From Thermoproteota archaeon (GTDB taxonomy: Archaea > Korarchaeota > Korarchaeia > Korarchaeales > Korarchaeaceae): a DNA stretch of 64,000 nucleotides. Positions 1 to 64,000 of the stretch are shown piece after piece. Both the position numbers and the translations under genes were made by a program. Positions within the stretch are counted from its first letter, which is position 1; the number at the start of each line of letters is the position of its first letter. The stretch spans positions 1-64,000 of the forward strand of contig JAOZFN010000010.1 of the NCBI GenBank assembly GCA_027492205.1, written 5' to 3'. The notes beneath the pieces were generated by a model that was given only the letters and a program-made list of their open reading frames with translations, was not told where the DNA came from and made no database searches.

Positions 1-115
1 TGGCGAAGTTCGGGGCCCCGTCCCTCGGGGTTATGAGCCACCTCCTGTAGAGACCCTTCGCCGACGAGACCGTCTCCTCCGGGATCTCTCTCCAGTGCCC
101 GACCTTGGGCCGCAT
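1..115 (-). CDS. Cupin-domain protein, N-terminal fragment cut by the window edge
   Basis: The reverse strand reads an open frame from an ATG whose A is shared with the TGA stop of the OsmC gene (TGATG overlap), so the two are translationally coupled. The visible 38 residues contain WLITPRDGAPNFA, which closely matches WLISRKDGAPNFA in the complete small cupin at 13379-13747. This is therefore a second copy of that family, probably a single-domain metal-binding beta-barrel. The rest lies beyond base 1. The family has many functions, so no substrate can be assigned. Confidence 0.7.
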   Translation of the reverse strand, partial: MRPKVGHWREIPEETVSSAKGLYRRWLITPRDGAPNFA

Positions 116-558
116 CACGCTCCTCCCCACTCCAGGTTGAACTCGATGTCCACGCAGTCCCTCAAGGTCCTTGCGAGGTGACAGTACCTCTCCGCTAGAT
201 CGGCCAACCTCTCCGCCTCTTCTTTCGAAAGACCGTCGATCCTGATCGTCGCCCAGATCTTGGTTATTTTGAATCCGCCTTCCCTCAACTCAGTTTTCGT
301 TTTGACCTTGACGGCCAGATTGGCCACACTGAGTTCCATCTTCTTGGCGAACCATACGGCCGTCGTCAGGAGGCACCCGCTCAGGCTGGCGGCGAACAGG
401 TCATCCGGGGAGGGGGCCTCGTTGAGGCCGCCAAACTCTACAGCCATGTCTATCTGAAGCTGATCGCCCCGAGGTAGCCTGACAGCGCCTCCTGTTCGGC
501 CGTTCCACCGCGCCTCAGCCTCACACACTATCGGCCCGTCCGGCTTCTTCACCGCCAA
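115..558 (-). CDS. OsmC/Ohr-like protein
   Basis: The 147-residue product has the OsmC fold pattern: an N-terminal beta region (EAEARWNGRTGG), then ASLSGCLLTTAVWFAKK with the conserved cysteine on the central helix, and ERYCHLARTL with the second. These are the two redox cysteines of hydroperoxide-reducing OsmC/Ohr proteins. I place the start at the TTG at 558 because GGTGAT lies just upstream and the length then matches the family. A longer frame to 690 would run through the promoter and into the divergent EIIA gene. The probable role is peroxide detoxification. It is coupled to the cupin gene downstream. Confidence 0.8.
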   Translation of the reverse strand: MAVKKPDGPIVCEAEARWNGRTGGAVRLPRGDQLQIDMAVEFGGLNEAPSPDDLFAASLSGCLLTTAVWFAKKMELSVANLAVKVKTKTELREGGFKITKIWATIRIDGLSKEEAERLADLAERYCHLARTLRDCVDIEFNLEWGGA

Positions 559-585
559 GGGATCACCCGCACGCCCAGGATACAG

Positions 586-595
586 AAACTTAAAG
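586..595. promoter_or_regulatory. Shared TATA-like element between osmC and EIIA
   Basis: The AAACTTAAAG tract is the only AT-rich element in the 70 bp between the divergent starts at 558 and 629. Its core CTTAAAG/CTTTAAG reads nearly the same on both strands and sits about 33 and 38 nt from the two starts. It could serve TBP in both directions. Confidence 0.45.
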
Positions 596-628
596 AATGT
601 GCACGCCCAACTCTTCGGTCTCCCTCGG

Positions 629-1120
629 ATGCAGGAGATGGATATACTGGTAGTCCTAGATGTGGAGGTCTCATCGGCTGAAGAAGTCATCCGCTATCTG
701 GGAAATCTCCTCCAGGAGAGAAGTTACGTTAAAGATACGTTTGTTGAGGCTACCATCGAGAGAGAAAAGAGCGTACCCACGGGACTGGAACTCGCCGGTG
801 GAGTCAACGCTGCGCTCCCTCACGCTGGCGTCGAGCACGTGAACAAGCCAGCACTGGCGGTAGCCAGGCTCAAGAGGCCCGTCACCTTCAGGAGAATGGA
901 TGATCCGGACTCTGAGGTGCCGGTTCGGATGGTGTTCATGCCCGCCATAAAGGATCCGAGCTCGTACATCCAGACCCTGATGAAGCTCGTTGACGTGTTC
1001 AAGGATCCCCAGGTAATGGAATCTCTAGTGAAAGCGCGCACCGAGCAAGAAGTCGAGCAGATTCTGAGGGAAGGGCTATCGACCCGAGAGGGGCAGGGAG
1101 AGTCTCAGGAAGGTTATTAA
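629..1120 (+). CDS. PTS EIIA component, fructose/galactitol-type
   Basis: This 163-residue protein has the fold-type-2 EIIA pattern: an N-terminal helix that pairs elements for optimum length, TGLELAGGVNAALPHA with the phospho-accepting His (about H65 in LPHA), and a C-terminal VMESLVKARTEQEVEQIL helix. EIIA takes phosphate from HPr and passes it to EIIB. I chose the ATG at 629, with a second in-frame ATG at 638 possible, because an upstream GTG at 599 falls on the TATA region. It is followed by EIIB and EIIC on the same strand, while HPr and EI lie 6 kb away, so the route EI-HPr-EIIA-EIIB-EIIC is complete within the window. Confidence 0.85.
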   Translation: MQEMDILVVLDVEVSSAEEVIRYLGNLLQERSYVKDTFVEATIEREKSVPTGLELAGGVNAALPHAGVEHVNKPALAVARLKRPVTFRRMDDPDSEVPVRMVFMPAIKDPSSYIQTLMKLVDVFKDPQVMESLVKARTEQEVEQILREGLSTREGQGESQEGY

Positions 1121-1156
1121 GTATGGTAGTCCTTACCAGGCCGCCGGGGGGAGTCT

Positions 1157-1483
1157 ATGAGCGCGAAGCCCCGGGACATCAAGATCCTCGTCGCTTGTGG
1201 GACAGCAATAGCTACCGCCACGGTCGTGGCGGGAAAGATCAAGCAGGCCTTTGACAGGCTGAAGATTCCCGTCACGATAGTTCAGTGTAAGGCCTCCGAG
1301 GTCCAGGGGAAGATCGAGGTCTTCGATCCAGACGTGATAGTCGCCAACACGCCAGTCTCCGAGAAGGCCGCCAGGGGTAAGCCCGTGATTAATGGGGTTC
1401 CTTTCCTTACGGGCATAGGGGAGAAGGAGGCTCTGAAGAAAATATTCGAGGCGGTGGGGATAACTCCTCCCGCAGATCTATGA
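1157..1483 (+). CDS. PTS EIIB component, galactitol family
   Basis: This is a small 108-residue cytosolic EIIB with the P-loop-like motif ILVACGTAIATATVV. C14 is the cysteine that carries phosphate between EIIA and the incoming sugar. The rest (IVQCKASEVQG, PDVIVANTP) matches the GatB-type Rossmann-like fold. The start ATG follows a GGGGGGAG Shine-Dalgarno. It lies 36 nt downstream of EIIA and is probably co-transcribed with it. The substrate class suggested by this family is hexitols or pentitols. Confidence 0.88.
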   Translation: MSAKPRDIKILVACGTAIATATVVAGKIKQAFDRLKIPVTIVQCKASEVQGKIEVFDPDVIVANTPVSEKAARGKPVINGVPFLTGIGEKEALKKIFEAVGITPPADL

Positions 1484-1564
1484 AAAATTTACAGGCTCAG
1501 AGTTGCCCAAATCAGCCCAAACCGCTCTCGTGGGTCCCTCTTGGGGCAGCAAGCTGAGGAGCTT

Positions 1565-1602
1565 CTCTTTCTTTTTTGTAACAATCGCTAACTTTATTAG
1601 TA
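1565..1602 (+). promoter_or_regulatory. T-tract terminator and TATA promoter ahead of EIIC
   Basis: After the EIIB stop there is 173 bp without a gene. It holds a pyrimidine/T tract (around 1565-1576) resembling an archaeal oligo-T terminator, and then an AACTTTATTAG TATA-like box. The EIIC start at 1657 has its own GGTGAG site. The transporter subunit may therefore be transcribed separately from EIIA-EIIB. Confidence 0.4.
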
Positions 1603-1656
1603 AGAGTCGAAGTTGTGGTAGTCAGCCGTCGAGCGCAGACGGCTGGTGAGTGTGAG

Positions 1657-2925
1657 ATGGACATCGTCGGAGCAGTCCAATGGTTCCTGGGGCTGGGGGC
1701 CACCGTCGCCATACCGATAATCCTCTTCATAGTGGGTCTCGCCTTCAAGATCCCAGCGAGCAAGGCCTTCAGGGCGGCGCTGACCATCGCCTGCGGCTTC
1801 GTGGGTATCAACCTGGTTATCGGCCTGCTGTGGGGTACCATGAGCGACGTCGCCCAGGCGATGGTGCAGAGGACTGGCATAGAGCTGACCGTCATCGATG
1901 TGGGCTGGCCAGCAGCGGCCGCCATCGCCTGGGGCACGATCGTGGGAGCCCTGACCATTCCCATAGACTTCATCATCAACATCATCATGCTGGCCCTGGG
2001 CCTGACCAAGACCATGGACATCGACTTCTGGAACTACTGGCACTTCGCCTTCACCGGCTCCCTGGTTACCATGGCCACCGACAGCGTCCCGCTCGGCCTG
2101 ATCGCCTCGGCAATAAACGCGATTATCGTGTTCAAACTGGGAGACTGGACGGCTGAGGGAGTCCAAGAGATGCTCGGGATCCCCGGCATCTCGCTCCCCC
2201 ACGGCTTCTCCGCCGCCTACGTCCCAATAGGCATTCCCATCAAGAAGGCGATCGATGCCATACCACCTCTGCGAGACGTCAGGGCCGACCCAGAGGCCAT
2301 CCGGGAGAGACTGGGGGTACTGGGAGAGCCCATGGTCATAGGCTTCGTAATCGGCATCCTGCTGGCCATTGCTGCCGGCCAGGACGTAGCCGGTATCCTG
2401 AACACGGGCGTCACCCTGGCCGGCGTCATGTACCTGATGCCAAAGGTCGTAGCGATACTGATGGAGGGTCTGGTCCCGATCTCTGAAGCTGGCAAGAAGA
2501 TCCTGGAGGAGAAGTACGGCGGAAGGGAGATGTACATAGGTCTGGACTCTGCAATCGCCATCGGTCACCCGACCGCCATCGCCGCGGCCTTGATACTGGT
2601 GCCCATCACCATTGGCCTGGCGTTCATCCTGCCCGGCAACAAGTTCCTGCCCCTTGCCGACCTGGCCGTGTTGCCCTTCATGGTCTGCATGCTGGTGCCG
2701 ATCGTGAAGGGCAACGTGGTTCACACCGTGATCATCGGGGCCATAGTCCTAATCCCGGCCATGTACATCGGCACCTTCTTGGCGCCGTACGTGACCCAGG
2801 CCGCCATCACGGCCGGCTTTGAGGCCCCAGAGGGGGCGACCCTGATTTCCAGCATCTGCGACGGGACCAATCCGCTGACCTTCGTCCTCTTCTTGCCGTT
2901 CTACCTCCTCTTCGGGAAGAAGTGA
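1657..2925 (+). CDS. PTS EIIC permease, galactitol family
   Basis: The 422-residue polytopic membrane protein carries GatC-family hallmarks. These are an N-terminal hydrophobic pair (FLGLGATVAIPIILFIVGLAF), long amphipathic-free helices throughout, and a conserved cytoplasmic YGGREMYIGLDSAIAIGHP segment followed by SICDGTNPLTF near the C-terminus. It would translocate and help phosphorylate a polyol or sugar. The start is the ATG at 1657 behind GGTGAG; the frame is open to 1615 but lacks a ribosome site there. Unlike the bacterial galactitol operon, no dehydrogenase or aldolase is adjacent. The nearest sugar enzyme is ribulose-phosphate 3-epimerase at 6.8 kb, which would suit a pentitol as well as a hexitol. 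Confidence 0.88.
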   Translation: MDIVGAVQWFLGLGATVAIPIILFIVGLAFKIPASKAFRAALTIACGFVGINLVIGLLWGTMSDVAQAMVQRTGIELTVIDVGWPAAAAIAWGTIVGALTIPIDFIINIIMLALGLTKTMDIDFWNYWHFAFTGSLVTMATDSVPLGLIASAINAIIVFKLGDWTAEGVQEMLGIPGISLPHGFSAAYVPIGIPIKKAIDAIPPLRDVRADPEAIRERLGVLGEPMVIGFVIGILLAIAAGQDVAGILNTGVTLAGVMYLMPKVVAILMEGLVPISEAGKKILEEKYGGREMYIGLDSAIAIGHPTAIAAALILVPITIGLAFILPGNKFLPLADLAVLPFMVCMLVPIVKGNVVHTVIIGAIVLIPAMYIGTFLAPYVTQAAITAGFEAPEGATLISSICDGTNPLTFVLFLPFYLLFGKK

Positions 2926-2936
2926 CCCCATCCCTC

Positions 2937-2952
2937 TTCCCCTCTTTTTATT
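2937..2952 (+). terminator. Oligo-T terminator after EIIC
   Basis: Directly after the EIIC stop lies CTTCCCCTCTTTTTATT. Such pyrimidine-rich, T-run ends are the usual intrinsic termination signal in archaea. No hairpin is visible. Confidence 0.4.
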
Positions 2953-2997
2953 ACGGCTGGCTTCCTCTAAAGGTTCGTCAGAAGGAGGGACTCCATA

Positions 2998-3486
2998 TTG
3001 GACGAGTTTAACAGAGGCAAGGCCGTCCTTCTCTCGTACAAGAGAGAGATCGCGGTGACGATGGTCGTTCTGGTGCTCACCGTAATGTGGCTCCACTCGG
3101 CCTTCAGCGTTCACTCCAACCTCAGGCTCGTGTACGCCCAACCCTACGTTAGCGGAGACTTCACCGGTCTTGCGTTGAACTTCACACTAAAGAACGACGG
3201 ATTCTACCCACTCTTCGTTTCTGCGGGCATGAGCCTGAGAGACCCGGAGACGGGGGATGTGATCGAGAACTTCTCTGCTTCACTGGGACTGGTCAAGGGT
3301 CGCAGCGACGGCTACAGGGTACTCCTGCTCCCGCTGCCGCCCCAGACAATCGAGCACCTCCCCCCGAGGATCGAGGTCGACGTGGTGAGCTACTACGAGG
3401 CAAAGCTGTTTTGGCTGCCCGGCATTCGCGTGCCTCTCCACAAGGAGCTCATCGCTCCCGTGCTGAACGAGACGTGGAGGGGGTGA
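2998..3486 (+). CDS. Single-pass membrane-anchored protein of unknown function
   Basis: The 162-residue product has a short basic cytoplasmic N-terminus (about residues 1-17), one hydrophobic segment (AVTMVVLVLTVMWLHSAF, about 19-36), and an extracytoplasmic region predicted to be beta-rich (GLALNFTLKNDGFYPLFVSAG). It may be an LEA14-like or Ig-like domain. The TTG start is supported by GGAGGGA seven bases upstream. I do not recognise the family. It follows EIIC and could be a surface accessory to sugar uptake, but that is only a guess from position. Confidence 0.65.
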   Translation: MDEFNRGKAVLLSYKREIAVTMVVLVLTVMWLHSAFSVHSNLRLVYAQPYVSGDFTGLALNFTLKNDGFYPLFVSAGMSLRDPETGDVIENFSASLGLVKGRSDGYRVLLLPLPPQTIEHLPPRIEVDVVSYYEAKLFWLPGIRVPLHKELIAPVLNETWRG

Positions 3487-3536
3487 CAGAATCGACCTCG
3501 GAGAGAGAAACGCCAAAAAAGGACTCGGGGAGGAGC

Positions 3537-4667
3537 TTAAACCAGCTCCTCCGGGTTCTCCAAGAGTTCGACCACCCGCCTGAGGAACCTGGCGGCGGGC
3601 ACGCCGTCCACGGCCCTGTGGTCGAAGACCAGACAGAGGGCCATCTGGGGCCTGACCTCGATCTCCCCTCCAGTTACGACCGGCGTCTGGGTGATCGCGC
3701 CCACGCCGAGTATGGCGGACTGAGGCGGATTGATGATCGGCGTGAATATCTCCACTCCCTCGGAGCCCAGGTTCGAGACAGTGAATGTGCCCCCGGAGAC
3801 GTCCCTGGGGCTGAGCCCCTCCTCGCTCCGAGCCCTGCTTGCAAGCTCCTCTATTTCCCTGGTTATCTGCATCAAGTCCTTCTTGTTGGCGTCTCGGACG
3901 ACGGGCACCACGAGCCCGTCTGGAATGCTCACCGCGACGCCCACATTGATATCGTCGTAAACGACAATTTTGTCTCCCACAACGCTCGAGTTAAGTTCTC
4001 TGTTCTCCTCGAGGGCCTTGGCCACCGCCTTCACCACGAGGGCTGTTATTGAGAACTTTCTCCCCCCGGCAGCTTCGCGCCTCCTGAGTTCTAGAACTCT
4101 CGACATGTCCGCCCTCATGACTATCGTGACGCTCGGGATCTCCCTATGACTCTCCGTCAGCCTTCTGGCTATAGTTCCCCTCTTGCCAGTCAGCTCGATC
4201 TCCTTCAGGACTCTCGGCCCCTCCTCGCCAAGCTCAGCCCTGAGCCCGGTGGATTCCACGTACCTGAGGATGTCCTCTCTGGTTATCCTCCCGCCGGGGC
4301 CCGTACCCTGCACCTCCCTGAGGTCGATCCCGTACTCCCTGGCCAGCCGCCTGGCGGCCGGGCTGGCCCTCACCTCCAACACCTCGCGGGGGGCCTCCCG
4401 CCTGAACTCCTCCTCCGAGACCTGTTCCCCAGGAGCCGCGATGATGGCCAGCGCCGTGAGCACCGGAACTTCCTCTCCCTCCTGTACGAGGATCTTGACG
4501 AGCACGCCGTCGGCGGGCGATTCGATCGGAAAGGTGGTCTTCTCCCCTTCTGCGGTCGCTATCTCCTCGCCCCTCTTGACGGGCTCACCCTCTCTCTTCA
4601 GCCACCTGACCAGCTTTCCCGTCTTCATTCCCGGGTCGAGGCGGGGCATCACGACCTTCCACGGCAT
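3537..4667 (-). CDS. 2-oxoacid dehydrogenase E2 (dihydrolipoyl acyltransferase)
   Basis: Three domains are visible in 376 residues. The lipoyl domain spans about 1-78, with the lipoyl-lysine near K43 in EGEKTTF. The peripheral-subunit-binding domain spans about 100-135 (ASPAARRLAREYGIDL, GTGPGGRITREDIL). The catalytic acyltransferase core ends in DHRAVDG, with catalytic H350 and D354. The enzyme moves the acyl group from E1 to CoA. It lies downstream of E1beta and E1alpha on the same strand and is probably one operon with them. No E3 dihydrolipoyl dehydrogenase or lipoate ligase is in the window. The substrate (pyruvate, acetoin or branched-chain 2-oxoacid) is not decided by E2. Confidence 0.92.
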   Translation of the reverse strand: MPWKVVMPRLDPGMKTGKLVRWLKREGEPVKRGEEIATAEGEKTTFPIESPADGVLVKILVQEGEEVPVLTALAIIAAPGEQVSEEEFRREAPREVLEVRASPAARRLAREYGIDLREVQGTGPGGRITREDILRYVESTGLRAELGEEGPRVLKEIELTGKRGTIARRLTESHREIPSVTIVMRADMSRVLELRRREAAGGRKFSITALVVKAVAKALEENRELNSSVVGDKIVVYDDINVGVAVSIPDGLVVPVVRDANKKDLMQITREIEELASRARSEEGLSPRDVSGGTFTVSNLGSEGVEIFTPIINPPQSAILGVGAITQTPVVTGGEIEVRPQMALCLVFDHRAVDGVPAARFLRRVVELLENPEELV

Positions 4668-4685
4668 CGCGATCCTCCCGACTGG

Positions 4686-5675
4686 TTACACCATGCCTTC
4701 CACCGCCTCAACTATGTCCTTTGCCCAGCGCATGTACCGGTTCTCGAGCGGGGGGGAGAACGGGATGGGCATATCGGGCGACGCCACCCTCACGATCGGG
4801 GCGTCTAGATAGTCGAAAGCTCCCTCGACGATCGTGGCCGCCAGCTCGGCGGTGACGCCGCCGGTCTTGCAGTCGTCCGCCGCCACGACGGCCCTCCCCG
4901 TCTTCTTCACGGACTCCACTATCGTCTGCCTGTCCAGGGGGTTGAGGGTCCTTGGATCAATCACCTCCGCGCTTATCCCCTTCTTTTCGAGCTCTTCAGC
5001 GGCCTTCAGAGCCTCGTGAACCATCCTGGACACCGCCACTATGGTGACGTCGCTCCCCTCTCTCTTAACATCCGCCACGCCCAGGGGGATCTCGTAGGGC
5101 TCCTCCGGCACGGGGCCCTTTACCCCGTAGTAGAGGACGGCGCACTCAACGAACAGCACTGGATTGTCGTCCCTTATGGAGCCGATTATCAGCCCCTTCG
5201 CGTCGTAGGGGGTTGAGGGAGTCACCACCTTCAGGCCCGGGACGTTCATGTACCAGGCCGGGAAGAAGTTGGAGTGCTGGGCGGCGTGCGCCCTCCCCAG
5301 GCTGTACTGGGTCCTCACCACGAGGGGGATCCTCAGCTTCCCCCCGGATGAGAACCTCATCTTCGCGGCCTGGATGACCAGCTGCTCGGTCGCTATGGGC
5401 AGGAAGTCCATGTACATGATCTCGGCCACGGGCCTGAGACCCATTATTGCGGCCCCTATGGCGGCGCCCACAATCGCGATCTCTGAGATGGGGGTGTCTC
5501 TGACCCTCTCCGGGCCGAACTCCTCAAGGAGGCCCTTGGTGACCTTGAAGGCGCCCCCGTAAGCGCCTATGTCCTCTCCCATCAGGACGACGCTCTCGTC
5601 CCTCTGCATCTCCTGCCTGAGGCCCTCCCTGATGGCCTCGGCGTAGGTCAGGATCCTCTCCTCACCTGTGCTCAC
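4686..5675 (-). CDS. 2-oxoacid (pyruvate/acetoin) dehydrogenase E1 beta subunit
   Basis: This 329-residue transketolase-like protein has the thiamine-binding GEDIGAYGGAF, DTPISEIAIVGAAIGAA and YMDFLPIATEQL segments, and a C-terminal transketolase domain (EVIDPRTLNPLD). With E1alpha it forms the heterotetramer that decarboxylates the 2-oxoacid on thiamine diphosphate. The GTG start overlaps the E1alpha stop in GTGA, so the two are translationally coupled. The overall pattern resembles pyruvate/acetoin-type E1 rather than fused E1 enzymes. An 18-nt gap leads to E2. Confidence 0.92.
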   Translation of the reverse strand: MSTGEERILTYAEAIREGLRQEMQRDESVVLMGEDIGAYGGAFKVTKGLLEEFGPERVRDTPISEIAIVGAAIGAAIMGLRPVAEIMYMDFLPIATEQLVIQAAKMRFSSGGKLRIPLVVRTQYSLGRAHAAQHSNFFPAWYMNVPGLKVVTPSTPYDAKGLIIGSIRDDNPVLFVECAVLYYGVKGPVPEEPYEIPLGVADVKREGSDVTIVAVSRMVHEALKAAEELEKKGISAEVIDPRTLNPLDRQTIVESVKKTGRAVVAADDCKTGGVTAELAATIVEGAFDYLDAPIVRVASPDMPIPFSPPLENRYMRWAKDIVEAVEGMV

Positions 5676-6700
5676 GCGTAAACCACCTCCCAGAGCTTGT
5701 CGAACTCGAGGACCTCGCTCTCCTCGGCGAACTTCACTGCCTCCTCGATCTCTTTGGCCACCTCTTCTCTGACCTCCTTCAGGCGATCTTCTGTGGTAAT
5801 TCCAGCCTCAATTAACTTCTGCTCGAACCTGGGGAGCGGATCCTTCTTCTCCCATTCTTCGACCTCCCCCTTGGGCCTGTACGTGGCCTTGTCGTAGACG
5901 CCGTGCCCCTTGAGCCGGTAGGTGATGAACTCTATGAGGGTTGGACCCTCTCCGCGGAGCGCCCGATCGGCGGCCTCTTTGGTGGCCTTGTAGACGCTGA
6001 GGACGTCGTTTCCGTCGGCAATCACGCCGGGCATGCCGTAGGCCGCGGCTCGGTAGGCAACCCGGCCGCACGTTATCGACTTTCTCGCCGGCATGGACAT
6101 GCCCCACTGGTTGTTCTCGCAGGCGAAGATGACCGGGAGCTTCCAGAAGGAGGCGAGGTTGAGCCCCTCGTGGAACGCGCCGGTGTTCGCGGCGCCGTCG
6201 CTGAAGAACCCGACGACGACGCCCCTTTCTCCCCTGTACCTCAGGGCCAGCGCGGCCCCTGCCGCTATGGGTATCCCGCTCCCCACGATCGCCGAGGCCC
6301 AGAGGGCGCCCCGCTTGGGATCTATGGCCACGTGCATGGACCCGCCGAGTCCCTTGACCACGCCGGTCTCCTTGCCGAATAGCTCGGCCATGACCTCCTT
6401 CGGCGGGATGCCCATGGCCAGCGCGTGCCCGTGGCCCCTGTGGTGGCTTACTATGTATCCAAACCCTTCTATTGCCCGGGCCACGCCTACGGCAATTGCC
6501 TCCTCTCCAGTATAGAGGTGGGCGGTTCCCTGGATCCTGGCCTCATAGAGGTACAGCTGCTCCACCCTGTTTTCGAAGAGGCGAAGTTCGACCAGCTTCC
6601 TGTACATCCGAAGGAGGTCTCCCTCGGTCAGCCCGAGTGAAAGAGCCTCTTGAACTGAGACCTCCCCAATCTCCTCTATCTCGATCTCGAGCTTGGCCAA
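5672..6700 (-). CDS. 2-oxoacid (pyruvate/acetoin) dehydrogenase E1 alpha subunit
   Basis: The 342-residue protein has the family hallmarks HRGHGHALAMG, GKGxGGSMHV-like KGLGGSMHV, and the thiamine-diphosphate/Mg motif that runs from about residue 167 to the NN at 196-197. The first glycine of the usual GDG is serine here (FFSDGAAN, S167). The spacing and the rest of the motif resemble acetoin and pyruvate dehydrogenases. The TTG start lies behind GGTG, with a TATA box at 6731-6744. It is the first gene of the E1alpha-E1beta-E2 operon. A third possibility besides pyruvate and acetoin is branched-chain 2-oxoacids. Confidence 0.9.
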   Translation of the reverse strand: MAKLEIEIEEIGEVSVQEALSLGLTEGDLLRMYRKLVELRLFENRVEQLYLYEARIQGTAHLYTGEEAIAVGVARAIEGFGYIVSHHRGHGHALAMGIPPKEVMAELFGKETGVVKGLGGSMHVAIDPKRGALWASAIVGSGIPIAAGAALALRYRGERGVVVGFFSDGAANTGAFHEGLNLASFWKLPVIFACENNQWGMSMPARKSITCGRVAYRAAAYGMPGVIADGNDVLSVYKATKEAADRALRGEGPTLIEFITYRLKGHGVYDKATYRPKGEVEEWEKKDPLPRFEQKLIEAGITTEDRLKEVREEVAKEIEEAVKFAEESEVLEFDKLWEVVYA

Positions 6701-6730
6701 CGTGGAGGCACCGTTGAAAAGTATAGGACA

Positions 6731-6744
6731 ATCTTATAGTTTTT
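6731..6744 (-). promoter_or_regulatory. TATA box of the E1/E2 operon
   Basis: On the minus strand AAAACTATAAGAT lies about 35 nt upstream of the E1alpha TTG. A short leader carrying GGTG separates them. No other AT-rich element occurs between this start and the rpe stop at 6761. Confidence 0.55.
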
Positions 6745-6760
6745 GATGAAGTGCGTCGGT

Positions 6761-7426
6761 TCACGCCCTGCCCTCCGCGCACCTCCTGAGCAACCTCGCG
6801 GCTTCTGCCGGGTCTTCTTTACCAAATATCGCCGAACCGGCGATCAATACGGTGGCTCCGGCCTCGACGACCTTACTGACGGTTGAGCAGTTCATCCCTC
6901 CATCCACGGCTATCTCCAGATTGAGTTTCCCGTCCTCTATCAGCCGCCTCAGCTTCCATATCTTTCGGAGCGTTCCCTCGATGAACCTCTGACCCCCAAA
7001 CCCGGGCTCAACGGTCATAACGAGGACCCGGTCGACCGAGTCGAGTAACTCTTCGATCGTCGAGAGGGGGGTGCCGGGGTTCAAGGCCACCCCGACCTTC
7101 ACGCCAGCAGATCTGAGCGACGTCGAGAGGTAGATCGGCCTGCTTGCGGCCTCTACGTGGAAGTAGACCACGTCCGCTCCTGCCTCCGCAAACCTCTCAG
7201 CATACCTCTCTGGAAGCTCTATCATCAGGTGAGCCTCTATCGGGAGGTCGGTTGTCCGCCTGAGAGCCCTGACGACGGGGAGCCCAAAGGAGAGGTTGGG
7301 AACGAAGTGACCGTCCATGACGTCCACGTGGATGCTGTCCACCCCACCTTCCTGGGCGCGAGCAACCTCCTCTCTGAGATTCGAGAGGTCTGCAGAGAGT
7401 ATGGAAGCAGAGAGACTGACGGTCAT
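6761..7426 (-). CDS. rpe: Ribulose-phosphate 3-epimerase
   Basis: The 221-residue TIM-barrel contains SASILSADL at the N-terminus, IHVDVMDGHFVPNLSFG with the catalytic metal-binding Asp, EAHLMI, MTVEPGFGGQRF and VDGGMN. These are the complete active-site set of Rpe, which interconverts ribulose 5-phosphate and xylulose 5-phosphate. The start is the ATG at 7426, which lies 26 nt from the centre of a TATA tract and so looks leaderless. It is divergent from ptsH. Placement between PTS genes suggests that the imported substrate ends up as a pentose phosphate, though this is inference. It could also work with HPS/PHI at 56 kb. Confidence 0.93.
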   Translation of the reverse strand: MTVSLSASILSADLSNLREEVARAQEGGVDSIHVDVMDGHFVPNLSFGLPVVRALRRTTDLPIEAHLMIELPERYAERFAEAGADVVYFHVEAASRPIYLSTSLRSAGVKVGVALNPGTPLSTIEELLDSVDRVLVMTVEPGFGGQRFIEGTLRKIWKLRRLIEDGKLNLEIAVDGGMNCSTVSKVVEAGATVLIAGSAIFGKEDPAEAARLLRRCAEGRA

Positions 7427-7445
7427 TCGACTCAACGTCCTAGAC

Positions 7446-7457
7446 AATTATTTAAGG
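7446..7457. promoter_or_regulatory. Shared TATA element between rpe and ptsH
   Basis: AATTATTTAAGG is the only AT-rich stretch in the 57 bp between the two starts. Its centre (about 7452) is 26 nt from the rpe ATG and 32 nt from the first ptsH ATG. Either strand gives a plausible archaeal TATA box, suggesting coordinate expression of rpe and the general PTS proteins. Confidence 0.55.
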
Positions 7458-7483
7458 ATCCTTTCCCTTCGGGTTGGCTTCGG

Positions 7484-7768
7484 ATGTGCTCAATGGCCCG
7501 CGCCGAAACGACTGTTCAGCTGAAGAACAAGGTGGGCCTCCACGCCAGACCAGCATCCCTCTTCGTGCAGACGGCAAAGAAGTTCAAGTCAAAAATCGTC
7601 GTCAGAAAGGATGATAAGGAAGCCGACGCAAAGAGCATCCTCGGAGTGCTCTCTCTGGGCGCCGAGTACGGGCACTGGATAACGATAGTGGCTGAAGGAG
7701 ATGATGCTGAGGAGGCGGTCCAGGCCCTGGCGTCCCTAGTTGAGAGCCGCTTCGGGGAGGCGGAGTAA
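7484..7768 (+). CDS. ptsH: PTS phosphocarrier protein HPr
   Basis: This 94-residue HPr has the active-site block KVGLHARPASLFV (phospho-His at H20 from the chosen start) and the regulatory-serine region KSILGVLSLGAEYG (S51). The serine looks like the bacterial HPr-kinase site, although no HPr kinase is seen here. The ATG at 7484 lies about 6 nt after the expected transcription start. A second in-frame ATG at 7493 would give 91 residues. It is followed after one base by EI, forming ptsHI. HPr receives phosphate from EI and gives it to EIIA at 629-1120. Confidence 0.92.
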   Translation: MCSMARAETTVQLKNKVGLHARPASLFVQTAKKFKSKIVVRKDDKEADAKSILGVLSLGAEYGHWITIVAEGDDAEEAVQALASLVESRFGEAE

Positions 7769-7769
7769 C

Positions 7770-9521
7770 TTGCGGGCTGGCCCCCGGGAGTTCAGAGGTA
7801 TCCCCGCCTCACCGGGCGTCGCGGTGGGGAGGGCCTACCTCTACGTCCGGGGTTACGTCGAGGTAGAGAAGAGGGAGCTGAGCGAAGAAGAGGTCGAGGG
7901 CGAGATACTCAGGTTTGAGAGCGCCATAACGCTCGCGAAGGGTTACCTGAAGAAGCTCTACGAGCGGGTGAAGTCTGAGATAGGCGAAGAAGAGGCGGAG
8001 ATCTACGAGGCGCACCTCATGATCTTGGAGGACGAGACGTCCTTCCTCAAGCCGGTCGAGGTAATGATCCGGGAGCAGAGGGTCAACGCGGAGTACGCGG
8101 TTGAGACCGTCCTTGAGAGGGTCGCCAAGCTGTTTGAGGAGATGGAGAGCCAGTACATGAGGGAGAGGGCGGCAGACGTCCGGGACGTCAAGAGGCTCGT
8201 CTTGACGGCCTTAAAGGGGAAGATAAACGAGATCTCTGCCCCGCCAGAGGAGTCGATAGTCGTGGCCCATGAGCTCCTGCCGAGCGACATGGCCACCTTG
8301 GACAAGTCGAAGGTCCTCGGCTTCGCAACAGACAAGGGAGGTCCCACCTCCCACGTGGCCATCGTGGCCAGGACCCTGGGCATACCGGCCGTGGTGGGGC
8401 TCAGGGAGCTCTCCGTCCTCGTTCGTGCTGGCGACCCCATCGTGGTGGACGGAGACCAGGGGTTGGTGATAGTCAGGCCCGACAGGGAAACCATGAAGAG
8501 CTACAGGGTGAAGATGTCCGAGCAGATCCGCGAGAGGATGCTCCTGATGAAGTACGCCCCCCTGCCGGCGGAGACCAAGGATGGATTCAGGATAGGCGTG
8601 TTCGCAAACGTGGGGGGGTTGGAAGACCTAAATTACGCTCTGTCCATGGGCGCCGAGGGTATTGGCCTCCTGAGGACCGAGTTCATGTACGTCAGCTCCC
8701 CCAGGTTCCCGACCGAGGAGGAGCTCTACACGAACCTGAGGGGGTTCGTCGGGAAGATGGGTAACAGGCCCGTCATAGTGAGGACACTCGACATTGGAGC
8801 AGATAAGCCGCTGCCGTACTTCACCATGCCGCCCGAGCCGAACCCGATGCTTGGCTGGCGCGGCATAAGGGTGACCCTCGACAGGCCCGAGATCCTGCTG
8901 ACCCAGGTCAAGGCCGCCCTTAGGGCGGCCTCCCTGGGCAACCTCTGGGTTATGTTCCCCATGATCTCCTCGGTTGAGGAGGTGAGGAAGGCCAAAGAGG
9001 TAGTTCACGACGCGGCCTCCCAGCTGAAGAAGGAGGGCAAGGAGTTCCGGGAGGATGTCAAAATCGGCATAATGATCGAGACGCCCTCCGCCGTACTCAT
9101 GGCCCGAGACTTGGCCAAGGAGGTGGACTTCTTCAGCATAGGCACCAACGACTTAACGCAATACGTCATGGCCGCCGACAGGACGAACGAACTGGTCTCA
9201 GGCCTGTACAGCCACTTTCAGCCCGCCGTTATAAGGGCCGTAAAGGGGGTGGTCGAGGCCGCGAGGGAGGCCAGGATACATGTGGGCATGTGCGGGGAGA
9301 TGGCAGGTGACGAGCTGGCGATTCCGCTGCTGGTGGGAATGGGGCTAGATGAGATCAGCATGGCGCCCACCTCAATTCCGAGGGCCAAGAGGCTTGTCAG
9401 GTCGATAACTAAGGAGTCCGCGGAGAAACTCGTCGCGGAGGCTTTGGAAGCTGCAACGCTAGGTGAGGTCAAGAGGATCCTAGAGGGTTTCACGAGGTCA
9501 ATTTCATACTCTGGGCCGTGA
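7770..9521 (+). CDS. ptsI: PTS enzyme I, phosphoenolpyruvate-protein phosphotransferase
   Basis: The 583-residue protein begins with the EI N-terminal motif FRGIPASPGVAVGRAYLY. It then has the HPr-binding helical domain, the phospho-His block DKGGPTSHVAIVAR (H195), and the PEP-binding TIM-barrel with EGIGLLRTEFMY, GTNDLTQY and GMCGEMAGD (C508). It autophosphorylates from PEP and phosphorylates HPr. I start at the TTG right after the ptsH stop, with GGGGAGGCGG upstream and SPGVA at the usual distance. An upstream in-frame start inside ptsH would add ten atypical residues. All key residues are intact. Confidence 0.94.
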   Translation: MRAGPREFRGIPASPGVAVGRAYLYVRGYVEVEKRELSEEEVEGEILRFESAITLAKGYLKKLYERVKSEIGEEEAEIYEAHLMILEDETSFLKPVEVMIREQRVNAEYAVETVLERVAKLFEEMESQYMRERAADVRDVKRLVLTALKGKINEISAPPEESIVVAHELLPSDMATLDKSKVLGFATDKGGPTSHVAIVARTLGIPAVVGLRELSVLVRAGDPIVVDGDQGLVIVRPDRETMKSYRVKMSEQIRERMLLMKYAPLPAETKDGFRIGVFANVGGLEDLNYALSMGAEGIGLLRTEFMYVSSPRFPTEEELYTNLRGFVGKMGNRPVIVRTLDIGADKPLPYFTMPPEPNPMLGWRGIRVTLDRPEILLTQVKAALRAASLGNLWVMFPMISSVEEVRKAKEVVHDAASQLKKEGKEFREDVKIGIMIETPSAVLMARDLAKEVDFFSIGTNDLTQYVMAADRTNELVSGLYSHFQPAVIRAVKGVVEAAREARIHVGMCGEMAGDELAIPLLVGMGLDEISMAPTSIPRAKRLVRSITKESAEKLVAEALEAATLGEVKRILEGFTRSISYSGP

Positions 9522-9590
9522 GCCTGCGGGCGGTCCTTCTCTTATCGAGCTTTATTTAGGAGAGTCGTTGCCCCGTTGCCCTGATCCCCG

Positions 9591-10799
9591 ATGGCCAGGA
9601 TAGTGGTTGAGAGATCTGCCCGTGTCCCAATGGACGAGCAGCCAATTGAGATCGTGGAGAGGAAGGGGATAGGCCACCCAGACACCATGTCGGACGCGAT
9701 AATGGAGAGGGTGTCCCTCGAGCTCAATAGGGAGTACCTGAGGAGATTTGGAGGAATCCTGCACTACAACGCCGATAAGTCCCTCCTGGCGGCCGGCGTC
9801 ACCGAGCCGGCATTTGGAGGGGGCAGGGTGGTCGAGCCCATGCTGATAGTCTTCGGAGACAGGGCTACCAACGTGTACGCCGGCGAGGAGATTCCTGTAG
9901 AGGAGATAGCCATCAGGGCCGCCAAGAGCTGGATAAGGGAGAACCTCCGGTTCGTGGATCCTGACGAGCACGTGAGGTACCAGGTGGAACTCAAGCCGGG
10001 AAGCGCGGAGCTCACGGACATATTCCGGAGGGGTGAGTCTGACCTGGGGGCCAACGACACGTCGGCGGCCGTGGGGTATGCCCCCCTCTCCCGAACCGAG
10101 AGAGCCGTGCTGGAGATAGAGAAGTTCCTCAACTCCCCCGAGTTCAAGAAGAGCCACCCCGAGACCGGCGAGGACATCAAGGTCATGGGGTACAGGGTGG
10201 GGGACAGGCTGGACATAACCGTGGCCGTCGCATTTGTGGACAGGTTCGTCTCCAGCGAGTCGGAGTACTTCCGGATGAAGGAGGAGGTTCTCGAGGAGCT
10301 CAACGCTTTCGTCAAGGAGAACTACGACTTCAGGGAGATAAACATAGCCATAAACACTCTGGACCGGCCTGGAAGGGGAGTTGACGGGGTTTACCTGACG
10401 GTCTTGGGAACCAGCGCCGAGGGAGGGGACTCCGGGCAGGTCGGGAGAGGAAACGGAGTCAACGGCGTCATTCCGCTAATGAGGCCCAGGAGCAGCGAGG
10501 CGGCTGCGGGCAAGAACCCGGTCAGCCACGTCGGAAAGATCTACAACATGCTTACCCACCATATAGCCAAGAAGATACACGAGGAGGTCCCCGGGATCAA
10601 GGAGGCTTACGTGTGGCTGCTCAGCAGGATAGGGCACCCAATCAGCGATCCCGCCTTGGCGGCCGCGGAGGTGTCCGTGGAGCCGGGGGTGTCTCTCGCG
10701 GACATCAGACCGGCCATCGAGGACATCGTTCGGCGGGAGCTGGAGAACATAACGGACTTCGTCGAGAGGCTCATCGAGGGTCAGATCCCGCCCTACTGA
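9591..10799 (+). CDS. mat: S-adenosylmethionine synthetase, archaeal type
   Basis: The 402-residue protein shows the archaeal MAT family sequence. Its features are an N-terminal ERKGIGHPDTMSDAIMERVS, NADKSLLAAGVTEPAFGGG, and a long conserved central block ending DSGQVGRGNGVNGVIPLMRP. Its length matches the archaeal enzymes (about 400), which are unrelated in detail to bacterial MetK. It makes AdoMet from methionine and ATP. The ATG at 9591 has a CTTTATTTAGG promoter element about 36 nt upstream. It stands alone on the strand after ptsI and is convergent with the secreted protein that follows. Confidence 0.93.
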   Translation: MARIVVERSARVPMDEQPIEIVERKGIGHPDTMSDAIMERVSLELNREYLRRFGGILHYNADKSLLAAGVTEPAFGGGRVVEPMLIVFGDRATNVYAGEEIPVEEIAIRAAKSWIRENLRFVDPDEHVRYQVELKPGSAELTDIFRRGESDLGANDTSAAVGYAPLSRTERAVLEIEKFLNSPEFKKSHPETGEDIKVMGYRVGDRLDITVAVAFVDRFVSSESEYFRMKEEVLEELNAFVKENYDFREINIAINTLDRPGRGVDGVYLTVLGTSAEGGDSGQVGRGNGVNGVIPLMRPRSSEAAAGKNPVSHVGKIYNMLTHHIAKKIHEEVPGIKEAYVWLLSRIGHPISDPALAAAEVSVEPGVSLADIRPAIEDIVRRELENITDFVERLIEGQIPPY

Positions 10800-10808
10800 G
10801 GGGCGGGG

Positions 10809-11852
10809 TCATGCCCTCGCCTCCACCCTAACCTCTTCCGGGTCCACGATTCCGTCCCCGTTTTTGTCCCTCCAGTACACCAGGGTGACGTTGGCCGACA
10901 GCGCGGCCTGGAAGTTGGACGCCGCCCACATGAGCCCGGCCCTGGTGCCGTACCTCGTCACCCCGCCGATGAAGAGCGTTATCTCGCCCCCATCCTTGAC
11001 GGGAATCACGGCCGCGTAGTCCTTGTATCCGAAGTCTGCCCGCAGGGTGACGCCAGCGTACCTCATGCCGACGTAATATCCCCCGGCTTGAGCGAACTCT
11101 ACGACGGACGACGGCCAGTCAGGATTCACGAAGGGACCTCCGAGCACCACCTCAAGCCCGCCAGACCTGTCGGTCGAGTACCCCCCGAAGTAGGATTCGA
11201 TCAGGTCAGAGTTCATCTCGGCGTCCACCGACGACCTGGCCACCGGCCTGAAGGCCTCCGGCCCAGGGTAAGGGGTCTCCTCCAGCTTCGCCATGACCGT
11301 CCCAGATTGCGTGGGCTCAGACTCTGGGTCGTCGCTGTCCGCGCTGTAGGAGACAGTCACCTCGATGACGTCCCCCGGGCGGAGGATAGGGTCGAACGGG
11401 TCGCCGGTTGAGAGCGGATACACGAACTCGACCGTGGTTCCGGAGGGGCCCTCCTTCCCTGCGGACGACAGAACGTTCGGGTCGTCGAGCGAGCTCTCGC
11501 CGCCCCTGGTCTTCCGGTCCTCCACGAAGGTCCTTCCGGACGAAACCCAGGCGACTATCAGGTTGGCCCAACCGCCCTCACCGACCTTCCTCCACGAGAT
11601 CGCCACGTAGCCCTTGCCAGGGCTCGACAGCCCTACGTAGAGCCTCTGACCGTCGTGCATCCAGTGTACGGATACCCCGCCGACCGAGAGAGATGCGGGG
11701 TACTCACCCGGCCCTATGGTGCCCATCAGGGTCAGATACTTCGGATAGGGGACGCATGGAATCGTGACGTAACTATCTGCGGCCATCGAAGAAGCTGCGG
11801 GGGCCGGAATGCCCAGGAGCAGTAGCAGTGCAATCGTGCTTGCCCTTCGCAT
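10809..11852 (-). CDS. Secreted DOMON-like protein with C-terminal S-layer-like/EF-hand module
   Basis: A signal peptide (MRRASTIALLLLLGIPAPAASS) is followed by a DOMON-like beta-sandwich (about 45-190, with VSVHWMHDGQRLYVGLSS). Then comes a module (about 225-347) with VLGGPFVNP, a YAAVIPVKDGG strand, GVTRYGTRAGLMWAASN and an EF-hand-like DKNGDGIVDPEE. The same module ends the thioredoxin-like protein at 26803-27798. It acts outside the cell; DOMON domains bind haem or sugar, but the ligand is unknown. The ATG is about 26 nt from a TATA-like AATTAAGG and so looks leaderless. The 3' end almost meets the mat stop. Confidence 0.7.
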   Translation of the reverse strand: MRRASTIALLLLLGIPAPAASSMAADSYVTIPCVPYPKYLTLMGTIGPGEYPASLSVGGVSVHWMHDGQRLYVGLSSPGKGYVAISWRKVGEGGWANLIVAWVSSGRTFVEDRKTRGGESSLDDPNVLSSAGKEGPSGTTVEFVYPLSTGDPFDPILRPGDVIEVTVSYSADSDDPESEPTQSGTVMAKLEETPYPGPEAFRPVARSSVDAEMNSDLIESYFGGYSTDRSGGLEVVLGGPFVNPDWPSSVVEFAQAGGYYVGMRYAGVTLRADFGYKDYAAVIPVKDGGEITLFIGGVTRYGTRAGLMWAASNFQAALSANVTLVYWRDKNGDGIVDPEEVRVEARA

Positions 11853-11965
11853 ACTGCGGCGACTCCAAGTCGACCTTAATTCACTTTGTGTCGTCGGCAG
11901 CCGATGGCCTCCCCCTCAGGAGGCTGACCGCAGGTTTATTTCCCGTGGGCGCGGGGGCGCCTCAG

Positions 11966-12943
11966 ATGCCTGGCCGGGTTGAGGTGAAGATCCCAGAGGG
12001 GTCTGGCGGGAAGTTCTCCAAGGTCCTCGCGATCCTCGTCTTGCTCGTTCTGGTGGCCGTCTCCGCCAACAGGGTCGTGTTCAGGGTCGACTTGGGGTAC
12101 GTGGGGGTCATAGTTGATCCCATTACGGGTTACATCTCCCCAACCCCGGTGTTGGGGCCGAGGATCGGCTTCAAGGCCCCGTGGAGGGTGGTGAAGAACG
12201 TCTATGTAGCCACAGACGCCGTCCACATGTGGACCGAGTATCAGCAGGCCCTCGTCGGCCGGGGAGAGCTGATCGGCGACTATCCGGCCATCGAGACGCT
12301 GACCAAGGACGGCCTCCAGGCGTGGATAGACCTGACGGTCAGGTGGCATATCAGGCCGGAGTACGCCCCCGCGATCGTGAAGTCCTACCCCAACCTTGAC
12401 TACGAGGACAAGTTCCTCATACCGGAGATCAGGAAGGTCGCTAGGGATGTGGTGGCCCAGTACGAGGCCGCCATGATATCCGAAGTGCGTCAGAGCATAG
12501 GACTCGAGATAATGGACCGCCTGCAGAGGAACCTCGACGCTGATGAGAAGGTGGGAGGGGCCTTCGTCATAGACGAGGTCTACGTGAGGAACATAAGGCT
12601 GCCGGACGAGTTCATGAACGCGATTCAGGCGAAGCTCGCCGCTCAGCAGAGGATGATTGCAGCAGAGTACGAGAGGAACAGGACGCTGATCCTGGCCAAC
12701 GCGTCCGCGCAGGCCAAGATATTGGAGGCTCAGGGAGAGGCTGAGGCGAGGATAATTCAGGCAAAGGCCGTGGCCGACGCCATAGACCTGATAGCTCAGG
12801 CCGGTGGGAACAGGGAGACCATCGCCCAGCTATACGTCCTCCTTCAGAATCTGGCCCAGCTGCAGGCCAACGGCACTAGGTTCATAATAGTCCTCTCTCC
12901 GGAGGGCGCACAGCTCCCCATTCTCTACCCCGTGGGTGGGTGA
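11966..12943 (+). CDS. SPFH/prohibitin-family membrane protein
   Basis: The 325-residue protein has an N-terminal membrane anchor (VLAILVLLVLVAVSANRVVF, about 19-38), an SPFH/band-7 domain (GYVGVIVDPITG to DEVYVRNIRLPDEF) and a long C-terminal coiled coil rich in Ala and Glu (AKLAAQQRMIAAEYERNR, EAQGEAEARIIQAKAVADAI). Such proteins oligomerise as membrane scaffolds or regulate membrane proteases. The ATG at 11966 is 27 nt from GTTTATTT and so looks leaderless. The frame remains open upstream to 11828, but that region overlaps the divergent gene. The next gene follows after 6 nt. Confidence 0.85.
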   Translation: MPGRVEVKIPEGSGGKFSKVLAILVLLVLVAVSANRVVFRVDLGYVGVIVDPITGYISPTPVLGPRIGFKAPWRVVKNVYVATDAVHMWTEYQQALVGRGELIGDYPAIETLTKDGLQAWIDLTVRWHIRPEYAPAIVKSYPNLDYEDKFLIPEIRKVARDVVAQYEAAMISEVRQSIGLEIMDRLQRNLDADEKVGGAFVIDEVYVRNIRLPDEFMNAIQAKLAAQQRMIAAEYERNRTLILANASAQAKILEAQGEAEARIIQAKAVADAIDLIAQAGGNRETIAQLYVLLQNLAQLQANGTRFIIVLSPEGAQLPILYPVGG

Positions 12944-12949
12944 GGGTTT

Positions 12950-13366
12950 ATGAGGGCCAACCTGACGGCGGTCCACGTAGTCAGGCTCGATACTGGAGAT
13001 GAGGTGATCTCGACGCTCTCGAGCAGGCTGAGAGAGCTTGGAGTCAAGGGCGCGGCGATAATGGGGATAGGCGGGGTCTCCAGGGCGAGGTTGGGGGTGT
13101 TCAACCCCTCGGTGGGGAAGTACATGGAGAGGGAGGTGGAGGGCTTTCACGAGGTGGTCTCCCTGATGGGGAACGTCTCGGTCCGGGAGGACGGGAGCAC
13201 GTTCCTCCACCTCCACGTGTCCCTGGCCAGCGAGTCCGGCCCCGTGGCGGGTCACCTGCTCGAGGCGGTCGTGGAGCCGACGCTAGAGGTGTTCGTGTTC
13301 TCGCTGGACTCAGAGATAAAGAGAACGCTGAAGACCCCCTACGGCTTCGTCGCGCTGGACGTGTGA
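12950..13366 (+). CDS. PPC (DUF296) domain protein
   Basis: The 138-residue product matches the plant-and-prokaryote-conserved domain: VVRLDTGDEVISTLS near the start, AAIMGIGGVSRARLG, then LHLHVSLASESGPVAGHLLEA. The paired histidines are the usual metal-binding feature of the prokaryotic members. These form trimers of unknown biochemical role. The ATG follows GGTGGGTGAGGG from the end of the SPFH gene, so the two are probably one operon. Whether the protein binds DNA, as the plant AT-hook versions do, is unknown; no AT-hook is present. Confidence 0.8.
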   Translation: MRANLTAVHVVRLDTGDEVISTLSSRLRELGVKGAAIMGIGGVSRARLGVFNPSVGKYMEREVEGFHEVVSLMGNVSVREDGSTFLHLHVSLASESGPVAGHLLEAVVEPTLEVFVFSLDSEIKRTLKTPYGFVALDV

Positions 13367-13378
13367 ACCTCGGGGCCG

Positions 13379-13747
13379 TCACTTCTCCGGCGGAACCCCC
13401 TTGAGGGGGATCAAGCAGAGGAACTCTAGGTCCCCCTCGCCAGTGTTCTTGTAATAGTGCTCCACGTTGGGCGGGATGAACAGGAAGGTCCCCTCGCTCA
13501 CCACATATTCCTCCTCCCCTATCCTCACCAGGCCGCTTCCCCTCAGAACGAAGATCTCGTGCTCCCAGTCGTGAGAGTGCGAGGGGATGGATCCACCGGG
13601 ACCGATCCTGAAGAGCCTCATGGCGAAGTTCGGCGCCCCGTCCTTCCTGGAGATGAGCCACCTAATGGTCGTGTTCTCGGCTATCTCCACGGGCTCCTCG
13701 GGCACATCCCGAGAGTTTCCAACCTTTGGCTTCAACTCCGTGGTCAC
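13379..13747 (-). CDS. Small cupin-domain protein
   Basis: This 122-residue single cupin has motif 1 (GGSIPSHSHDWEHEIFVLRG, with metal-ligand His, His and Glu) and motif 2 (FLFIPPNVEHYYKN). Single-domain cupins of this type are dioxygenase-like or polyketide-cyclase-like enzymes or small-molecule sensors; the function cannot be named. It is paralogous to the fragment at the left window edge. It is convergent with the PPC gene (12 bp between stops). The downstream partner on the minus strand is separated only by that gap, and upstream lies the end of SurE. Confidence 0.8.
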   Translation of the reverse strand: MTTELKPKVGNSRDVPEEPVEIAENTTIRWLISRKDGAPNFAMRLFRIGPGGSIPSHSHDWEHEIFVLRGSGLVRIGEEEYVVSEGTFLFIPPNVEHYYKNTGEGDLEFLCLIPLKGVPPEK

Positions 13748-13774
13748 CGGTCCGGACCCCTGGGCTAACGACTC

Positions 13775-14686
13775 TTAATCTCTCCCCCTGCCCTTGGGCA
13801 CCCTGACCTTGGCGATGTCCCCCAGCAGAGCCTTGAGGCGCCTAACCAGTTCCTGAAGCTTCCTGTTGGCTTCTGCTGATCTCCTCTTCATAAGCTCACA
13901 GTCCCTGTCCCCGAACTTCAGGGGGAAGGTGGCTTGGAGCCTGATGGGAGTTATGGAGATGGCCCTCTCCACCATCAGCGCGTAGAGGTCTGTCCCTCTC
14001 TCCCTCTCCCCGACGCTCAGTGGGTTTGATCCGATCCAGTAGTAGGGCTTGCCGCGGGGGTCGAGCCTCTCCAGGATGTAGTTCTCGAACTTGGTCCAGC
14101 CGAGCCTGGTGAGCCTGACCGGGGTGTCGTCGGAAATTCGAAACGGGAAGTTGACGTTCAGGAGGTCCACTCCCTCCGGGAGCCCGTTCTCGAGGATCCA
14201 GGCGGCGATCTCGGCCGCGACCCTGCCGTGAATAGAGAAGGCCTCGGGGGTTGTCGGCTTATGGGTCTCTGGTATCTCCGCCGAGAAGGCGACCGCCGGG
14301 ATGCCGTTGAGGACGCCCTGAATTGCTCCAGCGATTGTTCCACTGGTGAACAGGTTGTCCACCGTGATGTTGTCGCCCATGTTTATGCCGCTGACCACGA
14401 GGTCGGGCTTGTCCGCCATGATCTCGCCGAGGGCTATCATTACGCAGTCTCCGGGCGTTCCGCTCACTAGGTAGGCCTTGCCGTACTTTCCCCTGCCCAG
14501 CTTGGCGTAGATCTCCCTCACCCTGAGGGGCTTGTGCAGCGTCACGCCCTTGCCGGCGGCGCTCATCTCCCGCTCCGGAACTACGCAGGTCACCTCCCCA
14601 ATCTCCTTGTCCAGGAGCGCTCGCCAGAGGGACCTGAGGGCGGGGGAGTTCACGCCGTCGTCGTTCGTTACGAGGATGGAAGGCAT
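13775..14686 (-). CDS. surE: 5'-nucleotidase SurE
   Basis: The 303-residue protein carries SurE signatures: ILVTNDDGVNSPALRSL at the N-terminus with the metal-binding DD, EREMSAAGKGVTLHKPLR, and VSGINMGDNITVDNLFTSGTIAGA. It dephosphorylates nucleoside 5'- and 3'-monophosphates. The length is slightly above the usual 250 owing to a basic C-terminal tail (RRSAEANRKLQELVRRLK). The ATG lies 4 nt after the stop of the disulfide oxidoreductase, so the two genes form an operon, although no shared pathway is obvious. Confidence 0.92.
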   Translation of the reverse strand: MPSILVTNDDGVNSPALRSLWRALLDKEIGEVTCVVPEREMSAAGKGVTLHKPLRVREIYAKLGRGKYGKAYLVSGTPGDCVMIALGEIMADKPDLVVSGINMGDNITVDNLFTSGTIAGAIQGVLNGIPAVAFSAEIPETHKPTTPEAFSIHGRVAAEIAAWILENGLPEGVDLLNVNFPFRISDDTPVRLTRLGWTKFENYILERLDPRGKPYYWIGSNPLSVGERERGTDLYALMVERAISITPIRLQATFPLKFGDRDCELMKRRSAEANRKLQELVRRLKALLGDIAKVRVPKGRGRD

Positions 14687-14690
14687 TCCG

Positions 14691-15407
14691 TCACTCCCCG
14701 CCTAGGGCCGACATGACCACATCGACGGCGAACTTCTCCTCCGGCTGAACGCCCACGAGCCGCCCCTTCGCCACCCACTTCCCGTCCTCGTAGGTGTAAA
14801 CCACTGTGTCGGGGACGGCGCTCACCCCCAGCGAGTCGGCGAGGTCTGGGTTCTCCCAGGCCTCCACGGTCTCGGCCTCGATCGTTTTCGGCACAGCTAT
14901 GGCGAACTTATTCGCCAGGAGGACCTGGTGCGGGCAGTAGGGGCAAGTGGGCGTGACGTACACCTGCAGCTTGATCCGCTTGCCCAGCTCGGTGAGCTTC
15001 TTCAGGGCGTCAACCGTGCTCGGCGAGAGCCCGCTCTCACCCTTGGAAGTTAGGATGATGGTCTCGAGGAACGCCCACGCCTCGTAGCCTGAGGGAGCCC
15101 CGGTGTACCGGATGGCCACCCTGTCTGGGCCTATCAGCACCGTAGGCGTCCTCCTCGGGTCTACCCCGAGATCCTCAGCCTCCTCAAGACTGTTCGTGAC
15201 GTCGACTATCCTCGGGATCACCTTGTCGCTCAGGTCCGCGATTTCCCGTATTAACTGGGCTGTCCACTGGGAGTACTCGGCGTTTTGACTGCCGACGACG
15301 GTGACGACCTCTACGGGGTCCCTCATCTCGGCTTCGAGCCTAGCCTTGAGCTCTGAAGCCGTCTTTTCGTCAATTATTCTGTCGTGAACGTGCTCGTGGT
15401 GTCCCAA
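14691..15407 (-). CDS. Protein disulfide oxidoreductase (double thioredoxin-fold, PDO-like)
   Basis: The 238-residue protein has two thioredoxin-fold units. The C-terminal unit holds the active CPYC (YVTPTCPYCPHQV) and the cis-Pro region SAVPDTVVY. The N-terminal unit has lost its cysteines: the position where archaeal PDOs carry a CxxC reads GSQNAEYSQW. PDO maintains disulfides in cytosolic proteins of hyperthermophiles. The TTG start is supported by GAGGTGATC two bases upstream, and a TATA-like tract lies near 15447. The N-terminus is His-rich (MGHHEHVHDR). It is co-oriented with surE. Confidence 0.88.
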   Translation of the reverse strand: MGHHEHVHDRIIDEKTASELKARLEAEMRDPVEVVTVVGSQNAEYSQWTAQLIREIADLSDKVIPRIVDVTNSLEEAEDLGVDPRRTPTVLIGPDRVAIRYTGAPSGYEAWAFLETIILTSKGESGLSPSTVDALKKLTELGKRIKLQVYVTPTCPYCPHQVLLANKFAIAVPKTIEAETVEAWENPDLADSLGVSAVPDTVVYTYEDGKWVAKGRLVGVQPEEKFAVDVVMSALGGE

Positions 15408-15626
15408 TAGATCACCTCGTGGCCCCCTCTCAACACAAGGCTATTTAAGTTATTCTCCCGCCCCCGAGAGATCAAAGGGCCGTTTGAGCCTCTCGGAGGA
15501 TCTTGAACGGTTATTTTGGATCCCCCAGGCTACGATCTAAATCTCCAGGGGTCAGGAGATCTGCCTCTGCTCCACTGTGTCAACGTTTTTTACATCCACG
15601 GAACGGGGAGCAGGGGGTGTCCCCTA

Positions 15627-16208
15627 ATGCTGGAAATCAGGTGGCACGGCCGGGGAGGTCAGGGCGTCTGGAGCGCATCAGCCGTCCTGGCTTCCGCGGC
15701 CATAAACACGGGAAAGTACGCACAGTCCTTTCCGCAATTTGGACCCGAGAGGACCGGCGCACCCGTCCTGGCCTTCAACAGGATCGACGACAGGCCCATC
15801 GTCGTTCACTCGATGATCTACGAGCCGGACATTGTGGTTGTCATCGACAGGACTCTGCTCTCGGATAGGGAGGCGATACTTGGTGGCCTGAGACCTGGTG
15901 GCCACCTCATAGCCGACACAGATGAATCTCCCGAGGAGCTCCGTGCCAGGCTGCGGGTCTCCGATAGCATCCATGTCTGGACCCTGGATGCCGTGACCCT
16001 AGCCCTCGAGGAGGTCGGAAGGGCCGTCACGAACACGCCCATGCTGGGAGCCGTGATCAAGGCCGCGGGCGTAGTCCCGCTCGAGGCCATAGAGGAGTCC
16101 ATCAAGGAGAGGTGGAAGGGCGAGATCGGAGAAAAGAACGTCAAGGCCGTCCGGAGGGCCTTCAACGAGGTTGAGCACTCTCCGGCTAAGGTGGAGGTGA
16201 CCGCGTGA
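15627..16208 (+). CDS. porG: Pyruvate/2-oxoacid:ferredoxin oxidoreductase gamma subunit
   Basis: The 193-residue protein has the gamma-subunit hallmark GRGGQGVWSASAVLASAA, FPQFGPERTGAPVLAF and GAVIKAAGVVPLE. It contributes the CoA-binding side of the heterotetrameric oxidoreductase. The ATG at 15627 is preceded by GGGGGTGT; the frame is open further upstream but that part does not look like protein. A T-rich promoter element lies near 15585-15595. It is the first gene of a gamma-delta-alpha-beta operon, and its stop overlaps the delta ATG (TGATG). Confidence 0.92.
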   Translation: MLEIRWHGRGGQGVWSASAVLASAAINTGKYAQSFPQFGPERTGAPVLAFNRIDDRPIVVHSMIYEPDIVVVIDRTLLSDREAILGGLRPGGHLIADTDESPEELRARLRVSDSIHVWTLDAVTLALEEVGRAVTNTPMLGAVIKAAGVVPLEAIEESIKERWKGEIGEKNVKAVRRAFNEVEHSPAKVEVTA

Positions 16209-16480
16209 TGTCCGCGCTGAGGGGCTGGAAGGAGATCCCCATCGCGGGTATACCGTTCGAGCCTGCCGTGAAGTACAAGACCGGAGACTGGAGAGTCTTC
16301 AGGCCGGTGATCGATAACGAGAAGTGCATCAAGTGTGGGCTGTGCTGGATGTTCTGCCCCGACAGCTCCATCATCTGGGACGGAGACAACTTCCCGACCG
16401 TCGACTACGAGCACTGCAAGGGGTGCGGCATCTGCGCTCACGAGTGCCCCACGAAGGCCATCGAGATGGTCAGGGGATGA
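16208..16480 (+). CDS. porD: 2-oxoacid:ferredoxin oxidoreductase delta subunit (2x[4Fe-4S])
   Basis: The 90-residue ferredoxin-like subunit has two clusters of CxxCxxCxxxC type (CIKCGLCWMFC and CKGCGICAHEC, followed by P), which pass electrons to external ferredoxin. The N-terminal KEIPIAGIPFEP tail is typical of POR/VOR delta subunits. It starts at the ATG sharing its A with the gamma stop; an adjacent GTG at 16205 is less likely. The alpha gene follows after 25 nt with a GGGAGGTGTGA site. Confidence 0.93.
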   Translation: MSALRGWKEIPIAGIPFEPAVKYKTGDWRVFRPVIDNEKCIKCGLCWMFCPDSSIIWDGDNFPTVDYEHCKGCGICAHECPTKAIEMVRG

Positions 16481-16505
16481 TTGTTGATTTGGGAGGTGTG
16501 AGTCA

Positions 16506-17744
16506 ATGGCCAAGTCCGTTCAGCAGAGGATGATGTCCCTCAACGGGGATGAGGCAGTTGCATGGGCGGCCAGGCAGAGCAACGTTGACGTCGTGGCCGC
16601 CTTCCCGATAACCCCCCAGACGATCATCATGGAGAGGATCGCAGAGTTCATCCACGACGGACTGATGGACTCTGAGATCATCAGGGTTGAGAGCGAGCAC
16701 AGCGCCCTGAGCGCCTCTTGGGGCGCCTCGATCGCCGGGGCGAGGGCGTTCACGGCCACGGCGGCCAACGGACTCGCCCTCATGTGGGAGATCCTCTACA
16801 TAGTCGCGTCGAGCAGGGCCCCCGTGGTGATGGCGGTTGTCAACAGGGCCCTGAGCGCCCCGATCAACATCCACTGTGACCACAGCGACTCCATGGGAGC
16901 CAGAGACTCTGGCTGGATCCAGATCTACAGTGAGGACGCCCAGGAGGCGTACGACAACACGATCCAGGCCTTCAGAATAGCGGAGCACGAGAACGTCCAG
17001 CTCCCGGTCATGGTGATGCTGGACGGCTTCCTGATCTCCCACACGATGCAGAACGTACAGATACTTCCTGAGGACGTAGTGTCGGATTTCGTGGGCTACA
17101 GGAAGCCCTCGAGGATCAAGCTGCCCGAGTTCTACGGCGAGAAGGAGATCCCCCTCATGCTCAACCCCAAGTACCCGATCTCCATAGGCCCGCTTGACCT
17201 TTACGACTACTACTTCGAGCACAAGATGCAGCAGATCGAGGCCATGAAGAGGGCGCCCGAGGTGATCAAGGAGATCCACAAGGAGTTCGCGGAGATAAGC
17301 GGAAGATCCTACGGCGACGGCCTGCTCGACCCATACAGGGCGGAGGATGCGGACGCCCTGATAATGGGCATAGGGAGCACGATGGGCACCATGAAGGCCG
17401 TGGTCGACGAGCTCAGGGAGGAAGGAAAGAAGGTGGGCTCCGTCAGGATCAGGACATTCAGGCCCTTCCCGGCCGACGAGATAAGGAAGCTTGCCTCGGG
17501 CGTCTCCTCTCTGGGAGTGCTTGACAGGAGCGCCAGCTTCGGAGCGGAGGGCGGGCCCCTGTTCATGGAGGTTAGGTCGGCCCTCTACAGCCTCAAGGAC
17601 AGGCCGCCGGTGCTCGGCTACATCTACGGACTGGGAGGCAGGGACATGCCGCCGAGGCTCCTGAAGAAGATCGCCGAGGAGGTTCTGAGCGCCAGGGAGG
17701 AGCCGGAGAGGCCCAGGGTGGGCTACCCGGGGGTGAGGGAGTAG
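16506..17744 (+). CDS. porA: Pyruvate/2-oxoacid:ferredoxin oxidoreductase alpha subunit
   Basis: The 412-residue subunit has the N-terminal pyrimidine-binding domain (AAFPITPQTIIMERIAEFI, VESEHSALSASWGASIAGARAFTATAANG) and the C-terminal transketolase-like domain (GIGSTMGTMKAVVDELR, RTFRPFPADEI). VNRALSAPINIHCDHSDSM is typical of pyruvate-type enzymes. Together with beta it forms the thiamine active site that oxidatively decarboxylates pyruvate to acetyl-CoA. The start ATG lies behind GGGAGGTGTGAG. Pyruvate is the most likely substrate; 2-ketoisovalerate is the alternative. Confidence 0.92.
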   Translation: MAKSVQQRMMSLNGDEAVAWAARQSNVDVVAAFPITPQTIIMERIAEFIHDGLMDSEIIRVESEHSALSASWGASIAGARAFTATAANGLALMWEILYIVASSRAPVVMAVVNRALSAPINIHCDHSDSMGARDSGWIQIYSEDAQEAYDNTIQAFRIAEHENVQLPVMVMLDGFLISHTMQNVQILPEDVVSDFVGYRKPSRIKLPEFYGEKEIPLMLNPKYPISIGPLDLYDYYFEHKMQQIEAMKRAPEVIKEIHKEFAEISGRSYGDGLLDPYRAEDADALIMGIGSTMGTMKAVVDELREEGKKVGSVRIRTFRPFPADEIRKLASGVSSLGVLDRSASFGAEGGPLFMEVRSALYSLKDRPPVLGYIYGLGGRDMPPRLLKKIAEEVLSAREEPERPRVGYPGVRE

Positions 17745-17755
17745 GGGGTGATTGT

Positions 17756-18757
17756 ATGGCTGAGACCAAGTGGGTTCCCAACATAAGGCAGATCGCGAAG
17801 GAGATGCACGAGAGGGGCTTCACCGGGATCACTCCGGGCCACAGGCTCTGCGCCGGATGCGTGGCCGGAACCATCGTCAGGCAGGTTATGATGGCCGCTA
17901 GGAAGCCGGTCGTCGTCATCAACGCGACTGGCTGCCTCGAGGTGGCCACCACGATCTTTCCTTACACCGCTTGGCAGGTCCCGTGGGCGCACAACGCCTT
18001 TGAGAACGCCGCCGCCGTGGCTTCTGGCGTTGAGAGGGCTCAAGCCAAGCTCATCAGGGACAAGAGGTTCGAGGGAGACCCGGACATAGAGATGGACTAC
18101 GACATCGTCGTCTTCGGCGGCGACGGAGGCACCTACGACATAGGCCTCCAGGCGCTTTCTGGCGCCTTGGAGAGGGGCCACAAGTTCATGTACGTCCTCT
18201 ACGACAACGAGGCGTACATGAACACGGGCATCCAGAGGTCAGGAAGCACTCCCTTCGGGGCGTGGACCACCACGACACCGGCGGGCAAGGTCATACCGGG
18301 CAAGCCGGTCGGAAAGAAGCCGCTGGTGGACATAATAGCGGCCCACAGGATCCCCTACGTCGCCACCGTCTCGCCCTACTACTGGAATGACGCGCTCGTG
18401 AAGTTCAGGAAGGGATTTGAGGCCGACGGACCGGTGTTCATCAGGGCGTTCTCCACGTGTAACAGGGGCTGGTACAACGCCCCGGAGGAGTCCATAGCGA
18501 TCTCCAGGCTAGCCGTGGAGACCTGCGTCTTCCCGCTCTACGAGGTCGTAAACGGGGTTGAGTGGAGGCTCTCACCGCCCAGCCTCGCCATAGCCAAGAA
18601 CCCTCAGAAGAAGAAGCCGGTGGAGGAGTACCTGAAGACCCAGCGCAGGTTCAGGCACATGTTTAAGCCCGAGAACAGGTGGATGATCAAGCGCTTCCAG
18701 GAGATGGTTGACTACGAGTGGGAGCTCCTACTGGAGCGAGTCGGGCTCAAGGGCTGA
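17756..18757 (+). CDS. porB: Pyruvate/2-oxoacid:ferredoxin oxidoreductase beta subunit
   Basis: The 333-residue beta subunit binds thiamine diphosphate (FGGDGGTYDIGLQALSGALERG and later YDNEAYMNTGIQRSG) and a [4Fe-4S] cluster through CAGC near the N-terminus, C at NATGC, and a further Cys in FSTCNRGW. Its sequence (PYTAWQVPWAHNAFENAAAVASG) is of the PorB type. The ATG follows GGGGGTGATTGT. It closes the gamma-delta-alpha-beta operon. A T run follows at 18788, a probable terminator. Confidence 0.93.
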   Translation: MAETKWVPNIRQIAKEMHERGFTGITPGHRLCAGCVAGTIVRQVMMAARKPVVVINATGCLEVATTIFPYTAWQVPWAHNAFENAAAVASGVERAQAKLIRDKRFEGDPDIEMDYDIVVFGGDGGTYDIGLQALSGALERGHKFMYVLYDNEAYMNTGIQRSGSTPFGAWTTTTPAGKVIPGKPVGKKPLVDIIAAHRIPYVATVSPYYWNDALVKFRKGFEADGPVFIRAFSTCNRGWYNAPEESIAISRLAVETCVFPLYEVVNGVEWRLSPPSLAIAKNPQKKKPVEEYLKTQRRFRHMFKPENRWMIKRFQEMVDYEWELLLERVGLKG

Positions 18758-18787
18758 TGGGCTGAAGGCCCGGCCCACCCCACCACC

Positions 18788-18797
18788 CATTTTTTCC
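18788..18797 (+). terminator. Oligo-T terminator after the por operon
   Basis: CCCATTTTTTCC occurs 30 bases after the porB stop. A T run at an operon end is the standard archaeal intrinsic terminator. Confidence 0.5.
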
Positions 18798-18840
18798 GAG
18801 AAAGGCGGAGAAACCTTTTTGAGTGGATAACCCTGCAAGC

Positions 18841-19131
18841 ATGGGGTCAAGGGTGGCCGAGAGGCGGGTGTACCTCAAGATCAGCGGGATCGTGCAGGGC
18901 GTCGGCTTCAGAGCCTTCGTGTGGAGGAACGCGCGATCCCTTGGCCTGAAGGGGTACGTTAGAAATCTTCCAGACGGAACTGTGGAGGTCGTGGCCGAGG
19001 GGGACGAGCAGGCCTTGAGGAAGCTCGTTGACCTCTGCTGGAGGGGGCCTGCCTTCGCTAGGGTCGACTCAGTGACGGAACGCTGGGAGGACCCCGAGGG
19101 GGAGTTCGAGGACTTCTCCATCGCCTGGTGA
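18841..19131 (+). CDS. acyP: Acylphosphatase
   Basis: The 96-residue protein has the two catalytic elements of acylphosphatase: SGIVQGVGFRAFVW (R24) and KGYVRNLPDGTVEVVAEG (N42). It hydrolyses acyl phosphates such as acetyl phosphate or carbamoyl phosphate. The ATG at 18841 is about 25 nt from AACCTTTTTGAG, which fits a leaderless message. Six residues upstream in the same frame lack a start signal. It stands alone and is convergent with the acidic zinc-ribbon gene. Confidence 0.93.
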   Translation: MGSRVAERRVYLKISGIVQGVGFRAFVWRNARSLGLKGYVRNLPDGTVEVVAEGDEQALRKLVDLCWRGPAFARVDSVTERWEDPEGEFEDFSIAW

Positions 19132-19153
19132 TCCCAACCCAACCCCTCTCTGA

Positions 19154-19411
19154 TCACTCCTCCTCCCAGAAGTCCTCCTCCGCCAGGCCCCAATCCTCCT
19201 CCTCTTCCTCTTCCGTCTCCCAGAGGTCCTCGTCCTCGAGCCAGCTCTCCTCTTCAAAGCCCTCCTCTATTAGGTCGACCTCCTCAACGACTCCCTCTGA
19301 GATTATCACGTGCAGGAGGGCCTTGCACGAAGGACAGGAGACCTCCCCCTCGTAGTCCATCTCCTCGATCTTGAAGTGGGCCCCGCAGGAGGGGCAGACT
19401 ATCTCAGGCAT
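19154..19411 (-). CDS. LysW-like zinc-ribbon protein with long acidic tail
   Basis: The 85-residue protein begins with a zinc ribbon (CPSCGAHF near residue 6 and CPSCKALL near residue 26). It continues as an extremely acidic region with EEEDWGLAEEDFWEEE at the end. The zinc ribbon and the EDWG element recall LysW, the carrier protein whose terminal Glu is modified in lysine/arginine biosynthesis, but here EDWG is internal and followed by ten more residues. No lysX/argX-type gene is near. It could be an amino-group carrier variant or an unrelated acidic adaptor. The TATA-like GTTTATGAA lies within the end of the neighbouring nth gene. Confidence 0.7.
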   Translation of the reverse strand: MPEIVCPSCGAHFKIEEMDYEGEVSCPSCKALLHVIISEGVVEEVDLIEEGFEEESWLEDEDLWETEEEEEEDWGLAEEDFWEEE

Positions 19412-19452
19412 GGCTCACGCCGCGGCGGGGCCCGGGCGTGCGATTCATAAAC

Positions 19453-20139
19453 TTATCGCGACTGGACATCGGATCTCCTCGATGGACAGCTCTCGGCGAC
19501 GGGGCACCTGTCGCACAGCGGGCGGGCCCTGCACACCCTCCTGCCGAAATCGATCAGGGCGAAGTGGGCCGCCATCCTCTCTTCGGGCTGAAAGATGTCC
19601 TCCAGCGCTCCCTTGATCTCGGCGTATCCGGCGTTTTCCGGGACCAGCCCGAGCCTTTTGGCCACCCTCCCGACGTGCACGTCCACCGGCAGGATCGAAT
19701 GACCAAGGGCCATTAGTATGACGTCCGCCACTTTGTCCCCGATCCCCGGCAGAGATTTCAGCGTCTCCCGAGCCTCTTCCAAGTCCGCGTCGGCCAGGGA
19801 GGCCACCCCGGGGCCCTCAAGCTCCCACTCCGCCAGGGCCTTGACCGCCCTGGCCTTCGACCTGTACATGCCCGACACTCGGATTGCGTCCTCGAGGTCC
19901 TCCAAGGGGGCCTCCGCGATCTCCTTGGCTCCGCCGGGAAATCTCTCCATGAGCCTCTTCACGGCCTCCCTCTCCAGCTTGGCGGTCGTCCTGGGCGACA
20001 CGGCGATGGTCACCGCGACCCAGAAGGGGCTCAGCCCCTCCCTCCTCCACCAAGGGTCCCTCCCCGAGAAGAGCTTTACGATCTTCCTGACGGCCTGTAC
20101 TGCCCTTGCTTTCTTGCCAAGCCCCTTGCGCCCCGTCAT
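19453..20139 (-). CDS. nth: Endonuclease III-family DNA glycosylase/AP lyase
   Basis: The 228-residue HhH-GPD protein has the helix-hairpin-helix LPGIGDKVADVILMALG with the catalytic Lys, the catalytic Asp in PVDVHVGRVAKRLGL, and a C-terminal iron-sulfur loop (Cys at CRARPLC, CDRC, CPVAESC). It removes damaged pyrimidines and nicks at the abasic site. The ATG at 20139 is 27 nt from the GTTAATTC element and so looks leaderless. It is divergent from the phosphoesterase across that element. The N-terminal half (AVTIAVSPRTTAKLEREAV) differs from the usual LISAQTTD, so substrate preference may differ. Confidence 0.88.
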   Translation of the reverse strand: MTGRKGLGKKARAVQAVRKIVKLFSGRDPWWRREGLSPFWVAVTIAVSPRTTAKLEREAVKRLMERFPGGAKEIAEAPLEDLEDAIRVSGMYRSKARAVKALAEWELEGPGVASLADADLEEARETLKSLPGIGDKVADVILMALGHSILPVDVHVGRVAKRLGLVPENAGYAEIKGALEDIFQPEERMAAHFALIDFGRRVCRARPLCDRCPVAESCPSRRSDVQSR

Positions 20140-20162
20140 CCCCCGCGTCACTGGGGAGTAAC

Positions 20163-20170
20163 GAATTAAC
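20163..20170. promoter_or_regulatory. Shared TATA element between nth and the phosphoesterase
   Basis: GAATTAAC reads GTTAATTC on the other strand. Its centre is 27 nt from the nth ATG, and on the other side a leader of about 20 nt would precede the GTG at 20212. Confidence 0.5.
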
Positions 20171-20211
20171 GCTTTCTGGCGCCCTAACTGGGGCGTCCGA
20201 GGGGGGCCGGG

Positions 20212-20931
20212 GTGACGGTGAGGATAACCATAGCGGCCACGGGAGATGTGCACTCCCCCCGCTACCTGCGTCAGTTCGTAGAGGCCGTCGACAGGCACGG
20301 CGGGAGGGCGGACCTCGTGCTCTTGGCGGGGGACATGGTGCTCAAGGGGGATCACGGAGAGTTCGCCAGGGTGCTAGAGTTCGTCGAGAGGCTCGGATCT
20401 CCCATAGTGGCCGTCTTTGGAAACGAGGAGTTCGACGAGTCCAAGCCGGCCCTAATTGAGGGGTACGGGGACAGGGTCACGTGGCTGGACGACCAGGCCG
20501 TCGAGGTCGAGGTCGCGGACACGCGCGTGTGGATCGTGGGAAGCAGGGGGTCCCTGAGACGCCCCACGACCTGGCAGCGGAAGCACGTGCCCGGCATAGA
20601 GGAGATCTACAGGAGGAGGGTTGAGCTCATTGACGAACTCTTGGCCAAGGCGGGGGACAGGCCCTCCATACTCCTCACGCACTACGCCCCCACGTTCAGG
20701 ACGCTGGTGGGAGAGAACAGGAGGATATGGCCCATGCTGGGAAATCCAGCCCTCGAGAGGGTCATCAAGAGGAGGCGGCCCGCCCTCGTGGTCCACGGAC
20801 ACGCCCACCGCGGGGCCAAGAGGGCCGATGTCTCTGGCATTCCGGTCTACAACGTCTCCCTTCCCGTCTGGTGGGAAATAGTCAGGATAGAGCTGAGTCC
20901 GCCCTCAAGCGGCTTGGAGCAGTTCTTCTAA
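20212..20931 (+). CDS. Calcineurin-like metallophosphoesterase
   Basis: The 239-residue protein shows the five metallophosphoesterase blocks: ATGDVHSPRY, LLAGDMVLKGDH, VFGNEEFD (GNxE instead of the usual GNHD/E), LTHYAPT and VVHGHAHRG. It is a dinuclear-metal phosphohydrolase; the GNEE variant occurs in archaeal ICC-like proteins. The substrate is unknown, with nucleotides or phosphodiesters likely. The GTG start has GAGGGGGG upstream. An alternative GTG six bases further in is possible. Confidence 0.85.
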   Translation: MTVRITIAATGDVHSPRYLRQFVEAVDRHGGRADLVLLAGDMVLKGDHGEFARVLEFVERLGSPIVAVFGNEEFDESKPALIEGYGDRVTWLDDQAVEVEVADTRVWIVGSRGSLRRPTTWQRKHVPGIEEIYRRRVELIDELLAKAGDRPSILLTHYAPTFRTLVGENRRIWPMLGNPALERVIKRRRPALVVHGHAHRGAKRADVSGIPVYNVSLPVWWEIVRIELSPPSSGLEQFF

Positions 20932-20950
20932 CCGAGAAGGAGAGAACACC

Positions 20951-21313
20951 TCACTCTCTGATGGCCGACGACACGACTTCACGGGCGAGCTTGCACCATT
21001 CCGCAAACTCCTCAGGTTCTATGGTGTTGGCTGCGGGGCAGAGTTCGTCAAGCACGCACTCCCCGCTCCCCGCGTCGACGACCACGGGGTAAGCCCTGCA
21101 GCCGGTGGGCCTGACAGGGTAGACCTGGCACCTTCCCCCGTCATCGAGGAACACGCACCTGCCGCCTACGTTCCTCAGCCTCAGCAGGCCGTGCCTGAAC
21201 TCTGCAAACTCCTCTAGCGCGTACCCACGACCGACAAGCCTCAGTACGTCGGTCTGAGTCAGCGGCATCTCAGTATCTAGGCAGCAGAGGCGGCACCCGG
21301 GCGGGCAGCGCAC
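20951..21313 (-). CDS. YkgJ-family cysteine-cluster protein
   Basis: The 120-residue protein has the cysteine pattern of the YkgJ/CxxCxxCC family: CPPGCRLCC at the N-terminus, RCVFLDDGGRCQVYPVRPTGCRAYPVV in the middle and two later Cys. Members bind zinc or iron, and some act near flagellin methylation, so the role is open. I start at the GTG at 21313, which lies 25 nt from the TTATAAATT box and puts the first Cys at residue 3. The open frame continues into the divergent gene, but that overlap is implausible. Confidence 0.82.
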   Translation of the reverse strand: MRCPPGCRLCCLDTEMPLTQTDVLRLVGRGYALEEFAEFRHGLLRLRNVGGRCVFLDDGGRCQVYPVRPTGCRAYPVVVDAGSGECVLDELCPAANTIEPEEFAEWCKLAREVVSSAIRE

Positions 21314-21332
21314 CGCCCCACTTCCCGGTCCG

Positions 21333-21342
21333 AATTTATAAC
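21333..21342. promoter_or_regulatory. Shared TATA box between the YkgJ-family gene and 21371
   Basis: AATTTATAAC contains a good TATA box on both strands (TTATAAATT in reverse). Its centre is about 25 nt from the GTG on the left and 33 nt from the ATG on the right, and the starts are only 58 bp apart. Confidence 0.55.
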
Positions 21343-21370
21343 GGCGCCAGCCCGACAACCCGGTCCGCCC

Positions 21371-21994
21371 ATGCCCGACAGGGACGGGAGGCACAGGTTC
21401 CTGGCGTTCAACTTCGGATACAGCTCGACGCTCCTGCTTGCGATACTCCCTCTCCTCGCAGAGAACTGGAGTTCGTCTGACTCAGAACTCTCCGACTACA
21501 TCCTGGACCACCTCTCGGTAGTCTCGGCGTCGTTCAGAGCGTTTGGGATGGACGTCCTCGGGGGGTGGGAGGCAGACTTCGTCGACGAGTTCAGGAAGAG
21601 GCTGGTCGCCGGCGAGGGAGACTGGATGGAGGGCCGCCTGGAGGCGCTTGAAAGGGCCATCAGGGCCACCAGGTGGGTGCTCTACCTCGAGATGGACCCC
21701 GAAGAGAGGGCCCTCTACACTCTGGGGGCTAGCGTCGCCAAGGCCTCCCTCGCCTTCATGACGGGGCTGGCCGAAGAGGCAGACGAGTTCCTGACGGACA
21801 CCGCCGAGGAGCTCGTAGACTCCGCCAGGAGGGTCAACCTACCTGAGGAGACCCTCAGGGACGTCGAGCAGCTCGCCCACCACCTCACGTCCGCCGGGGT
21901 GGAGCAGCCCCCGGGTGACCTCACTGGCCTGGCCGCCCGAGTGTTCAGTGAGATCTTCGCTTGGCTGAGTCGAACCCATCAGGAGTATAGCTGA
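21371..21994 (+). CDS. Alpha-helical protein of unknown function
   Basis: The 207-residue product is almost entirely helical by composition, rich in Glu, Arg, Ala and Leu (LEALERAIRATRWVLYLEM, TAEELVDSARRVNLPEETL). One moderately hydrophobic stretch near the N-terminus (SSTLLLAILPLLAEN) may be membrane-proximal rather than transmembrane. I do not recognise the family. The ATG sits about 6 nt after the expected transcription start. It is followed after 33 nt by another small helical unknown, and the two probably form an operon. Confidence 0.65.
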   Translation: MPDRDGRHRFLAFNFGYSSTLLLAILPLLAENWSSSDSELSDYILDHLSVVSASFRAFGMDVLGGWEADFVDEFRKRLVAGEGDWMEGRLEALERAIRATRWVLYLEMDPEERALYTLGASVAKASLAFMTGLAEEADEFLTDTAEELVDSARRVNLPEETLRDVEQLAHHLTSAGVEQPPGDLTGLAARVFSEIFAWLSRTHQEYS

Positions 21995-22027
21995 ACGCGT
22001 CACGCTGCGGATGCCTGGGGGATTAGA

Positions 22028-22405
22028 ATGAGCCTGGCGATCCTTTCTCTCTTCGAGGCCGTCCGGACGGTAGAACTCGCAGGTGAGAGAGTCGACAGAG
22101 AAGTCCTCAGGAGGGCAATAGAGGCCGCGGCCAAGGTCTACTGGTCAGGCGTCCCACCCGACGTCAGGGAGGGAATGAGGGCCAGCTTCGAAGTGCTGGC
22201 CAGGGCAATCACGTCGGCGGAGATCACGATGGAAGAAGAAGAGGTCGCTATATTCGCCGCTAGAGAGCTTCTGGAAGCTGAGAGTGCCTTTGGCATCGAC
22301 AGACCCGCCGTAATTGAGGCCATAGACCGGGAACTCAGGTCGGCTGGGCTAGACGGATTGGCGGATCTGACGATGATGCTCCTATCGGCGAAGCTGAGGA
22401 CGTAG
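22028..22405 (+). CDS. Small alpha-helical protein of unknown function
   Basis: This 125-residue acidic, helical protein (LRRAIEAAAKVYWSG, EEEEVAIFAARELLEAESAF) has no recognised motif. The ATG is preceded by GGGGGATTAGA. It is the second gene of the two-gene unit with 21371-21994. Its composition and repeated helix periodicity suggest a helical bundle, possibly a partner of the first protein. The next gene has its own T-rich promoter-like stretch. Confidence 0.6.
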   Translation: MSLAILSLFEAVRTVELAGERVDREVLRRAIEAAAKVYWSGVPPDVREGMRASFEVLARAITSAEITMEEEEVAIFAARELLEAESAFGIDRPAVIEAIDRELRSAGLDGLADLTMMLLSAKLRT

Positions 22406-22453
22406 GCCCGAAACCTTTTTGTTTCATTTTAGATCGGGCCGGGAGGGCCGAAG

Positions 22454-23515
22454 ATAGAGATCCGCGTCAGGGGGCGGACTGTCAACCTGAATCTTCTGGC
22501 CGAGCAGCACGGCGTCGATCTGAATACCCCAGTCAGGGACCGTTCCCTCGAGCCCAACAGATCCACCAGGATCTACAGGCTCGATCAGGATGTCGACGCG
22601 GAGTTGTACCTGTTGGACACGCAGGAGGCCAGAGAAATCGCCGCGTGGCCGCACGTGGTCATGGAGGAGCTGGACAGGAGGGCCTTCTCTACCGCCGGCG
22701 CCTGCGTGGAGTTTCTTGCACGAATAGGAGTTCTGAGCGGTCCATTAGTTGTTTTACACGTGCTCAGGGCTGGACCGGGTTACAGGGTCGCAGAGGCGCT
22801 GAGGGGCCGAGAGTTAACCTTCAGGGAGTTGTACGTTCGGCCGGAGTACCTCGCCACTTCGGAGAGGGATCACACGGGGGAGTCCGTCAGGGAGGTTAGG
22901 GTCACCTTCTCCGACTTCTCCCAGGCCCCAGAGGGAGAGAAGATAACGCTGATCAAGCCGGACACCGAGGCGACGGGCAGGACGGGGTTAGTATCTCTGG
23001 AAACGGCCTTCAGAGAACTGGAGGCGAGGTCCTGCACCGTGAGGACGCTCGTCCTTTACGGGTTCATCACGGACATCGCGGTCAGAAGGATAGCCCGATT
23101 TGCGGCGGACAGAGGGGTGGACAGGGTCGTGGCCGTCGCCCTCGTCGACCTAGCCGCCTTGGCCTCCAACGACTACGACATGGTGCTCTACGGGCCAGAC
23201 CTCCATGCGTGGAGGATCAAGAGGAAGCTAGTCAGGCTTGGGGCCACGGTGGGTCTCGAGACCTTCGCCGACATGGTCCGGATCTACGTTCCAGGACTCG
23301 ACCAGCCCGGGGACTTCTCGGAGAGGCAGTCATCGCTGTTCAACGGGGTGGGCTGGACGAGTGGGGACATATCGGGCCACCTGAGATCCACAGAAGACGC
23401 CATTGAGACCCTGTTGACCGTACCCGATCTGGAGGATTGGCAGAGGGAGATAGCAGAAGAGGAGCTTGATAGGGTGAGGGAGCTCGCGGGGAGGCTCTCG
23501 GGGCAAACCGTTTAA
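22454..23515 (+). CDS. Phosphoribosyltransferase-like protein; start codon appears non-canonical (ATA)
   Basis: The protein resembles uracil-phosphoribosyltransferase-type enzymes in order: VVLHVLRAGPGYRVAEAL (compare the LRAGLG region), KPDTEATGRTG where the PRPP loop lies, and IYVPGLDQPGDFSERQ near the C-terminus, like the YIVPGLGDAGDR end of UPRTase. The PRPP loop is divergent, so activity is uncertain. The first TTG is at 22604, but the same frame reads clean coding sequence (VNLNLLAEQHGVDLNTPV) from a stop at 22430, and GGGAGGG stands 7 nt before an ATA at 22454. I mark that as the start; a TTG start giving 303 residues is the alternative. Confidence 0.6.
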   Translation: MEIRVRGRTVNLNLLAEQHGVDLNTPVRDRSLEPNRSTRIYRLDQDVDAELYLLDTQEAREIAAWPHVVMEELDRRAFSTAGACVEFLARIGVLSGPLVVLHVLRAGPGYRVAEALRGRELTFRELYVRPEYLATSERDHTGESVREVRVTFSDFSQAPEGEKITLIKPDTEATGRTGLVSLETAFRELEARSCTVRTLVLYGFITDIAVRRIARFAADRGVDRVVAVALVDLAALASNDYDMVLYGPDLHAWRIKRKLVRLGATVGLETFADMVRIYVPGLDQPGDFSERQSSLFNGVGWTSGDISGHLRSTEDAIETLLTVPDLEDWQREIAEEELDRVRELAGRLSGQTV

Positions 23516-23547
23516 TTGCCGTCAGGTCGGGCCACGAGGGTCCCGAG

Positions 23548-24114
23548 CTGATACTGTCAGACGTTGAGATCAGGGAGGCCCTCAAGTCGGGGGACATCAG
23601 GATAGAGCCCTTTGATCCCGACAGCCTGGGACCGTGTTCTGTAGACCTCAGGCTGGACACCCTCTTCAGGGTGTTTGGAGGGGACGGAGAGGTGGATCCC
23701 ATGAGGCTGGAGACCGTCGACAGGGGTGCAAGGCTGGTCGACACGGGCGGAGAGCCATTCACGCTCCAACCGGGGCAGTTCGTACTCGCCAGGACGGTGG
23801 AGAGGATCGCGCTCTCGAAGGGACTCGCGGCCTTCTTGGAGGGGAGGAGTAGCGTGGCTAGAATGGGCGTGATAGTTCATGCGGCGGGGCTCGTCAATCC
23901 CGGAACCGGGATGGCAAAACCGGTCCCCGTCGTCCTGGAGATATTCAACGAGAACGTGGTTCCCGTGAGGCTTTATCCGGGCATGAGGATCGTCCAGATA
24001 ATCTTCCTGAGGCTGGGAAGGCCTGCCTCGGCGGGGTATGATGAGAGACCGTCGTCCAAGTTTGTGAGTCAGGAAGAGCCCAGTCTGCTCTCGAGCAGGG
24101 GTGATCGAAGCTGA
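23548..24114 (+). CDS. dcd: dCTP deaminase; apparent CTG start
   Basis: The 188-residue protein has dCTP deaminase features: the N-terminal ILSDVEIREALKSGDI, IEPFDPDSLGPCSVDLRL, FVLARTVERIALS, the catalytic LEGRSSVARMGVIVHAAG, and GMRIVQIIFLRL. It deaminates dCTP to dUTP for thymidylate synthesis. The conserved N-terminus lies upstream of any ATG, GTG or TTG in frame. The CTG at 23548, six bases after GAGGGT, aligns exactly with the Met of the family MILSD. A TTTAATT box lies near the previous gene's stop. Its own TGA overlaps the start of the antiporter gene. Confidence 0.88.
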   Translation: MILSDVEIREALKSGDIRIEPFDPDSLGPCSVDLRLDTLFRVFGGDGEVDPMRLETVDRGARLVDTGGEPFTLQPGQFVLARTVERIALSKGLAAFLEGRSSVARMGVIVHAAGLVNPGTGMAKPVPVVLEIFNENVVPVRLYPGMRIVQIIFLRLGRPASAGYDERPSSKFVSQEEPSLLSSRGDRS

Positions 24115-25163
24115 GGAGGATCGAGGCGGTTGTTCTGGCCTGCCTCTCAGGCCTCGACCTGACCCTCGCGTTCGGCTACCGGCTCGGGCTCATTGAGATC
24201 GGCCCAACGCTCCTGTTCGTCCTCTCTCTGGTGGTGCTGGGGTGGCTCATCGCCAGGGCCTCTGAGGTCGCAGTCGGCGCGCTGGAGAGCTTCTCCGAGG
24301 CGGCCGGCGCTCCCCCGTATCTGACGGGAGTCTTGAGTTCACTCGCGTCCAGCCTCCCGGAGATCGCCCTGACGCTGATGGCCGTGATGTCGGGCGACCC
24401 AGAGGTCGTGGAGGTGGCGGTGCTCACCGTCATGATGAGCGTGGGCGCGGCGACCGTCATAGTCTCCGCGACGGCGGCCGTCGCCTCCATTAAGTCTGGT
24501 AGAGGCGTCGTTGAGGTCCCCAAGGAGGCCATGAGCGATGAGCTGAACGCGATCGCCTTCACGCTGACTGCCTACCTGGCCCTCTCCATGGTCTCGATGG
24601 CCAGACTCTTCTCGGGTCACTCCGACCAGCTCCCCAGAACCGTCGGCCCGATCCTGCTTTTGGCCTACCTCTCATACATAGTCATGCTGGCATCTAGGGC
24701 GGGGGGCAGGGGGAGGGGGACGGGCGGCGCCGCCAGACATCTGCTCGTGGGGCTGGCCGCGATGATCCCCGTCTTCATATCCGCCGAGGTGCTAGTCTAC
24801 CTAGTGGAGGAGCTGACGACCGCCGGGGGACTCGATGTGGTCCACGCCGCCGCGGCGCTGGCCCTGGTTGGGACGGTCCCAGAAAACGGGGTCGCCATCG
24901 TCTCCGCGGCGAAGGGGGACGTTGAGATTGGTCTCGGAAACGCGCTGAGCGGGGTCACGATACTGGCGCTGCTGGCCGTCGGGATCGTGGCAAGCGTCAG
25001 GCCGATACCCCTCGACGACTACGTTGTTGCCCAGATGGGGGTCACGACAGCCTCGGCGCTTATGCTGAAGTTCTCGGTGAGGGACGATGGCAAGATAGAC
25101 CTGGGCGAGGCGATCCTTATGGTCGCCCTGCAGGCACTGGCGTTCGACCTACTGCTGACCTGA
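24111..25163 (+). CDS. Na+/Ca2+-exchanger-family (CaCA) cation antiporter; apparent CTG start
   Basis: The polytopic protein of about 350 residues has the two alpha-repeats of CaCA exchangers: GVLSSLASSLPEIALTLMAV and LVGTVPENGVAIVSAAKGDVEIGLGNALSG. It would exchange Ca2+ or another cation for Na+ or H+. The first canonical start (GTG 24231) falls inside the first transmembrane helix. The frame is open from a TGA at 24102, and GGTGATC stands 4 nt before a CTG at 24111 that overlaps the dcd stop as CTGA. The last 47 bp overlap the convergent glycosyltransferase. Confidence 0.85.
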   Translation: MRRIEAVVLACLSGLDLTLAFGYRLGLIEIGPTLLFVLSLVVLGWLIARASEVAVGALESFSEAAGAPPYLTGVLSSLASSLPEIALTLMAVMSGDPEVVEVAVLTVMMSVGAATVIVSATAAVASIKSGRGVVEVPKEAMSDELNAIAFTLTAYLALSMVSMARLFSGHSDQLPRTVGPILLLAYLSYIVMLASRAGGRGRGTGGAARHLLVGLAAMIPVFISAEVLVYLVEELTTAGGLDVVHAAAALALVGTVPENGVAIVSAAKGDVEIGLGNALSGVTILALLAVGIVASVRPIPLDDYVVAQMGVTTASALMLKFSVRDDGKIDLGEAILMVALQALAFDLLLT

Positions 25164-25896
25164 CGTCTGCGCGTGTGGTCCGCCGCTTCGACTCTCCTTC
25201 CTCCTTCCCCGCCTGGCCCCGCCTTCTGAGGAGTAGCCTCAGGACCGTCTTCGAGAAGCGAGCTATGTCCCGGGTGGCTCGGATCTTCGACTCCTCCCCG
25301 GCGTATATGGTGCTCACGGGCACGTCCCTGAGGTGCATGCCAGCCCTAGCCAGCAGGACCAGGGACTCGGTCTCCCCCTCGTAGCCGCTCCCCTCGACCT
25401 GCAGCAGGAGCTCAGCTGCCTCTCTCCTGTAGGCGCGGAAGCCGCACTGAGAGTCGCGGATCCTGACCCTGAGCAGGACCCTCAAGATGCCCGTGGTGAT
25501 GAAGTTGGAGAGCCTCCTGACTATCGGCATTCCCTCCCTAGACCTGAAACCGACGGCTACGTCCGCGTCCTCTAGGGCGAGGATCAGCTTGGGGATCTCC
25601 TCTGGAAGGTGCTGACCGTCGGCGTCGAGGGTCACAATGATGTCTGCGCCCTCGCCCAGGGCCTCCTGAACTCCCGTCTTGAGGGCCGCCCACTTCCCCA
25701 TGTTTACGGGGTGGGCGACGACGAGCGCGCCCGCATCGCGCGCCTCCCCGGCGGTCTCGTCAGAGCTCCCGTCGTCGACCACTATCACCTGGTCCACGAA
25801 CCTCTTCGCCCGCCTGACGACGTCCCCGATCCTCCCCCCCTCGTTGTACGCGGGGATGACCGCCACGACCCTACCCTCGCTGCCCCGTGAGACCAA
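25117..25896 (-). CDS. Family 2 glycosyltransferase (dolichyl-phosphate mannose synthase-like)
   Basis: The 259-residue GT-A enzyme has VIPAYNEGGRIGDVV, VVDDGSSDETAG and the metal-binding TLDADGQHLPEEIPKL, then RDSQCGFRAYRREAAELL. It has no transmembrane segments, so it is a soluble or peripheral enzyme that probably transfers a sugar to a polyprenyl phosphate. The basic, low-complexity tail (KEEGESKRRTTRADVRS) overlaps the end of the antiporter. The TTG start lies about 38 nt from the shared TATA box at 25930-25938. Confidence 0.88.
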   Translation of the reverse strand: MVSRGSEGRVVAVIPAYNEGGRIGDVVRRAKRFVDQVIVVDDGSSDETAGEARDAGALVVAHPVNMGKWAALKTGVQEALGEGADIIVTLDADGQHLPEEIPKLILALEDADVAVGFRSREGMPIVRRLSNFITTGILRVLLRVRIRDSQCGFRAYRREAAELLLQVEGSGYEGETESLVLLARAGMHLRDVPVSTIYAGEESKIRATRDIARFSKTVLRLLLRRRGQAGKEEGESKRRTTRADVRSAVGRTPVPAGRP

Positions 25897-25929
25897 CTCA
25901 GGCCCTCTGGGTGCGGAGAGGGCGATCCG

Positions 25930-25938
25930 AAATATAAT
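25930..25938. promoter_or_regulatory. Shared TATA box between the glycosyltransferase and the HAD phosphatase
   Basis: AAATATAAT lies centrally between the divergent starts at 25896 and 25960. It is 26 nt from the HAD ATG, which is therefore leaderless, and 38 nt from the glycosyltransferase TTG. Confidence 0.55.
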
Positions 25939-25959
25939 GTATGGCCGATCGTCCCCCCG

Positions 25960-26778
25960 ATGGCCGCGCCCGTCGAAAGATACGACGGATACCTAATCGA
26001 CTTGGACGGCGTCCTCTGGGCCGGTTCCAAGACGTTTCCTGAGGCAGTGCGGACGGTGAACCGGCTTCGGTCGATGGGTAAGGCCGTAGTGTTCCTCACG
26101 AACAACTCCACGAGGAGCCGGTCGCAGTACGTGGAGAGGCTGAGGTCGATCGGGGTGGACTGGGTGGAGGAGGGGCATGTGGTGAACAGCGGGTACGCCA
26201 CCTCGAAGTACCTGGCCGAGCGTTTCGGTAGGCTCCACGTATTTCCCGTGGGCGACACCGGACTGCACGTGGAGCTGGTCCTGCAGGGTCACGCCCTGGT
26301 CTCCCAGGCGGACTGCTGGACCGGCAGGGTGGACGCGGTGGTAGTGGGGATGGACCCCAGCATAACCTACTGGAAGATAGGGGCAGCGGCGGCGGCCATA
26401 AGGAGGGGGGCCATGTTCGTCGCCACCAACCCCGACAAGACTTTTCCAACCGAGAGGGGACTCATGCCTGGTGCGGGGACCATCTTAGCGGCCCTGGAGG
26501 CCTCCTCGGGTAGGAGCCCCGAGATCAACATAGGGAAGCCCCACAGACCCATCTTCGAGGTGGCCCTCGAAGCCCTGGGCGTTGAGCGGGAGAGGGTGCT
26601 GGTAGTCGGCGACAGGCTCGACACGGATGTGGTGGGCGCAAGCGTCCTTGGACTGGACTCGGCCCTCGTCCTCACGGGGGTAGCGACCGAAGAGGACCTG
26701 AGAGAAGCGCGAGAGGGGCCAGCTTACGTCCTGAGAACGCTGGAAGACCTCTTCTCGGTTGCCTCGGGGGAGAAATGA
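25960..26778 (+). CDS. HAD-superfamily phosphatase, NagD/PGP-like
   Basis: The 272-residue protein has HAD motif I (LIDLDGVLWAG), motif II (FLTNNSTRSRSQYVERL), motif III lysine (INIGKPHRPIFEVAL) and motif IV (VVGDRLDTDVVGA). The C2-type cap between motifs II and III identifies the NagD/phosphoglycolate-phosphatase branch. Substrates could be phosphoglycolate, sugar phosphates or nucleotides. The ATG lies 26 nt from the TATA centre. All catalytic residues are intact. Confidence 0.9.
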   Translation: MAAPVERYDGYLIDLDGVLWAGSKTFPEAVRTVNRLRSMGKAVVFLTNNSTRSRSQYVERLRSIGVDWVEEGHVVNSGYATSKYLAERFGRLHVFPVGDTGLHVELVLQGHALVSQADCWTGRVDAVVVGMDPSITYWKIGAAAAAIRRGAMFVATNPDKTFPTERGLMPGAGTILAALEASSGRSPEINIGKPHRPIFEVALEALGVERERVLVVGDRLDTDVVGASVLGLDSALVLTGVATEEDLREAREGPAYVLRTLEDLFSVASGEK

Positions 26779-26802
26779 GGATGGGAGGGGTTGAGGAGAG
26801 AC

Positions 26803-27798
26803 TTAGGGGGAGTGGAACGTCTCAACGACGGATATCTCCGAAGGCTGGACGGCTCCGTCAGAGTTAGCGTCCTCCCAGAGCAAGACGAAGCCCGCGTCCG
26901 GACTCAGCCTGTTCATGTTGCTGCTGAGCCACACGAGGGCAGCCCATGTCCCGTATCGTGTGCACCCCATCGCCCCGGCCACGTATCTGGTGCCCTCGCG
27001 GAACGTGAACACGACGGCGTAGTCCCTCTTGGCCCAGTCTGCCCCGGACACGGAGTAGGTCTTCCCGATCGATCGGACCTCCATCACGATTGATCTGCCC
27101 GCCTTCGAGAAGTAGACCCCCATGTGCGAAGCCGCGGACTTGGCAGGGTTGACCACCGCCCTCCCCTCGTGGGCGAAGGGTCCGCCGACCACTATGTAGG
27201 AGGCCCTCTCGGGGAGAGACATGACTACCGTCCCTCCTATCGTGGAAGAGAACTCCTGCGCACGCTGCTCGTCCACCCGAGAGCCCACCAGCAGGTAGGG
27301 ATACCTTCCGCTCCCTCCGAGGACGCCGCCCAGCATGGAGCAGAGGGTCTCGCCGCTGGGACTCCCCTCCTCGGCCAGCACCACCTTGGACGAGGAGTCG
27401 AGCACGATCCAAGTTGGGGTGGCCCTCAGCTGGAAGGCCGTAACGAGCTCGCCGGTCCCGTCGGCGTACCTCCACCCCTCGGCCCCGATGGAGAGGAAGA
27501 ACTGGTAGTCCGCCTCAAGGTCCCTGCTGACCCCCACCGCAACCACCGCGTAGTTCAGGGGAGTCCTGCAGGCCTTGAGGGCCTGGGCGAGCTTGGGCAG
27601 GTCCGTGCGGCAGTGCGGACAGTTGTGCTGGAAGAACACAAGGACGACCGCGTCCCACATCAGGTTCTCCGACGAGATGACCGCCCCGTCCTTGGTCGTG
27701 AGGGAGAATGACACCCTCTGCCCAACGGTGGGCAGGGCCGCCAGGGTGAGCGCCTGAAGGAGCATCAGCGCCGCGAGCGCAGCGGCCGGGGTTCGCAT
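26803..27798 (-). CDS. Secreted thioredoxin-like protein with C-terminal S-layer-like/EF-hand module
   Basis: A signal peptide (MRTPAAALAALMLLQALTLA) leads into a TlpA/redoxin-type domain with a CPHC active site (VFFQHNCPHCRTDLPKLAQAL) and cis-Pro (RATPTWIVLD). The last 110 residues contain YIVVGGPFAHEG, DYAVVFTFREG, GCTRYGTWAALVWLSSN and EDANSDGAVQPSEI. This is the module that also ends the DOMON protein at 10.8 kb. It is an extracytoplasmic thiol-disulfide enzyme, probably tied to the cell surface. The ATG is 26 nt from AATATTTAA and so looks leaderless. The 3' end lies 24 bp from the HAD stop. Confidence 0.8.
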   Translation of the reverse strand: MRTPAAALAALMLLQALTLAALPTVGQRVSFSLTTKDGAVISSENLMWDAVVLVFFQHNCPHCRTDLPKLAQALKACRTPLNYAVVAVGVSRDLEADYQFFLSIGAEGWRYADGTGELVTAFQLRATPTWIVLDSSSKVVLAEEGSPSGETLCSMLGGVLGGSGRYPYLLVGSRVDEQRAQEFSSTIGGTVVMSLPERASYIVVGGPFAHEGRAVVNPAKSAASHMGVYFSKAGRSIVMEVRSIGKTYSVSGADWAKRDYAVVFTFREGTRYVAGAMGCTRYGTWAALVWLSSNMNRLSPDAGFVLLWEDANSDGAVQPSEISVVETFHSP

Positions 27799-27817
27799 CG
27801 GGGCGCGTCGCCCGCGA

Positions 27818-27828
27818 CCAATATTTAA
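27818..27828. promoter_or_regulatory. Shared TATA-like element between the thioredoxin-like and SplB genes
   Basis: CCAATATTTAA has its centre 26 nt from the left ATG. On the right the message would have a leader of tens of bases carrying GGAGGTG (27866-27872) before the radical SAM gene. Confidence 0.45.
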
Positions 27829-27910
27829 CGTGTCCCGAGCCGCCGGCAGCTCGGGCACCCGAGAAGGAGGTGCGCTTGGACGCTTGGGTCCTGAGCAGGC
27901 GGGCGCCGTC

Positions 27911-28705
27911 GTGAGGCCGGTTTTTGCGAAATCCGCGCTGACCCGCAGCAGAATAGAGGGCATAGACTACGCCGTGAACCCCTACTACGGCTGCCTGCAC
28001 GGCTGTCGATACTGCTACGCGGCGTGTATGACGATGAGGCGATTCCCCGATCACGTGTGGGGGCTCCACGTCCACCCAAAGGTTAACGTCCACCGCCTCC
28101 TAGACAGAGAACTCTCGTCGGCGAGGCCAGGGCTCGTAGAACTCGGCACGTCCACAGATCCCTACCAGCCCATCGAGTCCAGGTTCCAGTTGACCAGACG
28201 CTGCCTGGAGGTCCTCTCCCGCCACTCGGGGTTCGACGTCGCCCTGCTGACCAAGTCCCCCCTTGTCCTGAGAGACCTCGAGGTCCTGAGGGCGGTCGAC
28301 GCGGAGGTAGGGCTCTCGCTCAGCGGCCTAGGGGGTGCCTTGTGGCTCCTCGAGCCGAGGGCGCCCCCCGCAGAGGCGAGGCTGGCGGCGCTCAGGAGGC
28401 TGTCCTCTGAGGGGCTGAGGACGTTCGCGTTCATATCTCCGGTGCTGCCTGGAATCACCGACAGGCAGATCCAATCACTCCTGAGGGCCGTCGCAGGGGC
28501 GAGGCCGAGTAGGGTGCTCGTGGACGCGCTGAGGTTCAGACCGGGCGTCCTCAGGTCAATGAGACAGGCACTATACAGCTCACCCGACCTGCTGAGAGAG
28601 CTGGAATCCTACGCGTCCGACCAGTTGGGGTGGCTTCAACGAGTGAGGGCCGCGATGGAGGAGTCGGCCGAGGGGCTCGGCCTCACCGTGGAATTCCTGT
28701 TCTGA
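27911..28705 (+). CDS. Radical SAM protein, SplB/spore-photoproduct-lyase-like
   Basis: The product of about 264 residues has FAKSALTRSRIEGIDYAVNPYYGCLHGCRYCYA, with the radical SAM CxxxCxxC (CLHGCRYC), then HPKVNVHRLLDREL and GTSTDPYQPIE, which places it in COG1533 (DNA repair photolyase-like). Archaeal members are uncharacterised. The GTG at 27911 gives the usual N-terminus, but no ribosome site precedes it. A TTG at 27884, 11 nt after GGAGGTG, would add nine residues. It is convergent with the glutaredoxin-like gene. Confidence 0.85.
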   Translation: MRPVFAKSALTRSRIEGIDYAVNPYYGCLHGCRYCYAACMTMRRFPDHVWGLHVHPKVNVHRLLDRELSSARPGLVELGTSTDPYQPIESRFQLTRRCLEVLSRHSGFDVALLTKSPLVLRDLEVLRAVDAEVGLSLSGLGGALWLLEPRAPPAEARLAALRRLSSEGLRTFAFISPVLPGITDRQIQSLLRAVAGARPSRVLVDALRFRPGVLRSMRQALYSSPDLLRELESYASDQLGWLQRVRAAMEESAEGLGLTVEFLF

Positions 28706-28712
28706 GCCCAGC

Positions 28713-28940
28713 TCAGGCCTTCGAGGCATGCACGAGGTAACTCTTCACGAGTTCCAAACCCGGCAGCACAGTCCTTCCCGTGACGAGGGCCGGTGTGACG
28801 GCCGTGCCGATCGACTGGACGAGGTAGGGGGCGACCCGTGGGTCATCGGCGTAGACGACCTTCACGTCCACGCCCAGAGACCTGGCCAGCCTAAGGACCT
28901 CTTCGCTCTCGGGCTGCTCTCTCCTGACCAAAAGTATCAT
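28713..28940 (-). CDS. Small glutaredoxin/thioredoxin-fold-like protein without CxxC
   Basis: The 75-residue product has the start of a glutaredoxin fold: an initial strand (MILLVRREQPESEEVLRLA), a second strand (VDVKVVYADDP), the cis-Pro turn TPALVTGRTVLPG and a last helix. The position of the CxxC holds REQPES, so it cannot be a standard redox enzyme. I use the ATG at 28940, near a CCTTATCACC element; a GTG at 28958 would add six residues. It may bind a partner or metal, but this is speculative. Confidence 0.6.
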   Translation of the reverse strand: MILLVRREQPESEEVLRLARSLGVDVKVVYADDPRVAPYLVQSIGTAVTPALVTGRTVLPGLELVKSYLVHASKA

Positions 28941-29034
28941 TGCCACGTGCCCACCCACCCTTCGACGGTGATAAGGGGAACGGGGTGGGCTTCAGGTCCG
29001 ATATCTTCATTTTCTCCCGGGGGGCGGCGCGCGC

Positions 29035-30195
29035 GTGCAGGCAGAGGGGCGGGTGGTCATCTTCTCCGGCCCCGCGGGGAGCGGGACCTACGAGAGAATG
29101 TTAGAGGCGGCGAGGCTCGCGGAGGAGTGGGGGTACGAGGTAAAGGTCGAGAGACTCTTTGACAGGATGGCGAGAGTGGCTAGGGAGAGGTACGGGCTCG
29201 AGATAACCGAGGAGAACGTGCTGAACCTCCTGAGGGAGAGGCTCATCTCTATCAGGAAGGAGGCCGTCGAGGAGATCAGGGGGGAGATCGAGAGCAGCCA
29301 GGGGTTCTACATGGTGAGGTCCCCGGCGACCTTCTTCTGGGGAGGGACGCTGATCACGGGGCTCGACCTGGACGACGTCATGAAGCTCCGGCCCGATGCC
29401 TTCATAGTAGTCGTCGACGACATCATGCCAGTGAAGGCGAGGCTGGAGGCCGATCCTGAGTGGAAGACCCAGAGGTTCACCCTCAGAGACCTAGCTTCTT
29501 GGAGAGAGCAGGAGACCACTCTAGTCGAGGAGCTGGCGAGGTGGACCAAGGCGGAGTTCTACGTGGTCGCGAGGGCCCACCCACCCCGCGTATTTGCGGA
29601 CCTGGTCGTGCACCCGGAGAAGCCAAAGGCCTACATCAGCTTTCCCATGACGCACGTGCCGCCCGACATTTACAGGGAGTTCGAGGCCAAGAAGGACAGG
29701 TTCGTTGACGAGCTGGACAAGCTGGGCATCGTGATATTCGACCCAGCGACGATGGCCGAGGGGGTCATACTGTCCAAGCTGGAGGAGTACGAGAACAGGG
29801 CCAGGTCCGAGGGGAGGGAGCCCGACCCTGGGGAGGAGCTGGAGATCACGGTTAACTACGGCGGGGAAGAGCGGGTCTACAGGTACACCTACCAGGAGCT
29901 GGCGGCCGTAGACCCCCTGGTGGAGGGACAGATCGTGAAGAGGGACTTTGCCATGATCGAGTCCGCCAACATGGTGATAGTTTACAACCCCTTGGGCATA
30001 CCGTCCCCGGGCGTGGCCTGCGAGATGATGTACGCCCACAAGGTCCTTGGTAGGGACGTCTACCTCATCTGGGGGAAGGAGGGTAGGCCCAGTCCATTCT
30101 ACACGGCGTTCTGCAACAGGCGGTTCTCGACGCCGGAGGAGTTCCTCGAGTACGCACGGACTCACGTCAGGCCCAGGTGGGGAGGGATGAGCTAG
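29035..30195 (+). CDS. P-loop (adenylate kinase-like) and deoxyribosyltransferase-like fusion protein
   Basis: In 386 residues two parts are visible. The first (about 1-185) is a P-loop kinase-like region with FSGPAGSGTYERML and VVVDDIMPVKARL. The second (about 200-375) resembles the nucleoside 2-deoxyribosyltransferase fold: KAYISFPMTHVPPDIYREF, DFAMIESANMVIVYNP and GVACEMMYAHKVLGRDVYLIW. The Glu of CEMMYA sits where these enzymes carry the catalytic Glu. The fusion may salvage or sense nucleotides. The GTG start is the first in frame after a GC-rich stretch. It stands alone on this strand before a 550-bp gene-poor gap. Confidence 0.65.
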   Translation: MQAEGRVVIFSGPAGSGTYERMLEAARLAEEWGYEVKVERLFDRMARVARERYGLEITEENVLNLLRERLISIRKEAVEEIRGEIESSQGFYMVRSPATFFWGGTLITGLDLDDVMKLRPDAFIVVVDDIMPVKARLEADPEWKTQRFTLRDLASWREQETTLVEELARWTKAEFYVVARAHPPRVFADLVVHPEKPKAYISFPMTHVPPDIYREFEAKKDRFVDELDKLGIVIFDPATMAEGVILSKLEEYENRARSEGREPDPGEELEITVNYGGEERVYRYTYQELAAVDPLVEGQIVKRDFAMIESANMVIVYNPLGIPSPGVACEMMYAHKVLGRDVYLIWGKEGRPSPFYTAFCNRRFSTPEEFLEYARTHVRPRWGGMS

Positions 30196-30748
30196 CTCCG
30201 CTCCTGAGTGAGCTCTGAAAGCTCCGAGAAGTCATCTAAAGAGGGAGGAGCAACGAGATCGACCTCCCCAGCAGACGTCCCGGCTAACTTGGGCTCACCA
30301 GCGCCTCCAGAGTGAACTGCAGGAGCACCTTAGAAAACGCCGCCCCCGCCTCAATGTAGCCTTGGCTCCCCTCGGTCGCAGCCCCCAGCGCACAACGCCT
30401 ACGCAGTGACGTCAGAAGAGAGTCCAGAGGAAAACAAGGGGACTCGCAGATCTGGGGGCATTGGAGTCGTCCTCCGCGAAGGCTTAGCCCTGGACAGCCT
30501 GGGCGGGGAGGTATGCCTTCACGCCCTCCTGGGAATCTCGGCTCTCCTCTTGGGACTTGGCCACGGGCATAGTCCGAGGGAGCTGTCGCTCGGAGATCCC
30601 CCGGTATTGACCTGCCCAGACCCGGGCCCACCCCTCACGTGCGGCGGGAGAGTCCTATTCGAGTTATGAGGTAAAAGGGCAAAGAAGAGCGGAAGTTTGA
30701 CCGCCCGCCACGGCATTATCTTCCGGCGCCCCTCCCTTGCGGGAGACC
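30196..30748. other. Gene-poor region, possibly with decayed coding sequence
   Basis: No convincing gene fills these 550 bp. On the minus strand short coding-like pieces occur in different frames: one ends SELSELTQERS just after 30195, another reads GYIEAGAAFSKVLLQFTLEALV near 30290-30360, and a third reads MPVAKSQEESRDSQEGVKAYL near 30510-30570. Stops or frame changes separate them, which would fit a degraded gene but could be chance. A TATA-like GCATTATC near 30714 belongs to the next gene. Confidence 0.3.
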
Positions 30749-31831
30749 ATGAGCTGGGGAGGGGTCGCTTCTGTCGCTCTGACCCTGATGCTGCTGGCCT
30801 CCGTTGCGTGGGCCGCGGTCTCCGCCCCCTCCTACTCACTATCCGTGTCTGTAACGCCGGGTGAGGGGTCCGTGGGTGAGTCGTTCACCACGTCGGTGAG
30901 GATAGTCATAGACGGCCTCCAGCAGGGAGATGCGGCCCACTCGATTATGTGGACCTGGGATCCAGGGGGGGTCGAGAAGTACTCCGACCACTCCCCCTAT
31001 TGGACTGACGCGGACGCGCCTGTAGACTACGAGACGACGTGGACGGTCACGGCAGACAGCCCGGGAACTTGGACCTCCTGCGTCACCCTGGTTCTCGAGC
31101 ACGCCACCTCCGACGGGGTTGAGCGCGATGAGATAACCCGCTGCTCAACCTTCGAAGTCTCCGAGCAGGGCGGGGGTGGGGGAGGCGGCGGGACCGCTAA
31201 GAGGCCCACCAGAATAACGATCCGCGTCAACCCCGACAAGGTTTCACCCGGAGAGCAGTTCAGCGTGAGCGGGGGACTCTTCGACGACAGTCAGAGCGAC
31301 TGGTGGAACCATCCGATAGCCGGAGCGAGGATAAGGGTGGTGTTCAAAGGGCAAACCAAGACAGCCACCACGTCGGCCAGCGGAGAGTGGAGCGTGGTGT
31401 TCACGGCCCCGGCCCAGGAGGGAACGTACGGGGTCAGGGCTAGCTTTGCGGGTGATTCCCAGTACGATGGGACTTCTGCCAGTGGAACGGTGAGGGTTCA
31501 GAGGCAGTCCAAGAAGAACTGCACGATTGAGCTCATCTTCCCCAGGAGGGTTCGCGTGGGGGATGTCGTCAACGTCACCGTCGTGCTTAGAGACGCCGAG
31601 ACGCACCGAGAGATCAGGGGAAAGGTTGTGACGCTCTACATCGAGGCCGAGAGCCACCGGGTGGAGTCCGGCTCGACCTTCACGATCCAGGCGAAGTACA
31701 CCGGCACTATAGACGTCGGCGCCAGGTTCGAGGGGGATGAGGAGTACAACGGGGCCTACGATCCTGGGGGGCTAATAGAGGTCTGGACGAGACCGGAGAT
31801 CACAATCACCTACGTGGGGTGTGGGGAATGA
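30749..31831 (+). CDS. Secreted Ig-like-domain protein with poly-glycine linker
   Basis: A signal peptide (SVALTLMLLASVAWA) precedes three beta-sandwich regions. The first (about 30-135) contains TSVRIVIDGLQQG. A run of eight glycines then leads to a second domain typical of Big/Ig-like repeats (ITIRVNPDKVSPGEQFSVSG, GEWSVVFTAPAQEGTYGVRA) and a third (VNVTVVLRDAETHREIRGK). No C-terminal anchor is present. I use the ATG at 30749; a TTG 12 bases upstream is possible. It is the first of three overlapping genes of the same kind, probably a surface or secreted complex. Confidence 0.75.
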   Translation: MSWGGVASVALTLMLLASVAWAAVSAPSYSLSVSVTPGEGSVGESFTTSVRIVIDGLQQGDAAHSIMWTWDPGGVEKYSDHSPYWTDADAPVDYETTWTVTADSPGTWTSCVTLVLEHATSDGVERDEITRCSTFEVSEQGGGGGGGGTAKRPTRITIRVNPDKVSPGEQFSVSGGLFDDSQSDWWNHPIAGARIRVVFKGQTKTATTSASGEWSVVFTAPAQEGTYGVRASFAGDSQYDGTSASGTVRVQRQSKKNCTIELIFPRRVRVGDVVNVTVVLRDAETHREIRGKVVTLYIEAESHRVESGSTFTIQAKYTGTIDVGARFEGDEEYNGAYDPGGLIEVWTRPEITITYVGCGE

Positions 31832-32481
31832 GAATCAGAAAGAGGAACCTCCTGGCCCTTCTACTGCTCACCCTGGCCGTGGCCCCTGCCCTTGCCCAGA
31901 CAAAGGTCTACAGGGGGGACACAGTAACGGTATCGGGGGTTGTCAAAGACGAGCTGGGGAACCCGGTGGCGGGAGCGACCGTTCAGCTCCTGGACGGGGC
32001 CACACTGCTGGACTCCACAACCACAGGCTCGGACGGGTCCTTCACCCTCACCTGGACCGTGCCGCCCGACCACCCGCTGGGGCCAAAGACCCTGACGGTC
32101 TACGTGCCTGAGCAGCCGAGCCTCTACGTGGAGGCGTCCTCCGCCTCTGTCTACGTAGAGATCTGGGCCCTGGCCGTGATCAGCGCCAGCGGGCCTCAGC
32201 GTATACACAGGGGAGACGAGGTCACGATATCGGGCTCGGTCCAGGGGATCAGCTCGGGGACCGTGGAGGTTCAGCGAGACGGAAACACGATAGCCACGGG
32301 CCCAGTCAGCGGTGGTCAGTTCAGCGTGAGCTTCACCGTGCCTAACGACTGGCAGAAGGGTCCAGTCACCCTTACGGTGACCTGTCCGAGCGGGAGCTAC
32401 GTGGACGTTCAGGAGGGCCAGGTGAGCACGGGGCTGTGGGTCAGGCCGACGATAGAGGTCACCGAGGTCTCAGGCGGATGA
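31828..32481 (+). CDS. Secreted protein with two Ig-like domains
   Basis: The 217-residue product has a signal peptide (RIRKRNLLALLLLTLAVAPALA) and two repeated beta-sandwich domains. Both open with a similar sequence: KVYRGDTVTVSGVVKDELG and RIHRGDEVTISGSVQG. Both contain the SDGSFTLTWTVP / GGQFSVSFTVP strand. This is the Big/carboxypeptidase-regulatory-like type. No anchor is visible. The ATG overlaps the stop of the preceding gene (ATGA), and its own stop overlaps the next ATG, so the three proteins are made together. Confidence 0.75.
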   Translation: MRIRKRNLLALLLLTLAVAPALAQTKVYRGDTVTVSGVVKDELGNPVAGATVQLLDGATLLDSTTTGSDGSFTLTWTVPPDHPLGPKTLTVYVPEQPSLYVEASSASVYVEIWALAVISASGPQRIHRGDEVTISGSVQGISSGTVEVQRDGNTIATGPVSGGQFSVSFTVPNDWQKGPVTLTVTCPSGSYVDVQEGQVSTGLWVRPTIEVTEVSGG

Positions 32482-33704
32482 TCCCCATGAGGGGGAGAGC
32501 ACTCCCGCTCCTTCTCGGTCTCTTGGGCCCGGCGGCTACCCTCGCTCTGGCGCAGGCCCACGTGGTTCGGGGTCAGGCCCTAACCATCACGGTCAGGCTC
32601 GCAGACGAGAACGGCGCGCCTCTAGCCGGCGTGACGGTCCACTTCTTGGACGAGACTGACGGGGTGGAGGTGGGAGCCGGCGTGACGGACTCCGACGGCT
32701 GCGCCAGCGTGACCTGGGCCACCTCGTCCGCCAGCCCAGGGCTTCACTCGATCCTGATCTGGACGGAGGAAGGCAACTACGTGGAGAAATCGCAGACCAG
32801 GCTCAGCGTAGAGGTACTGGCCCCTGCCGAGCTGGGGCTGAGCGTCTCTGCACCGGCTGCTGTGAGGCCGGGACAGAGCTTCGTGGTTAGGGCTACGGTG
32901 TCTAACGGTGGTCAGGCCGCGGCGCAGGATGTGAAGGTGAAACTCGGCCGAAAGAGCAAGGAACTGGGGGATCTTCCCGGAGGGGCCAGCTTGACGGCTG
33001 AGTTCTCCCTAAGGGCGCCCAACGAGCCCGGAGACTACGATCTGACTGTTGAGGCTGTTGGGGTGGAGTGGGGAACCGGGCGGGCCCTCTCGGTCTCATC
33101 TAGGGTTCACTATCATGTTAAGACCGAGGGGCTGGCGCTGGAGATCAGGGCTCCCTATTCGGTCAGGGAGGGAGAGAAGTTTGCCTTCTCTGTCGATCTC
33201 AGCAACGTGGGGGAAGATGAGGTCAGCCTGTCGATCTCGATAAACATCTCGGGGGCCCGGCCCGACCATATTGAGGACTTCGCCACCCTCAACCCGGGGG
33301 CCAGCATTACACGCGCCTATTTCGCCACGGCAGGCGAGGTGAGCGAAATCTTGTTGATTGCATCAGCCGAAGGAGGAGGCCTGAGAGCGAGCGATGAGGC
33401 GACCATAGCCGTCGTACCAGCCCCTCCCCCGCCTAGGCCTCCAGCCTCACGGCCAACTCCCACAGAGCTTACTTCACCGCCGGCGAATCTGACCTCGCCG
33501 CCCTCGACCTCCCCAGCCACGCGCCTGGCCCCGCCCTCGACCTCCCCGGGCGGGCACGCTGAGGTCGAGGTGAGCGTCACGCCCGATGTAGGCGCGGGGT
33601 CCAACGCCCCTCCCTCACTTAGGGGGGCTTCGGCGCTTGGATCGGGCTTCGTCTTGGCCGCTTTAGTGATCCTCAGGGGGGTGTGGAGGGTGGAAGATCC
33701 CTAA
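32478..33704 (+). CDS. Membrane-anchored Ig-like/CARDB protein with Pro-Ser-Thr stalk
   Basis: After a signal peptide (RALPLLLGLLGPAATLALA) comes an Ig-like domain opening VVRGQALTITVRLADENG. It is followed by two CARDB-like domains (AAVRPGQSFVVRATVSNGG; YSVREGEKFAFSVDLSNVG), a Pro/Thr/Ser-rich stalk and a single C-terminal transmembrane helix (LGSGFVLAALVILRG). It is the probable anchor for the two soluble partners encoded just upstream. I start at the ATG at 32478, overlapping the previous stop; the ATG at 32487 is possible. The ligand is unknown. Confidence 0.75.
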   Translation: MIPMRGRALPLLLGLLGPAATLALAQAHVVRGQALTITVRLADENGAPLAGVTVHFLDETDGVEVGAGVTDSDGCASVTWATSSASPGLHSILIWTEEGNYVEKSQTRLSVEVLAPAELGLSVSAPAAVRPGQSFVVRATVSNGGQAAAQDVKVKLGRKSKELGDLPGGASLTAEFSLRAPNEPGDYDLTVEAVGVEWGTGRALSVSSRVHYHVKTEGLALEIRAPYSVREGEKFAFSVDLSNVGEDEVSLSISINISGARPDHIEDFATLNPGASITRAYFATAGEVSEILLIASAEGGGLRASDEATIAVVPAPPPPRPPASRPTPTELTSPPANLTSPPSTSPATRLAPPSTSPGGHAEVEVSVTPDVGAGSNAPPSLRGASALGSGFVLAALVILRGVWRVEDP

Positions 33705-33779
33705 GGGCTGGGGGAGTTCGAGAACGCACCGGGCCGAGGGAGGTATGCCCGTCAGGTCTGCCCGCAGCCAACTCCGCGC

Positions 33780-35186
33780 TCAGGGGCACCCCAGCGCCCG
33801 CAGCCCCTCGGGAAGGCCCGCTGTTATTATCCGCTCGATCCCCTCGAGGGGGGCCTCATCGTAGTATACGACGTACTGCCCGTTCTCGAGGGGGGCCACA
33901 TCTCGAACCACGTAGTGAACGAACCCGGAGTGGGCGAGGAAGTTCCTCACATGGTCTGAAGTGTACGTCGCTGACATAGCCTGCTCAAGGAGCCTTACGG
34001 GCTTTGAATTGCGACGGGCGGCCATGAGTCGCTCTAACCAGGCTCCGAGTTCCCTCTCTTCATTTTGACCGGGTGCGCTGGGCCTGAGGAAGTCCAGAGA
34101 CCTTCCAGCCAGGAACCACAGCCTAAACAGCGGGGCCCCAGGCGGGAGCCGCCCAACCCTACACTCCACGGCCTTTCTCTCCAGGAGAAAGCTGGCGAGG
34201 GTGGAAGGTTCCCCCCCACGCCCAGTTGGCGGGGCCTCGTCGAGGGTTCCGGCGACCTCTGAGAGGAGGAGGTGATACTGCAGCACCATGCCCTTCTGCT
34301 TGTAGAGTGAGAGCAGCTTCCCAATCAGCTCAGAGGGAAGAACTCCGAGTTGGCAGCCATGGTCGAGGCCGAGGATTCTGGAAGCTCTCCGCGCGAATTC
34401 ACCCACCAGCAGGGGAACGACTTCTGCTGGCCGGCCCCGGGGGTAGTAATCCCCTCCAGCCTCCGTCCTCTCCAGGAGTTTCAACACCCTGCAGAGGTGG
34501 AGGTGAACCATTGTGGGGGATCCGAGTGACACGCCCAGCGACATCAGCGCGGCCTCTCTCAACAGATCGGCAGACGGACCCGGCCGCAGGCGTGCGGCGG
34601 ATTCCACCAGAGCCCTCCATTGGAGAACTTGTTGAGGATTCTCAAGTATTTTTGATAAAATTTCGGCTATTTGAGCAATTCTCAGGACGCTTTTTGGCGG
34701 CGACTCCTGCGCTCTCCAGGTTGCTCCGCGGGGTTTGCGGGCGATTACCGTGAGCTTCCGCCCCGCCGCCAGCGAGTGAGCTAGGGCGCCCAGGAGGGCG
34801 GAGGAAGTCACCGGGTCGGGTCCACCCCATGGAATTAGGAAGACAACCGTCTCCGCCCCATTCAGGGTTGAGAGAACCGACACGCTGGCGACAAATGCTC
34901 TCTCACCGAGCTCCTCGAGCGCGCAATCGGGGCGTTCGTCCAGGGCCACGCCGACGAGCCGAACGGTCGAACTGGACAGCACGCGACGGTCTAGGCCCTC
35001 GCGGCCCGGCGATCCTCCGGATCTCAACAAAACTAGGGTGGCCTCCCCATCCATGTCTACGATCTTCTCGAGCCCCGTGATGGCCCATTCCAGGGCCTCT
35101 GTCACAGACATCGACTCATCTATACCCCCCTCGGGCGCGCATAGGGGCAGTAGAACTGCGAGGGGCAACTCTGTACTCACCTCCAC
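33780..35186 (-). CDS. Csx1-like protein: Rossmann/CARF-like N-terminus and HEPN RNase motif
   Basis: The 468-residue protein ends in a helical region with VRNFLAHSGF. Its R414-x4-H419 is the HEPN ribonuclease motif, and the RNxxAHxG context is that of Csx1-type CRISPR-associated RNases. The first 180 residues look like an alpha/beta nucleotide-sensing fold (ATLVLLRSGG, TVVFLIPWGGPDPVTSSALLGALAHSLAAGRKLTVIARKP), without the classic DxTHG motif. Csx1 enzymes are activated by cyclic oligoadenylate in type III CRISPR immunity. The GTG start overlaps the stop region of the CARF-like gene upstream (35177-35914). No cas10 or array is in the window, so it may be orphaned or work with a distant locus. 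Confidence 0.65.
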   Translation of the reverse strand: MEVSTELPLAVLLPLCAPEGGIDESMSVTEALEWAITGLEKIVDMDGEATLVLLRSGGSPGREGLDRRVLSSSTVRLVGVALDERPDCALEELGERAFVASVSVLSTLNGAETVVFLIPWGGPDPVTSSALLGALAHSLAAGRKLTVIARKPRGATWRAQESPPKSVLRIAQIAEILSKILENPQQVLQWRALVESAARLRPGPSADLLREAALMSLGVSLGSPTMVHLHLCRVLKLLERTEAGGDYYPRGRPAEVVPLLVGEFARRASRILGLDHGCQLGVLPSELIGKLLSLYKQKGMVLQYHLLLSEVAGTLDEAPPTGRGGEPSTLASFLLERKAVECRVGRLPPGAPLFRLWFLAGRSLDFLRPSAPGQNEERELGAWLERLMAARRNSKPVRLLEQAMSATYTSDHVRNFLAHSGFVHYVVRDVAPLENGQYVVYYDEAPLEGIERIITAGLPEGLRALGCP

Positions 35187-35914
35187 CTAAGAACGGGCCT
35201 CTCTTCGTCACCCGCTCCCGTCAGGATTGAGATGGCTCTGAAGACTGCCCTCCCAAGCTCGGTTGCCCTTGCCTCCCCCGTGACGCCTACTTCGATCAGG
35301 CCAGCCCCGACCAACCAGGCAACTAATTCGCCGTCGGCGCGCTGGTACCTCCCAGAGAGTATCCTCATCACGCTCTCGAGGAGGGCGGGCGGAAGGGGAA
35401 GGATTGGGAGCCTGTGAATCTCATAGTCATCTTGCTCAGGCCAGAAGATCTCTTCAATAACATGCTCCCCGACCTTATCCCAGGACAAAATCGCGCTCCT
35501 CCACCTCTCAAGCCTCTCCCCAGAGGTCGCCATGATGACGGAGTAGACCCCGTCTAGCGGGACCATCTGGGCGATTGAGGTTAGCAGCGCCGCAAGCTCT
35601 GGGGTAGAACAGGAGATTAGAACGCTCACCAGGTCTGGATTGACCGCGCTCAGAGCGTGGCAAACGGCCTCCAGCCACTCCTCTACTTGACCGCTCAGTT
35701 CTACGCCCTCTACCCTCACCCACCTGTACTTCAAGTTGAAGGACTTTCTGAGGATCGGTAGGACCCATTCGGACCCCGGGGGGACTACTAGCACGATCAC
35801 CTCCGGCGCGAGTTCGTCCCTAGCCAGATGTCTGTAGGCTCTACTGATTAACCACGGCTCACTGCACGCAGGAGCCAAAAGCACATTAACGGCCCTTCTG
35901 GGCAGGAAGGGCAT
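35177..35914 (-). CDS. CARF-like protein with C-terminal winged-helix-like tail
   Basis: The 245-residue protein starts with a Rossmann-like strand and loop (VNVLLAPACSEPWLISRAYRHL), continues with PDLVSVLISCSTPELAALLTSIAQM, and ends with an HTH-like segment (LVAWLVGAGLIEVGVTGEARATELGRAVFRA). This arrangement recalls CARF sensors of the Csa3/Csx type, which bind cyclic nucleotides and control transcription or an effector. It is the first gene of a two-gene unit with the HEPN protein (10-bp overlap). The assignment rests on fold pattern only; specific ligand-binding residues cannot be confirmed by eye. Confidence 0.5.
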   Translation of the reverse strand: MPFLPRRAVNVLLAPACSEPWLISRAYRHLARDELAPEVIVLVVPPGSEWVLPILRKSFNLKYRWVRVEGVELSGQVEEWLEAVCHALSAVNPDLVSVLISCSTPELAALLTSIAQMVPLDGVYSVIMATSGERLERWRSAILSWDKVGEHVIEEIFWPEQDDYEIHRLPILPLPPALLESVMRILSGRYQRADGELVAWLVGAGLIEVGVTGEARATELGRAVFRAISILTGAGDEERPVLRWR

Positions 35915-36294
35915 CTACAAGGCCCCTCACAGGGGGATCTTAAGGGTGATGGGGTAAAATTTCCAAATTCAACGTGAAAATTGAAAATCTGACCCACAGG
36001 AGCCTTCCAACTCATCCACCCAGGGCTAGAGCCGGTTCAGAGGAAATCGCCTTCCTAAGTCACTCAGTTTATTAAGGAAGTGGGCTCTGAGCCTCACCCA
36101 GGAGCATCCGGTGGCACAGGAATCGGGACGCCGGGACCCTGCATGGCACTCACCTGATACCCCCACACCCCTAGCCGGAGAAGAATGTCATTGGACGAGT
36201 CGGCAAGGCCCAATAGAGGTAATGCGCGAACTACGGCGTCCCGTTAGATGCAATTCCAGTAAAACCTGCCCAAAAATTTTGGGTGGCTGAGTAG
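35915..36294. other. Long divergent intergenic region of the accessory island
   Basis: This 380-bp gap is more AT-rich than the rest of the window. It holds AT tracts suited to the leftward CARF-like operon (35950-35990), a TATA-like GTTTATTAAGG near 36067-36077, and a perfect palindrome at 36269-36283. I see no open frame and no repeated unit. Confidence 0.4.
36269..36283. promoter_or_regulatory. Perfect 15-bp palindrome, probable operator
   Basis: CCCAAAAATTTTGGG is a perfect inverted repeat around a single central base, ending 11 nt before the ATG at 36295. GGTGG for translation starts inside its right edge. The gene that follows encodes a protein with two Lrp-type HTH motifs, so autoregulation through this site is a natural guess. 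Confidence 0.5.
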
Positions 36295-38016
36295 ATGGTC
36301 GAACTGAGTGATATTGACGAGCTTGAGAGGGCCTTCACGCTGGCTGCCAAAATGGCTTCTAGTGAGATGGATCTCCCCCTCGCCCGGCATGTCCCCAAAA
36401 AGATTGAGTTAGAGGACTTTCCGGTTCAAAGGGACTACAGATCCGGGGCTTTCATACGCGGGGACACGCTTGTTCTGAGTTCGAGACTAACTGCAAAGAG
36501 ATTAAACACAGTAATTGTGAGAGAGGCGTTCAACTTATTGATACCCCAGAGTCTCGATCAACTTAAACCGGTCTACGACCTATCTTGGGCCTACTCCGGG
36601 GCGGAGCTAAGCTGGTGGAGGGAGTGCAGCCGAGTCATCTGGGACCCCCGGTTCCCCCTGTACAACGCACCCGAGGTACTCTCCCCCCTATCCAGAAAGA
36701 GGGTGATTGAGGTTCTCAGGAGAGTGCTGCGCCTCCTGAGGGGGCTAATTAACGCCGGTCGGAAGGTTACGCTTGAGGAATACCTTTCCGTATTCAGCGA
36801 GGCGGCAGGGCTTCTTGAGCCCGTCAAGCTCTCCAGGGTCCAGGTCAAGGTAATCGAGGAACTCGCCAAGATCCCATATCTCACGCAGAGAGAGCTGGCA
36901 AGGAGGCTCGGGTTCTCGAGGTCTGCCATATCAAAAGCCCTGTCAAAGCTTACCGCCCTAGGCATACTAAGCGGCCCTGAAAACGTGGTACTTGAGCGGA
37001 TCGGCCTGGCCGGGATCTTAGCCGTGATCCAAGACAGTCAGAGCGTAGAGAGGGCTCTCGCCGAGTTTCCGTTTACCTACCGGATTCTGAGGCCCATCTC
37101 ACAGAGCCTCCCCATGTTTGCTTTGCTAATTTTTCCCAGCGAGGGCTTAACTCACCTTAGGTCGATCCTTAACCCCAGTGGGGTGCAGCTAGCTAGGATG
37201 CTCAGATTCACATTCACCTACAAGAGCACTCCGTTCAACCCGGAGTCGGATGTTGAAAAGGCCCTCAGGTTGCTGAGTGAGGGGTTTGAGTTCAAAATAC
37301 GTGGGGAGAGGGAGGCAACAGCCCCTAAACTCAGTAGGTACGATCTTATGATCGTGAATCGAGTCTTTCAGAAGGGCAGAGTCAGCGTGTCCGCGGCCAG
37401 AGCAATGGGAATACCCTCGGCAGAGCCGAGGCTTCGAAGGCTCAGGGAGCTGGGCGTAATCAGAAAGCTTTACGCGATCGGCGGATTTCGACTTGGAAGG
37501 CCCATCTCGGTGCTCATAAACTCTGAGCAGAGGGACTTCCCCAGGATTTCGGCCGCCATGGGCGCAATGTCGACGTCGCTTTCCCTGTACCTCGAGGGGG
37601 ACTTAAGGGGGGTTTGGGGCTTGCTGCTCACGTCGGATAAAGACATCCCCCAATTGATACAGGCGTTGAGGCTGGTGTTCGGGAGCGATTTGATGGACGC
37701 CGTGCCGCTCTTGGATTTCTCCCCGTCTTACTGGAGCATTCCGATAGGTCTTTGGGATGAGCGGCACAACCGCTTTATGTACGAGGTGGCCCTGGATGAG
37801 CTTGCCTCACGCCTCTCATCTAATCACCCTGGAAACGCTCGCAGACCAGCCAGCGACGAGCGCCCTAATGAGGTCCACCGACACGTTCACTTCGTATATC
37901 ACAACCTGCCTCCGACCAGCCCCCCTCCTCGACACGCTTCTCTGGAGGAGCCATCCCGGTGGGCACTCTCCGCCCAAGAGCGAGTACAGTCTGCTCTGGG
38001 AGATCGAGGGGATTAA
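36295..38016 (+). CDS. Large regulator with tandem Lrp/AsnC-like HTH-sensor units
   Basis: In 573 residues there is an N-terminal region of unknown type (to about 180). Then follow a first HTH (YLTQRELARRLGFSRSAISKALSKLTALGIL), a sensor-like alpha/beta part, a second HTH (VSVSAARAMGIPSAEPRLRRLRELGVI) and a second sensor-like part (ISVLINSEQRDFPRISAAMGAM). The last 66 residues are Pro/Arg/His-rich and lie antisense to the opposite gene, so they may be a readthrough tail. The codon use and lower GC differ from the neighbours, suggesting acquisition by transfer. The ATG follows GGGTGG. The function is unknown. Confidence 0.65.
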   Translation: MVELSDIDELERAFTLAAKMASSEMDLPLARHVPKKIELEDFPVQRDYRSGAFIRGDTLVLSSRLTAKRLNTVIVREAFNLLIPQSLDQLKPVYDLSWAYSGAELSWWRECSRVIWDPRFPLYNAPEVLSPLSRKRVIEVLRRVLRLLRGLINAGRKVTLEEYLSVFSEAAGLLEPVKLSRVQVKVIEELAKIPYLTQRELARRLGFSRSAISKALSKLTALGILSGPENVVLERIGLAGILAVIQDSQSVERALAEFPFTYRILRPISQSLPMFALLIFPSEGLTHLRSILNPSGVQLARMLRFTFTYKSTPFNPESDVEKALRLLSEGFEFKIRGEREATAPKLSRYDLMIVNRVFQKGRVSVSAARAMGIPSAEPRLRRLRELGVIRKLYAIGGFRLGRPISVLINSEQRDFPRISAAMGAMSTSLSLYLEGDLRGVWGLLLTSDKDIPQLIQALRLVFGSDLMDAVPLLDFSPSYWSIPIGLWDERHNRFMYEVALDELASRLSSNHPGNARRPASDERPNEVHRHVHFVYHNLPPTSPPPRHASLEEPSRWALSAQERVQSALGDRGD

Positions 38017-39165
38017 CCTAGCGAGTTCCGTGGCCGCCAGCCCCCTGTGATCCTCCCTCGAGCTAACGCTCCTCCTGACCCACCTGAGATCCTCTTCCTG
38101 GACCCTCCACGGGAGCAGCAGACCAAGGACTTCCACCCCGCGGTCAGGGTCTAGCCCCATCGCGTCCACGGCGTGCTTAAGGGCCAAGACGTCTATCACC
38201 GCGAAACAGTCGTCTCCTATCAGTCTGATCGGCTCCTCAACCCCCAGCGGGAGGCCGAGCCTATATGCAAGGCTCTTCGCCTTTATCAGCGCTCTCATCT
38301 GCTCGGTCGTCAGGAGGACCCTCAGCCTCGTCAGGAGGGACCTATAGTGGTTGTCTATCTTCAGGACATCTGAGATCCTGGAGTACGAGGCCATCAACGG
38401 CCTCTCCCTGATGAGAAGCCCCGATCTCCACAGGTCAGGCGACAGGTGTATCAGCGACCGGAGGAGACCGTCTCCCCCCATGGTCGCTGAGGGGTTCGTG
38501 AAGGCAACCTCTTGAGCCAGCGCAACGTCGATCGCGAGCTCAAGATAAGACCTCAGCCTCCTCCTGGCCCCCCTCCCGCCCTTCCCGGGGCTGCCCAGCT
38601 GAAAGGTTATCCCGAAGGGCGTTAAGAAGTAAAAGTCTCCCGGCCTTATCCCCCAGTCTCTCTTCGACCTGGACTCGGCGAACTTCCTGCTAACCTCTCC
38701 CCTCACGAGGGGGGCGGATAGGCTGTAAAGCACCTCAGCCGGCAAGTCCTCGATGGGGTCTCCCTCTACCACGTGGACGAGGGCATACGGCCTGGACAGC
38801 ATTCCCTCTCCCCTGAGCGCCGCGTTCACCAGGGACTCGATCGCCCTCGCCGCCTCCCCCCAGTAACTCACGAGAGGCTTGGCCTCCATCCCCGGCCTGC
38901 CCACGAGCCGTACCCTGGCAGACGTGAACCCAGAAGCATACCGCCTTATCTCTAAGGTTGGGCGGCTTTGGAGCCTAAGTTCTCTGGCAACACCCCCTAA
39001 GGGCGCGCTCCTCCTCTCAACCGAGTAGCCGAGGCATATCTTCTCTCCAGCGACCCTCGAAACGCGCGCGGAGATTCTCCGAAGAAATCGGGGGCCAGGA
39101 CAACCTACGGAGCCGGACCATCCGACTGAGACCCTGACCAGTGAGAAGACTGCCCTCCCGATCAA
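37816..39165 (-). CDS. Unknown 449-residue protein of the accessory island
   Basis: I do not recognise this protein. Visible features are a basic N-terminus, a middle region with DFYFLTPFGITFQLG and LTTEQMRALIKAKSLAYRLG, and a C-terminal part with HTH-like periodicity (AATELARLIPSISQSRLYSLLGG). Its 3' end overlaps the converging regulator by 201 bp, and this strand has the more protein-like sequence in the overlap. The TTG start at 39165 is weakly supported by GGGGGG upstream; an internal ATG at 38889 is possible. A GC-rich inverted repeat and TATA box precede it, giving an 85-nt leader or a separate RNA. Confidence 0.55.
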   Translation of the reverse strand: MIGRAVFSLVRVSVGWSGSVGCPGPRFLRRISARVSRVAGEKICLGYSVERRSAPLGGVARELRLQSRPTLEIRRYASGFTSARVRLVGRPGMEAKPLVSYWGEAARAIESLVNAALRGEGMLSRPYALVHVVEGDPIEDLPAEVLYSLSAPLVRGEVSRKFAESRSKRDWGIRPGDFYFLTPFGITFQLGSPGKGGRGARRRLRSYLELAIDVALAQEVAFTNPSATMGGDGLLRSLIHLSPDLWRSGLLIRERPLMASYSRISDVLKIDNHYRSLLTRLRVLLTTEQMRALIKAKSLAYRLGLPLGVEEPIRLIGDDCFAVIDVLALKHAVDAMGLDPDRGVEVLGLLLPWRVQEEDLRWVRRSVSSREDHRGLAATELARLIPSISQSRLYSLLGGECPPGWLLQRSVSRRGAGRRQVVIYEVNVSVDLIRALVAGWSASVSRVIR

Positions 39166-39183
39166 GCCGCGCGGCCCCCCACG

Positions 39184-39251
39184 GGGGCCGGGCGGGCGGC
39201 CGACATCGCGGCCCGGGGGCCTGTCAACCCGCCACCCGTCCGCCCGGCCCC
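39184..39251 (-). ncRNA. Candidate structured RNA or structured leader, GC-rich long stem
   Basis: A perfect 12-bp inverted repeat (39184-39195 with 39240-39251) encloses a 44-nt GC-rich middle with further pairing. On the minus strand the 5' arm begins about 26 nt downstream of the TATATAATAAAA-type box at 39271-39280, so a transcript would start at the base of the stem. It could be a small RNA gene or the 5' leader of the gene at 37816-39165. It lacks tRNA arms and no known RNA family is recognised. Confidence 0.35.
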
Positions 39252-39270
39252 AGATCAGTCTTCGTCTTAG

Positions 39271-39280
39271 TATAATAAAA
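39271..39280 (-). promoter_or_regulatory. TATA box for a leftward transcript
   Basis: TTTTATTATA (minus strand) is a strong TATA box in otherwise GC-rich DNA. No rightward gene follows it, since the next gene on that side is the end of the minus-strand beta-subunit gene. It should therefore drive the structured element and the gene at 37816-39165. Confidence 0.55.
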
Positions 39281-39306
39281 CCGTCGGGGCCCCTGCCCTG
39301 CGGCCC

Positions 39307-40167
39307 TCACCTGAATTCCCTGTAAAACCTCCCGATGTCGACCCTGAGCTCCCGCCTGACGAGGGGCTCCTCGGTTAGGTGCGGCATCTCGTCGAAGATC
39401 GTGGGCTCCTCAGATCTGTAGAAAATTCCAATGGGTACTTTCTCTCCCTCTGAGAGTTCCTCCTCCCTAGCCCTGGCGAGCGCTGCCTCCCAGTCTCCCG
39501 GGTCGTGTCCCGAATCCTCCAGCCTGTAGACCCTCTCCCTATAGTAGGGGTAGGTGTTGTAGAAGGTGACGCAAGGCTGGAGGACGTCTATGAAGGCGAA
39601 CCCCCTGTGCCTGACTCCCTCCTTGAAGAGGTAGGTCAGGTGCTCCACGTCACCGGCGAATCCCCTGGCGACGAACGTCGCCCCGAGCGACAGAGCGAAC
39701 GTGAGCGGGTTCATCGGCTTCTCCGGCACGCCGAACGGGGTGGACCTGGTCTTCATTCCCTTCGGCGTGGTGGGCGTGTACTGCCCGGTCGTGAGGCCGA
39801 ACACCTTGTTGTTGTGGACCACGTAAAGCAGGTCGACGTTCCTCCTGATCGCGTGCGGCAGGTGACCGATCCCGATTGCGTAGGCGTCGCCGTCTCCAGC
39901 GAACCCCATGACCTCGAGTTCCGGGTTCGCGATCTTGATCCCGGTGGCCAGGGGGAGCACGCGCCCGTGGATCGTGTGAAAGCTGTTGACCGCCACGTAG
40001 TCCCCCATCTTGCCGTGGCACCCTATCCCGGTCACGACTACCACCCTCTCGGGCTTCAGCCCAAGCTCCGCTATAGTCCTCTTGAAGGCCATCAGGATGG
40101 CGAAGTTTCCGCACCCCGGACACCAGGTGTTCTTCTTGGCCGTTCCGAGCTCAGCCACGCTGACCAC
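39307..40167 (-). CDS. korB: 2-oxoacid:ferredoxin oxidoreductase beta subunit
   Basis: The 286-residue beta subunit has WCPGCGNFAILMAFKRTIAE (iron-sulfur Cys pair), GIGCHGKMGDYV, the thiamine motif GFAGDGDAYAIGIGHLPHAIRRN, and NNKVFGLTTGQYTPTTPKG. These match the two-subunit (alpha/gamma-fused plus beta) oxidoreductases for 2-oxoglutarate or general 2-oxoacids. The GTG start abuts the stop of the alpha gene (TGAGTG), so they are translationally coupled. It is distinct from the four-subunit enzyme at 15.6-18.8 kb and broadens 2-oxoacid use. Confidence 0.9.
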   Translation of the reverse strand: MVSVAELGTAKKNTWCPGCGNFAILMAFKRTIAELGLKPERVVVVTGIGCHGKMGDYVAVNSFHTIHGRVLPLATGIKIANPELEVMGFAGDGDAYAIGIGHLPHAIRRNVDLLYVVHNNKVFGLTTGQYTPTTPKGMKTRSTPFGVPEKPMNPLTFALSLGATFVARGFAGDVEHLTYLFKEGVRHRGFAFIDVLQPCVTFYNTYPYYRERVYRLEDSGHDPGDWEAALARAREEELSEGEKVPIGIFYRSEEPTIFDEMPHLTEEPLVRRELRVDIGRFYREFR

Positions 40168-41886
40168 TCACATCACCTCCATGACGCCCTCCAGGATGTC
40201 CTCTGGCGTGAAAGGCCTCCCGTCGTAGCGGAGCACTCGGTGATCCACCTGAATTCCCGTCTCCATCCTGAGGAGCTTGGCAAGCTGCCCGGTGGCGTTT
40301 TGCTCCACAGCGATAATCCTCCCTGCCCCCCTGAGTTCTGCCACGATCTCCTCGGACGGGAACGGCCAGAGGTAGATCACCCTGACGGCCCTCACCTTGA
40401 GCCCCTCCTCCGCGAGCCTCTCCGTAGCTTCGTACACGGCGCCCCTGGTCGACCCCCAGTGGAGGAGCACCGCGTCGGCCCCGGGGTCGCCCCAGACCTC
40501 TAGGCTCTTCCCCCGGAGGGCCTCAGAGATCGCGATCAGCTTCCTCAACCTCTTGTCCTGCATCTTCCTGGCGTTGTCAGGGTCTTCGCTGGCCCACCCT
40601 AGCTCGTTGTGCTCGGAGCTGTTCTGCTTAACGATCGCCCCGAGCGTGCCGGGAAGGGCTCTCGGAGAGATTCCATCCTCCGTGAAGAGGTACCTCTTGT
40701 ACTCGCCGGGGCCTCTCCACTCGCTCTCGATGATCTTTCCCCTGTCTATCGTGACGGCTCCCAGGTCGAACGGCTCCACATCCGTGAAGCTCTCAGTGAT
40801 GTGCTTGTCGATCAGGAGGATCACCGGGACCTGAAATCTCTCCGCCAGGTTGAAGGCCTCCGCGGTCAGGTAGAAGGTCTCCTCAACGTCACCCGGGGCG
40901 CTCACAATCCTCGGGAACTCGCCCTGAGAGGCGTGAATGGCGAAGAGCAGGTCCGCCTGAGAGGTGTAGGTTGGGAGGCCTGTGCTCGGGCCAGGCCTCT
41001 GGGCGAGGACCACGACGATGGGGGTTTCGGTGGCGCCGGCCTGCCCGAGCGCCTCGACCATTAGGGAGAACCCTCCCCCCGAGGTCCCCGTCATGGACCT
41101 GACCCCTGCGTAGGCGGCCCCGATGACCATGTTTATGGCCGCTATCTCGCTCTCCGCCTGAATCACGCCTATATCCGCATCTCGCTGGATCCTAGCCAGG
41201 TAGTGCAGGATTGGGGAGGCCGGAGTCATCGGATACGCCGCATAGAACTTCATACCGGCGGCCACCGCCCCGAGGGCGCACGCCTCGGAGCCGGTCACAA
41301 CGAGCCTCCCCTCATCTCCCCTGAACCTCAGCTGGACTCCCAGGCTCTCAAAGTTCTCCCTCGCATACTCATACCCTCTCTTAGCCGCCTTCTCATTTAT
41401 CTCGTAGACCTTCGGCTTGAACTGTCTCTTCAAGACCTCGAGAAGAACGTCAAGTTCGTATCCGAGGAGGTTGACCAGAGCCCCCAGGGCGGCCGAGTTC
41501 CTGACGATGAGCGGGCCCCCCACCTCCCGCGCCATGGTCCTCAGGGGCATCGGAAGCGGCTTGGCTGGCCCTACGCCACTAAGATCTTTGACGGAGTCAG
41601 AGTCATACAGGAGGATGGATCCGGTAGTGAGCTCGCCCGCGTGCCTCTCTACCGTGTCTTCGTTGAGGGCTATGAGCAGATCTACCCCCCGGCGGGGGGC
41701 CCGGACGGGGCGCACGGACACCCTGACCAAGTGGTAGTTGTGACCGCCGCGGATGAGGGACTGGTAGTCGAAGACAGAGAAGACGTGAAAGCCCCCTCGG
41801 ACGAACATCTTGTCCATTAGGAGGCCTGCCTGCCGGATTCCGTCTCCAGCCTCTCCCCCGATCATCACGGTCAGATCTGGGCCCAT
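40168..41886 (-). CDS. korA: 2-oxoacid:ferredoxin oxidoreductase alpha subunit (gamma-alpha fusion)
   Basis: The 572-residue subunit begins with a gamma-type domain (MIGGEAGDGIRQAGLLMDK, about 1-180) and continues with the alpha domain (AAYPMTPASPILHYLARIQ, QAESEIAAINMVIGAAYAGVRSMTGTSGGGFSLMVEALG). Both belong to the KorA/OorA class that oxidises 2-oxoglutarate or other 2-oxoacids with CoA and ferredoxin. The ATG at 41886 is near-leaderless behind TTTTTTATCA; a TTG 24 bases upstream is less likely. KorB follows with no gap. The substrate cannot be decided from sequence. Confidence 0.9.
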   Translation of the reverse strand: MGPDLTVMIGGEAGDGIRQAGLLMDKMFVRGGFHVFSVFDYQSLIRGGHNYHLVRVSVRPVRAPRRGVDLLIALNEDTVERHAGELTTGSILLYDSDSVKDLSGVGPAKPLPMPLRTMAREVGGPLIVRNSAALGALVNLLGYELDVLLEVLKRQFKPKVYEINEKAAKRGYEYARENFESLGVQLRFRGDEGRLVVTGSEACALGAVAAGMKFYAAYPMTPASPILHYLARIQRDADIGVIQAESEIAAINMVIGAAYAGVRSMTGTSGGGFSLMVEALGQAGATETPIVVVLAQRPGPSTGLPTYTSQADLLFAIHASQGEFPRIVSAPGDVEETFYLTAEAFNLAERFQVPVILLIDKHITESFTDVEPFDLGAVTIDRGKIIESEWRGPGEYKRYLFTEDGISPRALPGTLGAIVKQNSSEHNELGWASEDPDNARKMQDKRLRKLIAISEALRGKSLEVWGDPGADAVLLHWGSTRGAVYEATERLAEEGLKVRAVRVIYLWPFPSEEIVAELRGAGRIIAVEQNATGQLAKLLRMETGIQVDHRVLRYDGRPFTPEDILEGVMEVM

Positions 41887-41934
41887 GAGCGCTCGGGGCC
41901 GCCTCTTCAAAAATGATAAAAAACATTTCCGGTA

Positions 41935-41960
41935 TCAAAAACGGGACTCTGTGAGAGTCC
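41935..41960 (-). terminator. Hairpin with T run downstream of the ArsA gene
   Basis: On the minus strand a 7-bp stem (GGACTCT/AGAGTCC, 3-nt loop) is followed by CCG and TTTTT. This resembles a bacterial-style intrinsic terminator. It sits between the ArsA gene end and the korA promoter, where insulation would be useful. A palindrome at 42065-42078, right after the ArsA stop, may also contribute. Confidence 0.4.
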
Positions 41961-42078
41961 GGGTTCCCTTATTCGGCAACATTGGTACCTACCCCGATCT
42001 AAGGGGTTGACTGAGTGGTCCAAATTTTGCAGAGGATCGCTTACACTCTCTGATGGGACTCGCGAGGAGGCGCCTCCT

Positions 42079-43005
42079 CTACGGGACTGGATACAGGATG
42101 TCTGCGACCCTCCGGAGCTGACCCAGGCCCTTCACCTCGAACTCGAATAGGGGCACCAGAGTTACACCCGGCCTCTCTCCGAATTCCGCCAAGATCTCCT
42201 CGAGGTGCGATGTCTGCATAGCTCGCCTTCTCTTCAGAAGATCACAGCAAGATTCACCCTCTGGAATCAGCTCGTTGACCACGACCCCCAGCACGTCCAG
42301 CCCGAAGGACTTGAGCTCCTCGTAAACCCTCCTAGTCTGGGCCACGGCAAGCGCCTCCGGAATGGTCACGAGCGCGGCCCCGACGTCGGGGGCTCGGAGC
42401 ATTGACAGGACATCCATGGCGAGGGCCCGCCACTCCTCGATTATCTCCAGCGGAGACCTCTCTCCTCTCCTTATTCGCTCGAGGGCCCCCCTTATCCTGA
42501 GGTAGAGCCTGGCCGCATCTCCCATGTGGGAGTAGACCTGTTCCTGAATCTTGATCAGCCTCAGGGTGCCGCCGGCCGGGGCGGTGTCCCAGACTATCAC
42601 GTCGTACTCCTCTGACCTGTAGAAGTGGAGCACGTAGGCCAGGAGGAATTCCTCGGCAAGCCCGGGGGCACCCGCCACGTAGTCTATGATCTCCCTCCCA
42701 ACTGGTAGGAACGAGCTGACGACTTGGTAGACCTCGTCCCCATATCTATGCCTCCACATCTTGAGGATCAGGTCTTCGTCCAGCTCTACCGCGTGAAGGG
42801 TCGGCAGTACCGACGTGGGTTTCCCCCTGACGTCGACCTCGAGGATGTCGCTCAGAGACGGCTGAAAGTCGCTGGATAGCAGGAGCACCCTCCTCCCGGC
42901 GTCGGCCAGCCGCACGGAGGTGGCGGCGGAGCAGGTGGTCTTCCCCACTCCCCCCTTCCCAGTGAACATGATCAGCCTCCGCTCTAGCGCGTCGGCCAGC
43001 GGCAT
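42079..43005 (-). CDS. ArsA/GET3-family ATPase
   Basis: The 308-residue P-loop ATPase has the deviant Walker A MFTGKGGVGKTTCSAATSVRLA, the switch region SSDFQPSLSDIL and VIVWDTAPAGGTLRLI. The family includes arsenite-pump ATPases and Get3, which targets tail-anchored membrane proteins. Archaeal single-copy members are usually Get3-like. SCCDLLKRR and the C-terminal strand fit, but CxxC zinc-binding is not obvious. The ATG is exactly 26 nt from the shared TATA centre. No arsenite transporter lies nearby. Confidence 0.88.
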   Translation of the reverse strand: MPLADALERRLIMFTGKGGVGKTTCSAATSVRLADAGRRVLLLSSDFQPSLSDILEVDVRGKPTSVLPTLHAVELDEDLILKMWRHRYGDEVYQVVSSFLPVGREIIDYVAGAPGLAEEFLLAYVLHFYRSEEYDVIVWDTAPAGGTLRLIKIQEQVYSHMGDAARLYLRIRGALERIRRGERSPLEIIEEWRALAMDVLSMLRAPDVGAALVTIPEALAVAQTRRVYEELKSFGLDVLGVVVNELIPEGESCCDLLKRRRAMQTSHLEEILAEFGERPGVTLVPLFEFEVKGLGQLRRVADILYPVP

Positions 43006-43026
43006 CGTCCCCCTCGGTGAGTGACC

Positions 43027-43036
43027 GTAATAAAGG
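43027..43036. promoter_or_regulatory. Shared TATA box between ArsA and HD genes
   Basis: GTAATAAAGG (CCTTTATTAC in reverse) is centred near 43031. The ArsA ATG at 43005 and the HD gene ATG at 43057 are each 26 nt away, so both messages look leaderless from one element. This is the clearest symmetrical case in the window. Confidence 0.65.
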
Positions 43037-43056
43037 GTCTCCCGGTGCTGTGGACG

Positions 43057-43728
43057 ATGCCGCCCCTGTCGCCCGAACAGGAGGAGGCCCTGGCGTCGGT
43101 CGCCAGGAAGTACTACGGCCGGGATCCCGCGCACGGCTGGGACCACATACTCGCGGTGGTCAACGCGGCAAGGGTGATAGCCCGGGAACTCGGGGCCGAC
43201 GAGGCCGTAGTAGTCGCGGCCGCCTACTTCCACGACGCCGCCCCCCGGTTCGAGGCGGGCCACAGAAGTCACTCTGAGGCGTCGGCGGGGGTAGCCAGAC
43301 GGGAGCTGACCGAGATCGGGTGGCCCGAGGAACTAGTGGAGAGGGTGGCTGAGACCATAGTGGGGGCCTCCTACGAGTCCCAGCTGGCTGGAGCCGGGGT
43401 GGATACCCCAGAGGCCCAGGCCCTCAGGGAGGCCGATCTGCTCGACGCGATGGGTGCCAGGGGCATCGCGAGGGCGTTCGCGTTTGCAGCATTCTACGGA
43501 TCCCCAGAGGGACTCGGAACCCTCGACTGGGATCCGGAGAACCCTCCAAACCTCGAGATGAATTTGGACGGCCCAGATCCGTCGGCCATACACCACTTTG
43601 CCTCCAAGCTCCTGAACCTCCGCACCCACTTCAGGAGCCGAACGGGGAGGCGGCTGGCAGAGGGCAGGCACAGGTTCATGGTCGAGTTCCTCAAGAGGTA
43701 CGCGGCCGAGATGGATGGGCGCCTATAG
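43057..43728 (+). CDS. HD-domain phosphohydrolase
   Basis: The 223-residue protein has HD-superfamily residues H at HGWDHILAVV, the HD pair in AAAYFHDAAPRFEAGH, and a downstream Asp (EADLLDAMGARG). This is the YedJ/McnG-like small HD group of metal-dependent phosphohydrolases, probably acting on nucleotides. The ATG is leaderless (26 nt from TATA). It is followed after 42 nt by the YbaK-like gene on the same strand. The substrate is unknown. Confidence 0.87.
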   Translation: MPPLSPEQEEALASVARKYYGRDPAHGWDHILAVVNAARVIARELGADEAVVVAAAYFHDAAPRFEAGHRSHSEASAGVARRELTEIGWPEELVERVAETIVGASYESQLAGAGVDTPEAQALREADLLDAMGARGIARAFAFAAFYGSPEGLGTLDWDPENPPNLEMNLDGPDPSAIHHFASKLLNLRTHFRSRTGRRLAEGRHRFMVEFLKRYAAEMDGRL

Positions 43729-43770
43729 CTGGCGTAAACCTTTTCTCGGACGCTCCGCGTTTGAAAAGCC

Positions 43771-44325
43771 GTGCGCGACGAGATCGAGGAGGGCATAAGG
43801 AGGACGCTCGAACTCATGTCGAGGCTTGGGATAGATGGCGAGATCCTCAGGCACGAGGAGGTCAGCGGGAGGACGTCCGAGGGGGCCGCCGAGGCGCTCG
43901 GGGTGCCGCTGGAGAGGGTGGTCAAGACCCTGATCTTCACGGCGGGTGGCAGGTTCGCCGCGGTCGTGACGCTCGGAGATAGGAGGGTGGACGTCAAGGC
44001 ATTGAGGGACCTGGTGGGTTTGAAGAAGCCCAGGCTCGCGACCCCAGAGGAGGTCGAGCGCCTCTTGGGATTCAGCCCAGGTGGGATCCCGCCCTTCGCC
44101 CCTGCAGGATTAATGCCCTGCTTAGTGGAGCAGGCGGCGCTCGAGCTGGACTGGGTCGTGGGAGCCGCCGGGAGTGAGTTCGCCGGCGTCAGGTTCGACC
44201 CCAAGAGCCTCCTCTCCCTTGGGTTCAAGCCGGCAAAAGTCTCGATGTCCAGTGAAAAAAGGCGTTACGAGCCCTCAGAACCGTCTGAGGGCTACGATCT
44301 TGGTGAACGCCCAGACGAGACCTAG
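43771..44325 (+). CDS. YbaK/ProX-type aminoacyl-tRNA deacylase
   Basis: The 184-residue protein shows the YbaK domain: LRHEEVSGRTSEGAAEALGVPLERVVKTLIF, with the conserved Lys before the substrate pocket, GRFAAVVTLGDRRVDVKALRDLVG, and GFSPGGIPPFAPAG. Such enzymes hydrolyse mischarged aminoacyl-tRNAs, commonly Ala- or Cys-tRNA(Pro). The GTG start follows a short T-rich stretch. The last 51 bp overlap the converging surface-protein gene, so the terminal EPSEPSEGYDLGERPDET may be a nonessential tail. Confidence 0.85.
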   Translation: MRDEIEEGIRRTLELMSRLGIDGEILRHEEVSGRTSEGAAEALGVPLERVVKTLIFTAGGRFAAVVTLGDRRVDVKALRDLVGLKKPRLATPEEVERLLGFSPGGIPPFAPAGLMPCLVEQAALELDWVVGAAGSEFAGVRFDPKSLLSLGFKPAKVSMSSEKRRYEPSEPSEGYDLGERPDET

Positions 44326-46695
44326 TGGTACGCTCACCAGTGTGGAGAGGACTAGGGCTGTGGACCCGAAGGCCGCGAGTGCATGAGATGAGGACGCCAC
44401 GCCCAAGGCCAGGATAAGGAGTCCCGCACCATCAGCCGCGAGCGCCGCCTTGATCCACCCGGGATTGATCTCACCTGCCGAGAGGCGAAGCGACAGGACG
44501 AGTGGGGCCAGCAGGTACATCACCCCCAGGAGGCCGGAGGCCACTACGCCAGCAATGGTCACGGAGGCTTCAGAAGACCCCATCACATCCATGATCACCT
44601 TAGATGCGGATAGGGACCACAGCAAGGGGGTGATGCCGAGCCTCACAGCCCTCATGACCCCTGGCCTGCCCGAGATAAACTCCGCGACCCCCGGGCTCCA
44701 CGAGTAGTAGAACGCGTTGAACACCCTGAGGAACGCTGAGCCGGCGAACGTAGCAGCCACGTCCTCGTCCCTGAACTCCCTGAGCATCTGGACCTGGGGC
44801 GCCAGCTCCGAGCCGTAGGCCGCGGTGGCTATGACGCACCTAGACGGGGCGGCCTGCGCCGGCTGGACGGTCAGCGTCGCGGTGGCGGTCTTGACGCTCC
44901 CCCCGCCCGAGGCGGTCACGGTCACCGAGAAGGTCCCCGTCGTTGCCCCCGTCCTCACCTCCAGCGTAGAGATCCCGTCTGGAGTGACCTGCTCTGGGGC
45001 GATGCTGTAGGCGTAATCGGAGGGCAGCCCGGAGACTCTGAGAGAGACGGGCTGAGGCGCCCCAGACAGCGTTCTGAGCGCGACGGCGAACGTCACCGTG
45101 TCCCCTGTCCTGGCCTCCGCCGCCGACGGTGAGACCTCGACTTCGAAGTCGAACTGGCTGAGCGCCGAGGTAGTGCTCGGGGGGCTCGAAGAGGTCGGGG
45201 GAGCCGTCGTCTGGGGAGGCTGGGTCGCCCTCGGGTTAACGACGAGCGTGACCATAGCCGAATGGGTCTTCCCCCCGCCCGAGGCGGTCACGGTCAGCAC
45301 AAAGCTCCCAACGGCCTCACCGGTCTGTATGGAGAGCGTTGCGGTGTAGGCTCCAGTCTGAGTCACGGAGAAAGTTGAGTCCTGAGGCAGACCCTCCAGG
45401 CTTACTGTTACGGGGTCCGAAAATCCTCCAATCGGGATTATCTCGATCTCGAACTCAGCCACATCTCCCCGAGTTACCGTCAGGGAAGCTGGAGACAGTG
45501 ATATCGAGAAGTCCGGCTGCACGGTTCTATGAACGGTCAGCTGAGCGGTGACGGAGTGGCTCAGGTATCCGGCCGATCCGGAGACGGTGATCGCGCTCGA
45601 CCCCTCCGGAGTCGACGTCTGGGTGGAGACCGTCAGGGTCGTGGAGAAGGGGGGAACCCCGCTGGGCCTGCTGAAGGAGTATGTGGCGCCCTCAGGGAGC
45701 CCCGACAAGCTGAGGTGAACCGTCTCGTCGAAGCCCCCCACGGGAGTCACCTCGACGGTGAACGTCGCCTCGGATCCGGCCTCCACAGTTCTCACCGCTG
45801 GCGAGATGGACAGGTTGAAGTCCCTTGGCGCCTCAACCACGTGGAGCGTTAGTTCCTCCTGTACGGCCAAGCCTCCCCAGAAGGCATTGAATGTAGCCGT
45901 GACCCTCAGAGTGTAGTCTCCGGGGGTCGCGTCCTCCGAGGCCAGTATGGAGAGGGTGACCTTCTTCCTCCCCCCGGCGGGAACGAGAGGTGTTGGGTCG
46001 TCGAAGCCCGTGGTTATCCCGGAGGCGGAGAGATCCGTGGTCCGGAGGCTTACCTCCCCCTCGAATCTGTAAACCGACGTCAGCAGAGCCTGAACCCGCT
46101 TTGAACTCCCTTGGGTGAGAGTGACCTCGGTCTGATTCAAGCCCATACCGAGTGAGGGTTTAATACCCCTAGTCTTGAAGAGATAGTCCTTTACGAAATT
46201 TCCCGTGGCCACAGCGCCGTCCCTTATCTTGTCTCCGTATGGACAGTCGTACCCCATCGTCTTCCAGGAGACCGCGTAGGTGGAGAAGAGCTCGAGGAAG
46301 TAGGGCTCCCCGGGGTCCACCTCCACGGGTTCCGAGAAAGAGAACTCCTCCCACCTCGGCCCCCCGATGTCGATCTGCTTCGTCTTTTCGGCTATAACTG
46401 GCCCTGAGATCGACCCCCTGTGGATCCTGAGGGTGAGCTGGGCGGGCCCGCTTATGGAGGAGAACTCCACATATACTAGGACCGAGGTTATGGTCCCGAG
46501 TCTCGGGCGGATGATCTCTCCTATGGGCGAGTGAAAACTCACGTAGTCCCCGCCGGAGACGGCGGCAGAGCAAACCAAGTCGTCGATGATCGTGACGGCG
46601 GCTTCGGCGGGCGCGTACCCCCCAGGTAAGGGGGCGGTCAAGAGGATGAGGGAGCCCAGCAGTGCGATGGCTGCTGGGCCGCGTGCGTTGCTCAT
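44275..46695 (-). CDS. Large cell-surface protein with Ig-like repeats and CFI-box C-terminus
   Basis: A signal peptide (RGPAAIALLGSLILLTAPLP) is followed by a jelly-roll-like region (about 40-190) and three Ig-like repeats (about 200-580: FNLSISPAVRTVEAGSEATF, FSISLSPASLTVTRGDVAEF, FEVEVSPSAAEARTGDTVTF). A Thr/Pro/Ser linker lies between repeats 2 and 3. It ends with CVIATAAYGSELAPQVQMLREFRDE, the CFI-box-CTERM motif, then several hydrophobic helices. The CFI box usually ends bacterial surface proteins; here a membrane region is appended. The ATG is 27 nt from ATTAAATAGG and so leaderless. It is probably a major envelope protein. Confidence 0.82.
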   Translation of the reverse strand: MSNARGPAAIALLGSLILLTAPLPGGYAPAEAAVTIIDDLVCSAAVSGGDYVSFHSPIGEIIRPRLGTITSVLVYVEFSSISGPAQLTLRIHRGSISGPVIAEKTKQIDIGGPRWEEFSFSEPVEVDPGEPYFLELFSTYAVSWKTMGYDCPYGDKIRDGAVATGNFVKDYLFKTRGIKPSLGMGLNQTEVTLTQGSSKRVQALLTSVYRFEGEVSLRTTDLSASGITTGFDDPTPLVPAGGRKKVTLSILASEDATPGDYTLRVTATFNAFWGGLAVQEELTLHVVEAPRDFNLSISPAVRTVEAGSEATFTVEVTPVGGFDETVHLSLSGLPEGATYSFSRPSGVPPFSTTLTVSTQTSTPEGSSAITVSGSAGYLSHSVTAQLTVHRTVQPDFSISLSPASLTVTRGDVAEFEIEIIPIGGFSDPVTVSLEGLPQDSTFSVTQTGAYTATLSIQTGEAVGSFVLTVTASGGGKTHSAMVTLVVNPRATQPPQTTAPPTSSSPPSTTSALSQFDFEVEVSPSAAEARTGDTVTFAVALRTLSGAPQPVSLRVSGLPSDYAYSIAPEQVTPDGISTLEVRTGATTGTFSVTVTASGGGSVKTATATLTVQPAQAAPSRCVIATAAYGSELAPQVQMLREFRDEDVAATFAGSAFLRVFNAFYYSWSPGVAEFISGRPGVMRAVRLGITPLLWSLSASKVIMDVMGSSEASVTIAGVVASGLLGVMYLLAPLVLSLRLSAGEINPGWIKAALAADGAGLLILALGVASSSHALAAFGSTALVLSTLVSVPLGLVWAFTKIVALRRF

Positions 46696-46716
46696 AGCTG
46701 CGCCCAGCACGCCATC

Positions 46717-46727
46717 CTATTTAATCC
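46717..46727 (-). promoter_or_regulatory. TATA box of the CFI-box surface protein
   Basis: GATTAAATAGG on the minus strand is centred about 27 nt from the ATG at 46695, which is therefore the first transcribed codon or nearly so. Confidence 0.6.
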
Positions 46728-46821
46728 AATGTCATGACCCGACCGCCCACCTATGGGCGAGATCGAGGAGTAAATCCCCGAAAGCTACCAAATGGATATG
46801 AAAATTCCCCCCTGGTCGAGT

Positions 46822-47046
46822 TCACGGTTCTTCCACATACTCGACCTCAAACACCTTCTCCCTCGACATCTGTCCCTTGACGAGCCTGACCCCGCTCTTG
46901 TTCACTCCAAAGTATTCCGCAAGGATCTCTCTCGCTTCCTCGTTTGCCCTGCCCTTCTCTGGTGGCGATCGGACGTAGACCACCGTGACGTCGCCGTCCA
47001 CCTCTACCCCACGCCTCCGCGCCCTCGGGTGGACCAGCACCCTCAC
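46822..47046 (-). CDS. DUF167/YggU-family protein
   Basis: The 74-residue protein has the DUF167 features VHPRARRRGVEV, YVRSPPEKGRANEEAREILAEYFGV and VRLVKGQMSREKVFEVE. The family is widespread and of unknown function, with a compact alpha/beta fold. The GTG start lies 9 nt after the Lrp-type regulator's stop on the same strand, so the two are probably co-transcribed. Confidence 0.85.
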   Translation of the reverse strand: MRVLVHPRARRRGVEVDGDVTVVYVRSPPEKGRANEEAREILAEYFGVNKSGVRLVKGQMSREKVFEVEYVEEP

Positions 47047-47055
47047 GCGCGTTGG

Positions 47056-47514
47056 TCAGCACCTCGCCTTCAGGGTCTCCGTCACCACGGCCGGGCAGAC
47101 CCTCGTGACCCCCTGCATCTGGCCGATCTCCCTGAGTATCCTATCCATTTCCTCCTCGTCTCTCGCCCAGATCTCCAGCATTATCGCGTGGTCGCCGGCC
47201 GTTATCCAGGCTCCCTTGACGTACTCCTTGGACGCCAGCTCCCTGGCCAGCCTTATTAGATCTCCGGGCTCTACGTCCACCCCAGTCAGTGAGGTCACTC
47301 TGTAGCCCAGCGCCTTGGGGTCAACCACGGCGGTGTAGCCAAGGATGACACCGCTCTTCTCCAGCCTGTTGAGCCTCTTTCTGACGGCGACGTCGCTTAT
47401 CCCGAGCGCGTCGGCCAGCTCCCTGTAAGTCACCCTCCCGTCTTTCATTAGAATGCTAACTATGGTTAGGTCCTTATCGTCGAGCACGAGCCCCAATTTG
47501 GTGGCCCTCACCAT
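47056..47514 (-). CDS. Lrp/AsnC-family transcriptional regulator
   Basis: The 152-residue protein has an N-terminal HTH (VTYRELADALGISDVAVRKRLNRLEKSGVILGYTAVVDP) and a C-terminal RAM-type sensor domain (KGAWITAGDHAIMLEIWARDEEEMDRILREI). Such regulators respond to amino acids or related metabolites. The ATG at 47514 is used because TTTAATTG lies about 35 nt upstream; the frame extends 11 residues further without a good site. The target genes are unknown. Confidence 0.9.
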   Translation of the reverse strand: MVRATKLGLVLDDKDLTIVSILMKDGRVTYRELADALGISDVAVRKRLNRLEKSGVILGYTAVVDPKALGYRVTSLTGVDVEPGDLIRLARELASKEYVKGAWITAGDHAIMLEIWARDEEEMDRILREIGQMQGVTRVCPAVVTETLKARC

Positions 47515-47702
47515 TAGTCGCTCGAACCTCCTGTTCCGAGGTCGCAATTAAACAATTCGAGAAAGAAACCTTTTTATTTTGGAATGGAAACTTCTAAAAG
47601 ATCTGGCGTTAAAGGGCAAATAGATATGGGACTATGGCGGCTAAACGCCGGCTTAATGCCGTCTGGGTGAACGTTTATCTCTGTCTCGGGGGGCTTTTTG
47701 GT

Positions 47703-47966
47703 ATGCCCTGCAGAAAGAGGAGGAGTGGCTCGAGGGGCGCAGGCGGGCGCGCCAAGGCCGAACTCGACGAGGAGGCCATCGCCATCCTCAAGGCCTTGGC
47801 GTCTCTCAAGGAGCCAGCAGGTTGCTCCAAGATAGCCGAGATCGCCGGTCTGCCGACGAGGAAGGTCACGGGCAAGCTGAGGGGACTCCTCAACAGGGGG
47901 CTGGTGTCTAGGCCCAGCAGGGGGGTCTACGTCATAACCGACGAGGGGAGGAAGGCGGTCTCCTGA
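47703..47966 (+). CDS. Small winged-helix DNA-binding protein
   Basis: The 87-residue protein has a very basic N-terminus (MPCRKRRSGSRGAGGRAK) and a winged-helix domain (CSKIAEIAGLPTRKVTGKLRGLLNRGLVSRPSRGVYVITDEG). The ATG at 47703 is 28 nt from ACGTTTATC. A 155-bp gap separates it from the divergent Lrp gene, so each has its own TATA. It could be a local regulator of a nearby gene, but no target is indicated. Confidence 0.8.
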   Translation: MPCRKRRSGSRGAGGRAKAELDEEAIAILKALASLKEPAGCSKIAEIAGLPTRKVTGKLRGLLNRGLVSRPSRGVYVITDEGRKAVS

Positions 47967-48032
47967 GGACTCTAACCGCGCAGGTGGCCCAGCAGAAGCG
48001 GCTCCCGAGAAAGAAGAAAGGGGAACCGGCTC

Positions 48033-48194
48033 TCAGTCGACCCTCTCGAACAGGTCCTTGGAGGCCCCGCATATCGGGCAGACCCAGTCCCCCGGCAGAT
48101 CCTCGAACTTGGTGCCCGGGGCTATCCCGTGCGAGGGATCCCCCTTCTCCTCGTCTAGGACGTACCCGCAGACCGTGCACCTCCACTTCGCCAT
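48033..48194 (-). CDS. Rubredoxin
   Basis: This 53-residue frame encodes a complete rubredoxin: [20 protein letters not shown] near the N-terminus and [18 protein letters not shown] near the C-terminus, giving the two CxxC(G) iron knuckles. It is an electron carrier to superoxide reductase, whose gene lies immediately upstream on the same strand with an 11-nt gap. The ATG follows GAGGAGGG. Together they reduce superoxide to peroxide without releasing oxygen. Confidence 0.95.
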
Positions 48195-48205
48195 AGAGAC
48201 CCTCC

Positions 48206-48580
48206 TCACTCAACCTCAATTCTCTTGGAGTTCTCCCAGACCCCGTGGACATTGCAGTACTCCAAGGCGAAGAGGGTAGCCGACTTGACCAGCTTCATCT
48301 TGAAGGTGACCTTGGGCTCTGCGTACCCCGGGCCCAGATCGAAGGTGGCGATGTGGATGGGGTTGTACGGCCTGTCCTCTTCCCTGATGAAGACCTGAAT
48401 CCACTTGATGTGGTGTTCCACGGTGTTCGGGTGGGGAATGTCCTTGCCGACGATTATCGAGACCTCGAACTCTTCGCCAGCCTTCACCCTATCTGGGGCC
48501 TTGATGTGTGGGGTGTGCTTCTCCCCTCCCAGCTCGGCCTCCTTCTCACGGGTGTAGATCTGGTCTCCGAACCTCTCCAT
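48206..48580 (-). CDS. sor: Superoxide reductase (neelaredoxin type)
   Basis: The 124-residue protein has the full iron-ligand set of one-iron [11 protein letters not shown] (E20, H22), [11 protein letters not shown] (H50, H56) and [10 protein letters not shown] (C109, H112). It detoxifies superoxide in anaerobes. It is cotranscribed with rubredoxin. A palindromic GGTTATAACC near 48618-48627 lies 40 nt upstream of the ATG and is the likely TATA box. Nothing is missing. Confidence 0.95.
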
Positions 48581-48617
48581 GGGACTCAGACACCCGAATG
48601 TCGGGGTGCGGGTGGGA

Positions 48618-48627
48618 GGTTATAACC
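48618..48627 (-). promoter_or_regulatory. Palindromic TATA box of the sor-rubredoxin operon
   Basis: GGTTATAACC is a perfect palindrome and the only TATA-like element between sor and topA on the minus side. It lies about 42 nt from the sor ATG. The topA gene has its own ACTTAAAT box near 48730. Confidence 0.55.
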
Positions 48628-48761
48628 GTTGTTTTCTGAATTTGAATGTCGGCGATTCTGAACTCCTGGCGTTCTCCCTCCGACCCGCCGCCCATGTGGA
48701 GGTGGGTATCGAGGGTGGATCTGCAAGGACTTAAATCGCCAGGTGGCGGGCGGGGTCGGGC

Positions 48762-50951
48762 ATGGGGAAGGTCCTCGTAATCACCGAGAAGCCCAGGGTG
48801 GCCCAGAAGATAGCGCAGATCCTGGGTGAAGGGAGCGCCAAGTCGGAGAAGAGGGGCAGGGTGACCCTGTATCGATTCGAGAGGGATGGCGAGGAGTGGG
48901 TCGTTGCCCCCGCATCTGGACATGTCTTGGAGCTTGACTTTCCCGACTCAAAGAAGGAGTGGACCTTCCCCGTGATATACCCCCCGGAGGAGCTCGTGTT
49001 TCGACCCATCCGGTCAAAGTCCGCTTATCTGAGGGTTATCCGCGAGGAGGGCATAGACGCTGATCGAATCATAGTCGCCACCGACTTGGACACGGAGGGC
49101 TCTGCCATAGGACTGGAGATCGTTCGATACCTGGGCTGGGAGGGCGAGAAGGAGATACTGAGGGCCGAGTTCTCCGCCCTCACCCCAGAGGCGATAGAGA
49201 GGGCCTTCGCCGATCTGAGGCCCTTCGACTACCCCAGGGCGAACGCCGGATGGGCCAGGAGGGTTCTCGACCTCGAGTGGGGGGCCAACGTGACGCGCGC
49301 TCTCACGCTGTCTACGAGGGAGCACAGCTGGGTTAAGGTTCTCTCCGGTGGGAGAGTCCAGAGCCCGGCCCTGGCCCTGATAGTCAGGAGGGAGGAGGAG
49401 ATAAGGAACTTCGTTCCACGCAAGTACTACGTAGTCACCGCCACCTTCGAGACGCCCAGGGGGGAGACTTTCGAGGCCGTCGCCCTACCCCCCAAAGGAC
49501 AGGACAGGATCCGGGACAGGGAGCTGGCCGAGAAGATAAGGAAGGATGTCCTGAACGAGTTTGGCCTGGCCAAGGTCAGCGCAAGGGAGGTCAGCGTCCC
49601 TCCCCCGCCCCCGTTCAACGGCACCGACATGCAGGTGGAGGTAAGCAGGATCACCGGCCTGACGCCGAGACAGATAGCCGACAGGGCAAGGGGGATCGCT
49701 CAGCAACTCTATGAGGCCGGCTTGATCAGCTACATCGGCACTGAGAGTCAGAAGTACCCAAAGGAGTGGGGCAGGAAGGAGTTCGAGGCGATGGTCAGGG
49801 TGATCCAGAGATGGGAGCCGCTCAGGGACGTGGCAGGGTGGGTGCTGGAGAACATGAGGCCCAGGCCTGTGGAGGGAAGGAAGGACGACCCAGCCCACCC
49901 CTGCATCCATGTGGTCGGTGCCCCTAAGGGGCCCGACGACCTACCCACCAAGAGGCACGCGAGGGTCTACGAGGTCATAGCCAGGAGGGTCCTCGCTACG
50001 CTCTCGCCAGACGGCAGGGACAGGAGGACTAGGGTAGACGTGGAGGTAAGGGGGCACCCCTTCAGGGCCGCGGGCAGGGTGATCCTCGAGCGGGGATGGA
50101 GGCGGGTCTACCCTTACGCGAAGGCCGAGGAGAGGGAGCTTCCGAGGGTCGAGAGCGGGGAGAGGCTGAGGTGCGTCGACGTCAGGATCGAGGAGAAGGA
50201 GACCCAACCTCCCCCCCGCTACACCCCCAGGAGCCTGATCAGGGAGATGGAGAGGCTGGGCCTGGGGACCAAGAACACGAGGGCTCAGATCCTCGACATA
50301 CTCAGGGAGAGGGGGTACGTGGAGGGCAAGAGCTTCAAACCAACGCCCATCGGAGAGGCCGTGGTCAGAGCCCTGGAGAAGAGCGTTCCGGAGATAGTGA
50401 GCCCTGAGCTGACGGCTCAGCTTGACAGGGCCATGCAGGAGATAGAGCTGGGGAGAATGGACCACCGGGAGTTCCTCCAGAGCACGCTGAAGAGGCTGGA
50501 GGAGATCGCGAGTGAGTTCGAGCAGCGAGGCCTCGAGCTGGGCCAGTCGCTGGCCGAGGCCGTGAGGGCCCACAGGCGCGCGTCGCGCGAGGTGGGTACG
50601 TGCCCCAGGTGTGGGTCACCCCTGGTCATCCGCAGGTCTAGGTATGGCAGGTTCGTCTCCTGCTCGGCCTACCCGGAGTGTGACGTGAAGTACAACCTTT
50701 ATCCCGGCGAGGAGGTCCTGACCGACGCCTGCGTTTGCGGGCTGCCGCTCGTCAGGGGCAGGGTCCGCACCAAGTCAGGGAGGACTCTCCAGTACCTTCG
50801 GTGCCTTGGCAACTGCGACCAGACACCCCTGCGGTGCAGGGAGTGTGGAGCCCCGGCGGTGCCCAGGAAGGGCAGGTACGGGGTCTTCATCGCATGCACC
50901 CAGTGCGAGAAGGTGAACTACTTCGTGGTCAGGAGGCGCAGGTCCAGCTGA
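48762..50951 (+). CDS. topA: DNA topoisomerase I (type IA) with altered active-site context
   Basis: The 729-residue protein has a TOPRIM domain (VLVITEKPRVAQKIAQIL; ATDLDTEGSAIGLEI with the acidic DxDxE), the type IA core (NAGWARRVLDLEWGANVTRAL, LSGGRVQSPALALIV) and a catalytic Tyr at 324 in LISYIGTES. C-terminal zinc fingers follow (CPRCGSPLVIRRSRYGRFVSC, CRECGAPA). In most type IA enzymes Tyr is followed by P-R-T; here the sequence is I-G-T, so the conserved Arg is absent. It relaxes negative supercoils. The ATG is 29 nt from ACTTAAAT and so close to leaderless. Confidence 0.9.
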   Translation: MGKVLVITEKPRVAQKIAQILGEGSAKSEKRGRVTLYRFERDGEEWVVAPASGHVLELDFPDSKKEWTFPVIYPPEELVFRPIRSKSAYLRVIREEGIDADRIIVATDLDTEGSAIGLEIVRYLGWEGEKEILRAEFSALTPEAIERAFADLRPFDYPRANAGWARRVLDLEWGANVTRALTLSTREHSWVKVLSGGRVQSPALALIVRREEEIRNFVPRKYYVVTATFETPRGETFEAVALPPKGQDRIRDRELAEKIRKDVLNEFGLAKVSAREVSVPPPPPFNGTDMQVEVSRITGLTPRQIADRARGIAQQLYEAGLISYIGTESQKYPKEWGRKEFEAMVRVIQRWEPLRDVAGWVLENMRPRPVEGRKDDPAHPCIHVVGAPKGPDDLPTKRHARVYEVIARRVLATLSPDGRDRRTRVDVEVRGHPFRAAGRVILERGWRRVYPYAKAEERELPRVESGERLRCVDVRIEEKETQPPPRYTPRSLIREMERLGLGTKNTRAQILDILRERGYVEGKSFKPTPIGEAVVRALEKSVPEIVSPELTAQLDRAMQEIELGRMDHREFLQSTLKRLEEIASEFEQRGLELGQSLAEAVRAHRRASREVGTCPRCGSPLVIRRSRYGRFVSCSAYPECDVKYNLYPGEEVLTDACVCGLPLVRGRVRTKSGRTLQYLRCLGNCDQTPLRCRECGAPAVPRKGRYGVFIACTQCEKVNYFVVRRRRSS

Positions 50952-50999
50952 TCAGATGGACCCGCCGGGATTGGGGGGCAAAGGGGAGGGGAAGGGTGG

Positions 51000-52355
51000 T
51001 TAGACTCCCTTCATCCACGTCTGGACCTCGTTAAAGAGGGCCCTTTCCTCGGCGTACCACCTCTCGAACCCCTCTGGAGAATCTGGGAAGTTAGAGTACA
51101 GCTCGACGGCCCTGTCCATGTACTCCTTTACCTTCACCAGCTGCCTAAGCACGGAAGGCCTTCTGAGGAGCTTCAGACCAGAGGAGACCCGCCGGACTAT
51201 GTCGGACGCCAGCCTGCCCCTCGCTCCTATGTCGTAGATGTCCTCGCCTGACACCACGCCGGAGGATATGATGAAGTCGAGGTCGTCGTTGGTGAGCCTC
51301 TGCAGGTAGAGCCTGAGCACGTCAAGCCCGGCTTGCTTGGCTCCGTAGAGCTTGTGGTACCTCTTGTGGTAGCTCCAGAGGCCGGCCACGGTGAAGTCAC
51401 CCCTCTCGCTCGCCTCCAGGACTGCCTCCGCCGCGGCCTTTGCGCCCAGCATGCTGGGCCCGATACCGCCGCCGTGGATTGGGTTGGCCGCGCAGATGGC
51501 ATCTCCGACGGCTAAGAACCCGTTCCAGGCCATGCAGGGGACTGTTCTCCTGGTCGGGACGACGCCCCCGCCAACGTGCAGCCTCCGGCTCACCCTGTAC
51601 CGCGGCTCGAGGACATCCTCGTACACCCTTCTGGGGTTCGGGTTGCCGGGTATGGCCTGGACCCCAAGCCCAAGGTTGATGTAATTCCCCCCCTTGTGGA
51701 AGGACCACCAGTACCCTCCAGGCGCTATTTCCACGTTGAGGTAGATCACGGCGTAGCCCCTCTCCCTCTCGGGCACCTCCTCAACCTCTATCTCTCCCCT
51801 GTAGGCTGCGATGAGATCCTCCTTAGGCACCCTGTAGGAGACCCACCAGCCCTCTGGGAGCTTGCCCCTGAGGGTCGCCGTGGCGCCGGTGGCGTCGATA
51901 ACGACGCTGGACCTGATCTCAAAGACCTTCCTTCCCCTGAGATCTCGCACCTTCACTCCTACCACGTTCGAGCCCTCGACGAGGGGCTCGAAGGCGTGGT
52001 GCTCGCCGAAGAACTCGGCGCCAGCCTGCTCAGCCATAGAGAGGAGCCTCTGTCCGAAGTGATGCCTGCTCAGGGCGTAGCCCTCTCCCTCCACGATGAT
52101 GACGTCCCTCTCGTTGGGCGCGAAGACCTTTACGCCCCGGAACTTCCCCTCGACCTCGGGCCCCGTGGGGTGGGGTATCCCGACCCTGTCAAAGTGCCGG
52201 ACGTCTATGGCGTCCCCGCAGACCTTGTCGCCCACGCTCTCTCTGGGCTTCATGTCCAGCAGGGCCACCTTGAGCCCGCCCCTTGCCAAGAAGTAGGCGG
52301 CCGTGGCACCTGCGGACCCAGCCCCGGCCACCACCACGTCGTACCTCTCGGCCAT
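51000..52355 (-). CDS. Geranylgeranyl reductase-family FAD enzyme
   Basis: The 451-residue flavoprotein has the Rossmann VVVAGAGSAGATAAYFLARGG, KVCGDAIDV, VVIDATGATATLRGKLP and the substrate-pocket GDAICAANPIHGGGIGPSMLGAKAAAEAVL. It belongs to the family that saturates geranylgeranyl chains of archaeal lipids, and menaquinone or other isoprenoids. The ATG lies after GGTGATG and has a TATA-like CTTATAAG about 42 nt upstream, shared with the HxlR regulator. A second member of the family lies at 52927. Confidence 0.88.
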   Translation of the reverse strand: MAERYDVVVAGAGSAGATAAYFLARGGLKVALLDMKPRESVGDKVCGDAIDVRHFDRVGIPHPTGPEVEGKFRGVKVFAPNERDVIIVEGEGYALSRHHFGQRLLSMAEQAGAEFFGEHHAFEPLVEGSNVVGVKVRDLRGRKVFEIRSSVVIDATGATATLRGKLPEGWWVSYRVPKEDLIAAYRGEIEVEEVPERERGYAVIYLNVEIAPGGYWWSFHKGGNYINLGLGVQAIPGNPNPRRVYEDVLEPRYRVSRRLHVGGGVVPTRRTVPCMAWNGFLAVGDAICAANPIHGGGIGPSMLGAKAAAEAVLEASERGDFTVAGLWSYHKRYHKLYGAKQAGLDVLRLYLQRLTNDDLDFIISSGVVSGEDIYDIGARGRLASDIVRRVSSGLKLLRRPSVLRQLVKVKEYMDRAVELYSNFPDSPEGFERWYAEERALFNEVQTWMKGV

Positions 52356-52393
52356 GTCATCACCCGGTGCGCGCGGGGCACCAGGTGCGCCAT

Positions 52394-52401
52394 CTTATAA
52401 G
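52394..52401. promoter_or_regulatory. Shared palindromic TATA element between the reductase and HxlR genes
   Basis: CTTATAAG is a perfect palindrome in the 77-bp gap between the divergent starts at 52355 and 52433 and is the only AT-rich element there. The two starts are about 42 and 36 nt away. Confidence 0.55.
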
Positions 52402-52432
52402 GGAGAGGTGAGGGCGGCGTCACCTGGTCCGG

Positions 52433-52879
52433 ATGACGGAACCTGGGTGGGCCGACTCGATCATGGCCCTCGTAGAGGCCAAGATCGAGCACACGGTCAG
52501 GGGGATAGAGGAGACCCTCAGGCAAGTCTTGGAGAGGCGCGGGGTGAGCAGGGAGGAGCTTGTTTCCGCATTGGAGAGGCTTCAGGAGGGGTTCTCCCTG
52601 CTGTCCCAGCGCTGGGTGCTGCCGGTGATGATAGTCCTGCTCCTGGGGGGAGAGCAGAGGTTCAGCTCCCTCAAGAGGACCCTCGGCGTTGGGTCTAGGG
52701 TGCTCACCGACAAGCTGAAGGCCCTGGAGCGCGCCGGCTTAGTGGTTAGGAGGGTCGAGCCCGGCCCCCCCATCTCGACATGGTACTCCCTGACGCCGCG
52801 CGGGAGGGAAATGGCCCTGCTGGCGATACCCCTCCTCTACCGGGCTGCGGCGACTCCGACCATGCCCGCGGACGGATAG
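52433..52879 (+). CDS. HxlR-family transcriptional regulator
   Basis: The 148-residue protein has a helical N-terminal extension (about 1-60) and an HxlR winged helix: LSQRWVLPVMIVLLLGGEQRFSSLKRTLGVGSRVLTDKLKALERAGLVVRR, then STWYSLTPRGREM. HxlR proteins repress or activate genes in response to small molecules or redox state. The cysteine that some members use is absent. It stands between the two lipid-reductase genes, a plausible target. The ATG lies about 35 nt from the shared TATA element. Confidence 0.88.
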   Translation: MTEPGWADSIMALVEAKIEHTVRGIEETLRQVLERRGVSREELVSALERLQEGFSLLSQRWVLPVMIVLLLGGEQRFSSLKRTLGVGSRVLTDKLKALERAGLVVRRVEPGPPISTWYSLTPRGREMALLAIPLLYRAAATPTMPADG

Positions 52880-52926
52880 GAGGCCGGGAGGCGGAAAGTT
52901 TTATCTATGCCCCCCTCGGGAGGAGG

Positions 52927-54183
52927 GTGCCCCTCTACGACGTCATCGTCGTTGGCGCAGGTCCTTCTGGCTCTACGGCGGCCAGGCTGCTCTCAGAGAG
53001 TGGCTTTCGAGTCCTCCTGATTGAGAGGGCGCGCCACCCCAGGAGGAAGGTCTGCGGGGGAGCGCTGTCCCTGAGGGCGGTCCGGCGCTACGGCATTCCC
53101 ATAGAAGAGGCCGCCGAGATAAGGGACGTCTTCCTGTGGGGACCAGGCGGAGCGGAAGTGGTGGTCCCCTCCGACAGGCCAGTCGGGTACCTCATGCCAA
53201 GGGAGAGGTTGGACGAGATTCTCTTCAGGAGGGCCCTCGAGTCCGGCGCGGAGGCCGCTCAGGGAGAGGCGGTCGTCAACGTGGATGTGTCCGGCGAGGG
53301 GGTGCTCGTGACGACGACGAGGGGCAGGTACTCGGCGAGGGCGGTGGTGGGCGCCGATGGCTTTGCCTCGAGGGTGAGAGAGTCTCTGGGCCTGACTCCG
53401 CGTGGGTGGTTCACCGATAACGCCTTCTGCCCCGTCTGCTACGTCCCCCTAGACTCAGCCGGGGAGCTGACGGGAGACGCGGAATTCTACCTAGGCGTCT
53501 ACGGGGAGGGATACGCGTGGATATTCAAGCACCGAGACCACCTGAACATCGGGATAGGGACCTTCTTGAGGAACTACAAGTCTCACCCGGCCACTCTCCT
53601 GGTCGAGTTCCTCCGACGGCACTCTGAGGCCTCCTCTAGGGTACTGGAGCCCCCCCAAGAGTCCAAGATCGTCGGCTCCTACATCCCATACGACGGCGCC
53701 ATCCCAAAGACGTACTCGGAGAGGGCACTCCTGGTCGGAGATTCAGCCGGTTTCGTCAGCACGCTGACGGGGGAGGGGATCTACCACGCCATGCTGTCCT
53801 CCGAGCTGGCCGTCGACGTCCTCTCGAGGTCCTTGGAGGAGGGGGATCTATCGGAAGAGCGGCTCTCCGAGTATCAGAGGAGGTGGCTGCGGGAGCCCGA
53901 GCTCGGTGAGATGCTCGCGTACGGGAAGCTCCTGAGGAACCTCCTGTTCAAAGATCCCAGGCTGCTCTCGAGAGTCCTCAAGGCCGCCTCCGAGGACGTG
54001 GAGCTGGCTAGACTGATAAGGGACATAGTGTTCGGCCTCAAGGGGTACAAGGCAGGCGCCTGGGAGCTAGCGAGGAGGATACCGCTTCGGGTGGCAATGG
54101 ACATGCTCCTGCTTGCTCCAGGGGACGTCTTCAGGCTTGCCGCCGGGTCCTCCAGCCCATTCTTCGGGGGTGGTGAGGGCTGA
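52927..54183 (+). CDS. Geranylgeranyl reductase-family FAD enzyme, second copy
   Basis: The 418-residue protein has YDVIVVGAGPSGSTAARLLSESG, KVCGGALSLRAVRRYG, AVVGADGFASRVRESLG and LVGDSAGFVSTLTGEGIYHAML, again a geranylgeranyl-reductase-type flavoprotein. The FCPVCYVP segment is where some members have Cys pairs. The GTG at 52927 is 26 nt from TTTTATCTATG, a good leaderless start; the frame upstream overlaps HxlR. Its TGA overlaps the CTG of the zinc-ribbon gene. It is probably in an operon with the next two genes. Confidence 0.88.
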   Translation: MPLYDVIVVGAGPSGSTAARLLSESGFRVLLIERARHPRRKVCGGALSLRAVRRYGIPIEEAAEIRDVFLWGPGGAEVVVPSDRPVGYLMPRERLDEILFRRALESGAEAAQGEAVVNVDVSGEGVLVTTTRGRYSARAVVGADGFASRVRESLGLTPRGWFTDNAFCPVCYVPLDSAGELTGDAEFYLGVYGEGYAWIFKHRDHLNIGIGTFLRNYKSHPATLLVEFLRRHSEASSRVLEPPQESKIVGSYIPYDGAIPKTYSERALLVGDSAGFVSTLTGEGIYHAMLSSELAVDVLSRSLEEGDLSEERLSEYQRRWLREPELGEMLAYGKLLRNLLFKDPRLLSRVLKAASEDVELARLIRDIVFGLKGYKAGAWELARRIPLRVAMDMLLLAPGDVFRLAAGSSSPFFGGGEG

Positions 54184-54605
54184 GGCTCAAGATCTCCTGT
54201 CCTAGGTGCGGAAGGGAGGAGGACCTCGGAGATCCCGAGAGGCTCGCGACCAAGGCGCTCGAGTCCCCAGCCAAAGTCGCGGTGGTGGCCCTGGATCACG
54301 GGAGTCACATCCTCCTGGTGATGGTGGACGAGAGGGGTCAGGTGGTGGGCACCGAGGTCTCAGAGAGGGCCTCGGCCGGCGGGGTGTTGGACCGGATCCG
54401 GATCAGGCCCCTCCCGTCCAAGAATCCCCCGAGCTTGGACGCCCTCTCCAGGGACGAGTGGAGGGTATTTGCCCTATGTGACGGGATCAGGACCACTCAT
54501 GAGATATCGTCGATCCTCGGGATCCCCGAGGGGATGGTCCGTCTCATAGTGGAGTCCCTCAGGGCGAGGGGCTACCTCTCTGAGGTGGTGGTGGAGGTGG
54601 GTTGA
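54180..54605 (+). CDS. Zinc-ribbon/winged-helix protein of unknown function; apparent CTG start
   Basis: The 141-residue frame opens with LKISCPRCGREEDLGDPE (one CxxC), then an alpha/beta region (KVAVVALDHGSHILLVMVDERG). A winged-helix-like end (WRVFALCDGIRTTHEISSILGIPEGMVRLIVESLRARG) suggests a small sensor-regulator. The first canonical start (GTG 54282) would lose the zinc motif. A stop lies 6 bases before the CTG at 54180, which overlaps the preceding stop as CTGA behind GGTGA. It couples the reductase to the V4R protein that follows after one base. Confidence 0.65.
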   Translation: MRLKISCPRCGREEDLGDPERLATKALESPAKVAVVALDHGSHILLVMVDERGQVVGTEVSERASAGGVLDRIRIRPLPSKNPPSLDALSRDEWRVFALCDGIRTTHEISSILGIPEGMVRLIVESLRARGYLSEVVVEVG

Positions 54606-54606
54606 G

Positions 54607-55284
54607 TTGATCAGGTCGAGTCCTCTCGCGGTCCTGATAGCCAAGGCCAGAAAGAGGCTGGGAGGCAGCGTCGTGGACACCTTCACCCTCAACAGGGTCT
54701 ACATGATGGCCGTGACCGAGATGTCCGGGTCGCACGGACCAGAGGAGAGCGCGAGGAGGCTGTTCGAGTGGGGTTACGCGATGGGCCACGCGTACCTCCT
54801 GAAGCTGGAGAAGGACCTGAGGGCCTACCCGCCCAACCTTCGAACCGTGAGGTTCATAGGAAGGCTGGCCTGGTACATGTTCTCGGGCAACGACCCGCAG
54901 GTTGAGGCCTGGGAGGAGCGGGGCCCGGGAGGCCCGTGGTTCCACCTGAGCATAAGGGACCCGAAGTCCCCCTGGGCCTCCGGGGTGAGCATGGGGAGGA
55001 GGATCTGCCACTACCCGGCCGGGGCCTACGAGGCCGCCGGGAGCACGTTCTTCGCCCTCGTGGAGGACATGGGACACTACGTCATCTCGAGGGAGACGAG
55101 GTGCATAGCCAGGGGGGACGAGCACTGCGAACTCACCTGGGTGGCCGTTCCCAAGTCCGTCCCGCTGGACGAGGCGATTAGGCGCCTGAGGCCGAGGTTC
55201 GGAGATTCGCTCGAGGAGATACCCCCTGAAGTGACCGCGGATCTATACAGGAGGGTGTTCGGTCGGGCCCCGGGTGGGGAGTGA
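54607..55284 (+). CDS. V4R-domain protein
   Basis: The 225-residue protein ends in a 4-vinyl-reductase-type sensor fold: GAYEAAGSTFFALVEDMGHYVISRETRCIARGDEHCELTW, with the paired Cys (CIARGDEHC) typical of V4R domains. Such domains bind hydrocarbon or tetrapyrrole ligands and regulate or assist enzymes. The first half (about 1-90) is helical. The TTG follows GGAGGTGGGTTGAG. In context it could sense a lipid or haem-like compound for the adjacent reductase-zinc-ribbon pair. No DNA-binding motif lies in this protein itself. Confidence 0.82.
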   Translation: MIRSSPLAVLIAKARKRLGGSVVDTFTLNRVYMMAVTEMSGSHGPEESARRLFEWGYAMGHAYLLKLEKDLRAYPPNLRTVRFIGRLAWYMFSGNDPQVEAWEERGPGGPWFHLSIRDPKSPWASGVSMGRRICHYPAGAYEAAGSTFFALVEDMGHYVISRETRCIARGDEHCELTWVAVPKSVPLDEAIRRLRPRFGDSLEEIPPEVTADLYRRVFGRAPGGE

Positions 55285-55302
55285 GGCACGCTGAACCCGC
55301 TG

Positions 55303-55815
55303 GTGCCCTTCGGAGACCGCAGGCCCAGGGTTCACCACAGCTCCTTCGTGGATCCGGGCGCCAGGATCTCCGGGGACGTCGAGATAGGGCCGAGGTGCGC
55401 GATCCTCTTTGGCGCGGCGGTTCGAGGGGACGACGAGCCGGTGAGGATACTCGAGCGCTCTGTGGTCCTCGAGCACGCCCTGATCGAGGCTCCAAGTGGT
55501 CACCCGGCCGTGGTGGGCCCTGGGGCCTTGATCTCCCACGGCGCCATAGTCCACGGCGCGGAGGTTCGGAGGGGGGCTCTCGTCGGGATAGGCGCCATAG
55601 TGCTCGACGGCGCCGTCGTCGGGGAGGAGTCGATCGTGGCCGCCGGGGCGGTGGTCCCACCCGGGAGGGTGGTAGAGCCCGGGTGGCTCGTCGCGGGAAT
55701 CCCGGCCAAGCCGGTCAGGGAGGTCTCCGCTGACGAGAGATCTCGAACCGCCGAAGAGATTGAGAGGGTCCTGGCAAAGGCGGAGGTCTATAGGAGGCAC
55801 TTGGAGGGCCCGTGA
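55303..55815 (+). CDS. Gamma-carbonic-anhydrase-like hexapeptide-repeat protein
   Basis: The 170-residue left-handed beta-helix protein has PRVHHSSFVDPGARISGDVEIG, the RGD-like AAVRGDDEPVRI, and candidate metal-binding His at VVLEHALIEA and ISHGAIVHG. Archaeal relatives include gamma-type carbonic anhydrase (Cam/CamH) and ferripyochelin-binding proteins. The GTG at 55303 has no strong ribosome site. A CTG 12 bases upstream has GAGG before it and would add NPLV. It is 19 nt from the V4R stop, on the same strand. Confidence 0.82.
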   Translation: MPFGDRRPRVHHSSFVDPGARISGDVEIGPRCAILFGAAVRGDDEPVRILERSVVLEHALIEAPSGHPAVVGPGALISHGAIVHGAEVRRGALVGIGAIVLDGAVVGEESIVAAGAVVPPGRVVEPGWLVAGIPAKPVREVSADERSRTAEEIERVLAKAEVYRRHLEGP

Positions 55816-55821
55816 TGGGCC

Positions 55822-56415
55822 TCACTCCAGACTGGCGTGTCTGCGGGCTATGTCCTCCTCGGTCTTCCCGAGCCTGCTGGCGAGTTCGGAGATGAGCGCG
55901 TCGCAGAAGATCATGGTGGACAGCTCGAAGAGAGTGCCTAGGGGGGTGAGAGGCTCGTGGATTCCCATTATCTGTCTGGACTCGTAGTCGGTTGTGGTCT
56001 CCGGCTTGATTCTACCCCTTATCGTGACGACAACATCCGCGAGCCTTCCTATCGTGGAGTCGGGGTAGCTTGTGATCGCCGCTATGACGCCGCCCAGCTT
56101 CTTGGCCTCTCTGGCTATGGTGCTAGGATAGAGGGTCTCCCCTGAGCCGCTTATCACGATGAGCAGGTCTCCGGGGTCCATCCTGGGAGTGGTGGTCTCC
56201 CCGACCACGTGCACCGAGAAGCCCAGATGCATCAGCCTCATTGCGAACGCCCTGGCCACCAGGCCGGACCTGCCGGCGCCGACGACGAATATACTCCGGT
56301 CACCCAGCGTCCTGAGGATAGCCGAGGCCAGCCTGTCGACCGCCCCCTCGTCCAAGGTGGCGAGGTTCTCCCTCAGGGTGTCAATCAGCAGGAGCGCCCT
56401 CTCTCTGACTCCCAG
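55822..56415 (-). CDS. hxlB: 6-phospho-3-hexuloisomerase (SIS domain); start codon non-canonical
   Basis: The SIS-domain protein has the PHI hallmarks SIFVVGAGRSGLVARAFAMRLMHLGFSVHVVGETTTPRM, VISGSGETLYP and PLGTLFELSTMIFCD. It converts 3-hexulose 6-phosphate to fructose 6-phosphate. The only canonical start (TTG 56355) leaves about 20 residues before the first strand, fewer than usual. The frame stays open upstream (RERALLLIDTLRENLATLDEG) to a stop at 56440. The CTG at 56415 has GAGGGG six bases before it and gives 197 residues. It is divergent from its partner enzyme HPS. Confidence 0.85.
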   Translation of the reverse strand: MGVRERALLLIDTLRENLATLDEGAVDRLASAILRTLGDRSIFVVGAGRSGLVARAFAMRLMHLGFSVHVVGETTTPRMDPGDLLIVISGSGETLYPSTIAREAKKLGGVIAAITSYPDSTIGRLADVVVTIRGRIKPETTTDYESRQIMGIHEPLTPLGTLFELSTMIFCDALISELASRLGKTEEDIARRHASLE

Positions 56416-56444
56416 GGCGATCCCCTCTGCCCGTCCCGCTCACC

Positions 56445-56453
56445 AAATATATT
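56445..56453. promoter_or_regulatory. Shared TATA box between PHI and HPS genes
   Basis: AAATATATT is centred at 56449. It is 26 nt from the GTG of HPS, so that message is leaderless. In the other direction 26-28 nt leads to the ATC at 56421, and the CTG at 56415 lies a further 6 nt on. The two enzymes act in series, so a single element could set both. Confidence 0.6.
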
Positions 56454-56474
56454 GTTGCCCCGGCGCATTCTAGT

Positions 56475-57101
56475 GTGGAGGTCTTCGTATCCCTGGACGT
56501 GGTTGAACTTGGGCGCGCCATAAGGATAGCCCTCGAGGCCTGGAGCGCCGGAATAAGGCACATCGAGGTTGGGACCCCGCTCATAAAGTCCGAGGGGGTC
56601 CGCGCCATCAGGGCCCTCAGGGAAGCGCTGCCGGAGGCCGTGATATTCGCCGACACGAAAACGGCCGACGTGGGGTCTTTAGAGGCTCGAATGGCCCTAG
56701 AGGCGGGGGCGGACATAATGAGCGTGCTGGGGGCAGCTCCCGACGCCACCATAAGGTCCGCGGTGGCGGCAGCCCGCGAACTCGGCGGAACCGTTCTAGT
56801 GGACAGCTTGGGGCTGGGAGACAGGATCTTCGAGAGGGCAAGGGTCGCCTCGAGGCTGGGCGCTGAGATGATATGCCTACACAAGGGCGTAGACGAGGGG
56901 ATCTTTTCGGATGAGGCCCTCCTAACCGAGCTCAGGGATCTCGGCGTAAAGATAGGCGCGGCGGGCGGGCTTGACCCCGAGGGCATCTCCAAGCTGGTTG
57001 GGCTGGCGGACTTCGTCATGGTCGGGAGGTACGTTACCGGCAGTGAGGACCCCAGGAGGGCGGCCGCTCGGGTGCTGGAGGCGGCTCGCAACTCACGTTA
57101 G
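56475..57101 (+). CDS. hxlA: 3-hexulose-6-phosphate synthase
   Basis: The 208-residue TIM-barrel of the OMP-decarboxylase superfamily has FADTKTADVGSLEARMALEAGADIMSVLG (D60, K62, D65) and GAAGGLDPE, plus VMVGRYVTG near the end. It condenses formaldehyde and ribulose 5-phosphate, or runs in reverse to make ribulose 5-phosphate from hexulose 6-phosphate. In archaea without a full pentose phosphate pathway this is the source of pentoses. The GTG is leaderless at 26 nt from TATA. It is divergent from PHI. Confidence 0.9.
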   Translation: MEVFVSLDVVELGRAIRIALEAWSAGIRHIEVGTPLIKSEGVRAIRALREALPEAVIFADTKTADVGSLEARMALEAGADIMSVLGAAPDATIRSAVAAARELGGTVLVDSLGLGDRIFERARVASRLGAEMICLHKGVDEGIFSDEALLTELRDLGVKIGAAGGLDPEGISKLVGLADFVMVGRYVTGSEDPRRAAARVLEAARNSR

Positions 57102-57138
57102 CTCCCACCGAACACCTGACGAGAGATCTGCTCTCTTA

Positions 57139-58491
57139 TCATTCCCTGAGGAACCTGATTCTTCCCTCGGAGAGTTCCATCAAGTACCTGACGCCCTGGA
57201 TCCCTAACCTCCTAGACTTGAGCACCGACGCCTCTCTTAGGAGGACGCCATCCCTCTCCGTCACCCTGAGGAGGATCACGGTGTCCGCGTAGAGAGAAGC
57301 CGCCCTCGTGTCCTTCTCGAAGTGCCCGCTTCCAAGCTGCGTGCACAGGATCGTTATCCCTCTCCCCTTGGCCATCCACTGGAGGTACCTGGTGAAGTCT
57401 ATGAGGCCCTCTCTCCCGACAGCGTGTTCGATCGCGGTAAGGCTGTCCACGAGCACGAATTCGGATTGGTTTTCGTCCACCAGTTCCTCTATCAGCTCGA
57501 ACTGCTCCACTGGCCCGAGCGCCTGAGGAACCACAGACGCCACCTGCACCTCGTCCTCTTCGGCCATCCCGAAGGACCTGGCAAGCTTCACGACGGTTCC
57601 CTTGGAGGCCTCAAAGGACACGATGAGTGATCTCCGGCCCATCTTGGCCGCCGACACCGCCAGCGAGACTCCGAGGACTGTCTTGCCAGACCCCACCGGT
57701 CCCTCCAGTATGTTGAGAGAGGACCTCGGCAGCCCGCCGCCGAGCATCTCGTCGAGCCCGTCGATCCCCGTGGAAACAACGTCCAACGGTTCCTCCGTGT
57801 CCAAGGAGTGAGGCAGCGTGATCACCCGCGCGCCCCCGCGCCTGGCGGAGATGGAGAACATGATGACAGGCTCCCGCGGGGAGGCCATCCTGACCTTCGC
57901 TATCTTGGCCTTTCTAACCAGTCCGCCCCTCTCCCCCTCCGAGAGGTAGAGGCCCACCACGGCGTCGGCGAGGAACTCTACGCCGAGGAGCATGGGCCTC
58001 TTGAGAGCATCGGGAACAACCGTCGCCAAAACGGTGGCCCCCGCCTGCTCCGCCGAGGTCATCAGCCTCTGAGAGAGTATCCTCTGCGCCGAGCTCACCT
58101 CCAGGACCGCGAGTACTTGGGAGAGCCCGTCGATAAACACCCGATCCGGTTTAAGCTGCTCGATCTCGTCCGCCATGGAGAAGAGGGCCATCTCGGCCTC
58201 TGCGGGGGAGCCAGGGATTCCGAGGGACTTCACCCTCAGGCGCTCATCCTCCACGAAGGGATCCAGATCCCTGTGGAGGGAGGCCGCCTGGAGGATAAGC
58301 TTCCTCCCGGGGTACCCGACCGCCAAGGCCAGGCACCTCTCCCCCGCCCGGCAGCCTTCGTTCAGGGACTGTATCCCGAGAACGGTCTTCCCACTCCCCG
58401 GGTCTCCGGTTACCAGAATCAGAGAGCCTGGTCCAAGTCCCTCCAGCGCCTCATCGAGCGGCTCTATTCCGAAGAAAGTCCTCCCTCCCAT
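57139..58491 (-). CDS. KaiC-like tandem RecA-fold ATPase
   Basis: The 450-residue protein contains two RecA/KaiC-type domains. The first spans about 1-230 with Walker A GDPGSGKTVLGIQSLNEG and Walker B-like RVFIDGLSQVLAV. The second spans about 240-450 with GPVGSGKTVLGVSLAVSAA and FVLVDSLTAIEH. Archaeal KaiC-like proteins regulate motility, signalling or DNA-related processes; no circadian partner is present. Autophosphorylation residues cannot be assigned. The ATG is followed upstream by an AT-rich gap. It stands alone on the minus strand. Confidence 0.87.
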   Translation of the reverse strand: MGGRTFFGIEPLDEALEGLGPGSLILVTGDPGSGKTVLGIQSLNEGCRAGERCLALAVGYPGRKLILQAASLHRDLDPFVEDERLRVKSLGIPGSPAEAEMALFSMADEIEQLKPDRVFIDGLSQVLAVLEVSSAQRILSQRLMTSAEQAGATVLATVVPDALKRPMLLGVEFLADAVVGLYLSEGERGGLVRKAKIAKVRMASPREPVIMFSISARRGGARVITLPHSLDTEEPLDVVSTGIDGLDEMLGGGLPRSSLNILEGPVGSGKTVLGVSLAVSAAKMGRRSLIVSFEASKGTVVKLARSFGMAEEDEVQVASVVPQALGPVEQFELIEELVDENQSEFVLVDSLTAIEHAVGREGLIDFTRYLQWMAKGRGITILCTQLGSGHFEKDTRAASLYADTVILLRVTERDGVLLREASVLKSRRLGIQGVRYLMELSEGRIRFLRE

Positions 58492-58581
58492 TGTCGCAGA
58501 CGCGCTCCATCCTTCTACAAAAAATTAATTGATTAAGGGATTTTACGGCAGTGAAAATTTGTTAAGTTTAGGAGATCAACA

Positions 58582-58640
58582 CGGGCTCTCGCAGGCTTTC
58601 AGGCTGGGCCCACGCGCCCAGTTTGGGTTGAGAGCAGCCA
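58582..58640 (+). ncRNA. Candidate small structured RNA
   Basis: In the 228-bp AT-rich gap a GC-rich island folds into nested stems. Outer GCTCTC (58585-58590) pairs with GAGAGC (58630-58635), and inner CTGGGC (58604-58609) pairs with GCCCAG (58616-58621) with a 6-nt loop. AAAATTTG upstream is 26-30 nt from the start of the outer stem. The shape with an internal pocket is somewhat H/ACA-like, but no ACA box or K-turn is evident. It may be a chance structure. Confidence 0.3.
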
Positions 58641-58719
58641 AGTGCTTTGAATATTGGTCTTAATAAAGCTCGGACGTTTCATCCCAATGTTTAAATCACG
58701 ACATCCTAGCAAACAAAAT

Positions 58720-59298
58720 TCATTTGACGATGTCCCCGTCCTCGCCCAGGCTCCTGATGAGTTCGGGAGGCACCCACTCTGTCAGATAGATGAGATCTGA
58801 GCCCCTCCATACCCTCATACCTCTCCGGACAAGACCCTGAGCGTCCACCACGAGGACAACTACGTCACTTCCGTGCCTCCTGCCGACCTCCACGGCCACC
58901 TCCGGGGTCGCAGAGAGGTGAACGAACCTGCGCCTCATGGGCTTGATCCCCTCCCTGAGGATCTTGCTGAGCGCTCTCCTGGTCGTGCCGTGGTACAGTA
59001 CCGGTGGGGGGTCCTCTAGGGGATCCCCGGGTGGGAGGACCGGTACGCTGTGGCCGTAAGTCGCCCTTATTCTACCGCCCCTAATTTCGAACCTCCCGCG
59101 AGGATCGCGCACCACGACCATCTCGATGTCCCCCGCGGTGACCCACTCGAACCCGCGGAGGCGGGATATCCTCCTGGCAAGTTCGCCAACATCTACGTCG
59201 GAGAAGCCGAACTCGTCCAGCCTAATCCCCATCAACTCCGGCCTGTGCCTGAGTACGAGGGTGAGCAGCTTGCTCAGCCTCCTCATCCTCTCATCCAT
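58720..59298 (-). CDS. kptA: RNA 2'-phosphotransferase (Tpt1/KptA family)
   Basis: The 192-residue protein has the KptA residues: MRRLSKLLTLVLRHRPELMGIRLDEFGF, YHGTTRRALSKILREGIKPM and HLSATPEVAVEVGRRHG. It removes the 2'-phosphate left at tRNA splice junctions, transferring it to NAD+. Archaeal members may act in NAD- or ADP-ribosylation-related repair, since archaeal tRNA splicing does not leave such phosphates. The ATG lies 34 nt from the shared TATA element, facing the membrane-protein gene. Confidence 0.92.
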   Translation of the reverse strand: MDERMRRLSKLLTLVLRHRPELMGIRLDEFGFSDVDVGELARRISRLRGFEWVTAGDIEMVVVRDPRGRFEIRGGRIRATYGHSVPVLPPGDPLEDPPPVLYHGTTRRALSKILREGIKPMRRRFVHLSATPEVAVEVGRRHGSDVVVLVVDAQGLVRRGMRVWRGSDLIYLTEWVPPELIRSLGEDGDIVK

Positions 59299-59327
59299 CT
59301 ACCTCATTTGACGACCGCGGCGGGATC

Positions 59328-59337
59328 GTTTATACGA
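59328..59337. promoter_or_regulatory. Shared TATA-like element between kptA and the membrane protein
   Basis: GTTTATACGA is the only AT-rich element in the 65-bp gap. Its centre (59332) is 32 nt from the ATG on the right and 34 nt from the ATG on the left. Confidence 0.5.
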
Positions 59338-59363
59338 TTTACCGCTCCCAATCGGAGCCTGAG

Positions 59364-59969
59364 ATGTCCGTGGCGGAGGTGGGGGGACTACTCGCTTCCC
59401 TGGGAATGCTCGCAGCGAGCGGCCTTATCTCAGCCGCCTACCTGATGCAGGGACTCGCAAGCTCAGCGATCTCGAGGGCAATCCGCGCACCCATGGCCGA
59501 GCGAAGACCTCTAGACAGAGTCTACACGCTCACCTGGATTCTCGCGGCCGCCGCGGCAGCTTGGATCTCAAGGGAGTCCGGCGTATTCACGGTTCTCTCC
59601 GTGGCCCTGGCCTTTAAGAGCGGCGCGGACTTGGGAAGCAGGGCAGTCTACTCAGTGCACGATCTCACTCTGCTCGGTCAGGCCAGAGGACTTCGCTCGG
59701 CCGTTTCGAGGGCGCTCGCCCTAGCCTCCCTACCCAGTCTCTTCTTCCTCCTCAGCTGGTGGCTCTTTGAGCAGGCAGCCTCGCTGGCCGTCAAGGCGCT
59801 CCTCGGCCTGCGGCTGGATCTCGTCGCTCTGACCCTCTGGCTGCTCGGGGTGGCGTTCGGACTGGCGTTTGGCGCGGCGAGATCGCGCGGCGAGCCCGGC
59901 ATACTCCTCAGAGGGGAGCTGGCGCTGGTGCTGGGATCAAAGGCGCGAGGGGCTTTGCCGCCTGGCTAG
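59364..59969 (+). CDS. Integral membrane protein of unknown function
   Basis: The 201-residue protein has about five hydrophobic segments (VGGLLASLGMLAASGLISAAYL, LTWILAAAAAAWI, VLSVALAFKSGADLG, ALASLPSLFFLLSWWLF, LTLWLLGVAFGLAFGAA). Arg-rich loops separate them. No family is recognised. It starts at the ATG at 59364 and is followed by the bactofilin-like gene after 9 nt, so it may anchor or partner that protein at the membrane. Other roles are possible. Confidence 0.7.
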   Translation: MSVAEVGGLLASLGMLAASGLISAAYLMQGLASSAISRAIRAPMAERRPLDRVYTLTWILAAAAAAWISRESGVFTVLSVALAFKSGADLGSRAVYSVHDLTLLGQARGLRSAVSRALALASLPSLFFLLSWWLFEQAASLAVKALLGLRLDLVALTLWLLGVAFGLAFGAARSRGEPGILLRGELALVLGSKARGALPPG

Positions 59970-59978
59970 CGCTCACGG

Positions 59979-60686
59979 GTGAACGAGAAGGATAATTTCG
60001 TGAACCTGACGGTGGGGGATGGGATGTCGGGGTCGATCAAGTCCGGCGACGTCGGTGGTGTGGTGATCCGCGGCAGCGGAGTTTACAGGGAGGGGGAGGA
60101 GCTCAGAGTAGCAGGCTCGGCCAGGGCCGACGCCGATGTGGCGGCGAGGAGGGTCTCGGTGGCCGGGAGGCTCTCCGTTAAAGGGATCCTCAAGTCAGAG
60201 AGGGCGTCGATCGCGGGAACCCTGAGCGCAGGTGGGGTGGAGTGCAGGCAGCTCTCGGTGGCCGGCCTGGCGAGGGTCGGCGGCAGGCTGGTGGCAGAGG
60301 AGGTCAGGGTCGGCGGTCGACTCGAGGCCAAGGAAATCCTCTCGAAGCTGGTGAGGATTGGTGGCGCCGTCCGGGCGGGTTCTATAGAGGCCGACGAGCT
60401 CGAGATAAATCTGGGTGGGTCCTCAGAGGTCAGAAGGATCTCGGCCAAGACCGTGAGGATAAGTCCCAAGAGGGACCTGATGGGGCTCCTGATGCCCTCG
60501 AAGAGGAGGCTGAGGGCCGAGAGAATAGAGGGAAAGCAGGTGTACCTCTCTCGAGTCTCGTGCGAGGAGGTCGTGGGAGAGCGTGTGCTCGTGGGGCCGG
60601 GGTGCCGGATCAGCAGGGTGGTCTACAGCGAGGTCGTGAAGGTTTCCGACCGGGCCAGGGTGCTGGAGCTGGTCAAGGCCAAGTAG
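59979..60686 (+). CDS. Bactofilin-like polymer-forming protein
   Basis: The 235-residue protein is built of short repeats around Val-Xaa-Gly strands: LRVAGSARADADVAARRVSVAGRLSVKGILKSERASIAGTLSAGG. This is the right-handed beta-helix of bactofilin-type cytoskeletal proteins. A second block (LRAERIEGKQVYLSRVSCEEVVGERVLVGPGCRI) resembles the C-terminal part of Bacillus YhbE/YhbF-like members. Such proteins form filaments near membranes. The GTG is preceded by ACGGGTG. It is paired with the membrane protein upstream. Confidence 0.78.
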   Translation: MNEKDNFVNLTVGDGMSGSIKSGDVGGVVIRGSGVYREGEELRVAGSARADADVAARRVSVAGRLSVKGILKSERASIAGTLSAGGVECRQLSVAGLARVGGRLVAEEVRVGGRLEAKEILSKLVRIGGAVRAGSIEADELEINLGGSSEVRRISAKTVRISPKRDLMGLLMPSKRRLRAERIEGKQVYLSRVSCEEVVGERVLVGPGCRISRVVYSEVVKVSDRARVLELVKAK

Positions 60687-60692
60687 GCGGGG

Positions 60693-61307
60693 CTACCTCC
60701 CTCCGAATCTGGCCCGCTCGCTCAGCATCCTCTCGTAGTCGGCCCTTGCCACGACGACCTCGCGGCCGCAGTGCTCGCACGTGAACCTCACCGCCTCCTC
60801 TCCCTCGCGTGGCTCTCCGCGGAGGGGCCTCCCGCAGTAGCACACGAACCCGATGAGCCGAGCCGGGTTTCCAACCACTAGGCCGTAGGGAGGGACATCC
60901 CTCGTTACCACCGAGCCTGCGGCCACCATGGAGTACTCCCCTATGGTCACCCCGCAAACGATCGTGGCGTTGGCCCCTATGCTCGCGCCCCTCTTGACGC
61001 GGGTGGGCACCACCTCCCAGTCGACGTTGAATGATCTGGGGTACTTGTCGTTGGTGAAGGTGACGTGTGGTCCGATGAAGGCGTCGTCCTCGATGGTCAC
61101 CCCCCTGAAGACCGAGACGCCGTTCTCTATCTTCACCCCGTCGCCTATCTCGACCCCGGCGTCGACGTACACATCCTTGCCGAGGACGCAGTTCCTTCCG
61201 ATCTTTGCTCCGCTCCTCACGTGCGCGAAGTGCCACACCTTGGTGCCCTCCCCGATCCGGGCCCCTGGCTCCACGACCGCCTTCTCGTGAACGAAGGCTC
61301 CACCCAT
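60693..61307 (-). CDS. Hexapeptide-repeat acyltransferase with C-terminal zinc ribbon
   Basis: The protein of about 204 residues has a left-handed beta-helix (GARIGEGTKVWHFAHVRSGAKIGRN, GDGVKIENGVSVFRGVTIEDDAFIG, NPARLIGFVCYCG), matching sugar acetyltransferases of the WbbJ/WlbB type that acetylate UDP-amino-sugars. It then has a zinc-binding end: CYCGRPL and FTCEHCGREV. The ATG at 61307 follows GGGGGTGTCGTG; a GTG 18 bases upstream is possible. A GATTAATGA box lies near 61340. It probably modifies a cell-surface or S-layer glycan precursor. Confidence 0.8.
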   Translation of the reverse strand: MGGAFVHEKAVVEPGARIGEGTKVWHFAHVRSGAKIGRNCVLGKDVYVDAGVEIGDGVKIENGVSVFRGVTIEDDAFIGPHVTFTNDKYPRSFNVDWEVVPTRVKRGASIGANATIVCGVTIGEYSMVAAGSVVTRDVPPYGLVVGNPARLIGFVCYCGRPLRGEPREGEEAVRFTCEHCGREVVVARADYERMLSERARFGGR

Positions 61308-61367
61308 CACGACACCCCCGCGCACCGCCGCATCAAGTCATTAATCCACACGGTCAGATCCCCCCGG

Positions 61368-62186
61368 CTACCCAAATCCCCCGGCGGCGGGCGCGAACCT
61401 GAAGTTCAGGGGGTCTAGGAAGTACTTGGGCACGATCGGACTCAGCGGGTACTTCAGAGCGAGCCACCCCTGGAAGATCATGATGGCGGCCGTCGCCCAG
61501 GCAGAGTTCTCCCTCTCCAGACCTACCGAGTACCTGAAGGCCCTGTAGATCAGGAACGCCTCCCAGACGAGGAAGGCCGCGCCAACGATGGCCGAAGTGG
61601 TGAGATCGAAGGAGTAGTATCTCTGAAGGTCGCTTAGAGTCTTGACTGAGAGTTCTTGGAGGAGCTTCGGCGAATAGGCCACGCTGAGATCGTATAGGAT
61701 CACAAGGTTCCCGACCGTCAGGCGCTTCGCCGCGACTAGGGCGACCGCCCTGAGGGCCTCGGGCACCAAGACGGGGCTGGTGGCCATGACGGCCGCAGAT
61801 AGGGGAAGATCTCGCCCCATTCTGCGCGCCACGTACGAGGCCAGGGCCCCCCTCACGATCATCAGGACCCCCATCATGGCAGGGATGATGAACGCGCTGG
61901 CGACCGCCTGGAGGGTCATGGCCCTGTCGCTGTAGAAGATCACGTCGATGTTCGCCACCCAAGGCGGGAGGTTCGCCACCTCGTACCGTATGCCCGAGTC
62001 CAAGGCGAGCTTAGACGCGAGCACTACGACGGACTGCACGACCCACATCGACACAAGGATTTTCAGGCTGGACGCCCGCCCTAGCTTGACGTAGAGCTCC
62101 TTGCTTCCGATGAATGCCCCTCTCAGGTACTCGCTGAACGTGTAGAAGGCCTCGGCTCCCAGCAGCCCCTCGCCCTCGGCATCCAC
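61368..62186 (-). CDS. YIP1-like polytopic membrane protein
   Basis: The 272-residue protein has four or five transmembrane segments (LKILVSMWVVQSVVVLASKLAL, LQAVASAFIIPAMMGVLMIVRGALASYV, LPLSAAVMATSPVLVPEALRAVALV, SAIVGAAFLVWEAFLIYRAFRY) and an acidic N-terminus. The pattern resembles YIP1-family proteins. The GTG start (MDAEGEGLLGAEAFYTFSEY) is about 30 nt from a TTAACCTTTTTT element. It neighbours the caspase-like gene, whose stop lies 31 bp away on the same strand. The role is unknown. Confidence 0.65.
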   Translation of the reverse strand: MDAEGEGLLGAEAFYTFSEYLRGAFIGSKELYVKLGRASSLKILVSMWVVQSVVVLASKLALDSGIRYEVANLPPWVANIDVIFYSDRAMTLQAVASAFIIPAMMGVLMIVRGALASYVARRMGRDLPLSAAVMATSPVLVPEALRAVALVAAKRLTVGNLVILYDLSVAYSPKLLQELSVKTLSDLQRYYSFDLTTSAIVGAAFLVWEAFLIYRAFRYSVGLERENSAWATAAIMIFQGWLALKYPLSPIVPKYFLDPLNFRFAPAAGGFG

Positions 62187-62216
62187 ACGGTGCCCGAGAC
62201 GATCGCGGAAAAAAGG

Positions 62217-63788
62217 TTAACGATCAGTTCCGAACAGAATCCAAGCCCCCCTGAGGGGGTTGAAGTTCCAAATCAGGTCTTGCGAGCAGTTGAGGCACAT
62301 CCACACTGGGTCGTACGAGTACCCCTCGTCCCTCAACACCGACTCCCTGAAGAAGGCCAGGGCCTCCAGAATGCCGGCCCTCCCGGCGCCTCCCGGGAGA
62401 TAGTAGTCCGGGTAGGAGAGGGCAAAGGCGAGGAACTCGACTATTCGCGCGTACTCCCCGTCTATCAGCTGTCCCCTCGACGTGGTCGCTATGATCAGGG
62501 CCTGGCTGAGCCCCGACACCTCGCGCGCGAAGTCTTCAGCTTCGCAGCCGTTCAAGAGGAGGACGAGCTTGCCGTAGCTCAGGTTGGCCAGCGCCCTCGA
62601 TAGATACTCCGCAGTCAGGTTCCCAGGGTCGAGGTCGACCCAGTCCCACCCTGCGCCGTGATGGGCGTCTATGACCACGAAGACGATGTCGTTCGGGTCC
62701 GACGGGAGGGAGGCGATGGCATGAAGGGCCCTCTCCACGTCCTCCTCGGTCTGGATTATCAGGTCCGGGTAGATCAACCCGGCCGAGGGGGCCTTCCTCC
62801 TCCGGCCCCAGGGGACGTCGGACATGTACATGCCGACTTGGAAGGGGCCAGCCCAGCCCCTGGAGAGGTGCGTCCAGTACAGGGCCGTGGCGTCAAGTCC
62901 CTCCTCGGTTCGGAGGGACGTCTGGCTGACGATGAGGAGTATGCTGTCCTCGCCGTAGCCGTGCCTCTTCGCGAGGTGGTAGAGCATGAGAGAGCCGCCG
63001 GCCCCTATCCTGCCTCCCTGAATTATCACGAGATACCTCTGGGACCTCCCGTAGAGCGCGTTAAGTCTCGGATTGTCCAGATCGTTCATGGGATCAGTTC
63101 CAGCCTCCAGCTCCTCAAGGTTGGAGAAGCCATCCGAGTCCACGTCTCCGCGCAGGACCTCACCTCCCAACAGGCCCGACTGGCACAGGTCCACGACGTA
63201 GTAGAAGGGGAGCGCCTCCAGGGCGAGCAGAGCGGACGTCTCTCCGTCGTCGACCACCCCGTCGCTCAACACGGCATCCACAACCCTCGAAACGCAGCCG
63301 CGCGTCTCTTCCACAGCGAAGAGTCTAGAGTATTCTGGAGGAGGTCCGCGCAGGATACCCTCCACGACCCTGACAAGGGCCCACTCTCCTTCCTCCATCC
63401 TCCCGTCTGCCTCGAGCCGAGACAGCATTCGATAGACCCACCTCTCCATCCCCGTGTGGATGGCGAAGGATAGGAGGGGGCTGGCCGAGAGCGGGTTGCC
63501 ACCCCAGCTGAACTCGTCCCCGTCGCAGATCCCATCTCCATCCGTGTCCCAGAGTACGGGGGAGGTTCCAATCTTCACTTCGAAGCCGTCCATCAGCCCG
63601 TCTAGGTCCGTGTCGAACTTTCCCACCTTTGTCCTGTAGACCAGCTCCTCCAGCGCGTCGGCGAGCATGTCGTCATCTCTGTCCACCAGACCGAACGTGA
63701 GTGTGGTCAGGCTGTCCAGCTGACTCAGCAGGAGCGCAAATGACAGGAGAGCACTTAGTCTCTTGGCCCTCGTCCTCCAGCGGATCAA
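62217..63788 (-). CDS. Secreted caspase-like (clan CD) peptidase with calcium-repeat region
   Basis: After a signal peptide (basic residues, then LSALLSFALLLS) comes a Ca-binding region with thrombospondin-type-3-like repeats (DTDLDGLMDGFEV, DTDGDGICDGDEF, DVDSDGFSNLEE). A C-terminal protease-like domain has VFVVIDAHHGAGWDW (His-Gly) and LVLLLNGCEAEDFA (Cys), the dyad order of legumain/caspase-type peptidases. I choose the TTG at 63788 because it puts basic residues directly before the hydrophobic core. The open frame extends to 63866. The peptidase probably acts on surface or extracellular proteins. Confidence 0.7.
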   Translation of the reverse strand: MIRWRTRAKRLSALLSFALLLSQLDSLTTLTFGLVDRDDDMLADALEELVYRTKVGKFDTDLDGLMDGFEVKIGTSPVLWDTDGDGICDGDEFSWGGNPLSASPLLSFAIHTGMERWVYRMLSRLEADGRMEEGEWALVRVVEGILRGPPPEYSRLFAVEETRGCVSRVVDAVLSDGVVDDGETSALLALEALPFYYVVDLCQSGLLGGEVLRGDVDSDGFSNLEELEAGTDPMNDLDNPRLNALYGRSQRYLVIIQGGRIGAGGSLMLYHLAKRHGYGEDSILLIVSQTSLRTEEGLDATALYWTHLSRGWAGPFQVGMYMSDVPWGRRRKAPSAGLIYPDLIIQTEEDVERALHAIASLPSDPNDIVFVVIDAHHGAGWDWVDLDPGNLTAEYLSRALANLSYGKLVLLLNGCEAEDFAREVSGLSQALIIATTSRGQLIDGEYARIVEFLAFALSYPDYYLPGGAGRAGILEALAFFRESVLRDEGYSYDPVWMCLNCSQDLIWNFNPLRGAWILFGTDR

Positions 63789-64000
63789 CCTCAGCGCGCT
63801 CAGAAGGCACGGGGGTGAACATAACGATTTGCCCCAGACCAAAGCGGTCCTCCAGGCCTGATTCAACGAACTCGCGCGGGCCCCAAGGTGGGCGATCCCA
63901 CAACCCGCCTCTAGGCCCCCCGGGCGACGCCGTGGTCAGGTGCCAGTTGAAAGCCTCCGCTATACAAGAGGGGACGTCTCGAGGATGTAGGGTAGGTGTT

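Follow-up and report, generated by a model that had tools for sequence, protein, structure and literature searches.

Two proteins with unrelated N-terminal domains, both encoded in the window (the whole analysed stretch of 64,000 nucleotides from a Thermoproteota archaeon), end in a common module distantly related to the archaeal S-layer anchor domain, the window copies lying below Pfam's cut-off. The reading that we prefer, and hold to be probable, is that the module is an unsplit relative of that domain (PF05124, S_layer_C type), capped by a calcium loop, and that it serves as an exchangeable docking tag. Computed support comes from the family relationship, the position of the module, the diversity of the attached domains, the conservation of the loop and the lack of a membrane helix within the module or beyond it; attachment to the cell surface by the module is what we infer.

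The shared module and its S-layer kinship

The two window proteins and their parts are as follows.

10809..11852 (-): DOMON protein, 347 aa, with the module at its C-terminus (open frame translation, Pfam)
11364..11678 (-): DOMON domain, residues 59-163 (PF03351, 35.7 bits, cut-off 32.7)
10812..11252 (-): C-terminal module of the DOMON protein, residues 201-347, predicted S_layer_C-type fold with a terminal EF-type loop (alignment; AlphaFold2 model, mean pLDDT 92.7)
10833..10868 (-): EF-type loop of the DOMON protein, DKNGDGIVDPEE, residues 329-340 (sequence; weak EF-hand_5 match, below the cut-off)
26803..27798 (-): thioredoxin-like protein, 331 aa, CPHC motif, with the module at its C-terminus (open frame translation, Pfam)
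27379..27714 (-): AhpC/TSA-Redoxin type domain, residues 29-140 (PF00578, AhpC-TSA, 33.3 bits, cut-off 26)
26806..27306 (-): C-terminal module of the thioredoxin-like protein, residues 165-331 (alignment; AlphaFold2 model, mean pLDDT 87.9; 9FSA match)
26836..26871 (-): EF-type loop of the thioredoxin-like protein, DANSDGAVQPSE, residues 310-321 (sequence)

A longer open frame, starting at 27963, is possible for the thioredoxin-like protein. The first-pass annotation had proposed that both proteins carry the same C-terminal module behind unrelated N-terminal domains. Both frames translate as it stated, and the C-termini are identical at 43 of 123 positions (BLASTP, E = 1e-13), with meaningful alignment confined to this part; Pfam assigns the N-termini to different families (DOMON and AhpC-TSA). 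The motifs that it listed (GGPF, YA(A/V)V, G(V/C)TRYGT and a final D-x-N-x-DG) are present in both proteins, and the last belongs in each case to a complete 12-residue EF loop. It was right about a shared C-terminal domain and set the start too late, the true start lying near residue 201 of the DOMON protein and residue 165 of the thioredoxin-like protein; the two copies that it counted are real, and the genome total is five. Chance similarity is ruled out by the BLASTP result together with the presence of the module in 26 of the 29 genomes of the phylum.

Searches of both C-termini with Pfam and NCBIfam gave no match except EF-hand_5 in the DOMON protein, which at 11.3 bits is below its cut-off of 25.9. 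PF05124 likewise gave no match on the two window modules; it exceeds its cut-off of 23.9 on three modules from relatives (25.6, 25.1 and 24.4 bits, with neighbours). This profile matches large proteins taken as S-layer proteins and has a match in every phylum genome searched (24/24, assigned by kinship). The likely main S-layer protein of the window's own genome is an 891-aa protein on contig C16, which also exceeds the TIGR01564 (S_layer_MJ) cut-off (29.1 against 25); PF05124 spans its residues 29-808, so that the domain is split by the body of the protein. Alignment of profiles with hhalign related the modules to the S-layer proteins over the C-terminal half, with probabilities of 97.5 and 98.1% for two alignments and 63% for a third (A4); the short N-terminal half of their domain was not detected. 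The lattice-forming body that lies between the domain halves is absent from the window proteins, in which the module follows the unrelated domain in one contiguous piece. The RxxGxxRYxT motif recalls bacterial CWB2, to which the module may be remotely related; PF04122 (CWB2) had no match in the own genome at E ≤ 10, and no CWB2 structure was among the structural matches listed.

Several other proteins of the same genome carry versions of the wider domain. A 390-aa frame on contig C12 is a small relative of the S-layer protein that keeps both domain halves without the lattice body, a natural unsplit form. A 713-aa protein on contig C4 (L018:4036-6177) has a middle that by eye resembles the middle of the main S-layer protein (a CPxCPxxG region) and ends in the module; the adjacent gene (443 aa) carries a GGH ... 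AGADRWET version without the loop. Two exported-looking proteins on contigs C1 and C5 (L215 and L216) have GGP ... AGxxRxxT versions nearer to the N-terminus and no terminal EF loop, which shows that the wider domain varies more than the tag does.

Different folds in the two C-termini, which would have counted against a common module, were not found: the predicted order of elements is nearly the same in both AlphaFold2 models (strand, helix, strand, strands, long strand pair, helix, strand, loop, strand), which were built from one joint set of 36 sequences and are therefore not an independent test of the fold. The thioredoxin module matches 9FSA with a Z of 8.3, near the level of a common arrangement, and an rmsd of 2.5 over 99 of 135 residues at 21% identity. 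The alignment covers chain residues 34 to 577 of 9FSA and so takes in both split parts. In PMC11410804, 9FSA is described as the domain of the Methanococcus voltae S-layer protein responsible for anchor dimerisation; the Pfam title of PF05124 reads 'outer domain', not anchor. For the thioredoxin module, N-terminal domains of glycosidases rank above 9FSA (Z up to 10.6), and 9FSA is absent from the 50 matches listed for the DOMON module. The S-layer type suggested by the first-pass annotation is supported by the PF05124 profile, by hhalign and by the structural match to 9FSA.

Distribution, placement and exchange of the module

Searching the own genome (1.94 Mb, 17 contigs, 96% complete) with each module revealed three further copies, at the ends of a 1108-aa glycosidase-like protein (C1), the 713-aa protein (C4) and a 726-aa repeat-rich-looking protein (C17). 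All five copies are C-terminal, each with an EF-type loop followed by a short tail, the loop of the C1 protein being one residue shorter. A short frame on contig C14 (L020:2809-3240) has a module-like EF tail (E = 0.0056) resembling the end of a protein from a 230-aa frame in a sister genome, and is possibly a decayed sixth copy. The profile search through genome and relatives that the first-pass annotation proposed found the five-copy profile at E ≤ 0.001 in 30 of 61 genomes: 26 of 29 within the phylum and 4 of 32 outside, divided by kinship. A 36-row profile at E ≤ 1e-6 also recovered 26 of the 29, including all 17 of good quality, with 2 to 18 copies per module-bearing phylum genome, and a 55-row profile at E ≤ 1e-8 matched 108 of 394 genomes (28/29 within the phylum and 80/365 outside, again by kinship). 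Related named records are mostly Thermoproteota or Crenarchaeota MAGs, and a 654-residue frame bearing the module occurs in two Theionarchaea records. One 20-kb contig (C126 of genome G013) holds seven module-bearing open frames, which form a tandem family of proteins of surface type. The module on a contig labelled Deltaproteobacteria is highly similar to the phylum copies, and this contig is probably misbinned. A Planctomycetia contig (tblastn 8e-5 over 52 residues) had no profile match and was taken as chance, and none of 12 pattern matches in viruses was confirmed.

The placement of the module was analysed in 120 stretches around listed matches, a selection from all those listed in which L142 and L165 come from outside the phylum, together with three long loci of the own genome and the window; these contain 139 open frames with the module at E ≤ 0.001. 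A stop codon is present in 137, and in 133 of them the module ends no more than 20 residues before it, the exceptions being L122, L149, L156 and L166. In L156 the module is followed by a Pro/Ser-rich linker and the protein's own membrane helix. No hydrophobic stretch was found in or after the module in any of the 134 frames counted, which have at most 30 residues behind it and do not include L156; this rules out a covalent sorting signal or membrane tail for nearly all members. Across 133 aligned modules, both glycines of G-x-T-R-Y-G-T are the most constant positions (133/133 each); next come a W and the D that precedes YA (131 each), then the loop's first D (130).

The EF-hand-like ending that the first-pass annotation read in two proteins proved general, with an EF-type loop in 125 of the 137 frames (12 residues long in 103 and 11 in 22); the remaining 12 lack one by the pattern applied, which for 12 residues asks for D1, D/N3, D/N/S5 and E/D12 and which both window copies fit. 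The helix-loop-helix of an EF-hand was not found around the window loops, which have strands on both sides in both models. The loop thus fits the residue pattern of an EF-hand but not its helix-loop-helix, and it may bind calcium.

Clustering of 128 N-terminal regions (blastp, E ≤ 1e-6, at least 60 residues, single linkage) gave 39 clusters with the module in common, and in this sense the earlier suggestion that it is exchangeable is borne out. Pfam matches over the cut-off among the 39 representatives comprise phospholipase D with lamin-tail and InlB-type repeats, AhpC-TSA, SBP_bac_5 (two clusters), GHL10, GH113, GH114, DOMON, peptidase C25, peptidase M28 (two), transglutaminase, WD40, BNR, Big_2, CARDB and others, with several representatives giving no match. 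The cargo classes thus include peptidases, glycosidases, solute-binding proteins and phospholipase D, which are extracellular types, and a rough indication of export, a hydrophobic stretch within residues 1-100, is present in 92 of the 122 frames that have an N-terminus.

On a tree of the 128 modules the nine larger N-terminal types require 13 changes, against a minimum of 8 and a shuffled mean of 56.8, meaning that most fusions were inherited once formed. The window's thioredoxin module is a different case. On a tree of 55 modules it clusters with its sister from the same genus, three S-layer-like paralogues and two others (96/94), and stands apart from the modules of 12 other thioredoxin proteins. 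Forcing all 14 thioredoxin modules together was rejected (p-AU 0.005, for a group chosen after the first tree had been seen). The N-terminal link of this protein to the other thioredoxin proteins is weak (E = 5e-7, one member), and the fusion represents either a swap or a second fusion.

The helix-turn-helix form and other readings of the module

The module also occurs in a form of a different kind. Fifteen matches outside the phylum were inspected (13 taken for this purpose, plus L142 and L165), and 12 of them (L165, L234-L237 and L239-L245) are open frames of 284-325 codons with the layout of L165, in which the module follows a helix-turn-helix and an EF loop lies almost at the end of the chain; L142, L233 and L238 make up the remainder. 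These proteins of about 300 aa, with a helix-turn-helix of ArsR type, also have a representative within the phylum (L251). Pfam confirmed the helix-turn-helix in all four that were scanned (L165, L234, L235 and L241), in which PF05124 is over its cut-off at 31.3 to 45.4 bits. The form is present in 5 of the 29 phylum genomes and absent from the window's genome. Members of this form, which is carried by other archaea as well, are putative DNA-binding regulators and look cytoplasmic. In 4 of the 12 outside loci the gene adjoins glmS, whose product makes glucosamine-6-phosphate. Since the same module is found on cytoplasmic-looking proteins, docking in the cell coat would not be its only use.

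Both the glmS neighbours and the structural comparisons leave some room for a module that binds sugar and so tethers proteins to S-layer glycans or to those of other cells, instead of pairing with the S-layer protein. The structures that rank highest for both models are the cellulose-export protein BcsB and the non-catalytic domains at the N-terminus of glycosidases (GH67, GH84, GH115, GH20). These matches, however, share only 5-16% identity in a common fold, and by sequence the module belongs with the S-layer protein domain itself, which makes sugar binding a rather unlikely explanation. We also think it unlikely that the module merely dimerises secreted proteins, or stabilises them in hot calcium-rich water, without docking. 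Such a role would suit the dimeric state that PMC11410804 describes for 9FSA and the cytoplasmic-looking helix-turn-helix form, which would require a dimerising domain, but it leaves the S-layer family membership unexplained, and the module is almost always the end of the chain, on very different partners, as surface tags are.

Two further readings are much harder to sustain. The D-x-N-x-D-G-x-V loop on secreted proteins could suggest a dockerin-like plug for a cohesin partner at the surface, and PMC9012536 reports dockerins on solute-binding proteins of ANME archaea; yet there is a single loop instead of two loop-helix repeats, a strand and not a helix follows it in both models, and the 120 residues ahead of it are also conserved, so we consider this very improbable. 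Descent of the common C-terminus from one multidomain ancestor, without exchange, would accord with most N-terminal types keeping one module lineage (the 13 label changes against a minimum of 8). It is hardly credible, given that the 39 clusters include unrelated Pfam families and that the thioredoxin module of the window stands apart from the 12 others.

A probable docking tag related to the S-layer anchor domain

Comparison with known systems places the module, on our preferred reading as a docking tag, closest to the S_layer_C domain (PF05124; TIGR01564; 9FSA of M. voltae), with which it shares profile similarity, the GGP and AGxxRYGT motifs and, in the thioredoxin module, a structural alignment over both split parts. 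Ordinary S-layer proteins of this class have the domain split by a lattice-forming body, whereas the module is in one piece and ends non-lattice proteins, followed by an EF-type hairpin that is missing at the end of the own genome's S-layer protein. The multiheme cytochromes of ANME archaea, as described in PMC9012536, likewise have functional domains fused to an archaeal S-layer domain and are thought to enter the coat; that domain is DUF1608, of Methanosarcina type, in large proteins with C-terminal membrane helices, and the account given there of the S-layer domain does not mention an EF loop. Bacterial SLH domains are also surface-attachment domains common to envelope-attaching proteins; according to the description in PMC12175726 they differ in having about 55 residues, occurring in three copies and binding cell-wall polymers.

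The fold of bacterial SLH domains differs from that of the module. Type IX C-terminal sorting domains and sortase or archaeosortase signals are also C-terminal tags common to diverse exported cargo, unlike which the module has no membrane helix at its end and a fold of the S-layer type.

By analogy, the module is placed like a bacterial surface tag and may work as one. In the mechanism that we propose, a strand-loop-strand hairpin with an EF-type calcium loop would cap a contiguous anchor-type domain, and calcium at the loop would stiffen the domain once exported. The stiffened domain could then form a pair, either with the S-layer protein's anchor domain or with a second copy of itself, and so dock in the cell coat. 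Pairing is proposed because of the 9FSA dimer and the tag-like placement, the M. voltae anchor domain being described as a two-fold dimer in PMC11410804. Enzymes and binding proteins docked through the module would need no lipid or membrane anchor of their own to stay at the cell surface.

A bolder extension, for which we see only a slim chance, is that one archaeal domain has two roles, tag and gauge. As a tag it would dock enzymes in the S-layer outside the cell; as a gauge, inside the cell and joined to a winged helix but with its calcium-type loop unchanged, it would pair with unexported S-layer anchor domains or sense the sugar supply for the coat, and would thereby match gene expression to the condition of the coat. 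That some of the helix-turn-helix regulators have glmS as a neighbour fits this idea.

A search of the open-licence PMC literature, preprints lying outside its scope, returned no earlier description of the module or of comparable S-layer tags. Only in a few cases is it known how archaea that lack a peptidoglycan wall retain their exported enzymes. If the module is a docking tag, as we think probable, it would give a readable list of surface proteins for a whole phylum known almost only from assembled genomes, with peptidases, glycosidases, solute-binding proteins and thiol oxidoreductases as cargo and a docking mechanism open to test with purified domains. An S-layer domain is here seen moving among structural, enzymatic and apparently regulatory proteins.

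Follow-up and report, generated by a model that had tools for sequence, protein, structure and literature searches.

A calcium/cation antiporter gene in an archaeal genome that we place in the Korarchaeia is very probably translated from the CTG codon at position 24111 of the window, by which we mean the whole stretch of 64,000 nucleotides that was analysed, and the preceding gene, dcd, would start at a CTG in the same manner. In the mechanism that we favour, the Shine–Dalgarno sequence GGTGATC would place the 30S subunit at CTG 24111, where the initiator Met-tRNA (anticodon CAU) would read CUG with a first-position mismatch, as for GUG and UUG, and the antiporter protein would begin with methionine. 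Ribosomes ending translation of dcd would probably help initiation, since the antiporter start and the dcd stop share the nucleotides TG. The CTG would have taken the place of an ATG or TTG in an ancestor of the genus. We infer that initiation does occur at the CTG, with methionine as the first residue, and that expression is low.

Genomes and samples

The window belongs to an assembly of 1.94 Mb in 17 contigs (G000; 63% GC in the stretches sampled). It was compared with G001, a separately assembled genome of a different species of the same genus, with G002, G004 and G006 from other genera of the same family and with G007, also of this family. The screen for CTG starts set about 834 kb of G000, with 847 called genes, against 400 kb of G004 and 800 kb of G007. 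A search of the window against Rfam gave no match. A 16S gene was not found in the G000 assembly, so the anti-Shine–Dalgarno sequence used here is the one general to archaea.

Probable start site of the antiporter gene

The antiporter gene (24111–25163, forward strand) encodes 350 residues from a CTG start to a TGA stop; its extent is based on a match to PF01699, a structure model and the N-termini of homologues. Its frame is bounded on the 5′ side by an in-frame TGA (24102–24104, two codons before the CTG), as the earlier note had read it, and continues with TCG, AAG, CTG (24111–24113), AGG, AGG and ATC. Between TGA 24102 and GTG 24231 (24231–24233, codon 41) the frame contains no ATG, GTG or TTG, so that the first canonical start lies well inside the coding region. 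The coding score of the frame reaches to about position 24104. The sequence GGTGATC (24100–24106) lies inside the dcd coding sequence, 4 nt 5′ of the CTG, and matches at seven of seven positions the consensus GGAGGTGATC, which is a general archaeal consensus; the near-perfect ribosome-binding site described earlier is thus borne out. Among 9,890 internal CTG codons of G000, only 0.6% have a Shine–Dalgarno-like match of at least seven at a usable distance.

The dcd stop TGA occupies 24112–24114 and therefore shares TG with the antiporter start, giving a CTGA overlap of −4 type. The earlier note took this overlap for classic coupling with CTG in place of ATG. The geometry is present, but it is not evidence by itself: such overlaps show no excess in the sampled part of G000 (22 seen, about 20.5 expected), so the evidence has to come from homologues. 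Translational coupling from dcd to the antiporter gene is likely; it would fit both the −4 geometry and the position of the Shine–Dalgarno sequence inside dcd.

In the comparison that the earlier note had proposed, the N-termini of the homologues line up with CTG 24111 rather than with GTG 24231, which supports the CTG. The residue in this column is encoded by ATG in G006 (MKKVE) and G002 (MGRAE) and by TTG in G004 (LGKVE); the corresponding sequence here is LRRIE. The homologues reach 40 residues upstream of GTG 24231, and this stretch is conserved at the protein level in other genera. G001 retains both the CTG and an identical Shine–Dalgarno sequence.

These alignments also bear on the other readings of the locus. 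Initiation at a nearby near-cognate codon, ATC 24120 or CTG 24135, is improbable: both codons are in frame and a GAGG precedes CTG 24135, but their spacing from a Shine–Dalgarno sequence is poorer and the homologues start at 24111, not three to eight codons later. A start at GTG 24231, with the stretch before it untranslated, has in its favour that this is the first canonical codon; it is very improbable given the protein-level conservation and coding score of that stretch, and the resulting protein would lack helix 1 and some of helix 2. Equally little weight can be given to a −1 frameshift near 24102–24112 that would fuse dcd and the antiporter into one product. The two frames do overlap from TGA 24102 to TGA 24112, but no slippery heptamer is visible, and in the homologues the antiporter has its own start and dcd lies on other contigs. 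That an error of sequencing or assembly masks an ATG, as the earlier note allowed, is likewise hardly credible. G001 is a metagenome assembly and G000 is probably one too, but the same CTG and Shine–Dalgarno sequence are found in both, although G001 was assembled separately from a different species with 94.7–97.2% DNA identity over the locus (about 3–5% of sites differ), which makes a random sequencing error unlikely; the CTG pattern also recurs in several genes of G000. Initiation at CTG 24111 is the reading that we retain.

Fold of the antiporter

The Na_Ca_ex domain (PF01699) is matched over two stretches with an E value of 5.8e-20 and 72.2 bits (cut-off 24.9). The two repeats, together with the fold match, place the protein in the CaCA superfamily (CAX/NCX fold). 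An AlphaFold model (mean pLDDT 79, from an alignment of only five sequences) resembles the CAX structure 4kpp and NCX_Mj. Its first helix spans residues 3–24 and its second residues 32–64. GTG 24231 had been placed in the first transmembrane helix; both hydropathy and the model put it instead in the middle of the second hydrophobic helix. Since residue 41 falls inside this helix, a protein started at the GTG is, on the model, very unlikely to adopt the family fold.

dcd and the first gene of the operon

The dcd gene (dCTP deaminase; 23548–24114, forward strand; stop TGA) is itself predicted to start at CTG 23548. The assignment as dcd rests on TIGR02274 (E value 3.4e-42, 144.2 bits against a cut-off of 92.8) and PF22769, which is also matched. 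The first ATG, GTG or TTG of the frame is GTG 23671, 41 codons inside the domain, while the sequence CTG ATA CTG TCA GAC at 23548 aligns with M-I-L-S-D. Nearly all homologues examined, including those of G002, G005, G006, G008 and G014, have ATG in the start column; the exceptions are a G006 paralogue with TTG and G030, with ATG one or two codons upstream. In G001 the start column of dcd is CTG as well, and a TGA closes the frame four codons before it.

The first gene of the operon (22433–23515, forward strand) has only a weak match to an isochorismatase domain. It contains no ATG, GTG or TTG before TTG 22604, though homology extends upstream of that codon. The sequence AAG-ATA, which includes ATA 22454, is common to G000, G001, G002 and G006, and an ATG in G005 corresponds to ATT in G008 and G010. 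By these comparisons the gene likely starts at ATA 22454 or at another near-cognate codon. The CTG start of dcd and the likely non-canonical start of the gene before it go beyond the claim of the earlier note.

Other probable CTG starts in the genome

In the G000 sample, six CTG starts are backed by homology, amounting to at least 0.7% of the 847 called genes. Besides the antiporter and dcd, they include two adjacent genes on contig C7 that we provisionally take to be lipoate-ligase-like. One (C7:3635, lplA-like) has homologues that carry ATG, GTG or TTG at the aligned codon; the other (C7:4372) has GTG in G001 and G004 and an in-frame GTG five codons later. The fifth (C12:1686) has ATG in G004. 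The sixth lies in the window (54180–54605, forward strand; LRLKISCPRCG…). Its CTG is preceded by GGTGA at 3 nt and, in G000 and G001 alike, by an in-frame stop at two codons; the start position is not pinned down by its single, distant homologue. The weakest of the six are C7:4372 and the gene at 54180. Less certain candidates are a gene on the minus strand of C3 (28957, with a Shine–Dalgarno match of seven) and two genes on C9. The same screen of 1.2 Mb of G004 and G007, for which fewer homologues were available, gave no homology-backed CTG start.

With a Shine–Dalgarno sequence taken into account, CTG was the most enriched codon among genes that lack a canonical start (5/15 versus 34/261). 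The enrichment is weak (p = 0.045, uncorrected for 61 codons), and the case for CTG starts stands on the individual alignments. An expectation-maximization model of starts that allowed all 64 codons proved too noisy, with GAG and AGG gaining weight too. Broad protein alignments produced many false missing starts, which traced back to overlap with upstream genes, to conserved promoter boxes and to a suspected intron in cbf5.

Several further loci were observed in the course of the screen. In the C7:4732 region, a DNA ligase-like gene (ATP-dependent, named by eye) has no canonical start near its onset, and the codon aligned with the G007 start, a GTG, is ACG. In the C9:297070 region (forward strand) the ATG at which the G007 gene starts is aligned with an ACG; an ATG further downstream is the alternative. 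A cbf5-looking gene in the C9:225665 region (forward strand), and also in G004, appears split upstream of KVTGVLPI, in keeping with the known archaeal cbf5 intron. In G007 contig C1 (177303–177870, counted along the reverse strand of the first 800 kb), a gene with no canonical start near its onset reads GGGGATC CAT CTG ATA ACC TGG and possibly starts at the CTG or the ATA.

Initiation machinery

The initiator tRNA of G000 is normal, with an A1-U72 pair, the GGG/CCC stem and the anticodon CAU. CUG is thus most simply read as methionine with help from the Shine–Dalgarno sequence, and an altered initiator tRNA was rejected. Loss of aIF1 was rejected as well, the factor being present. In the genus of G000 and in G004, the zinc-knuckle cysteines of aIF1 are missing and loop 1 is shorter by one residue. 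In Pyrococcus abyssi this loop has a part in 30S:mRNA binding, and the zinc knuckle is absent from about one third of archaeal aIF1 proteins (PMC6237735). The altered aIF1 is only a lead, since it is common to G004, where the screen gave no homology-backed CTG start.

More tentatively, CUG may be a regular fourth start codon in the genus, used by about 1% of genes, and the dcd operon may be a run of three genes that all lack a canonical start (perhaps ATA, then CTG and CTG), an arrangement that would keep expression low or reflect start selection relaxed by the altered aIF1. We consider this broader proposal possible, though rather doubtful.

Comparison with known systems

In the output of standard gene finders, the antiporter and dcd would come out too short or misplaced, with losses of 40 and 41 residues, respectively, and surveys of start codons based on annotation undercount CTG starts. 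Homology-backed CTG starts in one lineage offer clean cases for how archaeal initiation (aIF1, Shine–Dalgarno strength and stop–start overlap) tolerates CUG. No paper on archaeal CTG starts turned up in the literature searched, which included few subscription journals. Such starts seem to be scarcely on record, because prediction programs generally presuppose ATG, GTG or TTG.

The antiporter shares its overall fold and two Na_Ca_ex stretches with the CaCA antiporters CAX (4kpp) and NCX_Mj (3v5u), but its identity to these solved structures is only 15–19%. The −4 overlap, as ATGA or GTGA, is the commonest geometry of termination–reinitiation in Haloferax volcanii (PMC10666635). As in those pairs, the TG is shared by start and stop and the Shine–Dalgarno sequence of the downstream gene lies inside the upstream gene; here, however, the start is CTG and the coupling is a predicted one. 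Rare bacterial non-canonical starts, such as infC (ATT) and Streptomyces sigR (GTC), are repressed by IF3 (PMC5472188). They resemble the present case in using a start other than ATG, GTG or TTG that gene finders miss; the antiporter, in contrast, is archaeal, and the fidelity factor would be aIF1. Switches from AUG to CUG were found for two of 61,358 AUG starts in prokaryotes (PMC5622118), and these too are derived CUG codons replacing an ancestral canonical start. That survey probably relied on annotated starts, whereas several CTG starts are found here in part of one small genome. The CTG-start genes are a well-supported case of a known kind, and the pattern of the operon is the more unusual part.

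Follow-up and report, generated by a model that had tools for sequence, protein, structure and literature searches.

A predicted inactive CARF5 ring-nuclease homologue coupled to a diverged Csx1-type HEPN protein in a Korarchaeaceae genome

In the ring nuclease Sso2081, motif I consists of Gly9-Thr10-Ser11 and motif II of Gly104-Arg105-Lys106, and Glu17 and Asp75 touch the bases of cA4 (PMC10018336). The Arg105Ala mutation abolished cA4 binding, and the Arg105Ala/Lys106Ala double mutation abolished cleavage (PMC10018336). Csx15 is a CARF-like protein with no detectable cA4 ring-nuclease activity and was suggested to be a possible cOA sponge (PMC12409355). The divergent CARF domain of RtcR mostly lacks the conserved basic residue (PMC4012209), and damaged tRNAs control the RtcR operon (PMC7790460). 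A published survey dropped candidates for ring nucleases without the conserved residues as false positives and included only genes at most 6 kb from a type III locus (PMC12409355). With this residue filter and distance limit, the survey would miss a dead ring nuclease that is coupled to a Csx1-type RNase and lies at a distance from the cas genes.

Here we describe two genes, P2 and P1, in a stretch of 64,000 nucleotides from a Thermoproteota archaeon (assembly GCA_027492205.1, contig JAOZFN010000010.1), the whole of which is called the window. The features considered are as follows.

35177..35914, minus strand: P2, 245 aa; CARF5 clade; Rossmann-like domain (about residues 8-145) and C-terminal winged helix; predicted catalytically dead
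33780..35180, minus strand: P1, 466 aa; Csx1 subfamily; Rossmann-like N-terminal domain, helical middle part and C-terminal HEPN domain
35858..35866, minus strand: C17-S18-E19 of P2 at the motif-I position (from alignments; role of motif I, PMC10018336)
35600..35614, minus strand: S101-C-S-T-P105 of P2 at the motif-II position (from alignments; S-G-G-R-K in most relatives)
35219..35389, minus strand: winged-helix-like region of P2, about residues 176-232 (from the AF2 model and the match to the CARF5 C-terminus)
35177..35180, minus strand: GTGA stop/start overlap from P2 to P1 (from the junction sequences of both species)
34803..34835, minus strand: degenerate CARF loop of P1 after strand 4, I-P-W-G-G-P-D-P-V-T-S (from the hhalign alignment)
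33822..34064, minus strand: HEPN domain of P1 (from hhalign and the PADLOC and Pfam matches)
33930..33947, minus strand: HEPN catalytic motif of P1, R412-N-F-L-A-H417 (from the sequence; kept in the sister species)
35915..36294, no strand: intergenic region between P2 and an HTH gene that is transcribed divergently (from its good conservation in the sister species)

Among the genomes examined, the pair occurred once more, in G001 (JAOZFH010000025.1, Thermoproteota archaeon Aegir_M25_B147), where it had the same neighbours; this is the sister species referred to below. In the window, P2 lies upstream of P1, and the two overlap by the 4-nt GTGA. The listed frame of P1, 33780-35186, starts from a GTG at 35186 and encodes 468 aa, and the GTG at 35180 gives 466 aa. 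Because the GTGA overlap was present in both species, the start was set at 35180. Judging from this junction, P2-P1 is a translationally coupled two-gene operon. The conserved region at 35915..36294 is probably its promoter region. An Rfam scan of the P2-P1 locus gave no credible match. A frame of 16 codons, MQGPGVPIPVPPDAPG, was also observed upstream of P2 (window 36094-36144, minus strand), with mostly synonymous changes in the sister species; it may possibly encode a leader peptide or a micro-protein. On the plus strand at 30737-33704, three consecutive genes encode Ig-like/macroglobulin-domain proteins. The third of them, with 57% identity and a dN/dS of 0.32, was the fastest-evolving gene among the neighbours compared.

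The family of P2 was examined by profile comparison. P2 matched the PADLOC CARF5 model with an E value of 2.6e-12 over residues 91-228, and CARF5 was the only CARF model that it matched. When P2 was compared profile to profile with nine intact CARF5 proteins, the E value was 1e-13 over residues 11-229. The intact CARF5 profile in turn matched the ring nuclease SSO2081 (E 2e-16), the 7z55/7z56 chain (E 1e-17) and the CARF domain of CARF-deaminases (E of about 1e-5) in the PDB; P1 or P2 as a single query gave chance matches only in the PDB sequence search. For the AF2 model of P2, which was of low confidence (pLDDT 50), the best PDB match by Foldseek was SSO1393 (E 9.7e-5, low TM-score), followed by Sis0811. 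Locally, the C-terminal helix-helix-strand-strand-helix was the best-predicted part of this model, and the C-terminal part matched the CARF5 C-terminus with an E value of 3e-11. From these alignments and the model, we take P2 to be a homologue of the Crn1-type ring nucleases that, like Sso1393, has a winged helix at its C-terminus. An assignment to Csa3 (CARF3-winged helix) was rejected: P2 showed no CARF3 match, and the CARF3 proteins of this genome sit in the cas locus on another contig, C1. A scan of the genome contigs with P2 alone as the query gave no match.

Subsequently, the residues expected to contact cA4 were compared. G10, S12, E18, D72, G105, R106 and K107 were invariant in the alignment of the nine CARF5 relatives. 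At the cA4-contact positions, P2 carries C17, E19, R25, S103, T104 and P105, with residues deleted around the position of the Asp; the sister species shows these same replacements. Thus motif I of Crn1, G-[TL]-S, is not present in P2 (G-x-S became C-x-E, and the position reads C17-[SG]18-E19 across both species), nor is motif II, G-R-K, which is S103-T104-P105 in both. All of the tested residues that bind or cut cyclic tetra-adenylate are replaced in P2. We predict that P2 has neither ring-nuclease catalysis nor standard cA4 binding; accordingly, it is not expected to act as the usual off-switch.

P1 ends in a HEPN-type region. Near the C-terminus, we observed R-N-F-L-A-H-S-G with an intact R-x4-H (R412 and H417). 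The library matches of the C-terminus were weak (Pfam Csx1_HEPN, E 0.03; NCBIfam Csx1, E 0.015; PADLOC, E 0.0022), and all of them were Csx1/Csm6-type HEPN models. Clearer evidence came from Csx1-like proteins of about 550-690 aa in genomes of the same family, whose CARF domain carries D-x-S-[QH]-G-W-N and whose HEPN domain carries R-N-x-x-A-H-x-G; one of them matched the PADLOC Csx1/Csm6 model with an E value of 1.9e-24. The C-terminal part of P1 matched this local family in hhalign with an E value of 1.6e-6. When a profile was built from four of the local relatives with P1 left out, P1 was its sole match in its own genome (E 3e-5), and an eight-member profile aligned with P1 over 382 columns (hhalign, E 2.2e-11). 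In hmmsearch, the loop, a helical G-M motif and the HEPN domain of P1 were found in the correct order. Two hundred shuffles, used as the control for the P1 match, gave nothing comparable. By these alignments, P1 belongs to the local Csx1 subfamily as a diverged member. The link to Csx1 emerged only through this subfamily; against three canonical CARF9 Csx1 proteins, the profile of P1 gave no significant match. Matches to about residues 230-311 of P1 in three other genomes (G055, G075 and G187) were set aside as probable chance similarities between helical segments. Viral contigs, searched with P1 and P2, and plasmids, searched with P1, contained no relative.

In the model of P1, which had low confidence (pLDDT 45), strands and helices alternate along the N-terminal half. 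Taken alone, the N-terminus had no significant similarity to CARF profiles, and the term CARF for this half accordingly depends on the co-linear alignment (E 2.2e-11). Together, the model and the alignment suggest a Rossmann/CARF domain. In the hhalign alignment, D-x-S-[QH]-G-W-N-x-L-T-V of the relatives corresponds to I-P-W-G-G-P-D-P-V-T-S of P1, so that neither DxTHG nor DxS[QH]GWN, the CARF ligand motif, is found in P1. The Foldseek matches of the P1 model were mostly generic Rossmann proteins and were given no weight, and a test for similarity between P2 and the N-terminus of P1 gave no support. The sequence-only reading had described two overlapping minus-strand genes, one for a CARF-type protein and the other for a protein with a Csx1-like HEPN signature and without the usual DxTHG motif. 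This description is borne out by both frames (33780-35186 and 35177-35914), by the PADLOC and profile-profile matches of P2 to CARF5, by R412-N-F-L-A-H-S-G with the C-terminal Csx1/Csm6 HEPN matches of P1, and by I-P-W-G-G-P-D at the aligned position.

The arrangement in relatives suggests where the pair came from. An intact CARF5 gene lies beside or near a CARF9-HEPN gene in G007, G008 and G021 (by sequence also in G010), and G015, G016 and G018 have a CARF5 gene and a Csx1 of the P1 subfamily in one neighbourhood. The simplest history would be the descent of P2-P1 from a Csx1 plus CARF5/Crn1 cassette such as these relatives have. In two of these neighbourhoods, G018 (L045, 1956-7385) and G015 (L049/L076), the Csx1-like CARF-HEPN protein and the CARF5/Crn1 protein have intact motifs; that of G018 also contains a small SAVED4-like protein and CARF7. 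These two genomes are 96-98% complete, and neither was matched by two Cas10 profiles or by a Cmr4 profile. In G016 (L047, 9000-10963) and G015 (L076, 3861-5794), the Csx1-like gene is broken into two frames at about the same N-terminal region; it is whole in G018 and G023. Furthermore, in G014 (L085, 2-3558) a 687-aa protein of the Csx1-like subfamily is followed immediately by a canonical CARF9-type Csx1, the two HEPN-type effectors standing in tandem.

The two genes show 64%/60% identity to those of the sister species, and the dN/dS values in this two-species comparison were 0.23 for P1 and 0.21 for P2, which indicates that P2-P1 is under purifying selection. Residues 300-450 of P1 are 82% identical between the species, compared with 55% elsewhere, and the HEPN motif is intact in both. 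The loop of P2 in which motif II was lost (residues 97-116) is identical at 19 of 20 positions, compared with 59% in the remainder of the domain, and the CARF loop of P1 (residues 113-140) at 23 of 28, compared with 49% elsewhere in the domain. The hypergeometric P value was about 0.001 for each of these two stretches, which were hand-picked and compared in two sequences. The motif-I loops were conserved no better than the rest. Conserved loops at the positions of lost motifs and a dN/dS of about 0.2 speak for a functional, remodelled pocket rather than decay; with just two known sequences of the pair, this conservation has little depth. The poor structure models of P1 and P2 likewise result from only two sequences being usable.

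Taken together, the residues for the usual signal are lost in both P1 and P2 and the HEPN site is intact, so that the pair now probably responds to a different signal or senses it in a different way. We propose that it originated as an accessory cassette of type III CRISPR, in which a Csx1-type HEPN RNase adjoined a Crn1/CARF5 ring nuclease. Most likely, P2 would now be a non-hydrolysing regulatory subunit of P1, which either holds the HEPN dimer inactive or offers a ligand to P1 through the remodelled, conserved pocket. Binding or release of the ligand in infection or stress would then lead to RNA cleavage and growth arrest. Here we infer the RNase activity of P1, its contact with P2, and the existence and nature of the ligand. 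That the two proteins form a ligand-controlled complex, in which a dead ring nuclease regulates a HEPN RNase via a remodelled pocket, we regard as an evenly balanced proposition. The more specific proposal is tentative, and we hold it with some doubt: a Csx1-derived HEPN RNase freed from cyclic-oligoadenylate control, with the former ring nuclease as its non-catalytic sensor or inhibitor and a mixed CARF assembly that answers a different ligand.

The pair had been described as lying without a CRISPR array. Indeed, no CRISPR repeats were found in the 64-kb window. For the organism this does not hold: contig C1 of the same genome carries arrays with 78 and about 18 repeats, together with type III-B cas10 and cmr1/3/4/5/6, type I-A cas3/5/7/8a, cas6, cas1 and CARF3 regulators, and a CRISPR-free organism is ruled out. 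Nor is type III cas10 absent beyond the window; the Cas10 found on C1 by the genome search has the HD, D-G-D-D and G-G-D-D signatures and is apparently cyclase-competent. As the cas genes are on a different contig, the pair is physically detached from the CRISPR locus, as had been suggested. Between an array and cas1 on C1 (G000, L072, 15066-18536), we also noted genes for an unknown 456-aa protein, an HTH protein and a BrxC/BrxD-like ATPase.

With this type III-B system in the genome, a trigger in trans is available. P1, alone or with P2, might be an ordinary type III effector activated by the cyclic oligoadenylate of this Cas10 through non-textbook pocket residues, P2 perhaps being a non-cleaving cOA receptor or sponge. 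In-trans use of effectors is discussed in PMC11229360, and CARF domains without the motif-I G-T-S, such as those of Can2 and Card1, can be non-cleaving sensors (PMC10018336). In the genome of the pair, a draft that is 96% complete in 17 contigs (most of the relatives' genomes are also drafts), the searches gave no Csx1-type match besides P1, no CARF5 match besides P2 and no CARF7. The apparently active Cas10 and the lack of another Csx1 would also fit an ordinary cOA effector and were counted against the ligand-controlled complex. However, P2 has lost the R and K of motif II as well, and Arg105Ala in Sso2081 abolishes cA4 binding; in P1, the D and N of the family motif are missing. Furthermore, although the sister species has other Csx1-like genes with the CARF motif, one of them adjoining cas10, it has kept the pair, diverged in the same way. 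We consider this ordinary effector role unlikely. The sequence-only reading had left a choice between a cyclic-oligonucleotide-activated module and a related system with a separate trigger; the motif losses in P1 and P2 favour the latter, with a different trigger or sensing mode, and are not proof of it.

The pair might also work like a toxin and its antitoxin, in which P2 neutralises P1 by binding or by winged-helix repression of the operon, no nucleotide ligand is used, and loss of P2 activates P1. The order of the genes, with the small regulator first and translation coupled, would suit such a pair, as would the winged helix of P2 and the missing standard ligand residues in both sensor domains. 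Nevertheless, P2 matched no antitoxin family in Pfam or NCBIfam, including the nucleotidyltransferase-type antitoxins (HEPN-MNT), and two of the pocket loops with replaced residues show strong conservation, for which a scaffold that binds no ligand would have no obvious need; we judge this arrangement improbable. A decaying remnant of a type III accessory cassette, which the lost sensor motifs of both genes and the physically separate cas locus might suggest, is highly improbable in view of the frames intact in two species, the dN/dS of about 0.2, and the conserved HEPN motif and promoter region.

Literature searches, outside whose coverage the 2020 CARF classification fell, found no heteromeric CARF pair of the P2-P1 kind. 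If the ligand-controlled pair works as proposed, it shows how the CRISPR alarm pathway can be rewired, and the sensing of other ligands by CARF domains without cOA residues becomes testable on two small proteins.

Among the described systems, the local Csx1 (CARF9-HEPN) subfamily, with members in G001, G014, G017, G018 and G023, resembles P1 in domain order over a co-linear alignment of about 380 positions and shares the HEPN R-x4-H in its RNxxAHxGxxHxxV context. P1 differs in that it is shorter (466 aa), has lost the CARF motif, lies away from cas genes and is coupled to a predicted dead ring nuclease. The Crn1 ring nucleases Sso2081, Sis0455, Sso1393 and Sis0811 have a CARF domain like that of P2, with a winged helix in Sso1393, whereas motifs I and II are replaced in P2. 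The fusion of Csx1 with a Crn2-type ring nuclease (PMC7293037) places an effector RNase and a ring-nuclease-type protein in one genetic unit, as P2-P1 does; there, the fused ring nuclease belongs to the DUF1874 type and is active, whereas P2 is a separate, predicted dead CARF5 protein. Csx15 (PMC12409355) is, like P2, a small CARF-like protein shown or predicted not to cleave cA4, and it sometimes occurs in genomes without type III systems; it belongs to another family and is not coupled to a diverged Csx1. Finally, RtcR is a precedent for P2 and P1 in that a CARF-like domain lacking the basic residue responds to a signal other than Cas10-made cOA, but it is a transcription activator of RNA repair and, unlike P2, not the partner of a HEPN RNase.
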